A stretch of DNA of 37,376 nt from Paludibacteraceae bacterium (GTDB taxonomy: Bacteria; Bacteroidota; Bacteroidia; Bacteroidales; Paludibacteraceae). The translations under genes and the position numbers were made by a program. Of the stretch, positions 1-37,376 are shown piece after piece. The stretch spans positions 31,178-68,553 of the forward strand of contig CAJOFV010000004.1 of assembly GCA_905233925.1 (NCBI GenBank), written 5' to 3'. The notes beneath the pieces are model-generated. The model had not been told where the DNA came from. It ran no database searches and was given only the letters and a program-made list of their open reading frames with translations. Numbering within the stretch: position 1 is the first letter of the stretch; every line of letters starts with the position of its first letter.

Positions 1-1335
1 CATATCCTGATAATACGCCCCCACAGTTGGCGTTTCCTCGTTCAAGCCTGCCATAATCTGCCAGTCGCCGTTGCGCCAGCGGTAGATGCTCTGTTTGATA
101 TCTCCCACGATGAACACCGTCCCGCCGTTGGCAAGGATTTCTTCCACAAGCGGCTTGAAGTTTTCCCACTGCAGCACGGACGTATCCTGGAACTCGTCCA
201 ACATGATATGTTTGTAGCGTATGCCGGCTTTCTCCAAGATAAAATCCGCATCACCCACGGCCATCGCGCGGTGCAGTTTCTCTGCTGTTTGCGCCAGCAG
301 CACACTGTTGCGCTCCGCCAACAGCGCCTGTATCTCGCCGCGCAGGGCTGACATCAGCGCCAAATCATTCAGCAGCGCCACTGTACTGTGGCACGTATTA
401 TAGACCCGCTGACATTCTACGCACAAGTCGTCCAAATCGGCAAGTGCCTTTAGCGCCGGGTCGTCATGCAGTTTCTTTCGGAACGCCGGAGTCGCCCCGC
501 GGAACATATTTGCTTCCGTACACGTTCCGTCCAGATACGTCCCCACCTCATCAATAAATCCGTCTATTTTCTTGCTGGAACTGCCGTACGCCGTTGCGCG
601 CACTTCGCGAACCATATCCCGCAACTGCCCAATGCACGCCGCATGACGCCAGTCGCAGTTCGCTTTGTATTTGTGTATCGCCTCCGCGTCAAACACGATT
701 TCTCCTTCAGCATCTAATTGCTGCACCGCCTCGTTGTACATGCGTTTTGCGATATCAATCAGCTGACTGCGTATATCCCAGTCTTTTCCCGTATCCAGAC
801 GCTCATGCACATAGTTCGCAATCTGTTTTGACAACGCCGTTTGCGCTTCTGTCGGCCGCGTCAGCAGGTTATCCACCGCCTCCGTAATCGAATGCTCGAT
901 ATCCAGTTCCACTTCCGCGCCCGCAGACGCATCATCCAACATCTGTCCGAGCCCGTTCAGCAGCTGCATCAGAAACGTATCGATAGTCGATATATGGATG
1001 TTGTCATAATCCTCCAACATGTTCTTATAGCATCGCGCCGCTTCTGCCCGCAGTTCCTCGTCCGAAGCCGTTTTATTGGCTATCATCCGCTTGCGCACGG
1101 CCGCCAGCGCTGCATCCGCGTCTGCGCCGGTATTACGGGCGATATTGTCAAGAAACAGCAAAATACGGTCTTTCATTTCCTGCGTTGCCTTGTTTGTAAA
1201 GGTCACCGCAAGAATCGACCGGTAGCTTTGTTTGCTCAGCAACAACGCCACATAGTTCGCCGCCAGCGTATAGGTCTTGCCTGTTCCTGCAGAGGCGCGG
1301 CAGACGGTTAATGTGTTTGGGTTAGTGATTGCCAT
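1..1335 (-). CDS. UvrD/RecB-like DNA helicase, N-terminal part (cut by window edge)
   Basis: This frame is open from the ATG at 1335 to base 1 (445 codons) and is missing from the ORF track because it has no stop in the window. It encodes a superfamily 1 helicase. Walker A is ASAGTGKTYTLA near residue 14, motif Ia is LAVTFTNKATQEMKDRI, Walker B with the UvrD signature is MLDEFQDTS, and motif III is IVGDIKQSIYRWRNGD. The long helical insert between motif Ia and Walker B and the ASAGTGKT P-loop resemble RecB/AddA-type helicase-nucleases, which in this phylum run to about 1000-1100 residues. A C-terminal nuclease domain would lie outside the window. The family acts in double-strand break processing. 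The start overlaps the end of the pseudouridine synthase gene by 28 nt, so the two are probably cotranscribed. Family is certain; the exact role (RecB-like) is inferred. Confidence 0.9.
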   Translation of the reverse strand, partial: MAITNPNTLTVCRASAGTGKTYTLAANYVALLLSKQSYRSILAVTFTNKATQEMKDRILLFLDNIARNTGADADAALAAVRKRMIANKTASDEELRAEAARCYKNMLEDYDNIHISTIDTFLMQLLNGLGQMLDDASAGAEVELDIEHSITEAVDNLLTRPTEAQTALSKQIANYVHERLDTGKDWDIRSQLIDIAKRMYNEAVQQLDAEGEIVFDAEAIHKYKANCDWRHAACIGQLRDMVREVRATAYGSSSKKIDGFIDEVGTYLDGTCTEANMFRGATPAFRKKLHDDPALKALADLDDLCVECQRVYNTCHSTVALLNDLALMSALRGEIQALLAERNSVLLAQTAEKLHRAMAVGDADFILEKAGIRYKHIMLDEFQDTSVLQWENFKPLVEEILANGGTVFIVGDIKQSIYRWRNGDWQIMAGLNEETPTVGAYYQDM

Positions 1336-2177
1336 AGTTTGTCATTGGGCACAGGTGCTGTGATACATATTTCTTCATGCGAAACAGGGTGCTCGAATTC
1401 GATTTTCCGCGCGTGCAGACATATTCCGCCGTCCGGATTACTGCGTTTTGCGCCGTATTTCAAATCACCTTTGACGGGACAGCCAATCGCCGCCAACTGA
1501 CACCGTATCTGATGATGCCGTCCTGTTTCCAGATTGATTTCCAACAAGGAATAATTCTCCCCCACTGCCAACGTCCGATAGCTCAATATCGCCACTTTGG
1601 CATCTTTGCCCCCTTTTCCCGCCTTTGAGGAATATTCGGAGGCTATTCCCGCCTTTGAGGAATATTCGGAGGCTTTGCCCGCCTTTGATGTATATTCGGA
1701 AGTTTTGTCCGCTTCTGAAGATGTCTTTGGAGGGCTTACTACATAACTTTTATTCTGCTTTTCATTCCTTACCAACCAGTTCTCCAGCCTCGCCTCTGCC
1801 ATTTTCGGTTTCCCCTGCACAATCGCCCAATAAGTCTTCCTTATGGACGGTTTTGCATGTGCTGTGTTTTCCTGTTTTGCGCTGTCGGCTGCTCCTCCCT
1901 TGAGGTGTCGGGAGGGGTTTTCCGACTTCTCTTTGAACATTTCGTTCAGCCTTGTCAGCGCTTTGCTTGTCCTTGCGAACAGCACCACGCCGCTGGTTGG
2001 TCTGTCCAGACGGTGTGTTACGCCGAGAAACACTTCGCCGGGCTTGTTGTATTTGTCCTTTATATAAGCCTTGACGGTTTCGCTCAGCGGCTCATCGCCG
2101 GTCTTGTCGCCCTGCACGATTTCGTTGCAGGTCTTATTCACCGCAATAATATGATTATCTTCGTATAAAACTGTCAT
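1308..2177 (-). CDS. RluA-family RNA pseudouridine synthase with internal repeat insert
   Basis: This 289-residue protein isomerises uridine to pseudouridine in rRNA or tRNA. The catalytic Asp lies in THRLDRPTSGVVLF (about residues 54-67). The conserved GRHHQIRCQLA and LHARKIEFEHP blocks follow toward the C terminus. There is no N-terminal S4 domain, so it is the short RluA type. Between the catalytic half and the GRHHQIR block there is an insert made of three 10-residue repeats of the form ASEYSSKAG, plus further Lys/Ser-rich sequence. This makes it longer than the roughly 230 residues usual for short Bacteroidales relatives. The target RNA cannot be told from sequence. A promoter lies about 200 nt upstream, which leaves a long leader. 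Confidence 0.9.
   Translation of the reverse strand: MTVLYEDNHIIAVNKTCNEIVQGDKTGDEPLSETVKAYIKDKYNKPGEVFLGVTHRLDRPTSGVVLFARTSKALTRLNEMFKEKSENPSRHLKGGAADSAKQENTAHAKPSIRKTYWAIVQGKPKMAEARLENWLVRNEKQNKSYVVSPPKTSSEADKTSEYTSKAGKASEYSSKAGIASEYSSKAGKGGKDAKVAILSYRTLAVGENYSLLEINLETGRHHQIRCQLAAIGCPVKGDLKYGAKRSNPDGGICLHARKIEFEHPVSHEEICITAPVPNDKLWQSLTQTH
1621..1710 (-). repeat. Three in-frame 30-bp tandem repeats inside the pseudouridine synthase gene
   Basis: Three 30-bp units lie at 1621-1650, 1651-1680 and 1681-1710. The first two differ only in the last few bases and the third is more diverged. A degenerate fourth unit seems to start at 1711. The unit is ten codons, so the frame is kept, and it codes for a flexible Ser/Lys/Gly/Glu-rich linker. 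The near identity of the first two units suggests recent slippage or unequal recombination. Confidence 0.9.
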
Positions 2178-2251
2178 TTTTTCCCTTTAATCTTTCAACC
2201 TTAAACGTTCAACTTTATAAATATATATAAATATATATTTAGCACCTTATT

Positions 2252-2306
2252 TTATTGCACTATTATTGCACCATTATTGGACCATTATTGCACCATTTTT
2301 GCACCA
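2252..2306 (-). repeat. 11-bp tandem repeat array (5 units) in the rluA-type leader
   Basis: Five consecutive units start at 2252, 2263, 2274, 2285 and 2296. Four are of the form TTATTGCACCA with one or two changes and one reads TTTTTGCACCA. Read on the transcribed minus strand the unit is TGGTGCAATAA. Each ATG is followed by GTG (or GTC) CAA TAA, and the stop overlaps the next ATG as TAATG. The array lies downstream of the minus-strand promoter, so it should be in the mRNA leader. Confidence 0.85.
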
Positions 2307-2364
2307 TAAAGCACCCTTTACCGAGACGTTGACTACCCTTAACCACAACTTTTCTTTCCCTCAT
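2263..2364 (-). CDS. Possible 33-residue leader peptide
   Basis: The first ATG after the predicted minus-strand start of transcription (about 2380) is at 2364. It opens a 33-codon frame with a basic N-terminal half (MRERKVVVKG) and a C-terminal third written by the 11-bp array, ending MVQ. The ORF track shows this frame only as part of a longer ORF starting at 2718, which would run through tilS and the promoters and is not credible. Position right after a good promoter is the only support; composition and codon use give none. It may be an untranslated coincidence. Confidence 0.25.
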   Translation of the reverse strand: MRERKVVVKGSQRLGKGCFMVQKWCNNGPIMVQ

Positions 2365-2386
2365 TTTCCCACACTTCAAAAACGTG

Positions 2387-2419
2387 GCAAAGGTACAATA
2401 AAAAATTGAATTATACAAA
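2387..2419 (-). promoter_or_regulatory. Bacteroidota-type promoter for the rluA-type gene and helicase
   Basis: On the minus strand TTTG (2419-2416) is followed after exactly 20 nt by TACCTTTGC (2395-2387). This fits the phylum's -33 TTTG and -7 TAnnTTTG elements recognised by its primary sigma factor. Transcription should start near 2380. Confidence 0.8.
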
Positions 2420-2455
2420 TCTTTTGGATATTTTTTCGCATAAAAATGATAAAAA

Positions 2456-2488
2456 TTTGCATACACAAAAACTTTTTTGTACCTTTGC
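2456..2488 (+). promoter_or_regulatory. Bacteroidota-type promoter for the tilS-hemW operon
   Basis: TTTG (2456-2459), a 20-nt spacer and TACCTTTGC (2480-2488) lie 26 nt before the tilS ATG. The -7 element is identical to that of the divergent promoter, and the two -33 elements sit 36 nt apart, back to back. Confidence 0.85.
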
Positions 2489-2514
2489 GCGCTAAAATGG
2501 GATAAAGTGGCAAT

Positions 2515-3231
2515 ATGCTGCGCAGGGTGAAGAAATACATAGCGGACAAAGCACTGCTGCAAGACGGCGAAAAAGTGCTGGTTTGCGTAAGCGGCGGAGC
2601 AGACAGCGTGGCATTGTTGGACGTACTGCTGCGCGCTGGATACGAATGTGTCGTTGCCCACTGTAACTTTCATTTGCGCGGCGAGGAAAGCGATCGCGAC
2701 GAAGCGTATGTGCGGCAACTGTGCAGCACGCTGGGCAAGCGTTTGAAAACCCTACCCGCTTGGCTCAAAGACGGCATTCCGCTCTATGTCAAGCATTTTG
2801 ACACAACGGCTCACGCTGCGCAGCACAAGCAAAGTATCGAACTCGCAGCGCGCGAACTGCGCTATAAATGGTTTGCGGAACTGGCTGCAGAAACCGCTTG
2901 CAACGCGATTGCGGTGGCACACCACCAAAACGACCAGGCGGAAACCATTTTGATGAACATCCGCCGCGGTTGCGGACTGAAAGGCCTGTCCGGAATGGCG
3001 CCCAAAAGCAAAAATCCCTATTGCGAACAATCTGTGCCGGTGATTCGCCCGCTCCTGTGCACAACGCACGATTATATCTGCCACTACCTGCGCGACATCC
3101 GCAAAATCGACTGGGTGGAGGACTCGAGCAACAAGGACACAACTTACCGGCGCAATGCTATCCGCGCAGAACTGGCGCAGTGGTCAAAAGCGGAAATAGA
3201 ACACCTCGCGACATTGGGAGAACGGTTATGA
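2515..3231 (+). CDS. tilS: tRNA(Ile)-lysidine synthetase, catalytic domain only
   Basis: TilS attaches lysine to C34 of tRNA-Ile(CAU), so that it reads AUA and not AUG. The PP-loop SGGADS is at residues 26-31, followed by HCNFHLRGEESDRDE, the AHHQNDQAET block, and the VEDSSN and YRRNAIR motifs near the end. The catalytic N-terminal domain is therefore complete. The protein is only 238 residues, against roughly 430 in most relatives of the phylum, and lacks the C-terminal tRNA-recognition domains. It also carries about 13 extra residues (codons at 2734-2772) between QLCSTL and GIPLYV, where relatives read straight through. Its TGA overlaps the aroE ATG. Whether the short form is fully active is open, but TilS is normally essential. 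Confidence 0.92.
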   Translation: MLRRVKKYIADKALLQDGEKVLVCVSGGADSVALLDVLLRAGYECVVAHCNFHLRGEESDRDEAYVRQLCSTLGKRLKTLPAWLKDGIPLYVKHFDTTAHAAQHKQSIELAARELRYKWFAELAAETACNAIAVAHHQNDQAETILMNIRRGCGLKGLSGMAPKSKNPYCEQSVPVIRPLLCTTHDYICHYLRDIRKIDWVEDSSNKDTTYRRNAIRAELAQWSKAEIEHLATLGERL

Positions 3232-3911
3232 GACATTTTGGGCTGATAGGACGAAAACTGGGACACTCGTGGTCGGCGGAATATTTTGCGAGGAAGTTCG
3301 CGGAAGAACAAATAGAGGCAGACTACCGACTGATTGAGCTGCACGAAATCTGCGATGTGCAAAACCTGACGCTGGACGGCTACAACGTAACCATTCCGTA
3401 CAAAACGGCCATTCTGCCTTATTTGCAGGCGCTTGACCCGATAGCAAAGATCATTGGCGCCGTAAATGTCGTCAAGAACGGAAAAGGCTACAACACGGAT
3501 TGGATTGGTTTCAAGCAATCGCTGTCTGACATCCTGACAAAGCATCATACCGTCGTATCAAACGCGCTCATTCTCGGACGAGGCGGCGCTGCAAAGGCGG
3601 TAAAATATGCGCTGGAGCAAATGAATATAGCTGCCGAGATGATGAGTGCACGGGGAAAAATCGCAGCGAACATACGGCAATACGAACTGATTGTGAACGC
3701 TACGCCGTTGGGGATGTCGCCGGACGTAAACACTTATCCGGACATGGATTATCCGGCGTTGACGGACAAACACATTTTGTTTGATTGCGTCTATAATCCG
3801 GAAGAAACAGAGTTCCTGCGGCGCGGAAAAGCACAAGGTGCTACCACCGTCAATGGCAGACGGATGTTGGAAATCCAGGCCGAAGAAAGTTGGAAAATTT
3901 GGAATAACTGA
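3228..3911 (+). CDS. aroE: Shikimate dehydrogenase
   Basis: AroE reduces 3-dehydroshikimate to shikimate with NADPH in the chorismate pathway. The track ORF begins at 2868 but lies inside tilS until 3228. The true start is the ATG at 3228, which overlaps the tilS TGA (ATGA), giving 227 residues. Visible motifs are the substrate-binding GLIGRKLGHSWS, the catalytic-Lys block GYNVTIPYK, NTDWIGF with the conserved Asp, the cofactor loop LGRGGAAKAV and the NATPLGM motif. The length is near the short Bacteroidota forms of about 245 residues. It sits in an operon with a mix of housekeeping genes. Confidence 0.95.
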   Translation: MRHFGLIGRKLGHSWSAEYFARKFAEEQIEADYRLIELHEICDVQNLTLDGYNVTIPYKTAILPYLQALDPIAKIIGAVNVVKNGKGYNTDWIGFKQSLSDILTKHHTVVSNALILGRGGAAKAVKYALEQMNIAAEMMSARGKIAANIRQYELIVNATPLGMSPDVNTYPDMDYPALTDKHILFDCVYNPEETEFLRRGKAQGATTVNGRRMLEIQAEESWKIWNN

Positions 3912-3915
3912 CAAT

Positions 3916-4965
3916 ATGAAAAAAGGTATTTTATTTGGAATGTTGTGCGCCCTTGCAAGTGTGGCGGTGGCACAAATGGTTCAAGACAACGAAATGGCGA
4001 TTGTGTATTACATGCCGCAAACGCAGTTGTGTTTTGACGTGGAATACGAGGAAGTCATTCTGCACAAAGGTCCTTTCGCTGAATACGCCAAGCAGTATCT
4101 CGGCGCAACGGATATCGTAGAAGCCGATGCGACTTCCTTCAAGCTGGTCGGTGTAAAAACGCACACGCATGCTGTGGCAGATTTCACGCGCGCATACAAA
4201 GTAACGGCTGAAAAAGAAATACAAAGCCAGTTACTCACGCTGACGCCGCTGGGCACGTTGGCAGGTTACAACATCGCTTCTAAGCCGCAAAAACCATCTC
4301 CTAAAGCGCATGACAAACTGCTTCCTCCGCCAATGCCGCAGACAAAACAACCGGCGGTAATGCCGCTTTTGGAAGAGCACATCAACGGCAAGAGTGTTGC
4401 CCAACAAGCACAAGGCGCTGCAAAACTGATTTACCGCATCCGCGAAAACCGCATGTATCTGTTGGCAGGCGAAGTGGATCATGTGCCCGCAGACGGCAAA
4501 GCAATGCAGCTGGTTCTGGACGAACTGAACAATCAGGAACAGCAATTGGTGGAACTGTTCATCGGCACGCGCGAAGTGCGCCATCATCACAAAACACTCA
4601 CCTATACGCCTGTCAAGACGGAAGAAGTGGAGATTGGCTATTTCTCTGAAAAAGAAGGATTTACGACTTCCGGAAACGGAGAACCCATTCTGCTGAACAT
4701 CACCGCCAGACGTCAGATTAAAGGCACTTCGCGTCCTGAAAAAGAGAACAAAAAAGCCCCGCAACCCTCACAGATATTTTACAATCTGCCTGGCTCGGCA
4801 AATTACAAAGTGCTGTATCTGGACGAGATTTTTGTGGAGAAACAATCGCCGGTTGCCCAATTCGGAGTGGCTATTCCCTTGTCCCGCAACTTGTTCATGG
4901 AGGAAGAACTGCCGCACATTCAGTTTGACACCCAAACCGGCAGCATAAAAAGCATCGAGAAATGA
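3916..4965 (+). CDS. DUF4831 family secreted protein
   Basis: The start is taken as the ATG at 3916, which gives a 349-residue protein with a classic signal peptide (MKKGILFGMLCALASVAVAQ). The longer track start at 3781 would read through the end of aroE. The sequence resembles DUF4831, a Bacteroidota family of unknown function often encoded next to DUF4835, as here. The central region has a Pro/Lys-rich stretch (SKPQKPSPKAH and LPPPMPQTK). The C-terminal third contains NLPGSANYKVLYLDEIF, followed by FGVAIPLSRNLF. It is probably periplasmic or attached to the outer membrane. Family assignment is from memory of the motif pattern; no function is claimed. Confidence 0.75.
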   Translation: MKKGILFGMLCALASVAVAQMVQDNEMAIVYYMPQTQLCFDVEYEEVILHKGPFAEYAKQYLGATDIVEADATSFKLVGVKTHTHAVADFTRAYKVTAEKEIQSQLLTLTPLGTLAGYNIASKPQKPSPKAHDKLLPPPMPQTKQPAVMPLLEEHINGKSVAQQAQGAAKLIYRIRENRMYLLAGEVDHVPADGKAMQLVLDELNNQEQQLVELFIGTREVRHHHKTLTYTPVKTEEVEIGYFSEKEGFTTSGNGEPILLNITARRQIKGTSRPEKENKKAPQPSQIFYNLPGSANYKVLYLDEIFVEKQSPVAQFGVAIPLSRNLFMEEELPHIQFDTQTGSIKSIEK

Positions 4966-5864
4966 AAAAGACCATAATTGCCATATTACTGCTGTTGGCA
5001 ACAGGCATTTCAGCGCAGGAGCTGAATTGCACCGTTACCATCAATTCGGATAAAATCGAAGGCACCAATAAATCGGTGTTCGAAGCGCTTCAGCAGGCGA
5101 TTTCGGATTATATCAACAATAACCGTTGGACCAATATGACCTTCTCCGAAAAGGAAAAGATTGAATGCAACCTGATGATTATTGTCAATTCGATAAACGA
5201 TAATCTGTACTTGTGCGAGATGCAGCTCCAAGCCAAACGGCCGGTGTTCAACACCTCCTACTCTACGCCGTTGCTGAACTTCAAGGACAATGCCTTTCAC
5301 TTCACGTATCAGGAGTTCGATCGTATCGAGTACCAGCAGAATGTGTTCACCAACAACCTCACGGCAATGCTGGCGTATTATGTTTATCTGATTCTCGGCC
5401 ATGATTGCGACAGTTTCCAGAAATTGGGCGGCTCGCCCTACTTCCAAGCTTGCGAAGACATCGTAAATTCCTGTCAGTCAGCGTCCATGACTGCCGAGGA
5501 GCAGAAGGGCTGGAAAGCGTTTGACAGCAACAGAAACCGCTACGCGCTTATAAACAACCTGCAAGACGAGGCTTTCAAAAAATACCGCGAATATTACTAC
5601 GAATACCACCGCCTGGGACTGGATATTATGGCGGCAAATGCGGCAAACGGACGGGCTATCATCGCCAAAGGTTTGCCCATTCTGCGTGAAACCAACCGCG
5701 CGCGTCCGGCTACATACGTCGTCAATGTTTTTCTTGATGCCAAGTCTGACGAACTGACAAACATCTTTGAGAAAGGCACAGACAAAGAGAAAAAAGATGC
5801 CTACGAAATCCTCATGGACATTGACCCGACACGAAACAATCTGTACGAGAGAATAATAAAGTAA
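4962..5864 (+). CDS. DUF4835 family protein (PorD-like)
   Basis: This 300-residue protein has a signal peptide (MKKTIIAILLLLATGISAQ) followed by the hallmark ELNCTVTINSDKIEGTNK, RWTNMTFSEKEKIECN and STPLLNFKDNAFHF blocks of DUF4835. Homologues are sometimes annotated as the type IX secretion protein PorD, but that role is not something this sequence can show. It overlaps DUF4831 by ATGA and the recN start by one base (TAATG). In many relatives this gene sits just before recN, often with coaBC between them. No coaBC is present here. Confidence 0.85.
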   Translation: MKKTIIAILLLLATGISAQELNCTVTINSDKIEGTNKSVFEALQQAISDYINNNRWTNMTFSEKEKIECNLMIIVNSINDNLYLCEMQLQAKRPVFNTSYSTPLLNFKDNAFHFTYQEFDRIEYQQNVFTNNLTAMLAYYVYLILGHDCDSFQKLGGSPYFQACEDIVNSCQSASMTAEEQKGWKAFDSNRNRYALINNLQDEAFKKYREYYYEYHRLGLDIMAANAANGRAIIAKGLPILRETNRARPATYVVNVFLDAKSDELTNIFEKGTDKEKKDAYEILMDIDPTRNNLYERIIK

Positions 5865-7444
5865 TGTTGCAACACCTACACATACAAAACTACGCGCTCA
5901 TTTCGCATCTGGACATTGATTTCCACGAAGGCTTTTCTGCGTTGACCGGAGAAACCGGTGCAGGAAAAAGTATCATTCTCGGTGCTTTGGCTTTGGTTAT
6001 GGGCGGACGTGCAGACCTGAAAACCATCACGGAGGGCGAAGAACGCTGCATCATCGAGGCGGATTTCGGCGAGTACCTGATTCGTCGCGAACTCAATCGC
6101 AACGGACGTTCACGTTCACTGGTGAATGATGAGGTGGTGACGCAAACCGAACTGAAAGCGCTGGCGAACAAACTCATTGATATACATTCCCAACACGAAA
6201 ATCTGCTGTTGGCGGATGATTCGTTCCAGTTGGGCGTAATAGATGCCCTCGCACACAATGAGGCCGAACGGGAAACCTACTCCGCTCGCTATACGGCATA
6301 TCGCGCTGCGGAACAGGCTTTGCGTGATTTGGAAGCGTTGGCAGCCAAAACCGGTAAAGACCAGGATTACATTGCCTTCCAATTCGGGCAATTGGAAGAA
6401 GCACAACTAAACGATGCTGATGAACTGGAAAATCTAGAGGAAGAAGAATACCGTTTGAGCCATGTTGAACAACTGAAAGCCCAATTGCAAACGGCTCTGC
6501 AAGCGTTGGATGAGGACGAACGGAGTGCGATGTCAATGCTTCGGATAGCGCAAAGTGCCTTGCAAGACGAAGAAAGTTTGAATAGCCGCTTGCAAAGCGT
6601 GGAAATAGAACTCAAGGATATTATTTCCGAGACCAACCACTTGGCAGAAAACACCGAATATGACCCCGAACGCCTGCAAATAGTACAGGAACGGCTTGAT
6701 CTCATCAACACCCTGTTACGCAAACATGGTGTACAAACCGTGGCGGAACTGATGGCATTACGCGATGAGCTGGGCGCACAATTAGGCAAAATCGCTTCGT
6801 TTGACGAAGACATTGCCAACGCAAAGAAAGAAGTGGCAGCTTGCCGGAGTTCGCTTGAAACGGCGGCACAAGCCTTGACACAATCCAGAAAAGCCGTGCG
6901 GGAACAAATCTCCATACAGCTGACGCTTGACCTCTCCAAACTTGGCATTGCCCATGCAAATGTGGACATTGCCATTACGCCGTTGGAAGACTTCAGCGAA
7001 AGCGGAAACGACAATATACAGTTCCTCTTTGCTGCCAACCTCAACCAGTCATTACGTCCGGTAAGTGATGTGGCAAGCGGCGGTGAAATAGCCCGTTTCA
7101 TGTTGTGCGTCAAAGCGTTAATCGCTTCCACAAACGGACTTCCGACCATCATCTTTGACGAAATAGACACCGGCGTAAGTGGCGAAATAGCCACGCAGAT
7201 GGGACATATCATGCGCGAAATGGCTACATCACGACAGATTATCGCCATTACCCATTTGCCTCAGATTGCAGCACAAGCCGAAACGCAATTCCGTGTCTAT
7301 AAGCAGGATACCGACACGCGCACCGAAACGCACATTGTGCAATTGGACACCGAAGAACGAATCCGAGACATCGCTGCTATGCTTTCCGGCAAAGCCATCA
7401 CGGATGCCGCATTAACAACCGCAAAAGAGTTGCTGCGCAAATGA
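5864..7444 (+). CDS. recN: DNA repair protein RecN
   Basis: RecN is an SMC-like ATPase that acts early at double-strand breaks and holds DNA ends. This 526-residue protein has the N-terminal Walker A (GETGAGKSIILGAL, about residues 30-43), two long Glu/Gln/Leu-rich coiled-coil arms, the C-terminal ABC signature VASGGEIARFMLC and Walker B IIFDEIDTGVSGE. It ends with the ITHLPQIAAQA switch region. The length is slightly under the E. coli protein (553). The start overlaps the DUF4835 stop as TAATG. The stop is linked to rarA by an unusual ladder of minicistrons. Confidence 0.97.
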   Translation: MLQHLHIQNYALISHLDIDFHEGFSALTGETGAGKSIILGALALVMGGRADLKTITEGEERCIIEADFGEYLIRRELNRNGRSRSLVNDEVVTQTELKALANKLIDIHSQHENLLLADDSFQLGVIDALAHNEAERETYSARYTAYRAAEQALRDLEALAAKTGKDQDYIAFQFGQLEEAQLNDADELENLEEEEYRLSHVEQLKAQLQTALQALDEDERSAMSMLRIAQSALQDEESLNSRLQSVEIELKDIISETNHLAENTEYDPERLQIVQERLDLINTLLRKHGVQTVAELMALRDELGAQLGKIASFDEDIANAKKEVAACRSSLETAAQALTQSRKAVREQISIQLTLDLSKLGIAHANVDIAITPLEDFSESGNDNIQFLFAANLNQSLRPVSDVASGGEIARFMLCVKALIASTNGLPTIIFDEIDTGVSGEIATQMGHIMREMATSRQIIAITHLPQIAAQAETQFRVYKQDTDTRTETHIVQLDTEERIRDIAAMLSGKAITDAALTTAKELLRK

Positions 7445-7472
7445 ATAAATGATAAAATGAGTAAATGATAAA
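7441..7472 (+). repeat. Four 8-bp units forming overlapping 3-codon minicistrons between recN and rarA
   Basis: The recN-rarA junction is a run of 8-bp units of the form ATGANNAA, at 7441, 7449, 7457 and 7465, followed in register by the rarA ATG at 7473. Each ATG opens a frame of three sense codons and then TGA (MNK, MIK, MSK, MIK). Each TGA overlaps the next ATG as ATGA. The first ATG overlaps the recN stop in the same way. The pattern is read directly from the bases; translation of any of these is untested. Confidence 0.85.
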
Positions 7473-8753
7473 ATGAGTTTGCCATTAGCAGAAAGACTGC
7501 GTCCAAAGACGCTGAACGAGTACATAGGACAGAAACATCTGGTCGGAGAAGGTGCTGTTTTGCGGCAGATGATTGAAAGCGGCAACTTGTCGTCGTTCAT
7601 TCTGTGGGGTCCTCCGGGCGTTGGCAAAACAACGCTGGCGCGAATTATCGCGCATGAACTGGAGCGTCCTTTTTATACGCTTTCTGCGGTTACAAGCGGC
7701 GTGAAGGAAGTGCGGGACGTGATTGATAAAGCCAAACGCGAGGCAAAAATCAACAGCGGACTCTTTGCCGCACAAACCGACCAACGCTCCCCTATTCTGT
7801 TTATTGACGAAATCCACCGTTTCAGCAAGTCGCAGCAGGACAGCCTGCTTGGTGCAGTAGAAGACGGCACGATTACGCTCATTGGCGCAACAACGGAAAA
7901 CCCGAGTTTTGAAGTTATTAATCCATTGCTGTCACGTTGTCAGATTTATGTGCTGCAGCCGCTTGGCAAAGACGACATGTTGGAATTGTTGCATCGCGCA
8001 GTTACGGAAGATGACGAAATCAAGGCGCGACACCTTAATATAAAAGAAACAGACGCCATTCTGCGCTACAGCGGCGGTGACGCACGCAAGCTGCTCAACA
8101 TCATTGAGTTGGTTGGCAATTCAGGCGTAACGGACATAGACAATGAAACCGTTACCAAACAACTGCAGCAGAATCCCGTGGCATATGATAAAGACGGTGA
8201 ATTGCACTACGATATTATCTCGGCCTTCATCAAGTCCATCCGCGGCAGCGATCCGGATGCGGCAATTTATTGGCTGGCTCGCATGGTGGCTGCAGGCGAG
8301 GATCCGAAATTCATCGCACGACGCTTGGTAATTTCTGCCAGTGAAGACATCGGCCTCGCAAATCCGAATGCAATGCTTGTTGCTAATGCCTGCTTTGATA
8401 CTTTGCAGAAAATCGGTTGGCCGGAAGGACGTATTCCGTTGGCGTTGGCAACTATATATTTGGCTACTTCGCAGAAATCTAACTCTGCCTATCTGGCAAT
8501 AGACACCGCCCTTGCAGAAGTGGAAAAATCCGGTAATTTGGCTGTCCCGCTGCACTTGCGCAACGCCCCTACCCAACTAATGAAAGATTTGGGTTATAGT
8601 GAAGGATACAAGTATGCGCACGATTTCCCGAATCATTTTGTTAAGCAGCAATTCCTGCCGGATGAACTGATTGGAACGCATTTCTGGGAAGCGCAAGGCA
8701 GTCCGCAAGAGCAGAAATTGGCGGATTGGATGAAGCATTTATGGGAAAATTAG
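7473..8753 (+). CDS. rarA: Replication-associated recombination protein A (AAA+ ATPase)
   Basis: RarA (MgsA) is a clamp-loader-like AAA+ ATPase that acts at stalled replication forks. The 426-residue protein opens with PLAERLRPKTLNEYIGQKHL, then Walker A GPPGVGKTT, Walker B LFIDEIHRF, and sensor 1 IGATTENPSFEVI. The C-terminal part has the SGGDARKLLN sensor 2 region, the AIYWLARMVAAGEDP block and a C-terminal domain ending near LPDELIGTHFWEAQG, all standard for the family at normal length. It shares the operon with recN, another repair gene, and overlaps hemW by 13 nt. Confidence 0.96.
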   Translation: MSLPLAERLRPKTLNEYIGQKHLVGEGAVLRQMIESGNLSSFILWGPPGVGKTTLARIIAHELERPFYTLSAVTSGVKEVRDVIDKAKREAKINSGLFAAQTDQRSPILFIDEIHRFSKSQQDSLLGAVEDGTITLIGATTENPSFEVINPLLSRCQIYVLQPLGKDDMLELLHRAVTEDDEIKARHLNIKETDAILRYSGGDARKLLNIIELVGNSGVTDIDNETVTKQLQQNPVAYDKDGELHYDIISAFIKSIRGSDPDAAIYWLARMVAAGEDPKFIARRLVISASEDIGLANPNAMLVANACFDTLQKIGWPEGRIPLALATIYLATSQKSNSAYLAIDTALAEVEKSGNLAVPLHLRNAPTQLMKDLGYSEGYKYAHDFPNHFVKQQFLPDELIGTHFWEAQGSPQEQKLADWMKHLWEN

Positions 8754-9817
8754 GCGTATATATTCATGTCCCGTTTTGCAAAAGTCGCTGTATTTACTGC
8801 GACTTTTTCTCTACCACACAGTTGGAAAAGCGGGAAGAATATGTGCAAGCCGTTGTTGCAGAAGCGCAACAGCGCATAACGCAATCAGCTGATATCCAAA
8901 CCGTTTACTTTGGCGGTGGCACACCAAGTCTGCTGTCCGTAGAACAAATTGAACGGATTCTTACCGCCATAAATCCTGTTAATGCCGTAGAGATTACGCT
9001 CGAAGCCAATCCGGGCGATTTGAACTTGGACAAACTGCGCGCGTTACGCAACATTGGCATAAACCGCATGAGCATAGGAATTCAGTCTTTCCGCGATGAG
9101 GAATTGCGTTTTTTGGAACGGCGCCATACTGCTCAAGAAGCACGAGACGCTGTCCTCAAGGCACAAAAAGCCGGCTTTGACAATATAAGCATTGACCTGA
9201 TTTATGCCTTACCCGGTCAAACAATGGAGACCTGGCAATACAACATCGCGGAAGCACTAAAATTGAACGTCCAACATATTTCCTGTTACTGCCTGACTTT
9301 CGAGACGCAGTCGAGACTCTACCGACTCGCAAGCGAAGGGAAAATCACTCCCGCAGACGAAGAATTGGAAAACGCCATGTATGATGAACTCTGCAAAACC
9401 TTGACAGCAAACGGCTACACCCATTACGAAGTAAGTAATTTCTCAAAGCCAAACTGCCGTTCGCAGCACAATTCATCCTATTGGAATAATACTCCATATA
9501 TAGGTTTGGGGGCTGGCGCACATAGTTACGACGAGCAAAAAAGACGCTGGAACATAGCAGACCTTTCTGCATATGTTAAGCATCTCTTAAGCATGTCTAA
9601 GTATTGGGAAGAAGAACTGCTGACACCCGAACAAAAGGAAATGGAACATATCATGCTTGGTCTGCGCACCTGCGAAGGTATTTCAATTACCAATGACCTT
9701 CTCGCCAAAGCACAGCCGTTTCTCCATAGCGGACAATTGGCGATTACTGATAACCGTCTCCATGCCACGCAGCAAGGCCTACATATTCTCAACCGGATTA
9801 TCGAAGCACTCGTCTGA
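8741..9817 (+). CDS. hemW: Radical SAM heme chaperone HemW
   Basis: HemW is a radical SAM protein related to coproporphyrinogen dehydrogenase HemN, but is thought to deliver heme to apoproteins. The iron-sulfur motif is CKSRCIYCDFF near the N terminus, followed by FGGGTPSLL, LEANPGD, RMSIGIQSF and the ISIDLIYALPGQ block. I prefer the ATG at 8741 (MGKLGVYIHVPFC, 358 residues) over the track start at 8726, because relatives begin a few residues before the YIHVPFC block. Both starts overlap rarA. The stop directly abuts the stop of the convergent HprK-like gene with no intergenic base. Confidence 0.93.
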   Translation: MGKLGVYIHVPFCKSRCIYCDFFSTTQLEKREEYVQAVVAEAQQRITQSADIQTVYFGGGTPSLLSVEQIERILTAINPVNAVEITLEANPGDLNLDKLRALRNIGINRMSIGIQSFRDEELRFLERRHTAQEARDAVLKAQKAGFDNISIDLIYALPGQTMETWQYNIAEALKLNVQHISCYCLTFETQSRLYRLASEGKITPADEELENAMYDELCKTLTANGYTHYEVSNFSKPNCRSQHNSSYWNNTPYIGLGAGAHSYDEQKRRWNIADLSAYVKHLLSMSKYWEEELLTPEQKEMEHIMLGLRTCEGISITNDLLAKAQPFLHSGQLAITDNRLHATQQGLHILNRIIEALV

Positions 9818-10714
9818 TTACGGTTTCATTATCGTTTGTGCACATAATTGCGCAGCCTCTGTGTTAGGCAAGCATTCCAATCCGTAAACCTGCACTGTTT
9901 GAATGAGACGGGAAATCGTGTCATAAAGTTGGTCCATCATTTCCGGCACAATCTTCAAACCACTGGAAGAAGACAGAATATAGGCATACGCTTCCGGCAA
10001 ACGTAGCGTATGTACCTTGTTATAAGGCGCTTGAGCCAATTTTACAAAGGCTCCGATTCGCCGCATATCGTTCTTGTAGCATGGTGTTTTGCCGCTCCAC
10101 GGCGAACCATAAACAAAAGCTCCGTCTTCTTTCAGACGAACCACCGGATTATCATCATTCAGTAACCACGCATCCTCAAATGTCTCCATCCACAGTTTTG
10201 AATGAGTGGACTTGCCTGTTCCTGATTTTCCCAAAAACAAATAGCCGTAATCGCCACGCACAGTAACGGAAGCATGCATCTCCAACGTAGCAAACTGTGC
10301 CGAAGTAAACGCAAACAGCAGCATCGTGCCATTGTCAATTGCAAAGCGGGATTTTATTGGCAGTTGCTGCAAACGGCATTGTGAGAAGTCCTTATTGGCT
10401 GTTATCTGCAGGCATATGTCGGAATCGCGTGACATTGATTCACGCAAAACCCAATCTTCACCGTTGCGATATATCTCAATGCGGGGCATATCTTCATCGG
10501 ATTTGTCGGCAAAGACCATCTCCCGCCCTCCCGGAACAGGCGGCAACGATTCTTGCGGTTCATCCACATGTAATTCAAACAACGGCTGTTTATCTGTCGG
10601 CAATTCCGCCACAAACGGCTCATAGTTAGTCATTGGTTCATACACTGTTTCAGGTGCTTCTACAATGAAATAATGCTCTGCTACACAATAAGTTACACGT
10701 TTACGGTTATTCAT
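9818..10714 (-). CDS. HPr kinase-like P-loop protein
   Basis: The C-terminal half of this 298-residue protein carries LFLGKSGTGKSTHSKLW (residues 159-175), the Walker A form seen in HPr kinase/phosphorylase and PEP-carboxykinase-like folds. NDDNPVVRL and YGSPWSGKT follow. The N-terminal 150 residues have no motif I recognise. True HprK has an N-terminal domain and a HPr-contacting C-terminal segment that I do not see, so this belongs to the broad HprK-like group often found as accessory kinases in biosynthetic clusters. It is the last gene of the eleven-gene minus-strand operon and overlaps the exporter gene by 8 nt. Its substrate is unknown. Confidence 0.75.
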   Translation of the reverse strand: MNNRKRVTYCVAEHYFIVEAPETVYEPMTNYEPFVAELPTDKQPLFELHVDEPQESLPPVPGGREMVFADKSDEDMPRIEIYRNGEDWVLRESMSRDSDICLQITANKDFSQCRLQQLPIKSRFAIDNGTMLLFAFTSAQFATLEMHASVTVRGDYGYLFLGKSGTGKSTHSKLWMETFEDAWLLNDDNPVVRLKEDGAFVYGSPWSGKTPCYKNDMRRIGAFVKLAQAPYNKVHTLRLPEAYAYILSSSSGLKIVPEMMDQLYDTISRLIQTVQVYGLECLPNTEAAQLCAQTIMKP

Positions 10715-12830
10715 GTTTGCTGCAATAATTAAATAATTTCAATATTACGGGTGGCACTATATATGCCATCAGCACAACTGCCGACATACCAAGCATAGTG
10801 ACAGTTGCCAGCGAATGTAATGCCGGATGACGCGCCACGATAAGGGCGCCGATGCCGATAAACATAATGAGCGCTGAAAGAAGAATGCTGTTTTTGTACT
10901 GCACCAACCGTTCATCATCTTGGTGCAACGTACCCGACAAAAGTCCTTCTGTAATAAAAATGGTATAATCGTCGCCTTGCCCGAAAATAAACGTAGCAAG
11001 GATAATGTTCACAATATTGAATTGCATGCCTGTAAGATGCATAATGCCCAAAATCCACGCCCAAGCCACTACCATTGGCACAAACGCCATCAGCGCATAT
11101 TTGAATTTGCGGAAACTGATCCACAGGAACACAAACACCACTAACGAACAAGCAATGCCGATGTAGTTGAAATTGTTGCTCAATGATTTTGTCAGTTGTG
11201 CTTGCAAAGACGCAATGTCTATTTGATCCGGTTGTTCGGTTTGTGGCTGCAGACGTTCTTCAAAGTCCGCAAAAGCCGTTTCTCGGAAACCGTTTTCAGT
11301 CATGGCTTCATGCAGCCAGGAGCAAACCTCCTCACGATGAACTGCCCAATAAGTATTCCAAATCTGCACACTGTTTTCTGTAGCAGCAGGCATAACAGCG
11401 TCACCTACAAGTGCGTTAATTGTCTGTATGTCAGCACGTTGCTGCGCTGTCATATAATTAATATGGCTGAGATTTGTATCAAATGTTGCTTGTCTTCCGA
11501 ACCACGCAAACACAACCGTTAGAATTATTACAGTCCCGACTAACCAGCGATTGTTTTCCGGATGCCATTGGGAGGTGCGGTTAATTAGTTTTGAAGTCCA
11601 TGAGAAAGATTCAAACTGTGGCGTCTTAAAGGTAAAGTGTGGCAGAAAAATGACGGTAAAGAGAATCGTTCCAACCAAAAGACACGCACAGAACAGACCT
11701 AAATCCCGCAATGCCACACTGCGAAGCGGAACCAATGTAAGAAACGCTCCTACCGTTGTGATATTACCTACAATCAGCGGAGAAATAACTTCCTGCAACG
11801 TTTGACGGACTGTGGATGTATATTGCCGGTGTACCAGCACATGCAAAGGATAATTAACGGCAATTCCAATAATTACGGAGGCTACTCCAAGTACAATAAG
11901 TGACATTTCCGGATGCACCATGCCGATTATGCCCAGCGCAAACAATACGCCATAGCCCGTAGCGGCAACTATCAGTAGCATACTGCGCCAACTCTTAAGG
12001 GAACGCAACAACAAAACGATAATCAGCACCAACGCAATTGCAATGGCAATGGCACTGTCCTTCTTGATTTGGCGTGAGTTACCAACAGCAATGACAGGTG
12101 CACCGTTCAAACGGATATGTATATCTTCAAATTGCGCAGACAATTGATTGACAATCACTTGCAGACTATCAACAAGCCGTGCATTCTGCCGTGTTTCTGT
12201 TTTATTATTGGCAGTCGGCACAAATGCGAAGGCAAGGTGTTGGTCTGCGGAAAATAGATAACCTTGATAACTCGCAAAACTATTATTTTTGCTGTCATTC
12301 AATACATTCGGGAACAAGCTCAACGGGTCATGTGTAATGGCCACTGCCATTGTTCCCGCTAAGGGTAATTGCAATTGGGCGCGACATTTTGCCACTTCGT
12401 CGAATATATATTCGCGCGTTAATATGGAATCCCAACGGATTGTATCTGCTGCCGTTATAGTATATGGCACTTGTTGATAATGCAATTCCAACTGTTTGTG
12501 CAACATGGATACATCCGCCTCGGCTTCTGCATTTGACACGAATTCCACAAACGCGTCTATTGCATCACATAATCTGTCCGGATTTGTCTGAGCTGTGTCA
12601 TGCAACGAAAACAGCACTACTATTTTATCTGCTTCATTTTGCTCCTGATAGCGTGTCAATTGCTCTTTCTGCTCGTCTGTAATGGGCAGGAAATCAGCAA
12701 TATCTTCCTGAAAATGCAGCCGTAATGCGGATAATCCGGGCAGAACTATTGCCAGCACCAGTAAAGCAATCCGCCACGTTCGGTGTTGCGACAGAAAGTC
12801 GTAAATATGTAGCACCAGACGGTTAAACAT
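10707..12830 (-). CDS. MMPL/RND-family lipid exporter
   Basis: This 707-residue protein shows the two-fold RND layout: one membrane helix (IALLVLAIVLPGLSAL), a large periplasmic domain, and a cluster of five or more helices. A second such set starts at WLVGTVIILTVVFAWF. Motifs include ALVLIIVLLLRSLKSWRSML with GVASVIIGIAVNYPLHV in the first half and ILATFIFGQGDDYTIFITEG in the second. The GQGDDY Asp pair is where proton-relay residues are expected. The family exports lipids and aryl polyenes (the ApeM type). Overlaps with the ligase gene (8 nt) and the kinase gene (8 nt) place it firmly in the lipid operon. Confidence 0.88.
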   Translation of the reverse strand: MFNRLVLHIYDFLSQHRTWRIALLVLAIVLPGLSALRLHFQEDIADFLPITDEQKEQLTRYQEQNEADKIVVLFSLHDTAQTNPDRLCDAIDAFVEFVSNAEAEADVSMLHKQLELHYQQVPYTITAADTIRWDSILTREYIFDEVAKCRAQLQLPLAGTMAVAITHDPLSLFPNVLNDSKNNSFASYQGYLFSADQHLAFAFVPTANNKTETRQNARLVDSLQVIVNQLSAQFEDIHIRLNGAPVIAVGNSRQIKKDSAIAIAIALVLIIVLLLRSLKSWRSMLLIVAATGYGVLFALGIIGMVHPEMSLIVLGVASVIIGIAVNYPLHVLVHRQYTSTVRQTLQEVISPLIVGNITTVGAFLTLVPLRSVALRDLGLFCACLLVGTILFTVIFLPHFTFKTPQFESFSWTSKLINRTSQWHPENNRWLVGTVIILTVVFAWFGRQATFDTNLSHINYMTAQQRADIQTINALVGDAVMPAATENSVQIWNTYWAVHREEVCSWLHEAMTENGFRETAFADFEERLQPQTEQPDQIDIASLQAQLTKSLSNNFNYIGIACSLVVFVFLWISFRKFKYALMAFVPMVVAWAWILGIMHLTGMQFNIVNIILATFIFGQGDDYTIFITEGLLSGTLHQDDERLVQYKNSILLSALIMFIGIGALIVARHPALHSLATVTMLGMSAVVLMAYIVPPVILKLFNYCSKHE

Positions 12831-14133
12831 TCCGCTCGTCTATGAATTTTATCGGTTTGCGTGACTTGGCAGGGAAATTAATCTGCCTGATTTCATCCAC
12901 AGACAGGACTTCTATTTCCGGAGCAACTCTTATACGTGCCCGGAAGCGGTCTTTTAAGTCCTTGATTATTTGGTCATTGGATGCTTTTACGCCGACTTTT
13001 ACAATTACCTCATCCGTTCCGGCAGCACTTGTCCGCGCCACCACCACATAGTTTTCCACATATTCCACATTATCCAGTACATCGTTAATGGCAGGCGGAT
13101 AGATGGTTGTTCCTTTGAGTTTGAGCATATTGTTTTTGCGCCCGAGCAATGGTGTCAGACGATAGGAATTGCGTCCGCAGGCACATTGTTCCGTCACTTT
13201 TGCAGCAATGTCTCCTGTCTTGAAACGCAGTAACGGCATTGCTTCTACACCAAGCGTTGTGATAACTATTTCACCTGCTTGTCCGTCCGGCACAGGCTTA
13301 CCATCCTCACCGATAATCTCCACAATGATCAGTTCCGGATGTACATGCCCCCCGCAGCTGTACTCACACTCAGAGAATGTGGCAGACATTTCAGTGGAAG
13401 AGTATGTTGCAAAGAGTTGCACTTCCGGCCATTTCTCATGAATACGCTGCCCGAGCAGGTTTAATGAAAAGTCCTGATTCCGCAAACCTTCACCAATACC
13501 GATTATCTTCTTTATGGACGAATGGTGGTAGTTTATATTATGTTGCTCAGCATATTCTATCAACCTCAATATAAATGACGGCACACACATTACGGCATTT
13601 GGTTGCAGACGCTCTATTGTATCCCACTGCAGTTCCGGAATGCCGTTTCCAACGCGGATAACACCAGCCCCTAATTCACGAATCCCCATCCAATATGCCA
13701 GTCCCGCCATAAAACGTTTGTCCATCGTGGTCATAAGTTGCAGCACATCACCTTTCTGCAAGCCTGCGCAGGCAAATGACTTCTTTTCGTTGTATGCAAG
13801 CCGTTGCAAGTCGTGTTCGCTGCATGCAAATGTAACCGGTTCGCCCAAAGTACCGGAGGTTGTGATAAAATCCACCACATCTTCCCGTGGTACACACAGA
13901 AAATCTCTGTTTCGCAGTTGCAAATCTTTCTTCTCCGTGAAGGGTAAGCGTTGCAAATCCTCTAACGTACGGATGGACATTATATCTATTCCGTTCCTCA
14001 CGAACATGTCACGGTAGAACGGAGAATGTGCCTGCAAGTAAGCCAATTGTTTGCGCAATAATTCCTCCTGAAAGGCTTTTATTTCTTCAACTGATTGAAA
14101 TTCGATATCCATTGTATAAATGCTTGTTTCCAT
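12823..14133 (-). CDS. PaaK-like acyl/aryl-CoA (or -ACP) ligase
   Basis: The 436-residue protein belongs to the ANL superfamily near phenylacetate-CoA ligases. It has the nucleotide loop TTSGTLGEPVTF, the YSSTEMSATFSECE block, RFKTGDIA with the ribose-binding Asp, and LLGRKNNMLKLKGTTIYPP with the hinge and C-terminal domain. CACGR matches the PaaK-type Cys pair. It would adenylate a carboxylic acid and load it onto CoA or a carrier protein. PaaK relatives favour aromatic acids, but the substrate is not readable here. An alternative start at 14112 (MDIEFQSVEEI) shortens the overlap with the hydrolase gene from 55 to 34 nt and is equally plausible. Confidence 0.85.
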   Translation of the reverse strand: METSIYTMDIEFQSVEEIKAFQEELLRKQLAYLQAHSPFYRDMFVRNGIDIMSIRTLEDLQRLPFTEKKDLQLRNRDFLCVPREDVVDFITTSGTLGEPVTFACSEHDLQRLAYNEKKSFACAGLQKGDVLQLMTTMDKRFMAGLAYWMGIRELGAGVIRVGNGIPELQWDTIERLQPNAVMCVPSFILRLIEYAEQHNINYHHSSIKKIIGIGEGLRNQDFSLNLLGQRIHEKWPEVQLFATYSSTEMSATFSECEYSCGGHVHPELIIVEIIGEDGKPVPDGQAGEIVITTLGVEAMPLLRFKTGDIAAKVTEQCACGRNSYRLTPLLGRKNNMLKLKGTTIYPPAINDVLDNVEYVENYVVVARTSAAGTDEVIVKVGVKASNDQIIKDLKDRFRARIRVAPEIEVLSVDEIRQINFPAKSRKPIKFIDERNV

Positions 14134-14906
14134 TGTTGTGACTCCTCCGTTCCTTTTGTGTCACTGCCACCAAAACCGTGTCCGCCGGTTTTATACCGTA
14201 TATACGTGTGTGGTACATTGTTAGCCGTCAGTGCGGAATCCAACAAAATTGAGTTCTGATATTTGACTACAGGATCATCTTCGCAGTTTACCAGAAACGT
14301 TGGCGGACAATCTGCTGATATATGTTGCTCTAAAGACAAAGAATCCTGCATCGTTTTGTTCCATTGCCCCCAAATGCCCAATGCGCCACGTCTGGAACGG
14401 TGATGTACATACGGCGGATGCATGGTCACCACCGGATAAATCGGACATACAAATGCCGGTTTGTACGGTGATTGATTATATACGTACGATGACATTGCCA
14501 AGTGTCCGCCCGCAGAAAAGCCCATTACTCCTATTTGCGTTGTATCCACTTGATATTCCGCCGCATGCGCATAGACATATTCCAATGCTGCTTCCACGTC
14601 CCTCACCATATTCGGATATTTGCTACCCAAACCAATTACACGATAACCCACACAATATGCGGCAATTTCCGCCACACGGTAACGCAGTACAAAAGCGTTA
14701 ATGCCCTGTGATTGCAACCATTGCGCTGTTTCTTTCCCCTCTGTTTCCATATCCAGCCAGCAGTAACTGCCTCCCGGACAAACGATAACGGCTATGCCTG
14801 TATTTGTTTCTGTTGGTGCGACATAAGGAGTCAGTGTGACTTTTTTTTCCGCAAACTTCCCATTCGGGAAAAGTGCTACCAATATGACAAACAGCATCAT
14901 CCGCAT
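14079..14906 (-). CDS. Secreted alpha/beta-hydrolase (esterase/lipase-like)
   Basis: This 275-residue protein starts with a hydrophobic segment (MRMMLFVILVALFPNG) that looks like a signal peptide or anchor. The fold is an esterase of the BD-FAE/xylan-esterase-like group. The oxyanion block is IVCPGGSYCWL, the nucleophile Ser sits in GVMGFSAGGHLA, and the acid is likely in NCEDDPVV. The His is in GGHGFG near the C terminus, so the triad looks intact. In this operon it may deacylate an exported lipid or play the thioesterase-like part found in aryl-polyene clusters; both are guesses. Its start overlaps the upstream fusion gene by 10 nt. Confidence 0.82.
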   Translation of the reverse strand: MRMMLFVILVALFPNGKFAEKKVTLTPYVAPTETNTGIAVIVCPGGSYCWLDMETEGKETAQWLQSQGINAFVLRYRVAEIAAYCVGYRVIGLGSKYPNMVRDVEAALEYVYAHAAEYQVDTTQIGVMGFSAGGHLAMSSYVYNQSPYKPAFVCPIYPVVTMHPPYVHHRSRRGALGIWGQWNKTMQDSLSLEQHISADCPPTFLVNCEDDPVVKYQNSILLDSALTANNVPHTYIRYKTGGHGFGGSDTKGTEESQQWKQAFIQWISNFNQLKK

Positions 14907-17347
14907 ATGCTTTTAACAGTTTCAACCGCCGTCATCACTGTGCCACAGAAGCCATGAACGAGACAGTTCTGCCCTGTTAGCCACAAATTATCACATTGCG
15001 TTGTTACTGCGCCGACAGGCTGTGAGAGGCCGAACATCGCCCCTTCCGGAGACAGATAATCATCACGATATGTCAATGAGGACGAAGTAAAATATTCCTC
15101 CATTGCTTCACGAATATTCGGATAATATTCTGCCACTTTGTCTATCAGTTTTTCCGCGCGGGCAGTCTTCCATGCGATGTAGTCATCGTTACGCTGTGCA
15201 TGCCACTGTGCCAACTCACTATATTCCAACCGCTCAATAATCTCCATCGTTTGCGGAGTCGGCGTAAGGAATAATATATCCTCCGGCATGATATAATGGT
15301 TGGCAGGAAGATACGGAAAAGCATCGGGTTTGAATTTGATATAGACCTTGAATGAGCCGTAGGTTTCTTGCGTCTGCTGAATGCGTTTGATGGTCGCTGG
15401 GCGGAAAACCGGTTCGGAGCAGGCTTCTATCAGTTTCTTCGGATGCAGAGACGAAACAATCACATCCGCTGCATAATGCATGCCGTCTTTTGTAATCACC
15501 TCATTTACATGCTTATGCGCTACGTCCAAACGTTCCACAGCCTGCGACAGCAGCACCCGTCCGCCATGAGTGGTAATGTATGCACAGAGTTTGTCCGTCA
15601 GTTCACGCGTGCCGCCGACAAACCGGAAGGTTCCCTGTCTGAAAGAATCTTCAATAATGTTCCTTGTGTCATTAAAGCCGCACAATAAGTCTAAATGCTC
15701 CCCTTCTCCATACACCACATCCGGTTCGCATGGTTCTATCGGAACATCTATTCCCAATTCGTCCAAAACAGCTCGCACAAATCCACCTTCACCCAAGCCG
15801 GAGACTACATGTACGCCAGTTTGCCACCATGCACCGCTTTTCTCGTAGCTATACAACCCGCCGCCTGCCACCGGCAGTTGCTCCAACACCGTCACAAGGA
15901 AGGTACGCTTTGCCAATAATGCCGCCGTAAACAAGCCGCCTACTCCGGCACCTATAACAAGTGCTGTTTGGTTCGTTCTCAAAAGAGCCTTGTAGTAGCG
16001 TTCAAAACCTTTTGCTCGTTTGCGATACCCCATACCAAACATTGAATCGTCCGGCATTACAGCCGGTAGTATTTCCATCGTTGCATCACTTTTCCCAATT
16101 CGGAACTCTTGCGCTTTGGGAAGTATTTCAAACATACCACGGATAAGTAATGGTTGTATCGGCAAATTGAGTTTCTCCGCCACATAGAATGCCCCACGAT
16201 GAAAACGGTTAATATCTCCGCTCATTGACCGCGTTCCTTCCGGGAAAATCAATATGGAGAAGCCATCTTGTACTGCCTCTTGCAGTTTCGGTTCAATCGC
16301 TTCAATGCCATCCACTACAGAATAAAACCGTGCTCTTTCTGCCAGTTTACCGAAGAACGGATTGCTATATACCCAGTTCTGCGCCAAGACCACCGTCTTC
16401 GGATTAACCGACAGCACCGCCAAAATATCGTACATCGAAGTATGATTGGCAATATATAGCATCGGCTGGCCTGTAACTTGTACCTCGTAACCTGTAATTT
16501 TGAACTTGTTTCCTGCGAGATGGTTCATTACCCATTTTGCACCGCGTCCAATTCGTTCGTGCAAGTCCCCACGTCCCAACCTGCACCACCACGCTGCTCC
16601 AAAGAACGCCAATTCGCAATAAAGCGTACGCCAATAACGCAAAACTAATCCATATACAATCGCCAAAACGCACAACAGACAATTCAACAGGCTTATCCGC
16701 GTAAAGTCATACGCCGGTTTGAAATGACTGACACGTTCTTCCTTGGGCGGATAATACACGCGCACAGGCACTTGATAAATCGGTACATTGCGCCACGCTG
16801 CAAATACAAGCAGTTCCAATTCCGACTCATAGCGTGATGTAATGCATCGATATCCGATTTTACGCAACGGATACATCCTGAATCCGGACTGTGTATCCTT
16901 TAGCCGCAAGCCTGTCTGTACAGCAAACCAGAAATTCGAGAACCGGTTTGCAAATGCCGCTTTGCCTTCCTGCCCGGTTTTGTCCGTGCGCGCACCTACT
17001 ATCAAACTTCCGTGATGCAGCCGCTGCTTGTCAATCAGCAAAGGTATATCTTCGGGAAAATGCTGTCCGTCTCCATCCAACGTAATTGCGTACTCAAACC
17101 CCATTTCCAATGCTTTGTCAAAACCACGTTTGAGCGCATAGCCTTTGCCACGGTTCCTCTGCCATGATATAATGATGCACGGCAATTCTGCATCCTGCAA
17201 CAATGCCAATGTATCATCCGTCGAACCATCTACTGCCACAATCACATTCGGCAATTGCGCACAGGTTCGGCGAACCACATCCACTATCGTTCCGGCGTTG
17301 TTATACGTCGGAATCAGTGCACATATATTGTTCAGACATCTTGGCAT
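14897..17347 (-). CDS. Triple fusion: family 2 glycosyltransferase, lysophospholipid-type acyltransferase, FAD-dependent oxidoreductase
   Basis: One 816-residue frame carries three enzyme modules. Residues 1-about 230 are a GT2 domain (ALIPTYNNAGTI, VAVDGSTDDT, TLDGDGQHFPED at 88-99, SGFRMYPLR), ending in a hydrophobic stretch. Residues about 255-450 are a PlsC-like acyltransferase, with the HX4D motif NHTSMYD at 301-307 and FPEGTRS at 368-374. Residues about 462-816 are a CrtI/retinol-saturase-like flavoprotein, with VIGAGVGGLFTAALLA, the LEQLPVAGGGLYSY redox-site block and TGVHVVSGLGEGG. GT2-acyltransferase fusions are known in aryl-polyene clusters (ApeJ type). I do not recall the third module being fused. 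All three sets of key motifs look intact, with no frameshift. It overlaps the dehydratase gene by 47 nt. Confidence 0.9.
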   Translation of the reverse strand: MPRCLNNICALIPTYNNAGTIVDVVRRTCAQLPNVIVAVDGSTDDTLALLQDAELPCIIISWQRNRGKGYALKRGFDKALEMGFEYAITLDGDGQHFPEDIPLLIDKQRLHHGSLIVGARTDKTGQEGKAAFANRFSNFWFAVQTGLRLKDTQSGFRMYPLRKIGYRCITSRYESELELLVFAAWRNVPIYQVPVRVYYPPKEERVSHFKPAYDFTRISLLNCLLCVLAIVYGLVLRYWRTLYCELAFFGAAWWCRLGRGDLHERIGRGAKWVMNHLAGNKFKITGYEVQVTGQPMLYIANHTSMYDILAVLSVNPKTVVLAQNWVYSNPFFGKLAERARFYSVVDGIEAIEPKLQEAVQDGFSILIFPEGTRSMSGDINRFHRGAFYVAEKLNLPIQPLLIRGMFEILPKAQEFRIGKSDATMEILPAVMPDDSMFGMGYRKRAKGFERYYKALLRTNQTALVIGAGVGGLFTAALLAKRTFLVTVLEQLPVAGGGLYSYEKSGAWWQTGVHVVSGLGEGGFVRAVLDELGIDVPIEPCEPDVVYGEGEHLDLLCGFNDTRNIIEDSFRQGTFRFVGGTRELTDKLCAYITTHGGRVLLSQAVERLDVAHKHVNEVITKDGMHYAADVIVSSLHPKKLIEACSEPVFRPATIKRIQQTQETYGSFKVYIKFKPDAFPYLPANHYIMPEDILFLTPTPQTMEIIERLEYSELAQWHAQRNDDYIAWKTARAEKLIDKVAEYYPNIREAMEEYFTSSSLTYRDDYLSPEGAMFGLSQPVGAVTTQCDNLWLTGQNCLVHGFCGTVMTAVETVKSICG

Positions 17348-17651
17348 AAACCGTAGTCGAATCGTATATTGTTATTTGATATTTATCGTTTCCTACATTT
17401 TTGAAATCCACCGATATCAGTTTGTCTGGCGTGTGCGGTGCGACAAACTTGAGATTAGTTACGCTTGCCAGCTGCATCTTCTTTCCTGTCGCAAGCGAAA
17501 GCAGTTCCTGCGTCATTTGCAACAGACAGGCTCCGGGAGTTACAGGCTGTTCAGGAAAATGTCCTTTGTATATCTTGTGTGCCGCATTTAACTGCACTAC
17601 AAAATGCAAACCATCCTGCTCTAATATCTTGTAAAAGTCACCGTTTAGCAT
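17301..17651 (-). CDS. Hot-dog fold dehydratase-like protein (FabZ/ApeI type)
   Basis: This 116-residue protein has the 3-hydroxyacyl-ACP dehydratase block HKIYKGHFPEQPVTPGACL, with the catalytic His in GHFP. In FabZ the partner Glu comes 14 residues after that His (PGVLxxEA). Here that position is Gln (PGACLLQM), so the classic His/Glu pair is incomplete. ApeI-type dehydratases of aryl-polyene clusters are similarly short and are the closer match in context. It could dehydrate a carrier-bound 3-hydroxyacyl chain, act as a thioesterase, or be non-catalytic. It overlaps LolA by 14 nt and the fusion gene by 47 nt. Confidence 0.8.
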   Translation of the reverse strand: MLNGDFYKILEQDGLHFVVQLNAAHKIYKGHFPEQPVTPGACLLQMTQELLSLATGKKMQLASVTNLKFVAPHTPDKLISVDFKNVGNDKYQITIYDSTTVYAKMSEQYMCTDSDV

Positions 17652-18081
17652 TGTAGAACCTTATTTTTGTTTCATCACCGGACTTCTCATAAAGCACCAC
17701 TTCATCGGCTATTTCTGTGGATGGATTAATGCGAATGGTTATTCTTGTGAATAATTGTTTCAGTTCGCGGCGTCTTGGTACCAATTCTGCCATATCGCTG
17801 TTCCTTGTAACATTGAAGTCCTCATTGGGTTGCAGGTATTCACCGCTGACGCTTTTGAGAATTAATGTCACTATCTGCCGCACTTGCGGAGAGACGTTTC
17901 CTTTTGCGCCATCTACTTCCCAAACCAACTCTTGCGGTGACGTATATTCCCAACGCAGATAATCCGGCGCGCGATAGGTCAAATGCCCTTTCGACAACTC
18001 CGGTTCGGTGAACAATTGCGAGGTTTTTACCTGTTCAAAGTCAGCCGACAAAAAAGTCAATATTACCAACAACCATTTCAC
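17638..18081 (-). CDS. LolA-like outer-membrane lipid/lipoprotein carrier
   Basis: The track ORF (to 18294) overlaps the upstream membrane-protein gene for 217 nt. The better start is the GTG at 18081, which overlaps the upstream TGA as GTGA and gives 147 residues beginning with a short signal-like segment (VKWLLVILTFLSA). The LolA fold shows in ADFEQVKTSQLF, SKGHLTYRAPDYLRWEYTSP, and the C-terminal ITIRINPSTEIADEVVLYE. LolA family members carry acylated cargo across the periplasm. LolA paralogues with MMPL exporters are a hallmark of aryl-polyene/flexirubin loci, so this copy is probably dedicated to the operon's product and is not the general lipoprotein carrier. Confidence 0.82.
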   Translation of the reverse strand: MKWLLVILTFLSADFEQVKTSQLFTEPELSKGHLTYRAPDYLRWEYTSPQELVWEVDGAKGNVSPQVRQIVTLILKSVSGEYLQPNEDFNVTRNSDMAELVPRRRELKQLFTRITIRINPSTEIADEVVLYEKSGDETKIRFYNAKR

Positions 18082-18428
18082 TGTGCAATCAAAAAACAAC
18101 CGCCCATAATAAGCAATACTCCAACCCACTGGTTCCAATGAACGGTTTCGTGGAATACGAATATTGCCACAAACATCCCCATTACGTATGCCATGCTTAT
18201 CAGCGGATAAGCGTGTGAGAACGGGAAATGCCGCAGAATATATGCCCACATTACTCCTGAGCAGGCAAAGCCTATTCCTGCACCTAACAGCCACCAGTTG
18301 GTTAATAAACTACCCCAAAAGGCGGCAGTCCAGCCGAATGACGGAACACGCAACATTGCTGTTTTGAGCATCGTCTGTGATCCGCACAGCAATATACTTT
18401 GCACTATCGCTAACAAAAACAACCGCAT
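18078..18428 (-). CDS. Small four-helix EamA/SMR-like transporter
   Basis: This 116-residue protein is almost entirely membrane helices, about four: FLLAIVQSILLCG, TNWWLLGAGIGFACSGVMWAY, PLISMAYVMGMFVAIFVF and WVGVLLIMGGCFLIA. The HETVHWNQWVGVLLI end matches the terminal motif of EmrE/ArnE-like small transporters. ArnE/F relatives flip lipid-linked sugars, which would suit a glycolipid operon, but the substrate cannot be told. It lies 37 nt downstream of the SDR gene, and its TGA overlaps the GTG start of the LolA-like gene. Confidence 0.75.
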   Translation of the reverse strand: MRLFLLAIVQSILLCGSQTMLKTAMLRVPSFGWTAAFWGSLLTNWWLLGAGIGFACSGVMWAYILRHFPFSHAYPLISMAYVMGMFVAIFVFHETVHWNQWVGVLLIMGGCFLIAQ

Positions 18429-18465
18429 CGTATTTTTCTCAATTAGTTATTTTTCATTTTCTTTA

Positions 18466-19248
18466 TCACATCGGTTTAATGCGGCGAGCAAGTCGGGCAC
18501 AAAGAGACGGGAAGAAGCGCTTGATATAAACCATTATTAGTTCGCCGCGACCGATAAGGATTTCCCGCTTGCCTTTAGCAATGGCACGAACAATTTGTTT
18601 GGCAGCTTTGTCTGCGGGCATACCATTATCCTGTCCCGGATCCATTGTGCCATGCTTTTCGCCACCTTTGTCAAGCGCATTGACAGAAATGTTTGTCTTG
18701 ACACGACCCGGACAAACAATCGTGACACGGATACCCTGATTGTAATACTCGGCCTGCAAGGTTTCGAAGAATCCGTACAAAGCATGTTTGGAGGAAGAAT
18801 ACGCGCAGCGCAACGGGAAGCCGAAAACGCCTGCAATAGAAGTCGTTACAGCGATATGTCCCCCACCCGCTTTGAGCATGAGCGGCAGTATGGCTTTTGT
18901 CAATGCCACCGGTGCAAAGTAGTTGATTTCCATAATCTGCCGCACCATATCCATACTTGTATCTTTCACGGATGTGCGTTGGCTAATGCCTGCATTACAG
19001 AAGAGCACATCTATTCCGCCAAACGCGTCCCATGCTGTGCGAGCAAGCAGTTTGATGCCTTCGAGTTCATTGAAATCAGAAGGCAAAACGAGTACTTCTT
19101 CCGCACCTTTTTCCCTGCATTTGGCGGCTACCGGTTCAAGCCGTTCACGCGACGAAGAGGTGAGAATCAAACGATTCCCACCCTCCGCGTATTTATATGC
19201 ACAGGCTTCGCCGATTCCGGACGAAGCACCGGTAATCCAAATATTCAT
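18466..19248 (-). CDS. Short-chain dehydrogenase/reductase, candidate 3-keto-lipid-base reductase
   Basis: This 260-residue classical SDR has the cofactor motif GASSGIGEACA (residues 7-17), the NAG motif FCNAGIS, the catalytic Ser in TTSIAG and the YSSSK Tyr/Lys pair. The C-terminal part (GMPADKAAKQIVRAIAKGKREILIG, then a short hydrophobic tail) resembles DHRS7/KDSR-like reductases that act on membrane lipids. It follows the alpha-oxoamine synthase at 31 nt, so reduction of that enzyme's 3-keto product is the simplest role. That link is inferred from order only. Confidence 0.85.
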   Translation of the reverse strand: MNIWITGASSGIGEACAYKYAEGGNRLILTSSSRERLEPVAAKCREKGAEEVLVLPSDFNELEGIKLLARTAWDAFGGIDVLFCNAGISQRTSVKDTSMDMVRQIMEINYFAPVALTKAILPLMLKAGGGHIAVTTSIAGVFGFPLRCAYSSSKHALYGFFETLQAEYYNQGIRVTIVCPGRVKTNISVNALDKGGEKHGTMDPGQDNGMPADKAAKQIVRAIAKGKREILIGRGELIMVYIKRFFPSLCARLARRIKPM

Positions 19249-19280
19249 TTGAAAATTTGAAGATTTGAATATTTGAAAAT
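19249..19280 (-). repeat. Four 8-bp units filling the AOS-SDR junction
   Basis: On the minus strand the gap consists of ATTTTCAA, ATATTCAA, ATCTTCAA and ATTTTCAA, followed in register by the SDR start ATGAATAT. The first unit begins on the last base of the upstream TAA. The 4 x 8-bp layout ending on the next gene's ATG is the same as at recN-rarA, with unrelated sequence and without minicistrons. Confidence 0.85.
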
Positions 19281-20545
19281 TACTTAATCAGAGCCATGTC
19301 GGGGATATCCTTGTCGTAATCGCCCTTAGCAAGACGTTCCTTGATTTCCTTGAAGGCAGCCAACGTGCGGTCAACATCTTCAATAGAATGTGCTGCCGTC
19401 GGGATGATACGGAAAATCAACATGCCGGGAGGAATAACCGGATAGCAAACAATCGAGCAGAAGATATGATAGTTCTCACGCAAATCCACTGCGATGTTCG
19501 ATGCCTGGTTGATACCACATGCCAAGTGAACAGGCGTTACACATGCTTCAGCCGGACCGATTTCGTAACCAAGATCACGGAAACCTTTCTGCAAACGATG
19601 CGTAACCGTCCAGAGCTGTTTGCGGCGCTCGTCGCCTTCCGGGCTGTCAATAATCTCAAGACGTTTCAAGCAGCCTTCCACAATCGGCATCGGGAGCGAT
19701 TTGGCATACATCTGCGAACGCATGTTATAGCGCAGATACGTGATGATATCTTTCTCAGAAGCCACAAATCCACCGATAGTTGCCATCGATTTGGCATATG
19801 CGCCGATATAAATATCCACGCCGTCCATAACGTTGAAATGCTCGGAAGTTCCGCGTCCGTGAGGACCCATTACGCCAAAACCGTGGGCGTCGTCAATCAT
19901 GAAACGGAAACTATATTTCTTCTTGAGTGCTACAATCTGGTCCAGAATTCCGAGTGCTCCTGTCATACCGAATACACCTTCGGTGATTACGAGTACACCA
20001 CCACCCTTTTCATCCGCGATTTTGCAAGCGCGTGCCAGCACTTTCTCGCAATCCACAATGTCGTTGTGACGGAATTTGTACTTCTCGCCAATATGCAGAC
20101 GGATACCATCCAACAAGCAGGCATGTGCTTCTGCGTCATAAACGATTACATCGTGACGGCTTACAAGCGAGTCAATCGTCGAAAGAATTCCCTGATAGCC
20201 AAAGTTGAATAGGAAAGCAGCCTCTTTCTTTTCAAACGCAGCCAAGCGGCGCTCCATTTCTTCGTGAAGAGCAGTCTGACCGGTCATCATGCGGCTTCCC
20301 ATCGGATAAGCCATGCCCCATTTGGCAGCAGCTTCCGCGTCGGTTTTGCGAACTTCAGGATGGTTTGCTAATCCCAGATAGTTATTCAGGCTCCAGCACA
20401 GGACTTCCTGTCCGTTGAAGCGCATGTGCGGTCCCAACTCGCCTTCCAGTTTCGGGAAAGCAAAATATCCGTCAGCTTTTTCACGGTATTGGCCAATAGG
20501 TCCTCCCGTGGATTTACGGATTTTGTCAAAAATGTCAACTTGCAT
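19280..20545 (-). CDS. PLP-dependent alpha-oxoamine synthase (serine palmitoyltransferase / cysteate acyltransferase / KBL family)
   Basis: This 421-residue enzyme of the alpha-oxoamine synthase family condenses an amino acid with an acyl thioester, with loss of CO2. Visible residues are the PLP-stacking His141 in DAEAHACLLDG, the Asp-His block IDDAHGFGVMG (about 217-227), and the PLP lysine K252 in AYAKSMATIGGF. The N-terminal NNYLGLANHPEV block is standard. Compared with Bacteroides serine palmitoyltransferase it is longer and has a different N terminus. The wording DAEAHAC and SRMMTGQTALHEEME is closer, as I recall it, to the branch that includes cysteate-fatty acyl transferase of sulfonolipid makers. 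Substrate choice among serine, cysteate and glycine stays open. The next gene is an SDR that could reduce the product. Confidence 0.88.
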   Translation of the reverse strand: MQVDIFDKIRKSTGGPIGQYREKADGYFAFPKLEGELGPHMRFNGQEVLCWSLNNYLGLANHPEVRKTDAEAAAKWGMAYPMGSRMMTGQTALHEEMERRLAAFEKKEAAFLFNFGYQGILSTIDSLVSRHDVIVYDAEAHACLLDGIRLHIGEKYKFRHNDIVDCEKVLARACKIADEKGGGVLVITEGVFGMTGALGILDQIVALKKKYSFRFMIDDAHGFGVMGPHGRGTSEHFNVMDGVDIYIGAYAKSMATIGGFVASEKDIITYLRYNMRSQMYAKSLPMPIVEGCLKRLEIIDSPEGDERRKQLWTVTHRLQKGFRDLGYEIGPAEACVTPVHLACGINQASNIAVDLRENYHIFCSIVCYPVIPPGMLIFRIIPTAAHSIEDVDRTLAAFKEIKERLAKGDYDKDIPDMALIK

Positions 20546-20706
20546 AGTATTTTTGTTATTTTATTGTAATTGTCTTATGTTTGTCTTAGGCTTCTCTCGG
20601 CTTTCGTTGCCGTCCTTTTGCCGTCCTTTTGCCGTCTCGTTGCCGTCATTGGAAGGGTGAGATTTGGTTTCTTGGTGTTGTGCGTTATGCTTTAGGGCGT
20701 TGTGCG
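20546..20706. other. VOC-AOS intergenic gap with repeats
   Basis: This 161-bp gap is by far the longest inside the eleven-gene operon. It contains an 11-bp tandem array and most of a 22-bp duplication. A minus-strand frame of 24 codons (20649-20575, basic, starting MTATRRQKDG) runs over the array, with no other support. No good TAnnTTTG promoter was seen ahead of the AOS gene, so it is probably read from the VOC promoter. Confidence 0.6.
20607..20650. repeat. 11-bp tandem array (4 units) upstream of the AOS gene
   Basis: TTGCCGTC recurs at 20607, 20618, 20629 and 20640, exactly 11 bp apart. The last three bases of each unit vary (CTT, CTT, TCG, ATT). The period equals that of the array in the rluA-type leader, but the sequence differs. 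Confidence 0.85.
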
Positions 20707-20724
20707 TTATGCTTTAGGGCGTTG
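20677..20724. repeat. 22-bp tandem duplication across the VOC stop codon
   Basis: Two perfect 22-bp copies (beginning GTTGTGCGTTATGC) lie at 20677-20698 and 20699-20720, with four bases of a third. The copy at 20699-20720 holds the last codons and TAA (20709-20707) of the VOC gene. The other copy is past the stop, so the protein is unaffected. Confidence 0.9.
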
Positions 20725-21783
20725 TTTGCTGACCAGCCCCATGAGCCAGAAGAGAATTTTCGGGAGTTGCTTTTCGCGATCACGCTTGCGCATGTCCAAA
20801 TTCCAATTCAGTTTCTTGACAATCGGAATCTTGTGCGTCTCGACAAACTCGATAAGCGTTCCGTCCGGATCCTCAATATACGTGAAATGGCCGGATGCCT
20901 CGCCCATATCAAACACTTCGCCATCAGGGCAACTGTCCACCGTAAACGGGAAACCTTGTTTCGCACAGAACTTTCCAAGTTCCTGCATGTTGGTCACGTC
21001 AAAACAAATCTGGATAAATCCCGGGTCTCCCCAATAACGTCCTTCGAAAATCTTCCGCGGCGTGCGCTCCAGCGCTTGGACAAGTTCAATGGTGCTGTCA
21101 CCGAACATGCCTGAAAATGCGCCTTTTCGCGGAGCGGAAGTGCCCAACAATACGCGGCGGTACTTGCCATCAGCCGCCTCAAGCATCTGCCAGTCGTCAA
21201 ATGTGCCGGTTTTGTCATACATAATCGTGTCGTAGCCCAAAACATGGTTGTAAAACGCGATGGATTTTTTCATATCCGTCACGCCAACCATTGCGCCATA
21301 GATACCGCCGGTCAGTTTGTGCTGCTCGATAAATACGCTTTTTTCTTCGACCAACTGAAAACAGTTGCCGTACAAGTCCTTGATATAGAAGCACTTTGTT
21401 CCATTCGGCAGGGTTGCTACATCTGACACTTCGTTCCATTTCTTTTTAATTTGCTCATGGAACTTCTCCACGTCGCGGCATTTGACTTTGGCGGCAAAAA
21501 CGCCCAAATCGCCGACAGCGATGGCAAACTTCGCGGGAACAGGTTTGCGCTCGCTGTATTGCCAAATCTCAAATCCGCCGCCACCTTGCATGTTCACAGC
21601 GATGCACGCATGCCGTTTTTGCGGCTGGCCACCGGTGTATGGCAACATCCGCTCGGCTACAGTATCATCCTCGAGAATCTTGACATCTATACCGAACATG
21701 TCGATAAACCAGTTCCACGATTTGTGGAAATTCTCCGTTCCCACGCCAACTTGTTGGATACCAGAAATCAAAAATTTATCCAT
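20707..21783 (-). CDS. Two-domain VOC (glyoxalase/dioxygenase-fold) protein
   Basis: The start is set at the ATG at 21783 (MDKFLISGIQQVGVG, 358 residues). The track ORF to 21990 would begin beyond the promoter. Two VOC modules are visible: ISGIQQVGVGTENFHKSWNWF with DLYGNCFQLVEE, and GGIYGAMVGVTDMKKSIAFYNHVLGY with EDPDGTLIEFVE. The His ligands that usually open VOC metal sites (as in DHIxxxVxD) are Gln or Gly/Ala here, while the terminal Glu residues remain, so metal catalysis as in glyoxalase I or HPPD is doubtful. The C terminus is basic (KLNWNLDMRKRDREKQ) with a possible amphipathic or membrane-touching end. It is the first gene of the operon; its function is unknown. Confidence 0.78.
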   Translation of the reverse strand: MDKFLISGIQQVGVGTENFHKSWNWFIDMFGIDVKILEDDTVAERMLPYTGGQPQKRHACIAVNMQGGGGFEIWQYSERKPVPAKFAIAVGDLGVFAAKVKCRDVEKFHEQIKKKWNEVSDVATLPNGTKCFYIKDLYGNCFQLVEEKSVFIEQHKLTGGIYGAMVGVTDMKKSIAFYNHVLGYDTIMYDKTGTFDDWQMLEAADGKYRRVLLGTSAPRKGAFSGMFGDSTIELVQALERTPRKIFEGRYWGDPGFIQICFDVTNMQELGKFCAKQGFPFTVDSCPDGEVFDMGEASGHFTYIEDPDGTLIEFVETHKIPIVKKLNWNLDMRKRDREKQLPKILFWLMGLVSKQRPKA

Positions 21784-21800
21784 ATTACACAAATTTGGCG

Positions 21801-21832
21801 CAAAAGTACAACATTTTTTGCATATATGCAAA
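21801..21832 (-). promoter_or_regulatory. Bacteroidota-type promoter of the VOC-HprK lipid operon
   Basis: On the minus strand TTTG (21832-21829), 20 nt and TACTTTTG (21808-21801) lie 17 nt before the ATG. This gives a very short leader. It appears to be the only good promoter for the eleven genes. Confidence 0.85.
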
Positions 21833-21876
21833 TAAAAAGAGAAAAAATCATTTTTTCGGGATTCTTTTGTCAGAAA

Positions 21877-21909
21877 TTTGCGTATATCAAAAAATATGTG
21901 TAACTTTGC
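21877..21909 (+). promoter_or_regulatory. Bacteroidota-type promoter of the ten-gene plus-strand operon
   Basis: TTTG (21877-21880), 20 nt and TAACTTTGC (21901-21909) lie 21 nt before the dehydrogenase ATG. It is back to back with the lipid-operon promoter, with about 44 nt between the -33 elements, so a shared upstream regulator is possible. Confidence 0.85.
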
Positions 21910-21930
21910 ACGCTTATTTTGTGGATACGC

Positions 21931-22851
21931 ATGAAAATCATTATTGATACGATGTTGCCACGCGAGTGGTTCGAGCGGCTGGAAGGGCATGAACTGATTC
22001 CTGACACGAATTTTTGCGCCGAAGCGGAAGTTTTGACGACAAACTTCTACAAACCGGTTCGCAAGGAATTGTTGGACAAACTGCCGAATCTGCGGTTAGT
22101 GACCCAATTCGGTGTCGGATACGACAATATTGATGTCACGGAGTGCCACAAACGCGGTATTTTAGTCACGAATACGCCACAGCCGGTGATTGAGCCGACA
22201 GCGGAATTGTGCATGGCATTGATTATGGGCATTGCGCGGCGGACCGCCGAACTGGACCGCGGCATCCGGCAGAACGATGTGCAATTTGGTCTGCTGCGGA
22301 ATTTGGGTCATTCGCTGTACGGCAAAACATTGGGCATTATCGGCATGGGAAATATCGGTCGTTCCGTGGCGCGACGAGCCATTGCGTGCGGGATGAAAAT
22401 TATATATCATAACAGACACGCCGTGTCACAGGAAGTGCTCAAAAATGCAGGACTGACGGCGACATACGTGGATTTTGACGAATTGCTGCAAACGGCGGAC
22501 TTTGTGAGTCTGAACTTGCCCTATACGCCGGAAGTGCACCATATCATCGGCGAACGGGAATTGAAGATGATGAACCCCGAGGCCTTTTTGATAAATACCG
22601 CTCGTGGCGCCCATGTGGACGAAAAAACACTCGCCAAAGCACTCCGCGAACATTGGATTGCAGGTGCGGCACTTGATGTTTATGAACATGAGCCTGAAAT
22701 AAGCAGCGAACTGAAAGATTTGGATAATGTGCTGCTTGTGCCGCATATCGGGACAGGCACCTGGGAAGGCCGCAAAGCGATGTGCGATGCGATGATAGAC
22801 AACATTATCGCGTTTGCGAACAACGAATTTGATAAAATGACAACAGTATGA
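21931..22851 (+). CDS. D-2-hydroxyacid dehydrogenase (glyoxylate/hydroxypyruvate reductase-like)
   Basis: The track start at 21919 is a TTG only about 10 nt after the -7 element. The ATG at 21931 ([13 protein letters not shown]) is preferred and gives 306 residues. The NAD-binding motif is [13 protein letters not shown]. The catalytic Arg is in [10 protein letters not shown], the Glu in LDVYEHEP, and the His in [10 protein letters not shown]. The family reduces 2-keto acids such as glyoxylate, hydroxypyruvate or phenylpyruvate. The operon's gcvT suggests one-carbon/serine metabolism, but the substrate is unproven. The stop overlaps pepT by ATGA. Confidence 0.9.
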
Positions 22852-24059
22852 ATATAACAGACAGATTTTTGAAGTACGTGTCCTTCTGCACGACTTCTGA
22901 CGAAAACACGAATCTCACGCCCTCTACACCCGGGCAGATTGAGTTTGCAAAGTACTTGCGCGATGAACTGAAAGCCATCGGTTTGGAGGAAGTGGAGTTG
23001 GACGAAAACGGCTATATCATGGCCACGCTGCCCGCCAATACGGACGGGAAACCGGTTATCGGTTTTATTGCGCACATGGATACTTCTCCTGATGCCAGCG
23101 GCAAACATATTCAGCCGCGGATTGTAAAGAATTACGATGGAAAAGACATCGTTTTGAACGAGGCCGAAAATATTATTCTGGAGACGAGCAAATATCCCGA
23201 GATTCTGCGTTACAAAGGCAATGACATTATTGTTACCAACGGCAAAACGTTGCTCGGCGCAGATGACAAAGCCGGTATCGCGGAGATTGTAACTGCGTGC
23301 GAATATCTGGTGCAACACCCCGAAATCAAACACGGCAAGATCCGTGTCGGTTTCACGCCAGACGAGGAAATCGGTCAAGGCGCCGACCATTTTGATGTGA
23401 AAAAGTTCGGTTGCGATTTTGCGTATACGATGGACGGCGGTGCCATCGGCGAACTGGAATTTGAGAATTTCAATGCCGCTGCATGCAAGATAACGGTTCA
23501 CGGCGTAAATGTGCACCCGGGATACGGGTATCACAAAATGCTCAATTCGATGCGTATAGCCTACCAGTTGGCGGTTATGCTGCCACGTTGGGAAACACCC
23601 GAACATACGCAAGGTTACGAGGGATTCTATCATCTTGTAGGTATGAGCGGAACAGTCGAAGAAACCACACTCAATTATATTATCCGCGACCACGACCGCG
23701 CACGCTTCGAGAGCCGCAAGCGTGAAATGGAGCATTTAGTGCGCAAAGTTAACCGTGAATACGGAGAGGGCACAGCGGAGATTTCGCTGCGCGACCAGTA
23801 TTACAATATGCGCGAGAAAGTGGAACCGGTCATGCACATCGTAACGCTTGTGGAAGAGGCGATGAAGGAAGTGGGCGTAGTGCCGAAAGTACAGCCTATC
23901 CGCGGTGGAACGGACGGCGCAAGACTGTCGTTTGAGGGACTTCCCTGCCCCAACATCTTTGCGGGCGGAGAGAATTTCCACAGCCGGTTTGAGTATCTAC
24001 CCATACAAAGTATGGAAGCAGCCATGAAAGTAATCCTTAAAATCATAGAAAAATGCTAA
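22848..24059 (+). CDS. pepT: Peptidase T (tripeptide aminopeptidase)
   Basis: This M20-family zinc peptidase removes the N-terminal residue of tripeptides in the cytoplasm. The 403-residue protein has the metal motifs [19 protein letters not shown] and [28 protein letters not shown], the dimerisation-domain [15 protein letters not shown], and [15 protein letters not shown] near the end. Length is normal. Pairing with gcvT just downstream (7-nt overlap) is, as I recall, common in Bacteroidales. Confidence 0.96.
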
Positions 24060-25138
24060 AAGAAACACCATTTACCGCCATTCATATTGCGCTGGGCGCG
24101 AGAATGGCAGAGTTTGCAGGCTTTAACATGCCTATTCAGTATCCAACCGGTATTCAGGAGGAACATCGTATCGTTCGTGAAGGCGTCGGTGTATTTGATG
24201 TCAGTCATATGGGCGAGTTCTGGGTAAAAGGCACCAATGCGGCCGATTTCCTGCAATATATCACCACTAACGACATCAACAAATTAGACGCCGGAAAAGC
24301 CCAATATACCTGTTTCCCAAACGGAAAAGGCGGAATTGTGGATGATTTGATTGTGTATAAATATTCGACAACAAAGTATCTGCTTGTGGTCAATGCCGGC
24401 AATATAGACAAGGATTGGGCGTGGGTGAACAAGGTTCGTGACGAACGCTTTGCGGATGCAGATGTCAAGCTCGAAAACGCCTCCGACAAGTACGGTCAAT
24501 TGGCGGTACAAGGGCCGAAAGCAACAGAGATGTTGCAGAAGCTGACTGACGCTGATTTGAGTGCAATTTCCTATTATTCTTTCCGTGAGTGGTCATTCGC
24601 AGGCATTCAAGGCGTTTTGCTGAGCAATACGGGTTACACCGGTGCCGGTGGATTCGAGCTTTATTTCAAAAAAGAGGACGGCGTGCAAATATGGAATGCG
24701 CTGTTCGAGGTGGGCAAAGAATACGGCCTTGCACCTATCGGTTTGGGCGCAAGAGATTCGCTGCGTTTGGAGAAATGGTATTGTCTTTACGGACATGATA
24801 TTGATGATACCACTTCGCCGCTTGAAGCAGGACTGGGCTGGATTGTCAAGTTCGATGCCAAAGATTTTATTGACAAAGAGTTCCTGTTGAAGCAAAAAGC
24901 GGATGGCATTACCCGTAAATTGGTGCATTTCGAGTGCCTGGAACGCGCCATTCCACGTAACGGCTATGAAATATGCGACGAGGCAGGTAATGCAATCGGT
25001 CATGTCACTTCCGGTATTATGCTGCCGACCACGAAAGTCGGTATCGGTATGGGCTATGTCCAAATCGCATACGCCAAAAAGGACACCTTAATATATATTA
25101 AAATCCGCGAGAAACTTAATGCAGCAAAAATAGTGTAA
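24053..25138 (+). CDS. gcvT: Aminomethyltransferase (glycine cleavage T protein)
   Basis: GcvT takes the aminomethyl group from lipoyl GcvH and hands it to tetrahydrofolate, releasing ammonia. The 361-residue protein has [19 protein letters not shown], the catalytic-Asp region [57 protein letters not shown] and [21 protein letters not shown]. It is complete and of normal length. GcvH and GcvP are not in the window. The next gene starts 2 nt after the stop. Confidence 0.97.
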
Positions 25139-25140
25139 TT

Positions 25141-26355
25141 ATGAAATTACTTGTGTTATTATGGGCGTCGCTAATGTGTGACACAATCGTTCCTGCAGGA
25201 GATTCGACTGCGATTCCTGCCGATTCCACCGAGGGTTTCAAGTTTACAACCGTTGACAGTGTGGGTATCACTCCTGTCAAAGATCAACACCGCAGCGGAA
25301 CATGTTGGGCGTTCTCAACCATCGGTTTCATCGAGTCTGAACTGCTGCGTATGGGCAAAGGCGAATACGATTTGAGCGAAATGTTCGTTGTCAGCAAAAC
25401 CATGATGGATCGTGCAGAATACTGCGTACGGATGTACGGGGATGTGAAGTTTGCATCCGGCGGTAGTGCATATGATGTGATTTATTGTATGCAAAACTAC
25501 GGATTAGTGCCGCAAGAAGTGATGCCCGGCATCCAATATGGTACGACAAAAGCCGATACACTGCCTGTACACAGAGAGTTGGATGCTCTGGCAGGCGGAT
25601 ATGTCAAGTCACTGACTACCAGCGGGTTGAAGCGTTTGACTCCTGTTTGGAAGAAAGGATTGCAGGCAATTTATGATACATATTTAGGAGCGTGTCCGGA
25701 AACTTTCACGTATAAAGGCGAGACGTATTCCCCGCAATCGTTTGTAGAGTCTTTGGGGCTGAAAGCGTCTGATTATGTGAGCATTACGAGTTACACGCAC
25801 CATCCGTTCTATACACAATTTGCATTGGAAGTGCCGGATAACTGGCGTATGGACCAAATGTACAATGTTCCGTTGGAAGACATGATGACCATCATCGACT
25901 ATGCCATCACGAACGGCTATACATTAGCATGGGGCGCGGATGTGAGCGAATTGGGCTTCTCGCGCAAAGGTATCGGACAAATGCCCGATCAGGACAATGG
26001 TGCCGATTTGACCGGAAGCGACATGGCAAAATGGTTAGGAATGAGCGATAAAGAGAAGAAAGACGAATTGACCAAGAAACCGTTGGAGGAAATGGAAGTA
26101 ACGCAAGAGTTGCGCCAACAAGCGTTCGACAACTGGGATAATACTGATGACCATGGCATGCAAATATTCGGTATCGCCAAAGACCAAAACGGCAAGAAAT
26201 ATTATATGGTCAAGAACTCTTGGGGCACGAAACGTTCTGATTATCAGGGAATTTGGTATATTACAGAGGCATTCATGAGATACAAGACGAATGATGTACT
26301 GGTACATAAGGATGCTATACCTGCACCGATAAAGAAAAAAATGGGAATTAAATGA
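25141..26355 (+). CDS. C1-family cysteine peptidase (aminopeptidase C / bleomycin hydrolase-like)
   Basis: The papain-like active site is complete: Cys in DQHRSGTCWAFST (about residues 48-60), His in DDHGMQIFG and Asn in VKNSWGTK. The 404-residue length and the large insert between Cys and His fit the PepC/bleomycin hydrolase branch. The N terminus (MKLLVLLWASLMCDTIVPAG) is a short hydrophobic segment. The Cys could suggest a lipoprotein, but SLMC is not a standard lipobox. It is probably exported to the periplasm. It overlaps the next gene by ATGA. Confidence 0.87.
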   Translation: MKLLVLLWASLMCDTIVPAGDSTAIPADSTEGFKFTTVDSVGITPVKDQHRSGTCWAFSTIGFIESELLRMGKGEYDLSEMFVVSKTMMDRAEYCVRMYGDVKFASGGSAYDVIYCMQNYGLVPQEVMPGIQYGTTKADTLPVHRELDALAGGYVKSLTTSGLKRLTPVWKKGLQAIYDTYLGACPETFTYKGETYSPQSFVESLGLKASDYVSITSYTHHPFYTQFALEVPDNWRMDQMYNVPLEDMMTIIDYAITNGYTLAWGADVSELGFSRKGIGQMPDQDNGADLTGSDMAKWLGMSDKEKKDELTKKPLEEMEVTQELRQQAFDNWDNTDDHGMQIFGIAKDQNGKKYYMVKNSWGTKRSDYQGIWYITEAFMRYKTNDVLVHKDAIPAPIKKKMGIK

Positions 26356-27422
26356 GCGTAGAAGAAGGATTTGAGAAATACTATCGCGGTCACCACAAAG
26401 GTTTGTTCTTCTGGTTCCGTAATTCACGGGCAATTTCGCTGCCGCAATCGGCACTACCGGCCTTACTTGCCATTGTGATGTGCATTGGACAAGAGGGATT
26501 CTGCTGGTGGATAGCCGTATTGGCGTTTTTCGGCGTGTGCATCGGGCATTTGGGAATGAACCTTGCAGACGATTATTTTGACTATAAGCGTGACAGTCGT
26601 ATCCGCTCCACCCTCTCTTCCACGAGTATCCGGGCGCGAATGGACAAATGCACCTATATAAACAACGGTGATGCGACCATCGGAGACCTCGGAAAAGCGG
26701 TATGTATTTTTCTCGGCATTGCCGGTGGAATCGGACTTATTTGCGTATTGGGACAATGGTGGCTGCACGGATGGAAAGCTGCGCTGTGGGTAGTTATGTA
26801 CGCGCTGCTCGGGCTGTTTGTAGGCATCAATTATTCTGGCGGACCATTGAAATTGTGCATGCACGGATTAGGCGAACTGGTCATCGGAATCATGTTCGGA
26901 CCATTACTGATGCTCGGAATACAAGCTGCTGTTTGTGGAATAGCGTTCTCGTGGCCTATGGCTGTCTTGTCGGCAGCAATCGGCATGTTAGTGACAAATA
27001 TTGTGTACGTCCATTCAGTTATGGAAACTGACGCAGACGGAGTACTCGGTAAAATGACGTTTGCACGGTTGTTCAAAAGCCGAAACGCCCAACTATTCTT
27101 TGTCGGCGTCTTTGCCTTGGTACCTTTTGCGTTGCTCAGCATTGGAATTGCTTTCGGTTGGTGGAGTTACTGGACGCTGTTTACTCTACTCACGCTCCCG
27201 ATGTCGGTTTATTTGATTTATTCGCTTAGCCGCTTTGTCAAAGGGCTTCCGACCAACGACAATCCGCGGTGGTGGATGGGACCGATGACAGAATTCGAGA
27301 TATTCAAAGAAACCGGTATGGACTGGTTCCTGATACGGTGGCTACTAGCGCGGAACGTAGTAATGTATTGGTGCTTGATATTAATAATTGTACAAATTGT
27401 AATGTTATGCTGCAATTCATAA
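26352..27422 (+). CDS. UbiA-family prenyltransferase (MenA-like)
   Basis: This 356-residue multi-pass membrane protein has about eight or nine helices. The first Asp-rich motif is LGMNLADDYFDYKRD, close to the NxxNDYFDYK wording of MenA. The second is HSVMETDADGVLGKMTFARL. These bind the Mg-prenyl diphosphate. MenA makes demethylmenaquinone from dihydroxynaphthoate, and that is the default guess. However, the neighbouring radical SAM gene and lack of other men genes leave room for a different aromatic acceptor. It overlaps the radical SAM gene by 16 nt. Confidence 0.82.
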   Translation: MSVEEGFEKYYRGHHKGLFFWFRNSRAISLPQSALPALLAIVMCIGQEGFCWWIAVLAFFGVCIGHLGMNLADDYFDYKRDSRIRSTLSSTSIRARMDKCTYINNGDATIGDLGKAVCIFLGIAGGIGLICVLGQWWLHGWKAALWVVMYALLGLFVGINYSGGPLKLCMHGLGELVIGIMFGPLLMLGIQAAVCGIAFSWPMAVLSAAIGMLVTNIVYVHSVMETDADGVLGKMTFARLFKSRNAQLFFVGVFALVPFALLSIGIAFGWWSYWTLFTLLTLPMSVYLIYSLSRFVKGLPTNDNPRWWMGPMTEFEIFKETGMDWFLIRWLLARNVVMYWCLILIIVQIVMLCCNS

Positions 27423-28378
27423 AACAATATTGGTACTTGGGCTGGTGGTTTGTGCGCGCACGTTTTTTCGGGCGGAAGGCTCCGCTGCAAACGGTTCTGT
27501 TTATTACGGACAAGTGCAATTTGAAGTGCAAGCATTGTTCTGTATATGGTGTTGTAGGTAACAAGCATCGTCCTTTTGCAGATATTGTAGCCGATTTGCA
27601 ATACAGTTATAATCTTGGCAGCCGTTTCCTGGATTTGGAAGGCGGCGAAACAACTTTATGGAAAGAAGGGGACAAGAATCTCAATGATATTATAGCTGCC
27701 GCTAAAAAAATAGGATTCTTCTCGGTTACTATCACGACAAACGCACAGCAGGATTTTTCGTGGGTGGCAATGGACAGTTTGTGGGTATCTATGGATGGCA
27801 TCGGTAAATACCACGAGGCAATTCGTGGCGAAGGTACTTTTGCTCGTCTGGAGCAAAATATCAAAGCATTCCATGACAGCCGAAAGTCCAAACGTGCGCC
27901 ATTGACAGTAAATATGGTGGTAAACAAACTCAATGTTGCAGGATTGGAGGAAGCTTTGGAATACGCCAAAAACAATCCTTCCATTGCACAGATTTCGATT
28001 AACTTCCATACGCCATTCCCAGGCACAGAAGGATTGATGCTGGACGATGAGCAGAAAGTTGAAGCGCTGGATACTGTAATACGTTATAAACGAAAAGGTT
28101 ACCCCATAATGAACAGTATTTCGGGACTCAAGAAAATGTACCCGAAATACATGCAAACACATAATGTAGGCAGCCTGTGCTGGGTAACAAATTTTGTCTA
28201 CCCCACCGGTGACCGCGGTCTGTGCGTAGGCATACAGTCAGAACTGCTAAACGGACGTCTGTCACATACACCGACCAACATTTGCAAACATTGCGGCTTC
28301 TGCATGTCTGGCGAAATGGCAAGTGTGTTTCATTTCTGCCCAGATACGCTGTTGGCAGGACTAAAACTGAGAATGTAA
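27407..28378 (+). CDS. Radical SAM enzyme with C-terminal Cys-rich region, unknown substrate
   Basis: The start is moved from the track's 27269 to the ATG at 27407 (MLQFIKQYWYLGWWF, 323 residues), since the longer frame runs inside the UbiA gene. The [4Fe-4S] motif is CNLKCKHCSVYG, with the SAM-binding LDLEGGETTLW region and SMDGIGKYHEAIRG after it. The C-terminal end has CKHCGFCMSG and a further Cys in FHFCPDTLL, which could hold an auxiliary cluster. The N-terminal hydrophobic, Trp-rich segment suggests membrane contact. It is not obviously MqnC, MqnE or HpnH. It may modify the lipid product of the adjacent UbiA enzyme; this is inference. Confidence 0.8.
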   Translation: MLQFIKQYWYLGWWFVRARFFGRKAPLQTVLFITDKCNLKCKHCSVYGVVGNKHRPFADIVADLQYSYNLGSRFLDLEGGETTLWKEGDKNLNDIIAAAKKIGFFSVTITTNAQQDFSWVAMDSLWVSMDGIGKYHEAIRGEGTFARLEQNIKAFHDSRKSKRAPLTVNMVVNKLNVAGLEEALEYAKNNPSIAQISINFHTPFPGTEGLMLDDEQKVEALDTVIRYKRKGYPIMNSISGLKKMYPKYMQTHNVGSLCWVTNFVYPTGDRGLCVGIQSELLNGRLSHTPTNICKHCGFCMSGEMASVFHFCPDTLLAGLKLRM

Positions 28379-28386
28379 GCATAATT

Positions 28387-28740
28387 ATGGTAGCAGAAGG
28401 CATATATAAGGACAGAGGGTCAAAGTTCCTGGCATTTGCGGAGCCGATTGCAAACGAGGATGAAGCCAAGACCCGCATCGCGTGGTACAAAAAAAAATAC
28501 CATGACGCACGCCATGTATGCTATGCCTACCGTTTGGGTGAGAACCTCTGGCGCACCAAAGATGACGGCGAACCACACGGCACAGCAGGCTTGCCGATTC
28601 TGCGTTCAATCGATGCAAAAAAACAGGACAATATACTAGTAGTTGTTGTACGATATTTCGGAGGCACACTACTCGGAACAGGGGGGCTGATGGTTGCTTA
28701 CAGGGAAGCCACAAAAGACGCGTTAGAAAAATATAAATAA
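28387..28740 (+). CDS. IMPACT/YigZ-type protein, short form
   Basis: The ATG at 28387 gives 117 residues, and the track start at 28222 lies within the radical SAM gene. The IMPACT (UPF0029) domain is clear: EGIYKDRGSKFLAFA, the ARHVCYAYRLG block, DDGEPHGTAGLPIL and VVVRYFGGTLLGTGGLMVAYR. The usual YigZ protein has about 200 residues, with a second DUF1949 domain that is absent here. The first dozen residues usually found before SEGIYK are also missing. The family is linked to translation control and ribosome binding, with no settled reaction in bacteria. Its stop is 2 nt before the acyltransferase start. Confidence 0.88.
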   Translation: MVAEGIYKDRGSKFLAFAEPIANEDEAKTRIAWYKKKYHDARHVCYAYRLGENLWRTKDDGEPHGTAGLPILRSIDAKKQDNILVVVVRYFGGTLLGTGGLMVAYREATKDALEKYK

Positions 28741-28742
28741 TT

Positions 28743-29753
28743 ATGGATAAATTCAAACAAATACGAGCATATCGCACGGGCTGGCTGATTCCGATACTGG
28801 ATATAATCATTACGATGCCATGGCTGCATTCATTGGTTTGGCGCAAAGCAAAAAGTGTCAAGCTTGATTATCTCAAAGTGGACGGTATGACCGAAAAAGA
28901 AAGCCGGAAGTATATTGAACAAGATTTCAAAAACGGTGCATTCTTCATGACCAATCACCGCGATATTATTCTTGATGCGTCATGGCTGTCAATGCTATTG
29001 CATGACCGATATTTAATCCGTCCATTTGTGGGTATTGGTGACAACCTGCTCAGTAAATGGTATATAGAAACAGCCTTTCGCTTTAATCGCGGCTTTGTTG
29101 TGCTACGTGAAGGCGGTCCGCGCGAATTATTGCAACATTCTCAGACGTTGTCTGAATATATTCAAAGTCTCCGAAGTCGTGGAAAGTCCATATGGCTAGC
29201 GCAGCGTGAAGGACGCGCCAAAGACAGTGATGACCGGACACAGCCAGCCGTCATAAAAATGCTAACCCTTTCTGCTGACAAGAATATGAGTTTCATTGAC
29301 CAAGTGCGTGCTTTGAATATCTGCCCTGTTTCAATAAACTATGAGTATGACCCCTGCGATTACCTCAAAGCTACAGAGTTCCAACTAAAGCGTGACAATC
29401 CCGAATGGAAGAAGAGCAAACATGATGACCGTGTATCAATGTGGACTGGTTTGCACGGTAAGAACGGACGTGTAGTATTCCGCCTTACGCCAAGTATTAA
29501 TCATTGGATTGACGCGAATATAGAGGAACTGCAAGCAATGTCTAAGAACGACCAGTTACGCGCCATCGCAACGCAAATTGACCATCAGATATTTGCCGGA
29601 TATGAGATATTTCCGCGTGGCACAGAATTTGACAAATATATTGAGAGTCGTCTGGCTTTGATTGATATACCCAACAAGGACGAGGCGTTCTTACGTGAAA
29701 AACTATACGAAATGTACAATAATCCTGTTAAGAATCATGAAGAAAACAAATAA
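28743..29753 (+). CDS. Glycerol-phosphate/lysophosphatidate acyltransferase family protein
   Basis: This 336-residue protein belongs to the PlsC/PlsB superfamily. The active site reads TNHRDIILD, where the His is followed by five residues before the second Asp, one more than the usual HX4D. I recall NHRDI wording in Bacteroidota relatives, so it is probably a branch feature. Further blocks are GDNLLSKWYIE, NRGFVVLREGG (substrate phosphate binding) and WLAQREGRAKDSDDRTQ. It likely acylates a glycerol-based phospholipid precursor. The acceptor cannot be told. It sits one base upstream of coaD. Confidence 0.82.
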   Translation: MDKFKQIRAYRTGWLIPILDIIITMPWLHSLVWRKAKSVKLDYLKVDGMTEKESRKYIEQDFKNGAFFMTNHRDIILDASWLSMLLHDRYLIRPFVGIGDNLLSKWYIETAFRFNRGFVVLREGGPRELLQHSQTLSEYIQSLRSRGKSIWLAQREGRAKDSDDRTQPAVIKMLTLSADKNMSFIDQVRALNICPVSINYEYDPCDYLKATEFQLKRDNPEWKKSKHDDRVSMWTGLHGKNGRVVFRLTPSINHWIDANIEELQAMSKNDQLRAIATQIDHQIFAGYEIFPRGTEFDKYIESRLALIDIPNKDEAFLREKLYEMYNNPVKNHEENK

Positions 29754-29754
29754 A

Positions 29755-30204
29755 ATGAGACGAGCAATTTTTCCAGGGTCTTTTGATCCGTTTACCATTG
29801 GCCACTATGATATAGTGAAGCGCGGACTGGGTCTGTTTGATGAAATAGTTATTGGACTTGGACGCAATAGCACCAAAAAAGAGACTTTCCCAATTCGGGA
29901 ACGCGAAGAAGCTATCCGCAAAATTTTTAAGGATGAGCCACGTGTCAGTGTGCAGATATATGACAGCCTAACGGTAGATTTCGCCCGCGAAGTAAAGGCG
30001 CAATTCATTCTGCGCGGTGTTCGCTGTGTACAAGACTTCGAATACGAACGGAACATGGCGGAAGCGAACAAGAGTCTCGGTGAAATCGAGACAATTCTAT
30101 TGTACACTCGTCCGGAATATGCTCATATCAGCTCCACGCTTGTGCGTGATTTGTATTCCTACAACAAAGACGTAAGTGCATTTGTTCCCAATAAACTTAA
30201 ATAA
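29755..30204 (+). CDS. coaD: Phosphopantetheine adenylyltransferase
   Basis: CoaD makes dephospho-CoA from 4'-phosphopantetheine and ATP, the next-to-last CoA step. The ATG at 29755 (MRRAIFPGSFDPFTIGHYD) gives 149 residues, the normal length. The ATG at 29737 would add MKKTNK and overlap the previous gene, and the track start at 29662 is not credible. Motifs are GSFDPFTIGH with the nucleotidyltransferase (T/H)xGH, the RGVRCVQDFEYERNMA block and the ISSTLVRDL motif. It lies one base after the acyltransferase stop and one base before the protease start. Confidence 0.96.
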   Translation: MRRAIFPGSFDPFTIGHYDIVKRGLGLFDEIVIGLGRNSTKKETFPIREREEAIRKIFKDEPRVSVQIYDSLTVDFAREVKAQFILRGVRCVQDFEYERNMAEANKSLGEIETILLYTRPEYAHISSTLVRDLYSYNKDVSAFVPNKLK

Positions 30205-30205
30205 T

Positions 30206-31771
30206 ATGCGACATATATTCCTCTCAATATTAACCATTTTTGTATCCGTATCCACCTTTGCGCAGCAAAACACGGCACGCATAGACAAGTCATTGGCAAT
30301 TTTCAATGATGTGATGCGGCAATTGGATATGAACTATTCTGATACTCTCAACTATGAGGATATCACAGAAACAGCCATCAACCAGATGCTACGCAAAGTC
30401 GATCCTTACACTGTTTACTATCCCAAAAAGAAAGATGACGATTTGCGTATGCTGACAGTCGGGAAATACGGTGGAATCGGTGCAATAATACAAATGCGTG
30501 ATATAAAGAACGCCAAAGGTAAGGCGGGCACACAAATCATCATCTCCAATCCATATGAAGGCAAACCTGCACAACGGAATGATGTGCTGGCGGGTGATAT
30601 TATTCTTTCCGTGGATGGCGTATCTGCCAAAGACAAAGAGGTTTCGGAAGTCAGCAACCTACTGCGGGGCGTGCCCGGAACGGTTATCAAGCTGGAATTG
30701 GAGCGTGACGGACAAAAGATTACACGCGAGTTTGCCCGTGAGGATATTCATATGGCACCGGTAGATTATTATACAGCTATCGGCGAAGCCGGCTATATTT
30801 GTTTTAGTGAGTTCACGGAAGGTTCGGCAGCAGACTTTAAGCAGGCATTAGACGAACTTGTGGCACACAAGCACATCAAAAGTCTAATTATTGATTTGCG
30901 CGGCAACGGCGGCGGTATCATTGACGAGGCGATTCATATCGTCAGCAATTTTGTACCTAAGAACACTATGGTCGTTTCCACCAAAGGCAAGATTGCTGTT
31001 TCCAACCACACCTACTCCACTACGACAGACCCCTCCTATCCTGATTTGCCGGTCGTTATTATGGTTGACAAAAACTCCGCATCGGCTGCTGAAATTGTCA
31101 GTGGTGCCATGCAGGACCTTAAACGCGCCACTTTGGTCGGACAACGTACATTCGGTAAAGGTCTAGTGCAAAATCTCCGCCCGATTGCTTACGACGGACA
31201 TCTGAAAGTAACAACCAGCAAGTATTACCTGCCATCCGGTCGTTGCATTCAAGCTATTGATTATGCAGAGATGCAGAAGGGCAACAAACTTAAGAAAGAT
31301 ACTGCCGGTGGAATCTTACCAGACATCGTACTCAACGATTCCAACAAAGTGGATGTTACCTATGCGCTCTATTCCAAGCATATGTTCTTTGACTACTCCG
31401 TACATTACCATCGTACGCATGATACAGTGGCCAAGCCGGAAGAATACGAAGTATCTGATGCTGATATCGAAGATTTCTGTAAGTTCCTTGAAGGCAAGGA
31501 ATTCACATATGAGACGGAGACCAGTAAGTACTTTTCGGATATGCTTGATATAGCAAAACAAGAAGATATTGATTCTGTCACTCTGGCGCAACTGGAAGCC
31601 ATCGCACCGCGGCTGAAGCCCTCTTTCCAAGAGGCTATTCAGCGCAACAAGGACGAAGTAAAGGAAATGTTAGGCGCAGAAATCATGGAGCGCTACTACT
31701 TCCAAAAAGGCAGAATAGCTTATTTACTGCGTTTTGACAAGGAACTCAAGCAGGCGCTTGAAGTTTTTTAG
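30206..31771 (+). CDS. S41-family C-terminal processing peptidase
   Basis: The ATG at 30206 gives 521 residues with a signal peptide (MRHIFLSILTIFVSVSTFAQ). A PDZ domain lies at about residues 85-180 (GKYGGIGAIIQM, NDVLAGDIILSVDG). The S41 protease core has LIIDLRGNGGG, the Ser in DKNSASAAEIVSG (about 288-300) and the Lys K318 in FGKGLVQ, so the Ser/Lys dyad is intact. The C-terminal 120 residues are helical and charged. CtpA/Prc-type enzymes trim periplasmic proteins. The gene's end overlaps the convergent pnuC by 26 nt. Confidence 0.93.
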   Translation: MRHIFLSILTIFVSVSTFAQQNTARIDKSLAIFNDVMRQLDMNYSDTLNYEDITETAINQMLRKVDPYTVYYPKKKDDDLRMLTVGKYGGIGAIIQMRDIKNAKGKAGTQIIISNPYEGKPAQRNDVLAGDIILSVDGVSAKDKEVSEVSNLLRGVPGTVIKLELERDGQKITREFAREDIHMAPVDYYTAIGEAGYICFSEFTEGSAADFKQALDELVAHKHIKSLIIDLRGNGGGIIDEAIHIVSNFVPKNTMVVSTKGKIAVSNHTYSTTTDPSYPDLPVVIMVDKNSASAAEIVSGAMQDLKRATLVGQRTFGKGLVQNLRPIAYDGHLKVTTSKYYLPSGRCIQAIDYAEMQKGNKLKKDTAGGILPDIVLNDSNKVDVTYALYSKHMFFDYSVHYHRTHDTVAKPEEYEVSDADIEDFCKFLEGKEFTYETETSKYFSDMLDIAKQEDIDSVTLAQLEAIAPRLKPSFQEAIQRNKDEVKEMLGAEIMERYYFQKGRIAYLLRFDKELKQALEVF

Positions 31772-32432
31772 TCCAGTGAATGTAGCCATAGACACAATTC
31801 ACACACCAGAACACATGTTGCGCCAAGAGACAGTAATCACCTGCCCTTGCCCACAAAACGACATACAGCACGTCAATTAGGAACCAGATATACCACTGTT
31901 CCCGATAAGCAAGAATCATCAGCACCTGCGCTACTAACGCAGGTGCTGTCGTACATGCATCCAGATACGGCTGCGAGTCGTCTGTAAATTTTGCCAGGAA
32001 TAATCCCGCAAGAAACGCTCCTGCCGCCACAGACACCGCAATAATTGCAATTGCACGTCCTGACAGATGCCGTGTCGGGACGGATTCTACAATATCTTTA
32101 TTACTGTCTTTCAGGCGTTTACGCCAGATATATACTCCATATATCTGCGTTATGAAATAGTAAGCATTGATTGCCAAAGTACCGTATAGTTGCTCCAAAT
32201 AACAAATATAACTATAGGTTATTATCTGAGCAAAGCCGAATGCAAAGGTCAGGATGTTTCCCTGCGAACACAGGATAACAGAGCAAATCCCCAATGTGCC
32301 GCACACCAAAGACAACACCGTTTCTTTAGCGATAAGGAAAGTCACTACTTGTACTGTCAGACCAGCAAGTAGAAACGCCCACATAAAAGCATTATCGCGG
32401 TTGAAAAGTCTATTTTTTCTTTTCTGCGGCAT
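31746..32432 (-). CDS. pnuC: PnuC-type nicotinamide riboside/thiamine-like transporter
   Basis: This 228-residue protein has about seven membrane helices and the PnuC blocks GNILTFAFGFAQIITYSYICY, YYFITQIYGVYIWRKRL and YREQWYIWFLIDVLYVVLW. The last holds the Trp-rich substrate region. PnuC proteins move nicotinamide riboside or related vitamins by facilitated diffusion. In Bacteroidota some members (PnuT) take thiamine, and I see no thiamine riboswitch or thi gene here to decide. It overlaps the end of the Ig-like lipoprotein gene by 23 nt and the convergent protease gene by 26 nt. Confidence 0.88.
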   Translation of the reverse strand: MPQKRKNRLFNRDNAFMWAFLLAGLTVQVVTFLIAKETVLSLVCGTLGICSVILCSQGNILTFAFGFAQIITYSYICYLEQLYGTLAINAYYFITQIYGVYIWRKRLKDSNKDIVESVPTRHLSGRAIAIIAVSVAAGAFLAGLFLAKFTDDSQPYLDACTTAPALVAQVLMILAYREQWYIWFLIDVLYVVLWARAGDYCLLAQHVFWCVNCVYGYIHWTKKLQAPA

Positions 32433-34305
32433 CTTGCAGCAACTCCTGCGGCTTGCTCTCTAATTGATCAATTGCGGTGAAATCGAATGTTTCTTCAAAA
32501 TCCCAGTTTGCTCGAAGTGACAATTTCGACGGGAAATAATAAACCATCTCCGGCTGCCGGTGGGTTTCCCATTCGCCGGTTGTCCACTTTCCGTCACCGT
32601 TCTCATCAATAAACAGCCGTAAATAATAGGTTTTCGGTTCAAGGTATTCAAATTTCGTGCCGGCTTGATTTGCAGGCAGTTCGCGAAGCACATTGTCATT
32701 TTCGTCAAGCAACTGCAAAATGGCTTTCGGTTCGAAAGGTGCCAGGTTGATGAGTAATGTTGAATATTCTTCCAGCGATCTGACGGTCATTTGCAGTTTG
32801 TCCGCCTTGTTCACTACACCATAAATATCTCGGAACGCCGCCGAATCATAGCGTAATTCATATTGTTTCTCAGGCTCCCACGGATAATTGACGATATACC
32901 GCATTTTTGCCGAATCCACCGGCGACACTGTAAACGAAAGCGGGTGATAAACCGTGTCTATTTTCTGGAAAAGGTGCAAACTATCCATTATCACTTCCGC
33001 CAAGGGGGTCGGACTGGATATGGTCAAGCTTTTATATACATCAAAACTCGCTGCCGCATTGGAAGATATTTGCAGTACGGGTGCTTTTTTATTCTTTTCC
33101 CGTTGTGCACGTACTTTCTCGGAAATACGCGGGGCGCGATATACTGCAAATATTGTATCTGTCTGTGGCACAAGGTTATATGCTGAATCTGACTTCATGT
33201 AAGTCATCTCGAAAATCAGGCTATCCTGCTTTATCACCACCGAATCCGTCAACCAATAGAACAAAGTATCTTTACCTTCATTTGCTTGTAAAAGCGCATA
33301 TTGCGTCCATTCTACCCATGCTGAATCATTGCCCAAAGAATCCACTTCGGATGGCTTCAATGCCCGAATCTGCGGAAGTTCCTCTTGCGGAGCCCCGAAC
33401 TGCAAACGCAAACAATGCGCATTATCTCGATAACAACGTTGGAAATACTGCCGAATTTTCTCTTCCTTGAAGTACCAAAGCAGCAGGCCATTCGGCTCGT
33501 AGTACGTGTAAGTTACTGCTTCTATGGTGTCTATCTCCTGTAAGGCAATCGTATCTTTACCCAACGAATCCAACACTACAGCCGGCCGCCAAATCGTATC
33601 CTGTTCTATTTCAGTGTGGCAAAACGGCGTAACAACGGAGTCAAAAAACGCGACTCCCTCCCCCGGCTGATACAAATAATCGCGGCTTACATCGCCCAAA
33701 CCGTACAGACGATACGTACCCTCACGGATGTTTTTGATGGAAAAGTAGCCGCTTTCATTCGATTTGCCAATACGTGTAAACGGCAATGTCGAATATGCGC
33801 TATCCTCCATATTTTCGTGGATGCCTGTAATAATACCGGAAATTGGGTTCAAATCCTCGGCATTAACTACATAACCAGTAATCTCCAGCGAGTCGATGTG
33901 GTCGCCCGTCGAGAAAGACAAACTATATCCTTTTAACGGAATCTTTTCGTGATAGTCGCATATCGCGTTACCGAAATCAATGGTATAGGTTGTACTGTCC
34001 AACGGCTGTTCATCAAACACAAGAATGACCTTTTTGCCAATGGCCTTCACTTCAGGCGGATGCTGTTGGGGAGGAGAAATCAGCACATGCTTGCTAACAT
34101 CATCCAATTGTAAGTATTCATTGAAATGAATTTCCACACGTTTGCCTTTGAAATTGAGCGTACCACTCTCCGGCGTTTCTTTCAACACCTGCGGTGGAAT
34201 CGAGTCTTTCGGGCCTCCTTGAGGTCCGATTCCTCGATTAGCGCAACTCGCCATGACGAGCAGTAGTAATAGCCAACTACAATGTTTCAAACGTATATCC
34301 TTCAT
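32410..34305 (-). CDS. Ig-like domain outer-membrane lipoprotein, Bacteroidota-specific
   Basis: The ATG at 34305 (MKDIRLKHCSWLLLLLVMASC) gives 631 residues with a lipoprotein signal, the lipobox ending at the Cys of VMASC. The mature protein begins GIGPQGGPKDSIPPQVLKETP, leading into an SbsA-type Ig-like domain (VEIHFNEYLQLDDVSKHVLISPP). A carboxypeptidase-like Ig domain may follow (ITGYVVNAEDLNPISGIITG), then long beta-rich, Asp/Ser-rich segments. The end holds NLAPFEPKAILQLLDENDNV and LRLFIDENGDGKWTTGEW, an Asp-rich calcium-like loop. The family is of unknown function. It is probably displayed on the outer membrane. Confidence 0.8.
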   Translation of the reverse strand: MKDIRLKHCSWLLLLLVMASCANRGIGPQGGPKDSIPPQVLKETPESGTLNFKGKRVEIHFNEYLQLDDVSKHVLISPPQQHPPEVKAIGKKVILVFDEQPLDSTTYTIDFGNAICDYHEKIPLKGYSLSFSTGDHIDSLEITGYVVNAEDLNPISGIITGIHENMEDSAYSTLPFTRIGKSNESGYFSIKNIREGTYRLYGLGDVSRDYLYQPGEGVAFFDSVVTPFCHTEIEQDTIWRPAVVLDSLGKDTIALQEIDTIEAVTYTYYEPNGLLLWYFKEEKIRQYFQRCYRDNAHCLRLQFGAPQEELPQIRALKPSEVDSLGNDSAWVEWTQYALLQANEGKDTLFYWLTDSVVIKQDSLIFEMTYMKSDSAYNLVPQTDTIFAVYRAPRISEKVRAQREKNKKAPVLQISSNAAASFDVYKSLTISSPTPLAEVIMDSLHLFQKIDTVYHPLSFTVSPVDSAKMRYIVNYPWEPEKQYELRYDSAAFRDIYGVVNKADKLQMTVRSLEEYSTLLINLAPFEPKAILQLLDENDNVLRELPANQAGTKFEYLEPKTYYLRLFIDENGDGKWTTGEWETHRQPEMVYYFPSKLSLRANWDFEETFDFTAIDQLESKPQELLQDAAEKKK

Positions 34306-34894
34306 TTCGCAAATATGCAATCACCTGCGGCACAGTTTCCAGCATTCGTTCATTCGATTTGATGGAATCATGGAAATTGATGATACTGCCTTTCCGCACA
34401 TGTTTCTTGACGATTTCCACCATGCGTTCTGCCGAATAACATGCGTTGTAATCATGCGTCAACACGTCCCACAGCACAATCTTGTATCCTGCCGCAAGCA
34501 ACGCTTTTTTCTGTTTGGGTGTCATTCGTCCGTAGGGCGGGCGGAACAGACGTGTTCCGTGGAGCACGCTGTCCGCCTTCGCCACATTGGACATATATTC
34601 TTCCACCGAGTAACGGTAGCCTTTCAGGTGATTATAGGTGTGATTTCCCACCCTATGCCCTTCTGAGAGCACGCGCTGCAGCAGTTCCGGATGTTTGGCG
34701 GCGTTCTCGCCAACCATAAGAAACGTGGCGTGAATCCCCTCACGCTTCAATATATCCAGCAACTTCGGCGTCACTTCCGGTATAGGTCCGTCATCAAATG
34801 TCAAATAGACAACCTTCCGTGTCTTATCGCCACGCCACATCACGCCCCGATAAAGGCGCTGCAGAAAACTCGGTATTTGGTAGGCTAAGGCCAT
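34277..34894 (-). CDS. Polysaccharide deacetylase (NodB homology domain)
   Basis: This 205-residue carbohydrate esterase family 4 enzyme has YLTFDDGPIPEVT with the catalytic base and metal Asp, GNHTYNH with the two metal His residues, RPPYGRMTPKQ, VLWDVLTHDY and IINFHDS with the catalytic His. All the classical motifs are present. There is no clear signal peptide; the N terminus (MALAYQIPSFLQRLYRG) could be a weak membrane anchor. Likely substrates are N-acetylated glycans such as peptidoglycan or a surface polysaccharide. It overlaps the ROK gene by 10 nt and the lipoprotein gene by 29 nt. Confidence 0.93.
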   Translation of the reverse strand: MALAYQIPSFLQRLYRGVMWRGDKTRKVVYLTFDDGPIPEVTPKLLDILKREGIHATFLMVGENAAKHPELLQRVLSEGHRVGNHTYNHLKGYRYSVEEYMSNVAKADSVLHGTRLFRPPYGRMTPKQKKALLAAGYKIVLWDVLTHDYNACYSAERMVEIVKKHVRKGSIINFHDSIKSNERMLETVPQVIAYLRNEGYTFETL

Positions 34895-35841
34895 GCTAAT
34901 GCGCTGGCGCCAAGTACGGCGGCATCCGATTCTTTGAGGTCAGAGAACATTACCTTAACTTTGTCACGCCACAATGGCAAAACGTTGTCATTCAACGCCT
35001 TCACTACCGGATCAAGAATCCAGTGACCACTCTTCGTCAGTCCACCAAAGAGAATGATGGCCTCCGGCGCACTGAATTCCACGAAATCAGCCAACTTGCG
35101 ACCAAGCACAGTGCCGGTGAAATCGAAGATTTCTTTTGCCACCTCGTCACCTTGCTCTGCAGCATCAAACACATCTTTGGATGTAATATTATCTACATCC
35201 AGATTGCGCAGCAGAGTCTTTTTCTTTGATGAGGAAACAATCTCTTTTGCGGAACGTGCAACGCCTGTAGCCGAGCAATAAGCTTCCAGACAGCCTTTCT
35301 TGCCGCAGTTGCACTGACGGGCATCCTTGTCATACGACACGGCAGTATGTCCCAATTCACCGGCAAAGCCGTCATGTCCATATACCACTTTTCCGTCAAT
35401 AACAATACCGCTGCCGACACCTGTACCGAGGGTAATCATGATGAAATCCTTCATACCTTTGGCAGCGCCGTACGTCATTTCACCCATAGCTGCCGCATTG
35501 GCATCATTGGTAATTTTGCAGGGCAAACCAAACTTCTCCGTCATCAACTCTGCGAACGGCACATACGGTCCCCACGGCAGGTTCATGGCACCTTGAATAG
35601 CACCCGTGTAGTAGTTGCCGTTCGGTACGCCAGCACCGATTCCACGGAACATCTCAAATCCGCCGACAGGCTCTACGATTTTCTCCGCTTCGGCATACAA
35701 AGCATTGATGTAATCGTTAATTTTCGGATACTGCTGCGTCTTGATAGACGTACGAGCAAGAACATGACCACGAGCGTCCACGATTCCCAGAACGCTGTTT
35801 GTGCCTCCCATATCGAGGCCAAGTACATACGGTTTTTCCAT
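34885..35841 (-). CDS. ROK-family sugar kinase (glucokinase-like)
   Basis: The 318-residue protein has the phosphate loop LGLDMGGTNSVLGIVD, a catalytic Asp in ITNDANAAAMGE, the second ATP motif ITLGTGVGSGIVIDG, GELGHTAV, and the zinc-binding CNCGKKGCLEAYCS, which sets ROK proteins apart from other hexokinases. No DNA-binding domain precedes it, so it is an enzyme and not a repressor. Glucose is the likeliest substrate, with N-acetylhexosamines possible given the neighbouring deacetylase. It lies 24 nt downstream of cdsA. Confidence 0.93.
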   Translation of the reverse strand: MEKPYVLGLDMGGTNSVLGIVDARGHVLARTSIKTQQYPKINDYINALYAEAEKIVEPVGGFEMFRGIGAGVPNGNYYTGAIQGAMNLPWGPYVPFAELMTEKFGLPCKITNDANAAAMGEMTYGAAKGMKDFIMITLGTGVGSGIVIDGKVVYGHDGFAGELGHTAVSYDKDARQCNCGKKGCLEAYCSATGVARSAKEIVSSSKKKTLLRNLDVDNITSKDVFDAAEQGDEVAKEIFDFTGTVLGRKLADFVEFSAPEAIILFGGLTKSGHWILDPVVKALNDNVLPLWRDKVKVMFSDLKESDAAVLGASALAWP

Positions 35842-35865
35842 ACTATTATGATTTAAAATTGTGAA

Positions 35866-36693
35866 TTATAGCAAATACAATAACAATGCAACCACAGGAG
35901 TTGCCAACAATAAACTGTCAAAGCGATCTAATACGCCGCCATGACCGGGCAGGAATTTGCCGGAATCTTTCACGCCGATAGTCCGTTTCATCAGACTTTC
36001 CATCAAATCGCCGAACGTACCGGCAACGGCTATCAGAAGCGCAAAGACTAATGCAGCTGCCAACGGGTACGTAAAGCCTGCAAACCACCCCACCTTATAA
36101 TATATATAGCCTGCAAGCAGCGCAAACACGAATCCACCGAACAGTCCTTCCCAACTTTTAGCAGGCGAAACACGCGGAAACATCTTGTGATTGCCGTTCT
36201 TGCGTTTGGCAGTGGAACATCCCACACAATAAGCACCGGTATCATTTACCCAGATTGTCACAAACAACGCCAACAGCAGGAACTTCGAACGCCCCATTAC
36301 CACATTCATCAATGCAAACGGCAGAGCAATCATGATTTGCGAAAGCAGGATATTGCCCCAGTTCCGGATCGGGTCAGCCGCTTTAAGCCACAATTCGGCG
36401 ACAAACAGCACCAGCAACAATGCCGCATAACAAAATGCTATCAAGAGTAATGCCACATAATCAAAAGGATTTATGAAAACCATCCACGCCATCGCGAACA
36501 GAAGTCCGCCGGCAAGCATAGAGCCGATTGTCGTAAAACGGGAGGAACCAAGAAGGATGTGCTGCTCGCGAACGGCCAGCATTGTCACGCCCAAAAACAA
36601 CACACCGAAGAACAGCGGATGCACCAAAATACTGGCGATAACGAGCCCTACATATACTGTTCCGGAGAGTGTTCTTTGCCAAAAAGTACTCAT
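35866..36693 (-). CDS. cdsA: Phosphatidate cytidylyltransferase
   Basis: CdsA makes CDP-diacylglycerol, the branch point for phospholipids. The ATG at 36693 (MSTFWQRTLSG) gives 275 residues, and the track start at 36702 is a GTG. The protein is highly hydrophobic with about eight helices. It ends in the family signature MKRTIGVKDSGKFLPGHGGVLDRFDS, which carries the catalytic Asp residues, and has VSPAKSWEGLFGG upstream. It is the first gene of the minus-strand operon, just inside the interleaved promoter region. Confidence 0.95.
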   Translation of the reverse strand: MSTFWQRTLSGTVYVGLVIASILVHPLFFGVLFLGVTMLAVREQHILLGSSRFTTIGSMLAGGLLFAMAWMVFINPFDYVALLLIAFCYAALLLVLFVAELWLKAADPIRNWGNILLSQIMIALPFALMNVVMGRSKFLLLALFVTIWVNDTGAYCVGCSTAKRKNGNHKMFPRVSPAKSWEGLFGGFVFALLAGYIYYKVGWFAGFTYPLAAALVFALLIAVAGTFGDLMESLMKRTIGVKDSGKFLPGHGGVLDRFDSLLLATPVVALLLYLL

Positions 36694-36718
36694 AATTTTC
36701 ACTTTTTTTCGAAATTTC

Positions 36719-36750
36719 TTGCAAAGGTAGTGTTTTTTTTGTACTTTTGC
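36719..36750 (+). promoter_or_regulatory. Bacteroidota-type promoter for the small acidic protein and glycosyltransferase
   Basis: TTG (36719-36721), 20 nt and TACTTTTGC (36742-36750) point right, about 57 nt before the ATG at 36807. It occupies the same bases as the divergent cdsA promoter. Confidence 0.8.
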
Positions 36751-36753
36751 AAA
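36721..36753 (-). promoter_or_regulatory. Bacteroidota-type promoter of the cdsA operon
   Basis: On the minus strand TTTG (36753-36750), 20 nt and TACCTTTGC (36729-36721) lie 27 nt before the cdsA ATG. Each promoter's -33 element overlaps by one base the end of the other's -7 element, so both cannot be bound at once. Confidence 0.85.
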
Positions 36754-36806
36754 TTATTTTGAAAAATTATTGAAAAAATTCGGAAGAGCAAGAACAGGTT
36801 GATTTT

Positions 36807-37097
36807 ATGTGGAATCTGATTCCCGAACAAGATCGTAAAGGTATGAATAAAAGTGATATTTTGTTCGTGTTGGATGCAATGGATGATTATTTGGAAGAAA
36901 AAGGTTTGTTGGATGTGGATGATATCACAGGAGAAGTCACGTATTTAGACGGCGATATCGATGAAACCGAGCAATTAGAGTATGTACGTCAAGCTGTAAA
37001 GACCGACAAACGCCATCTGACAGACGTTCAGATTCAACTTATCATGGATGCCGAAATGCAATATGGTCTTGAACAAGGCTATTACGAAGAAGACTAA
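36807..37097 (+). CDS. Small acidic protein of unknown function
   Basis: The 96-residue product is very acidic in the middle (YLEEKGLLDVDDITGE, YLDGDIDETEQLEYV) and at the end (GYYEED), with no signal peptide, membrane helix or Cys. It begins MWNLIPEQDRKGMNKSD. An internal ATG at 36843 (MNKSDILFVLDAMDDYL) would give 84 residues and is a reasonable alternative start. I do not recognise a domain. It has its own good promoter, and the glycosyltransferase gene starts 9 nt after it, so it is very likely a real gene. Confidence 0.75.
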   Translation: MWNLIPEQDRKGMNKSDILFVLDAMDDYLEEKGLLDVDDITGEVTYLDGDIDETEQLEYVRQAVKTDKRHLTDVQIQLIMDAEMQYGLEQGYYEED

Positions 37098-37106
37098 CTC
37101 CGCCCT

Positions 37107-37376
37107 ATGGCAAAATGCAGCGTTATCATATTGAACTGGAACGGCGCCAAAGTGCTCAAGCAGTTTCTGCCAACCGTTTTGGAGCGCACCGATAATCCTG
37201 ATTATGAGGTCATCGTAGCGGACAACGGTTCTACGGACAATTCCATTGATGTTGTGCAGCAAATCAACACCGATATACTCATGCGCGGCATCTCACAACC
37301 GGCACGAATATTCGAGTATGAGCAGAACTACGGTTTTGCCGAAGGCTATAACCGTGCCATTTCACAAGTTGACAGT
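37107..37376 (+). CDS. Family 2 glycosyltransferase, N-terminal part (cut by window edge)
   Basis: Ninety codons from the ATG at 37107 stay open to the last base. They encode the start of a GT-A fold: KCSVIILNWNGAKVLKQFLP, VIVADNGSTDNSIDVV with the nucleotide-binding Asp, and EYEQNYGFAEGYNRAI. This wording is typical of rhamnosyl- or similar surface-glycan GT2 enzymes. It follows the small acidic gene at 9 nt, in the same transcript. The metal-binding DXD and acceptor regions are outside the window. Confidence 0.9.
   Translation, partial: MAKCSVIILNWNGAKVLKQFLPTVLERTDNPDYEVIVADNGSTDNSIDVVQQINTDILMRGISQPARIFEYEQNYGFAEGYNRAISQVDS

Follow-up and report, generated by a model that had tools for sequence, protein, structure and literature searches.

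The five ATG codons that lead from the end of recN to the start of rarA in Paludibacteraceae bacterium GCA_905233925.1 are probably one copy of a lineage-specific, degenerate, STRR-like 8-bp spacer repeat, whose sense AAATG form would act as a ready-made linker of stop and start codons. We read the larger finding as a repeat system in operon spacers that evolves fast and differs between species like dialects. The window analyzed here is a 37,376-nt stretch of contig CAJOFV010000004.1, and the genome it comes from (G000) is a 1.76-Mb MAG that is 77% complete. The nearest described class is the STRR of filamentous cyanobacteria, and a search of the open-access literature found no paper on such repeats in Bacteroidales.

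The ladder between recN and rarA

Profile matches to the RecF/RecN/SMC N-terminal domain for the upstream gene (5864–7444, plus strand) and to MgsA_C/AAA for the downstream gene (7473–8753, plus strand) confirmed their identities as recN and rarA (mgsA). From 7439 to 7481 the junction reads AAATGAAT AAATGATA AAATGAGT AAATGATA AAATGAGT TTG, the five octamers forming a plus-strand array at 7439–7478. Five AAATG cores at 8-nt spacing (7439–7475) place ATGs at 7441, 7449, 7457, 7465, and 7473. The first four open the frames ATG AAT AAA TGA (MNK, 7441–7452), ATG ATA AAA TGA (MIK, 7449–7460), ATG AGT AAA TGA (MSK, 7457–7468), and again ATG ATA AAA TGA (MIK, 7465–7476), each TGA overlapping the following ATG as ATGA and the last overlapping the ATG of rarA. 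The first-pass annotation had described this spacing and these M-x-K frames exactly, and the chain of stops and starts that it traced from recN to rarA is physically present. The last codons of recN, CGC AAA TGA, run into the first unit, so that the repeat supplies the recN stop codon (7442–7444); the fifth unit provides the start ATG of rarA (7473–7475) and its second codon, AGT. The gap between this stop and this start is 28 nt, and RarA begins MSLPLAE in the window versus MLPLAE in most relatives.

TRF described the ladder as a repeat of period 8 with 4.8 copies, or of period 16 with 2.5 copies and a 95% match. The five-core pattern occurred at one exact place in the window versus none in 100 dinucleotide shuffles, and four AAATGNNN units with at most one mismatch were found at 132 places in the genome (overlapping places counted) versus none in the reversed control. 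Pure chance is ruled out as the origin of the ladder by these counts, and the genome-wide occurrence of the array class likewise rules out a feature unique to rarA; the idea that the arrangement is anything special to the recN-rarA pair is not supported.

Neither did the proposal that the ladder tunes rarA output, by its copy number or otherwise, gain support. Among the same-genus rarA loci that were read, a ladder is present only in the window's genome and in one other, G015; the rest have 13-nt overlaps, heptamers, or unrelated spacers of other length, an outcome that the first-pass annotation had itself named as speaking against its proposal. Placing both ladders on the RarA tree takes two changes, and by this comparison the recN-rarA ladder arose twice. 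In the clade to which G015 belongs, recN and rarA share an overlap of 13 nt (ATGTTACCATTAG or a close variant); in G015 an insertion of about 25 nt replaced that overlap, changing the RecN end from ...LC(C/Y)H* to ...LRK* and the RarA start from ML... to MSL.... What was inserted matches the repeat of the genome rather than the surrounding DNA.

The octamer family across the genome

The exact three-unit form ATGANNAA occurs at 55 places in the window's genome versus none in the reversed control. Placement was read in a sample of about 0.3 Mb, consisting of the window and 32 stretches around exact arrays (stretches picked, that is, for their arrays), with genes called by a simple home-made codon-usage script. 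This sample held 46 AAATGNNN arrays, 44 of them sense to the downstream gene and 35 lying between two co-directional genes. Forty stretches from relatives looked much alike in this respect, with 30 arrays between co-directional genes, 8 sense arrays within coding sequence, and a few antisense arrays, which do occur at some junctions. Some arrays stand in short leaders directly 3' of a TAnnTTTG-like promoter element.

Each unit consists of AAATG followed by three loosely kept bases, with the consensus AAATGAGA. Conservation was scored leave-one-out, avoiding detection bias, and was alike in the window's genome and in relatives: AAAT is kept at 98–100%, G at 91–93%, and the last three bases at 75/65/55%. 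TGA is retained in 86% of strictly noncoding units and missing in 14%. At 65 co-directional junctions from the genus, the upstream stop codon falls within the first units of the array in about 50, the last array ATG is the downstream start in 24, and about 20 more downstream genes start within about 13 nt. Of the 224 array ATGs between stop and start, 154 (69%) begin a 3-codon frame whose stop makes an ATGA overlap, and nearly all minicistrons opened by array ATGs terminate ahead of the next gene or right at its start.

Free-base identity between neighboring units (lag 1) is 0.497 versus 0.501 between arrays. Since neighbors are no more alike than units of different arrays, the arrays do not have the appearance of recent slippage products, and a fresh slippage ladder is not supported; of the earlier suggestion of a slipped 8-bp repeat with varying copy number, the repeat stands, while slippage and variation are weakened. 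Arrays do retain a weak 16-bp memory (lag-2 identity 0.561, permutation p 0.005). The leaders of two orthologous MarR/OhrR-like genes, in G015 and G035, keep 25/25 core bases and differ at 5/15 free bases. That ladder was found only in these two genomes, and its deep conservation was rejected.

Arrays inside coding sequence retain the same core as those at junctions. Their translation is the octad N-E-K-M-S-K-C-E, with TGT, TGC, or TGG replacing the in-frame TGA, and they sit either immediately behind the lipoprotein cysteine in several lipoproteins (read in frame at L173, L177, L179, L180, L184, L185, L187, and L188) or elsewhere in G000 proteins. Coding arrays away from the gene start occur in the window's genome at L128 (2953–3021), L125, L132, L140, and L144; in one example, nine coding units encode EQMSKWENEKMGKYKNEKMEKCEN. 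Asparagine codons in coding arrays, which were ascertained on AAATG, number 28 AAT to 0 AAC versus 101:120 elsewhere in the same genes.

The distribution of AAATGNNN is patchy: it is commonest in the window's genome, less frequent in G015 and G001, and absent from many congeners; among 295 genomes from the order, a minority carry other versions. It is also present in other families (G216, G286, G122, and G136), whose arrays were kept out of the pooled counts, those of G216 and G286 because many do not represent plain junctions and have a fixed left flank in common. In these two genomes, AAATG arrays (L270, L272, L274, L277, L278, L280, L281, L283, and L284) often follow a common left flank close to ACTGTTNTTTTAGTGG, some facing an opposite array that ends in GAATGTAGGAACAATAAATAGCAT, and together they look like a dispersed element. 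Identical AAATGCGAAAATGATAAAATGCTTAAATG copies spread over many contigs of G086 are likely part of a dispersed repeat. A further arrangement, two outward-pointing AAATG arrays about 400 bp apart, is seen in G015 and G032 (L155 1986–2451 and L172 2002–2467); both orthologous arrays have identical unit numbers and sequences.

Turnover and dialects of periodic spacers

At homologous junctions, AAATGNNN in G015 is matched by TCGTAAA, ATTTGAAG, CGTTAAAY, CATTAAA, AAATNAC, or nothing in G030, G034, G004, G006, and G026. That sister species have different 7- or 8-mers, or none, at the same junctions means that the arrays turn over fast. Periodicity is not confined to AAATG units. Among 54 gaps of the non-AAATG kind, lag 8 was significant in 18 and no other tested lag in more than 3; their units (AAATNTTC/ATTTGAAG, CCTAGNNA, GTTAAAYN, and ATCGANAN) commonly begin at a stop codon. 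The orientation of the ATG-less AAATNTTC unit was 4:4, in a small sample.

One AAATNTTC-type spacer array without an ATG ladder lies in the window itself, at 19246–19282. It extends from a stop TAA (19282–19280) to the ATG of the next gene (19248–19246), both genes being on the minus strand, and ends in AAATG with that gene's start codon (MNIWITGASSGIG...). Spacers of same-genus genomes show periodicity at lags 7 and 8; in those of other Bacteroidales loci (L041–L118) the excess is weaker and confined to these two lags (6 and 4 of 79). This excess in other families suggests that the spacer-repeat habit is order-wide. The window also holds longer tandem repeats: a noncoding 11-bp repeat of about 5 copies at 2252–2307 (TTATTGCACCA), adjoining repeats of 11 bp (TTGCCGTCCTT) and 22 bp (GTTGTGCGTTATGCTTTAGGGC, exact) at 20607–20725, and a 30-bp repeat of 2.8 copies at 1616–1700, inside a predicted minus-strand gene.

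Origin and possible roles of the arrays

STRRs are 7-bp repeats that have been proposed to act in transcript stability and translation coupling (PMC2670836). Both kinds consist of short units repeated in tandem in noncoding DNA, some of it between genes (PMC2670836), and the octamers, degenerate at their free bases, share with STRRs the occurrence of such units at many loci of one genome. The differences are that the unit here is 8 bp, 7-bp families being found in sister species, and that the array here spans the distance between stop and start codon, has a strong sense bias, and carries ATG and TGA. The hairpin of an STRR was not seen either: the recN-rarA array, the only one folded, is an unpaired loop in the predicted fold of the junction.

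As a degenerate spacer repeat of this kind, the octamer would colonize short spacers between co-directional genes, along with some short 5' leaders and coding linkers, and arrays would be gained and lost quickly, with sister species using other 7- or 8-mers at the same junctions. We infer a general array-making process that is filtered by the tolerance of each site. With a TGA every 8 nt, a three-unit run can stop all three frames, and an ATG every 8 nt would make the sense AAATG unit a self-contained linker. Since the sense unit carries both stops and starts, an array placed in a tight or overlapping gene pair would end the upstream gene and start the downstream one, and a ribosome starting at an upstream array ATG would usually stop within three codons, on the next ATG. 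The sense AAATG array may thus be the form tolerated at tight junctions because its stops and starts come with it, which would explain the sense bias and the fact that the small sample of ATG-less AAATNTTC arrays does not show one. The stop/start chain is mainly a property of the unit that is tolerated, probably filtered for by selection on stop/start compatibility, and its use by ribosomes is possible. Two observations sit uneasily with this explanation. The sense bias, the built-in stops and starts, and the high TGA retention would be equally expected if the arrays were selected as a ribosome relay, and neither simple slippage nor neutral drift accounts for units whose core is fixed while the other bases are free and neighbors show no memory at lag 1.

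Selection as a relay would make the arrays chained termination-reinitiation stations, in which ribosomes cross gaps of 20–60 nt by -4 overlap hops and couple both genes, and on the sequence evidence we consider this unlikely. Published data lend the idea some plausibility. Translational coupling falls steeply with distance in Haloferax and Escherichia coli, dropping sharply beyond about 13–38 nt (PMC10666635), and a chain of -4 overlaps could therefore maintain it; the ladder would turn the 28-nt gap into overlaps. The prevalence of 3-codon ATGA-overlap frames, the retention of TGA, the strong sense bias, and the intact cores of the MarR/OhrR-like leaders all point the same way. Each ladder step resembles the ATGA (-4 nt) overlaps at which termination-reinitiation takes place, but here the overlaps, at which ribosomes may reinitiate, belong to 3-codon minicistrons within a repeat. 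Gene pairs of the termination-reinitiation type have a -4 or -1 overlap or lie within about 10 nt, an arrangement that recN and rarA do not have and that is found only within the ladder steps. Arrays without ATG (AAATNTTC, ATTTGAAG, CCTAGNNA, and GTTAAAYN) and heptamers, moreover, occupy the same type of junction, antisense arrays exist at junctions, coding arrays retain the same core, 14% of noncoding units have no TGA, and most relatives have no ladder at the same junction. We are similarly doubtful of the broader proposal that sense AAATGNNN arrays are modular relays replacing gene overlaps with chains of 3-codon minicistrons, the stop-rich 7- and 8-mer linkers of sister species doing the same task.

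Selection may instead act on a nearly C-free, weakly structured region ahead of the start codon, the AUGs being incidental. This is a tentative reading, less doubtful to us than the relay and compatible with a spacer repeat, for which it could be the selective reason. Translation initiation in Bacteroidetes does without Shine-Dalgarno pairing and is modulated by weak structure and by an A-rich upstream sequence, A at -3 among its bases (PMC6847099); C makes up only 2% of array bases, and the unpaired loop at recN-rarA and the arrays directly after promoter-like elements agree with such a leader. It accounts for neither the exact period of 8 nt nor the strictness of the AAATG core nor the sense bias, however, and A stands at -3 of the array ATG in only about 55–57% of units. 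That slippage alters the unit number and so varies rarA expression seems very improbable. The array shares with phase-variable simple sequence repeats a tandem period (here 8 bp) at a gene start, and the 16-bp memory would fit, but the units are degenerate rather than near-identical and show no fresh-copy signature, unit number is equal in two orthologous arrays of G015 and G032, and the array is missing from nearly all relatives. Octamer arrays also stand at dozens of loci beside unrelated genes. Least probable of all is that a reverse transcriptase adds the repeats from a template, as in DRT10 or telomerase. Species-specific 7–8-nt units with a fixed core recall the DRT10 precedent, in which 9-nt tandem-repeat DNA is made from an ncRNA template (PMC12632851), but one template would not be expected to give degenerate units, and no RVT_1 gene (PF00078) was found in the window's 77%-complete MAG, with a control set positive in 3/14 genomes.

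Operon spacers are usually held to be featureless, yet in one uncultured genus a large share of them consists of period-7/8 repeats in species-specific dialects. These repeats are inserted between housekeeping gene pairs, once replacing an overlap, and supply stop and start codons. The arrays bear on the spread of new short repeats without an obvious mobile element and on how non-Shine-Dalgarno bacteria tolerate upstream AUGs, and they offer natural replicates for asking whether ribosomes walk chains of minimal reading frames. Were the relay true, it would keep coupling over gaps of 20–60 nt in bacteria whose ribosomes ignore Shine-Dalgarno sequences.
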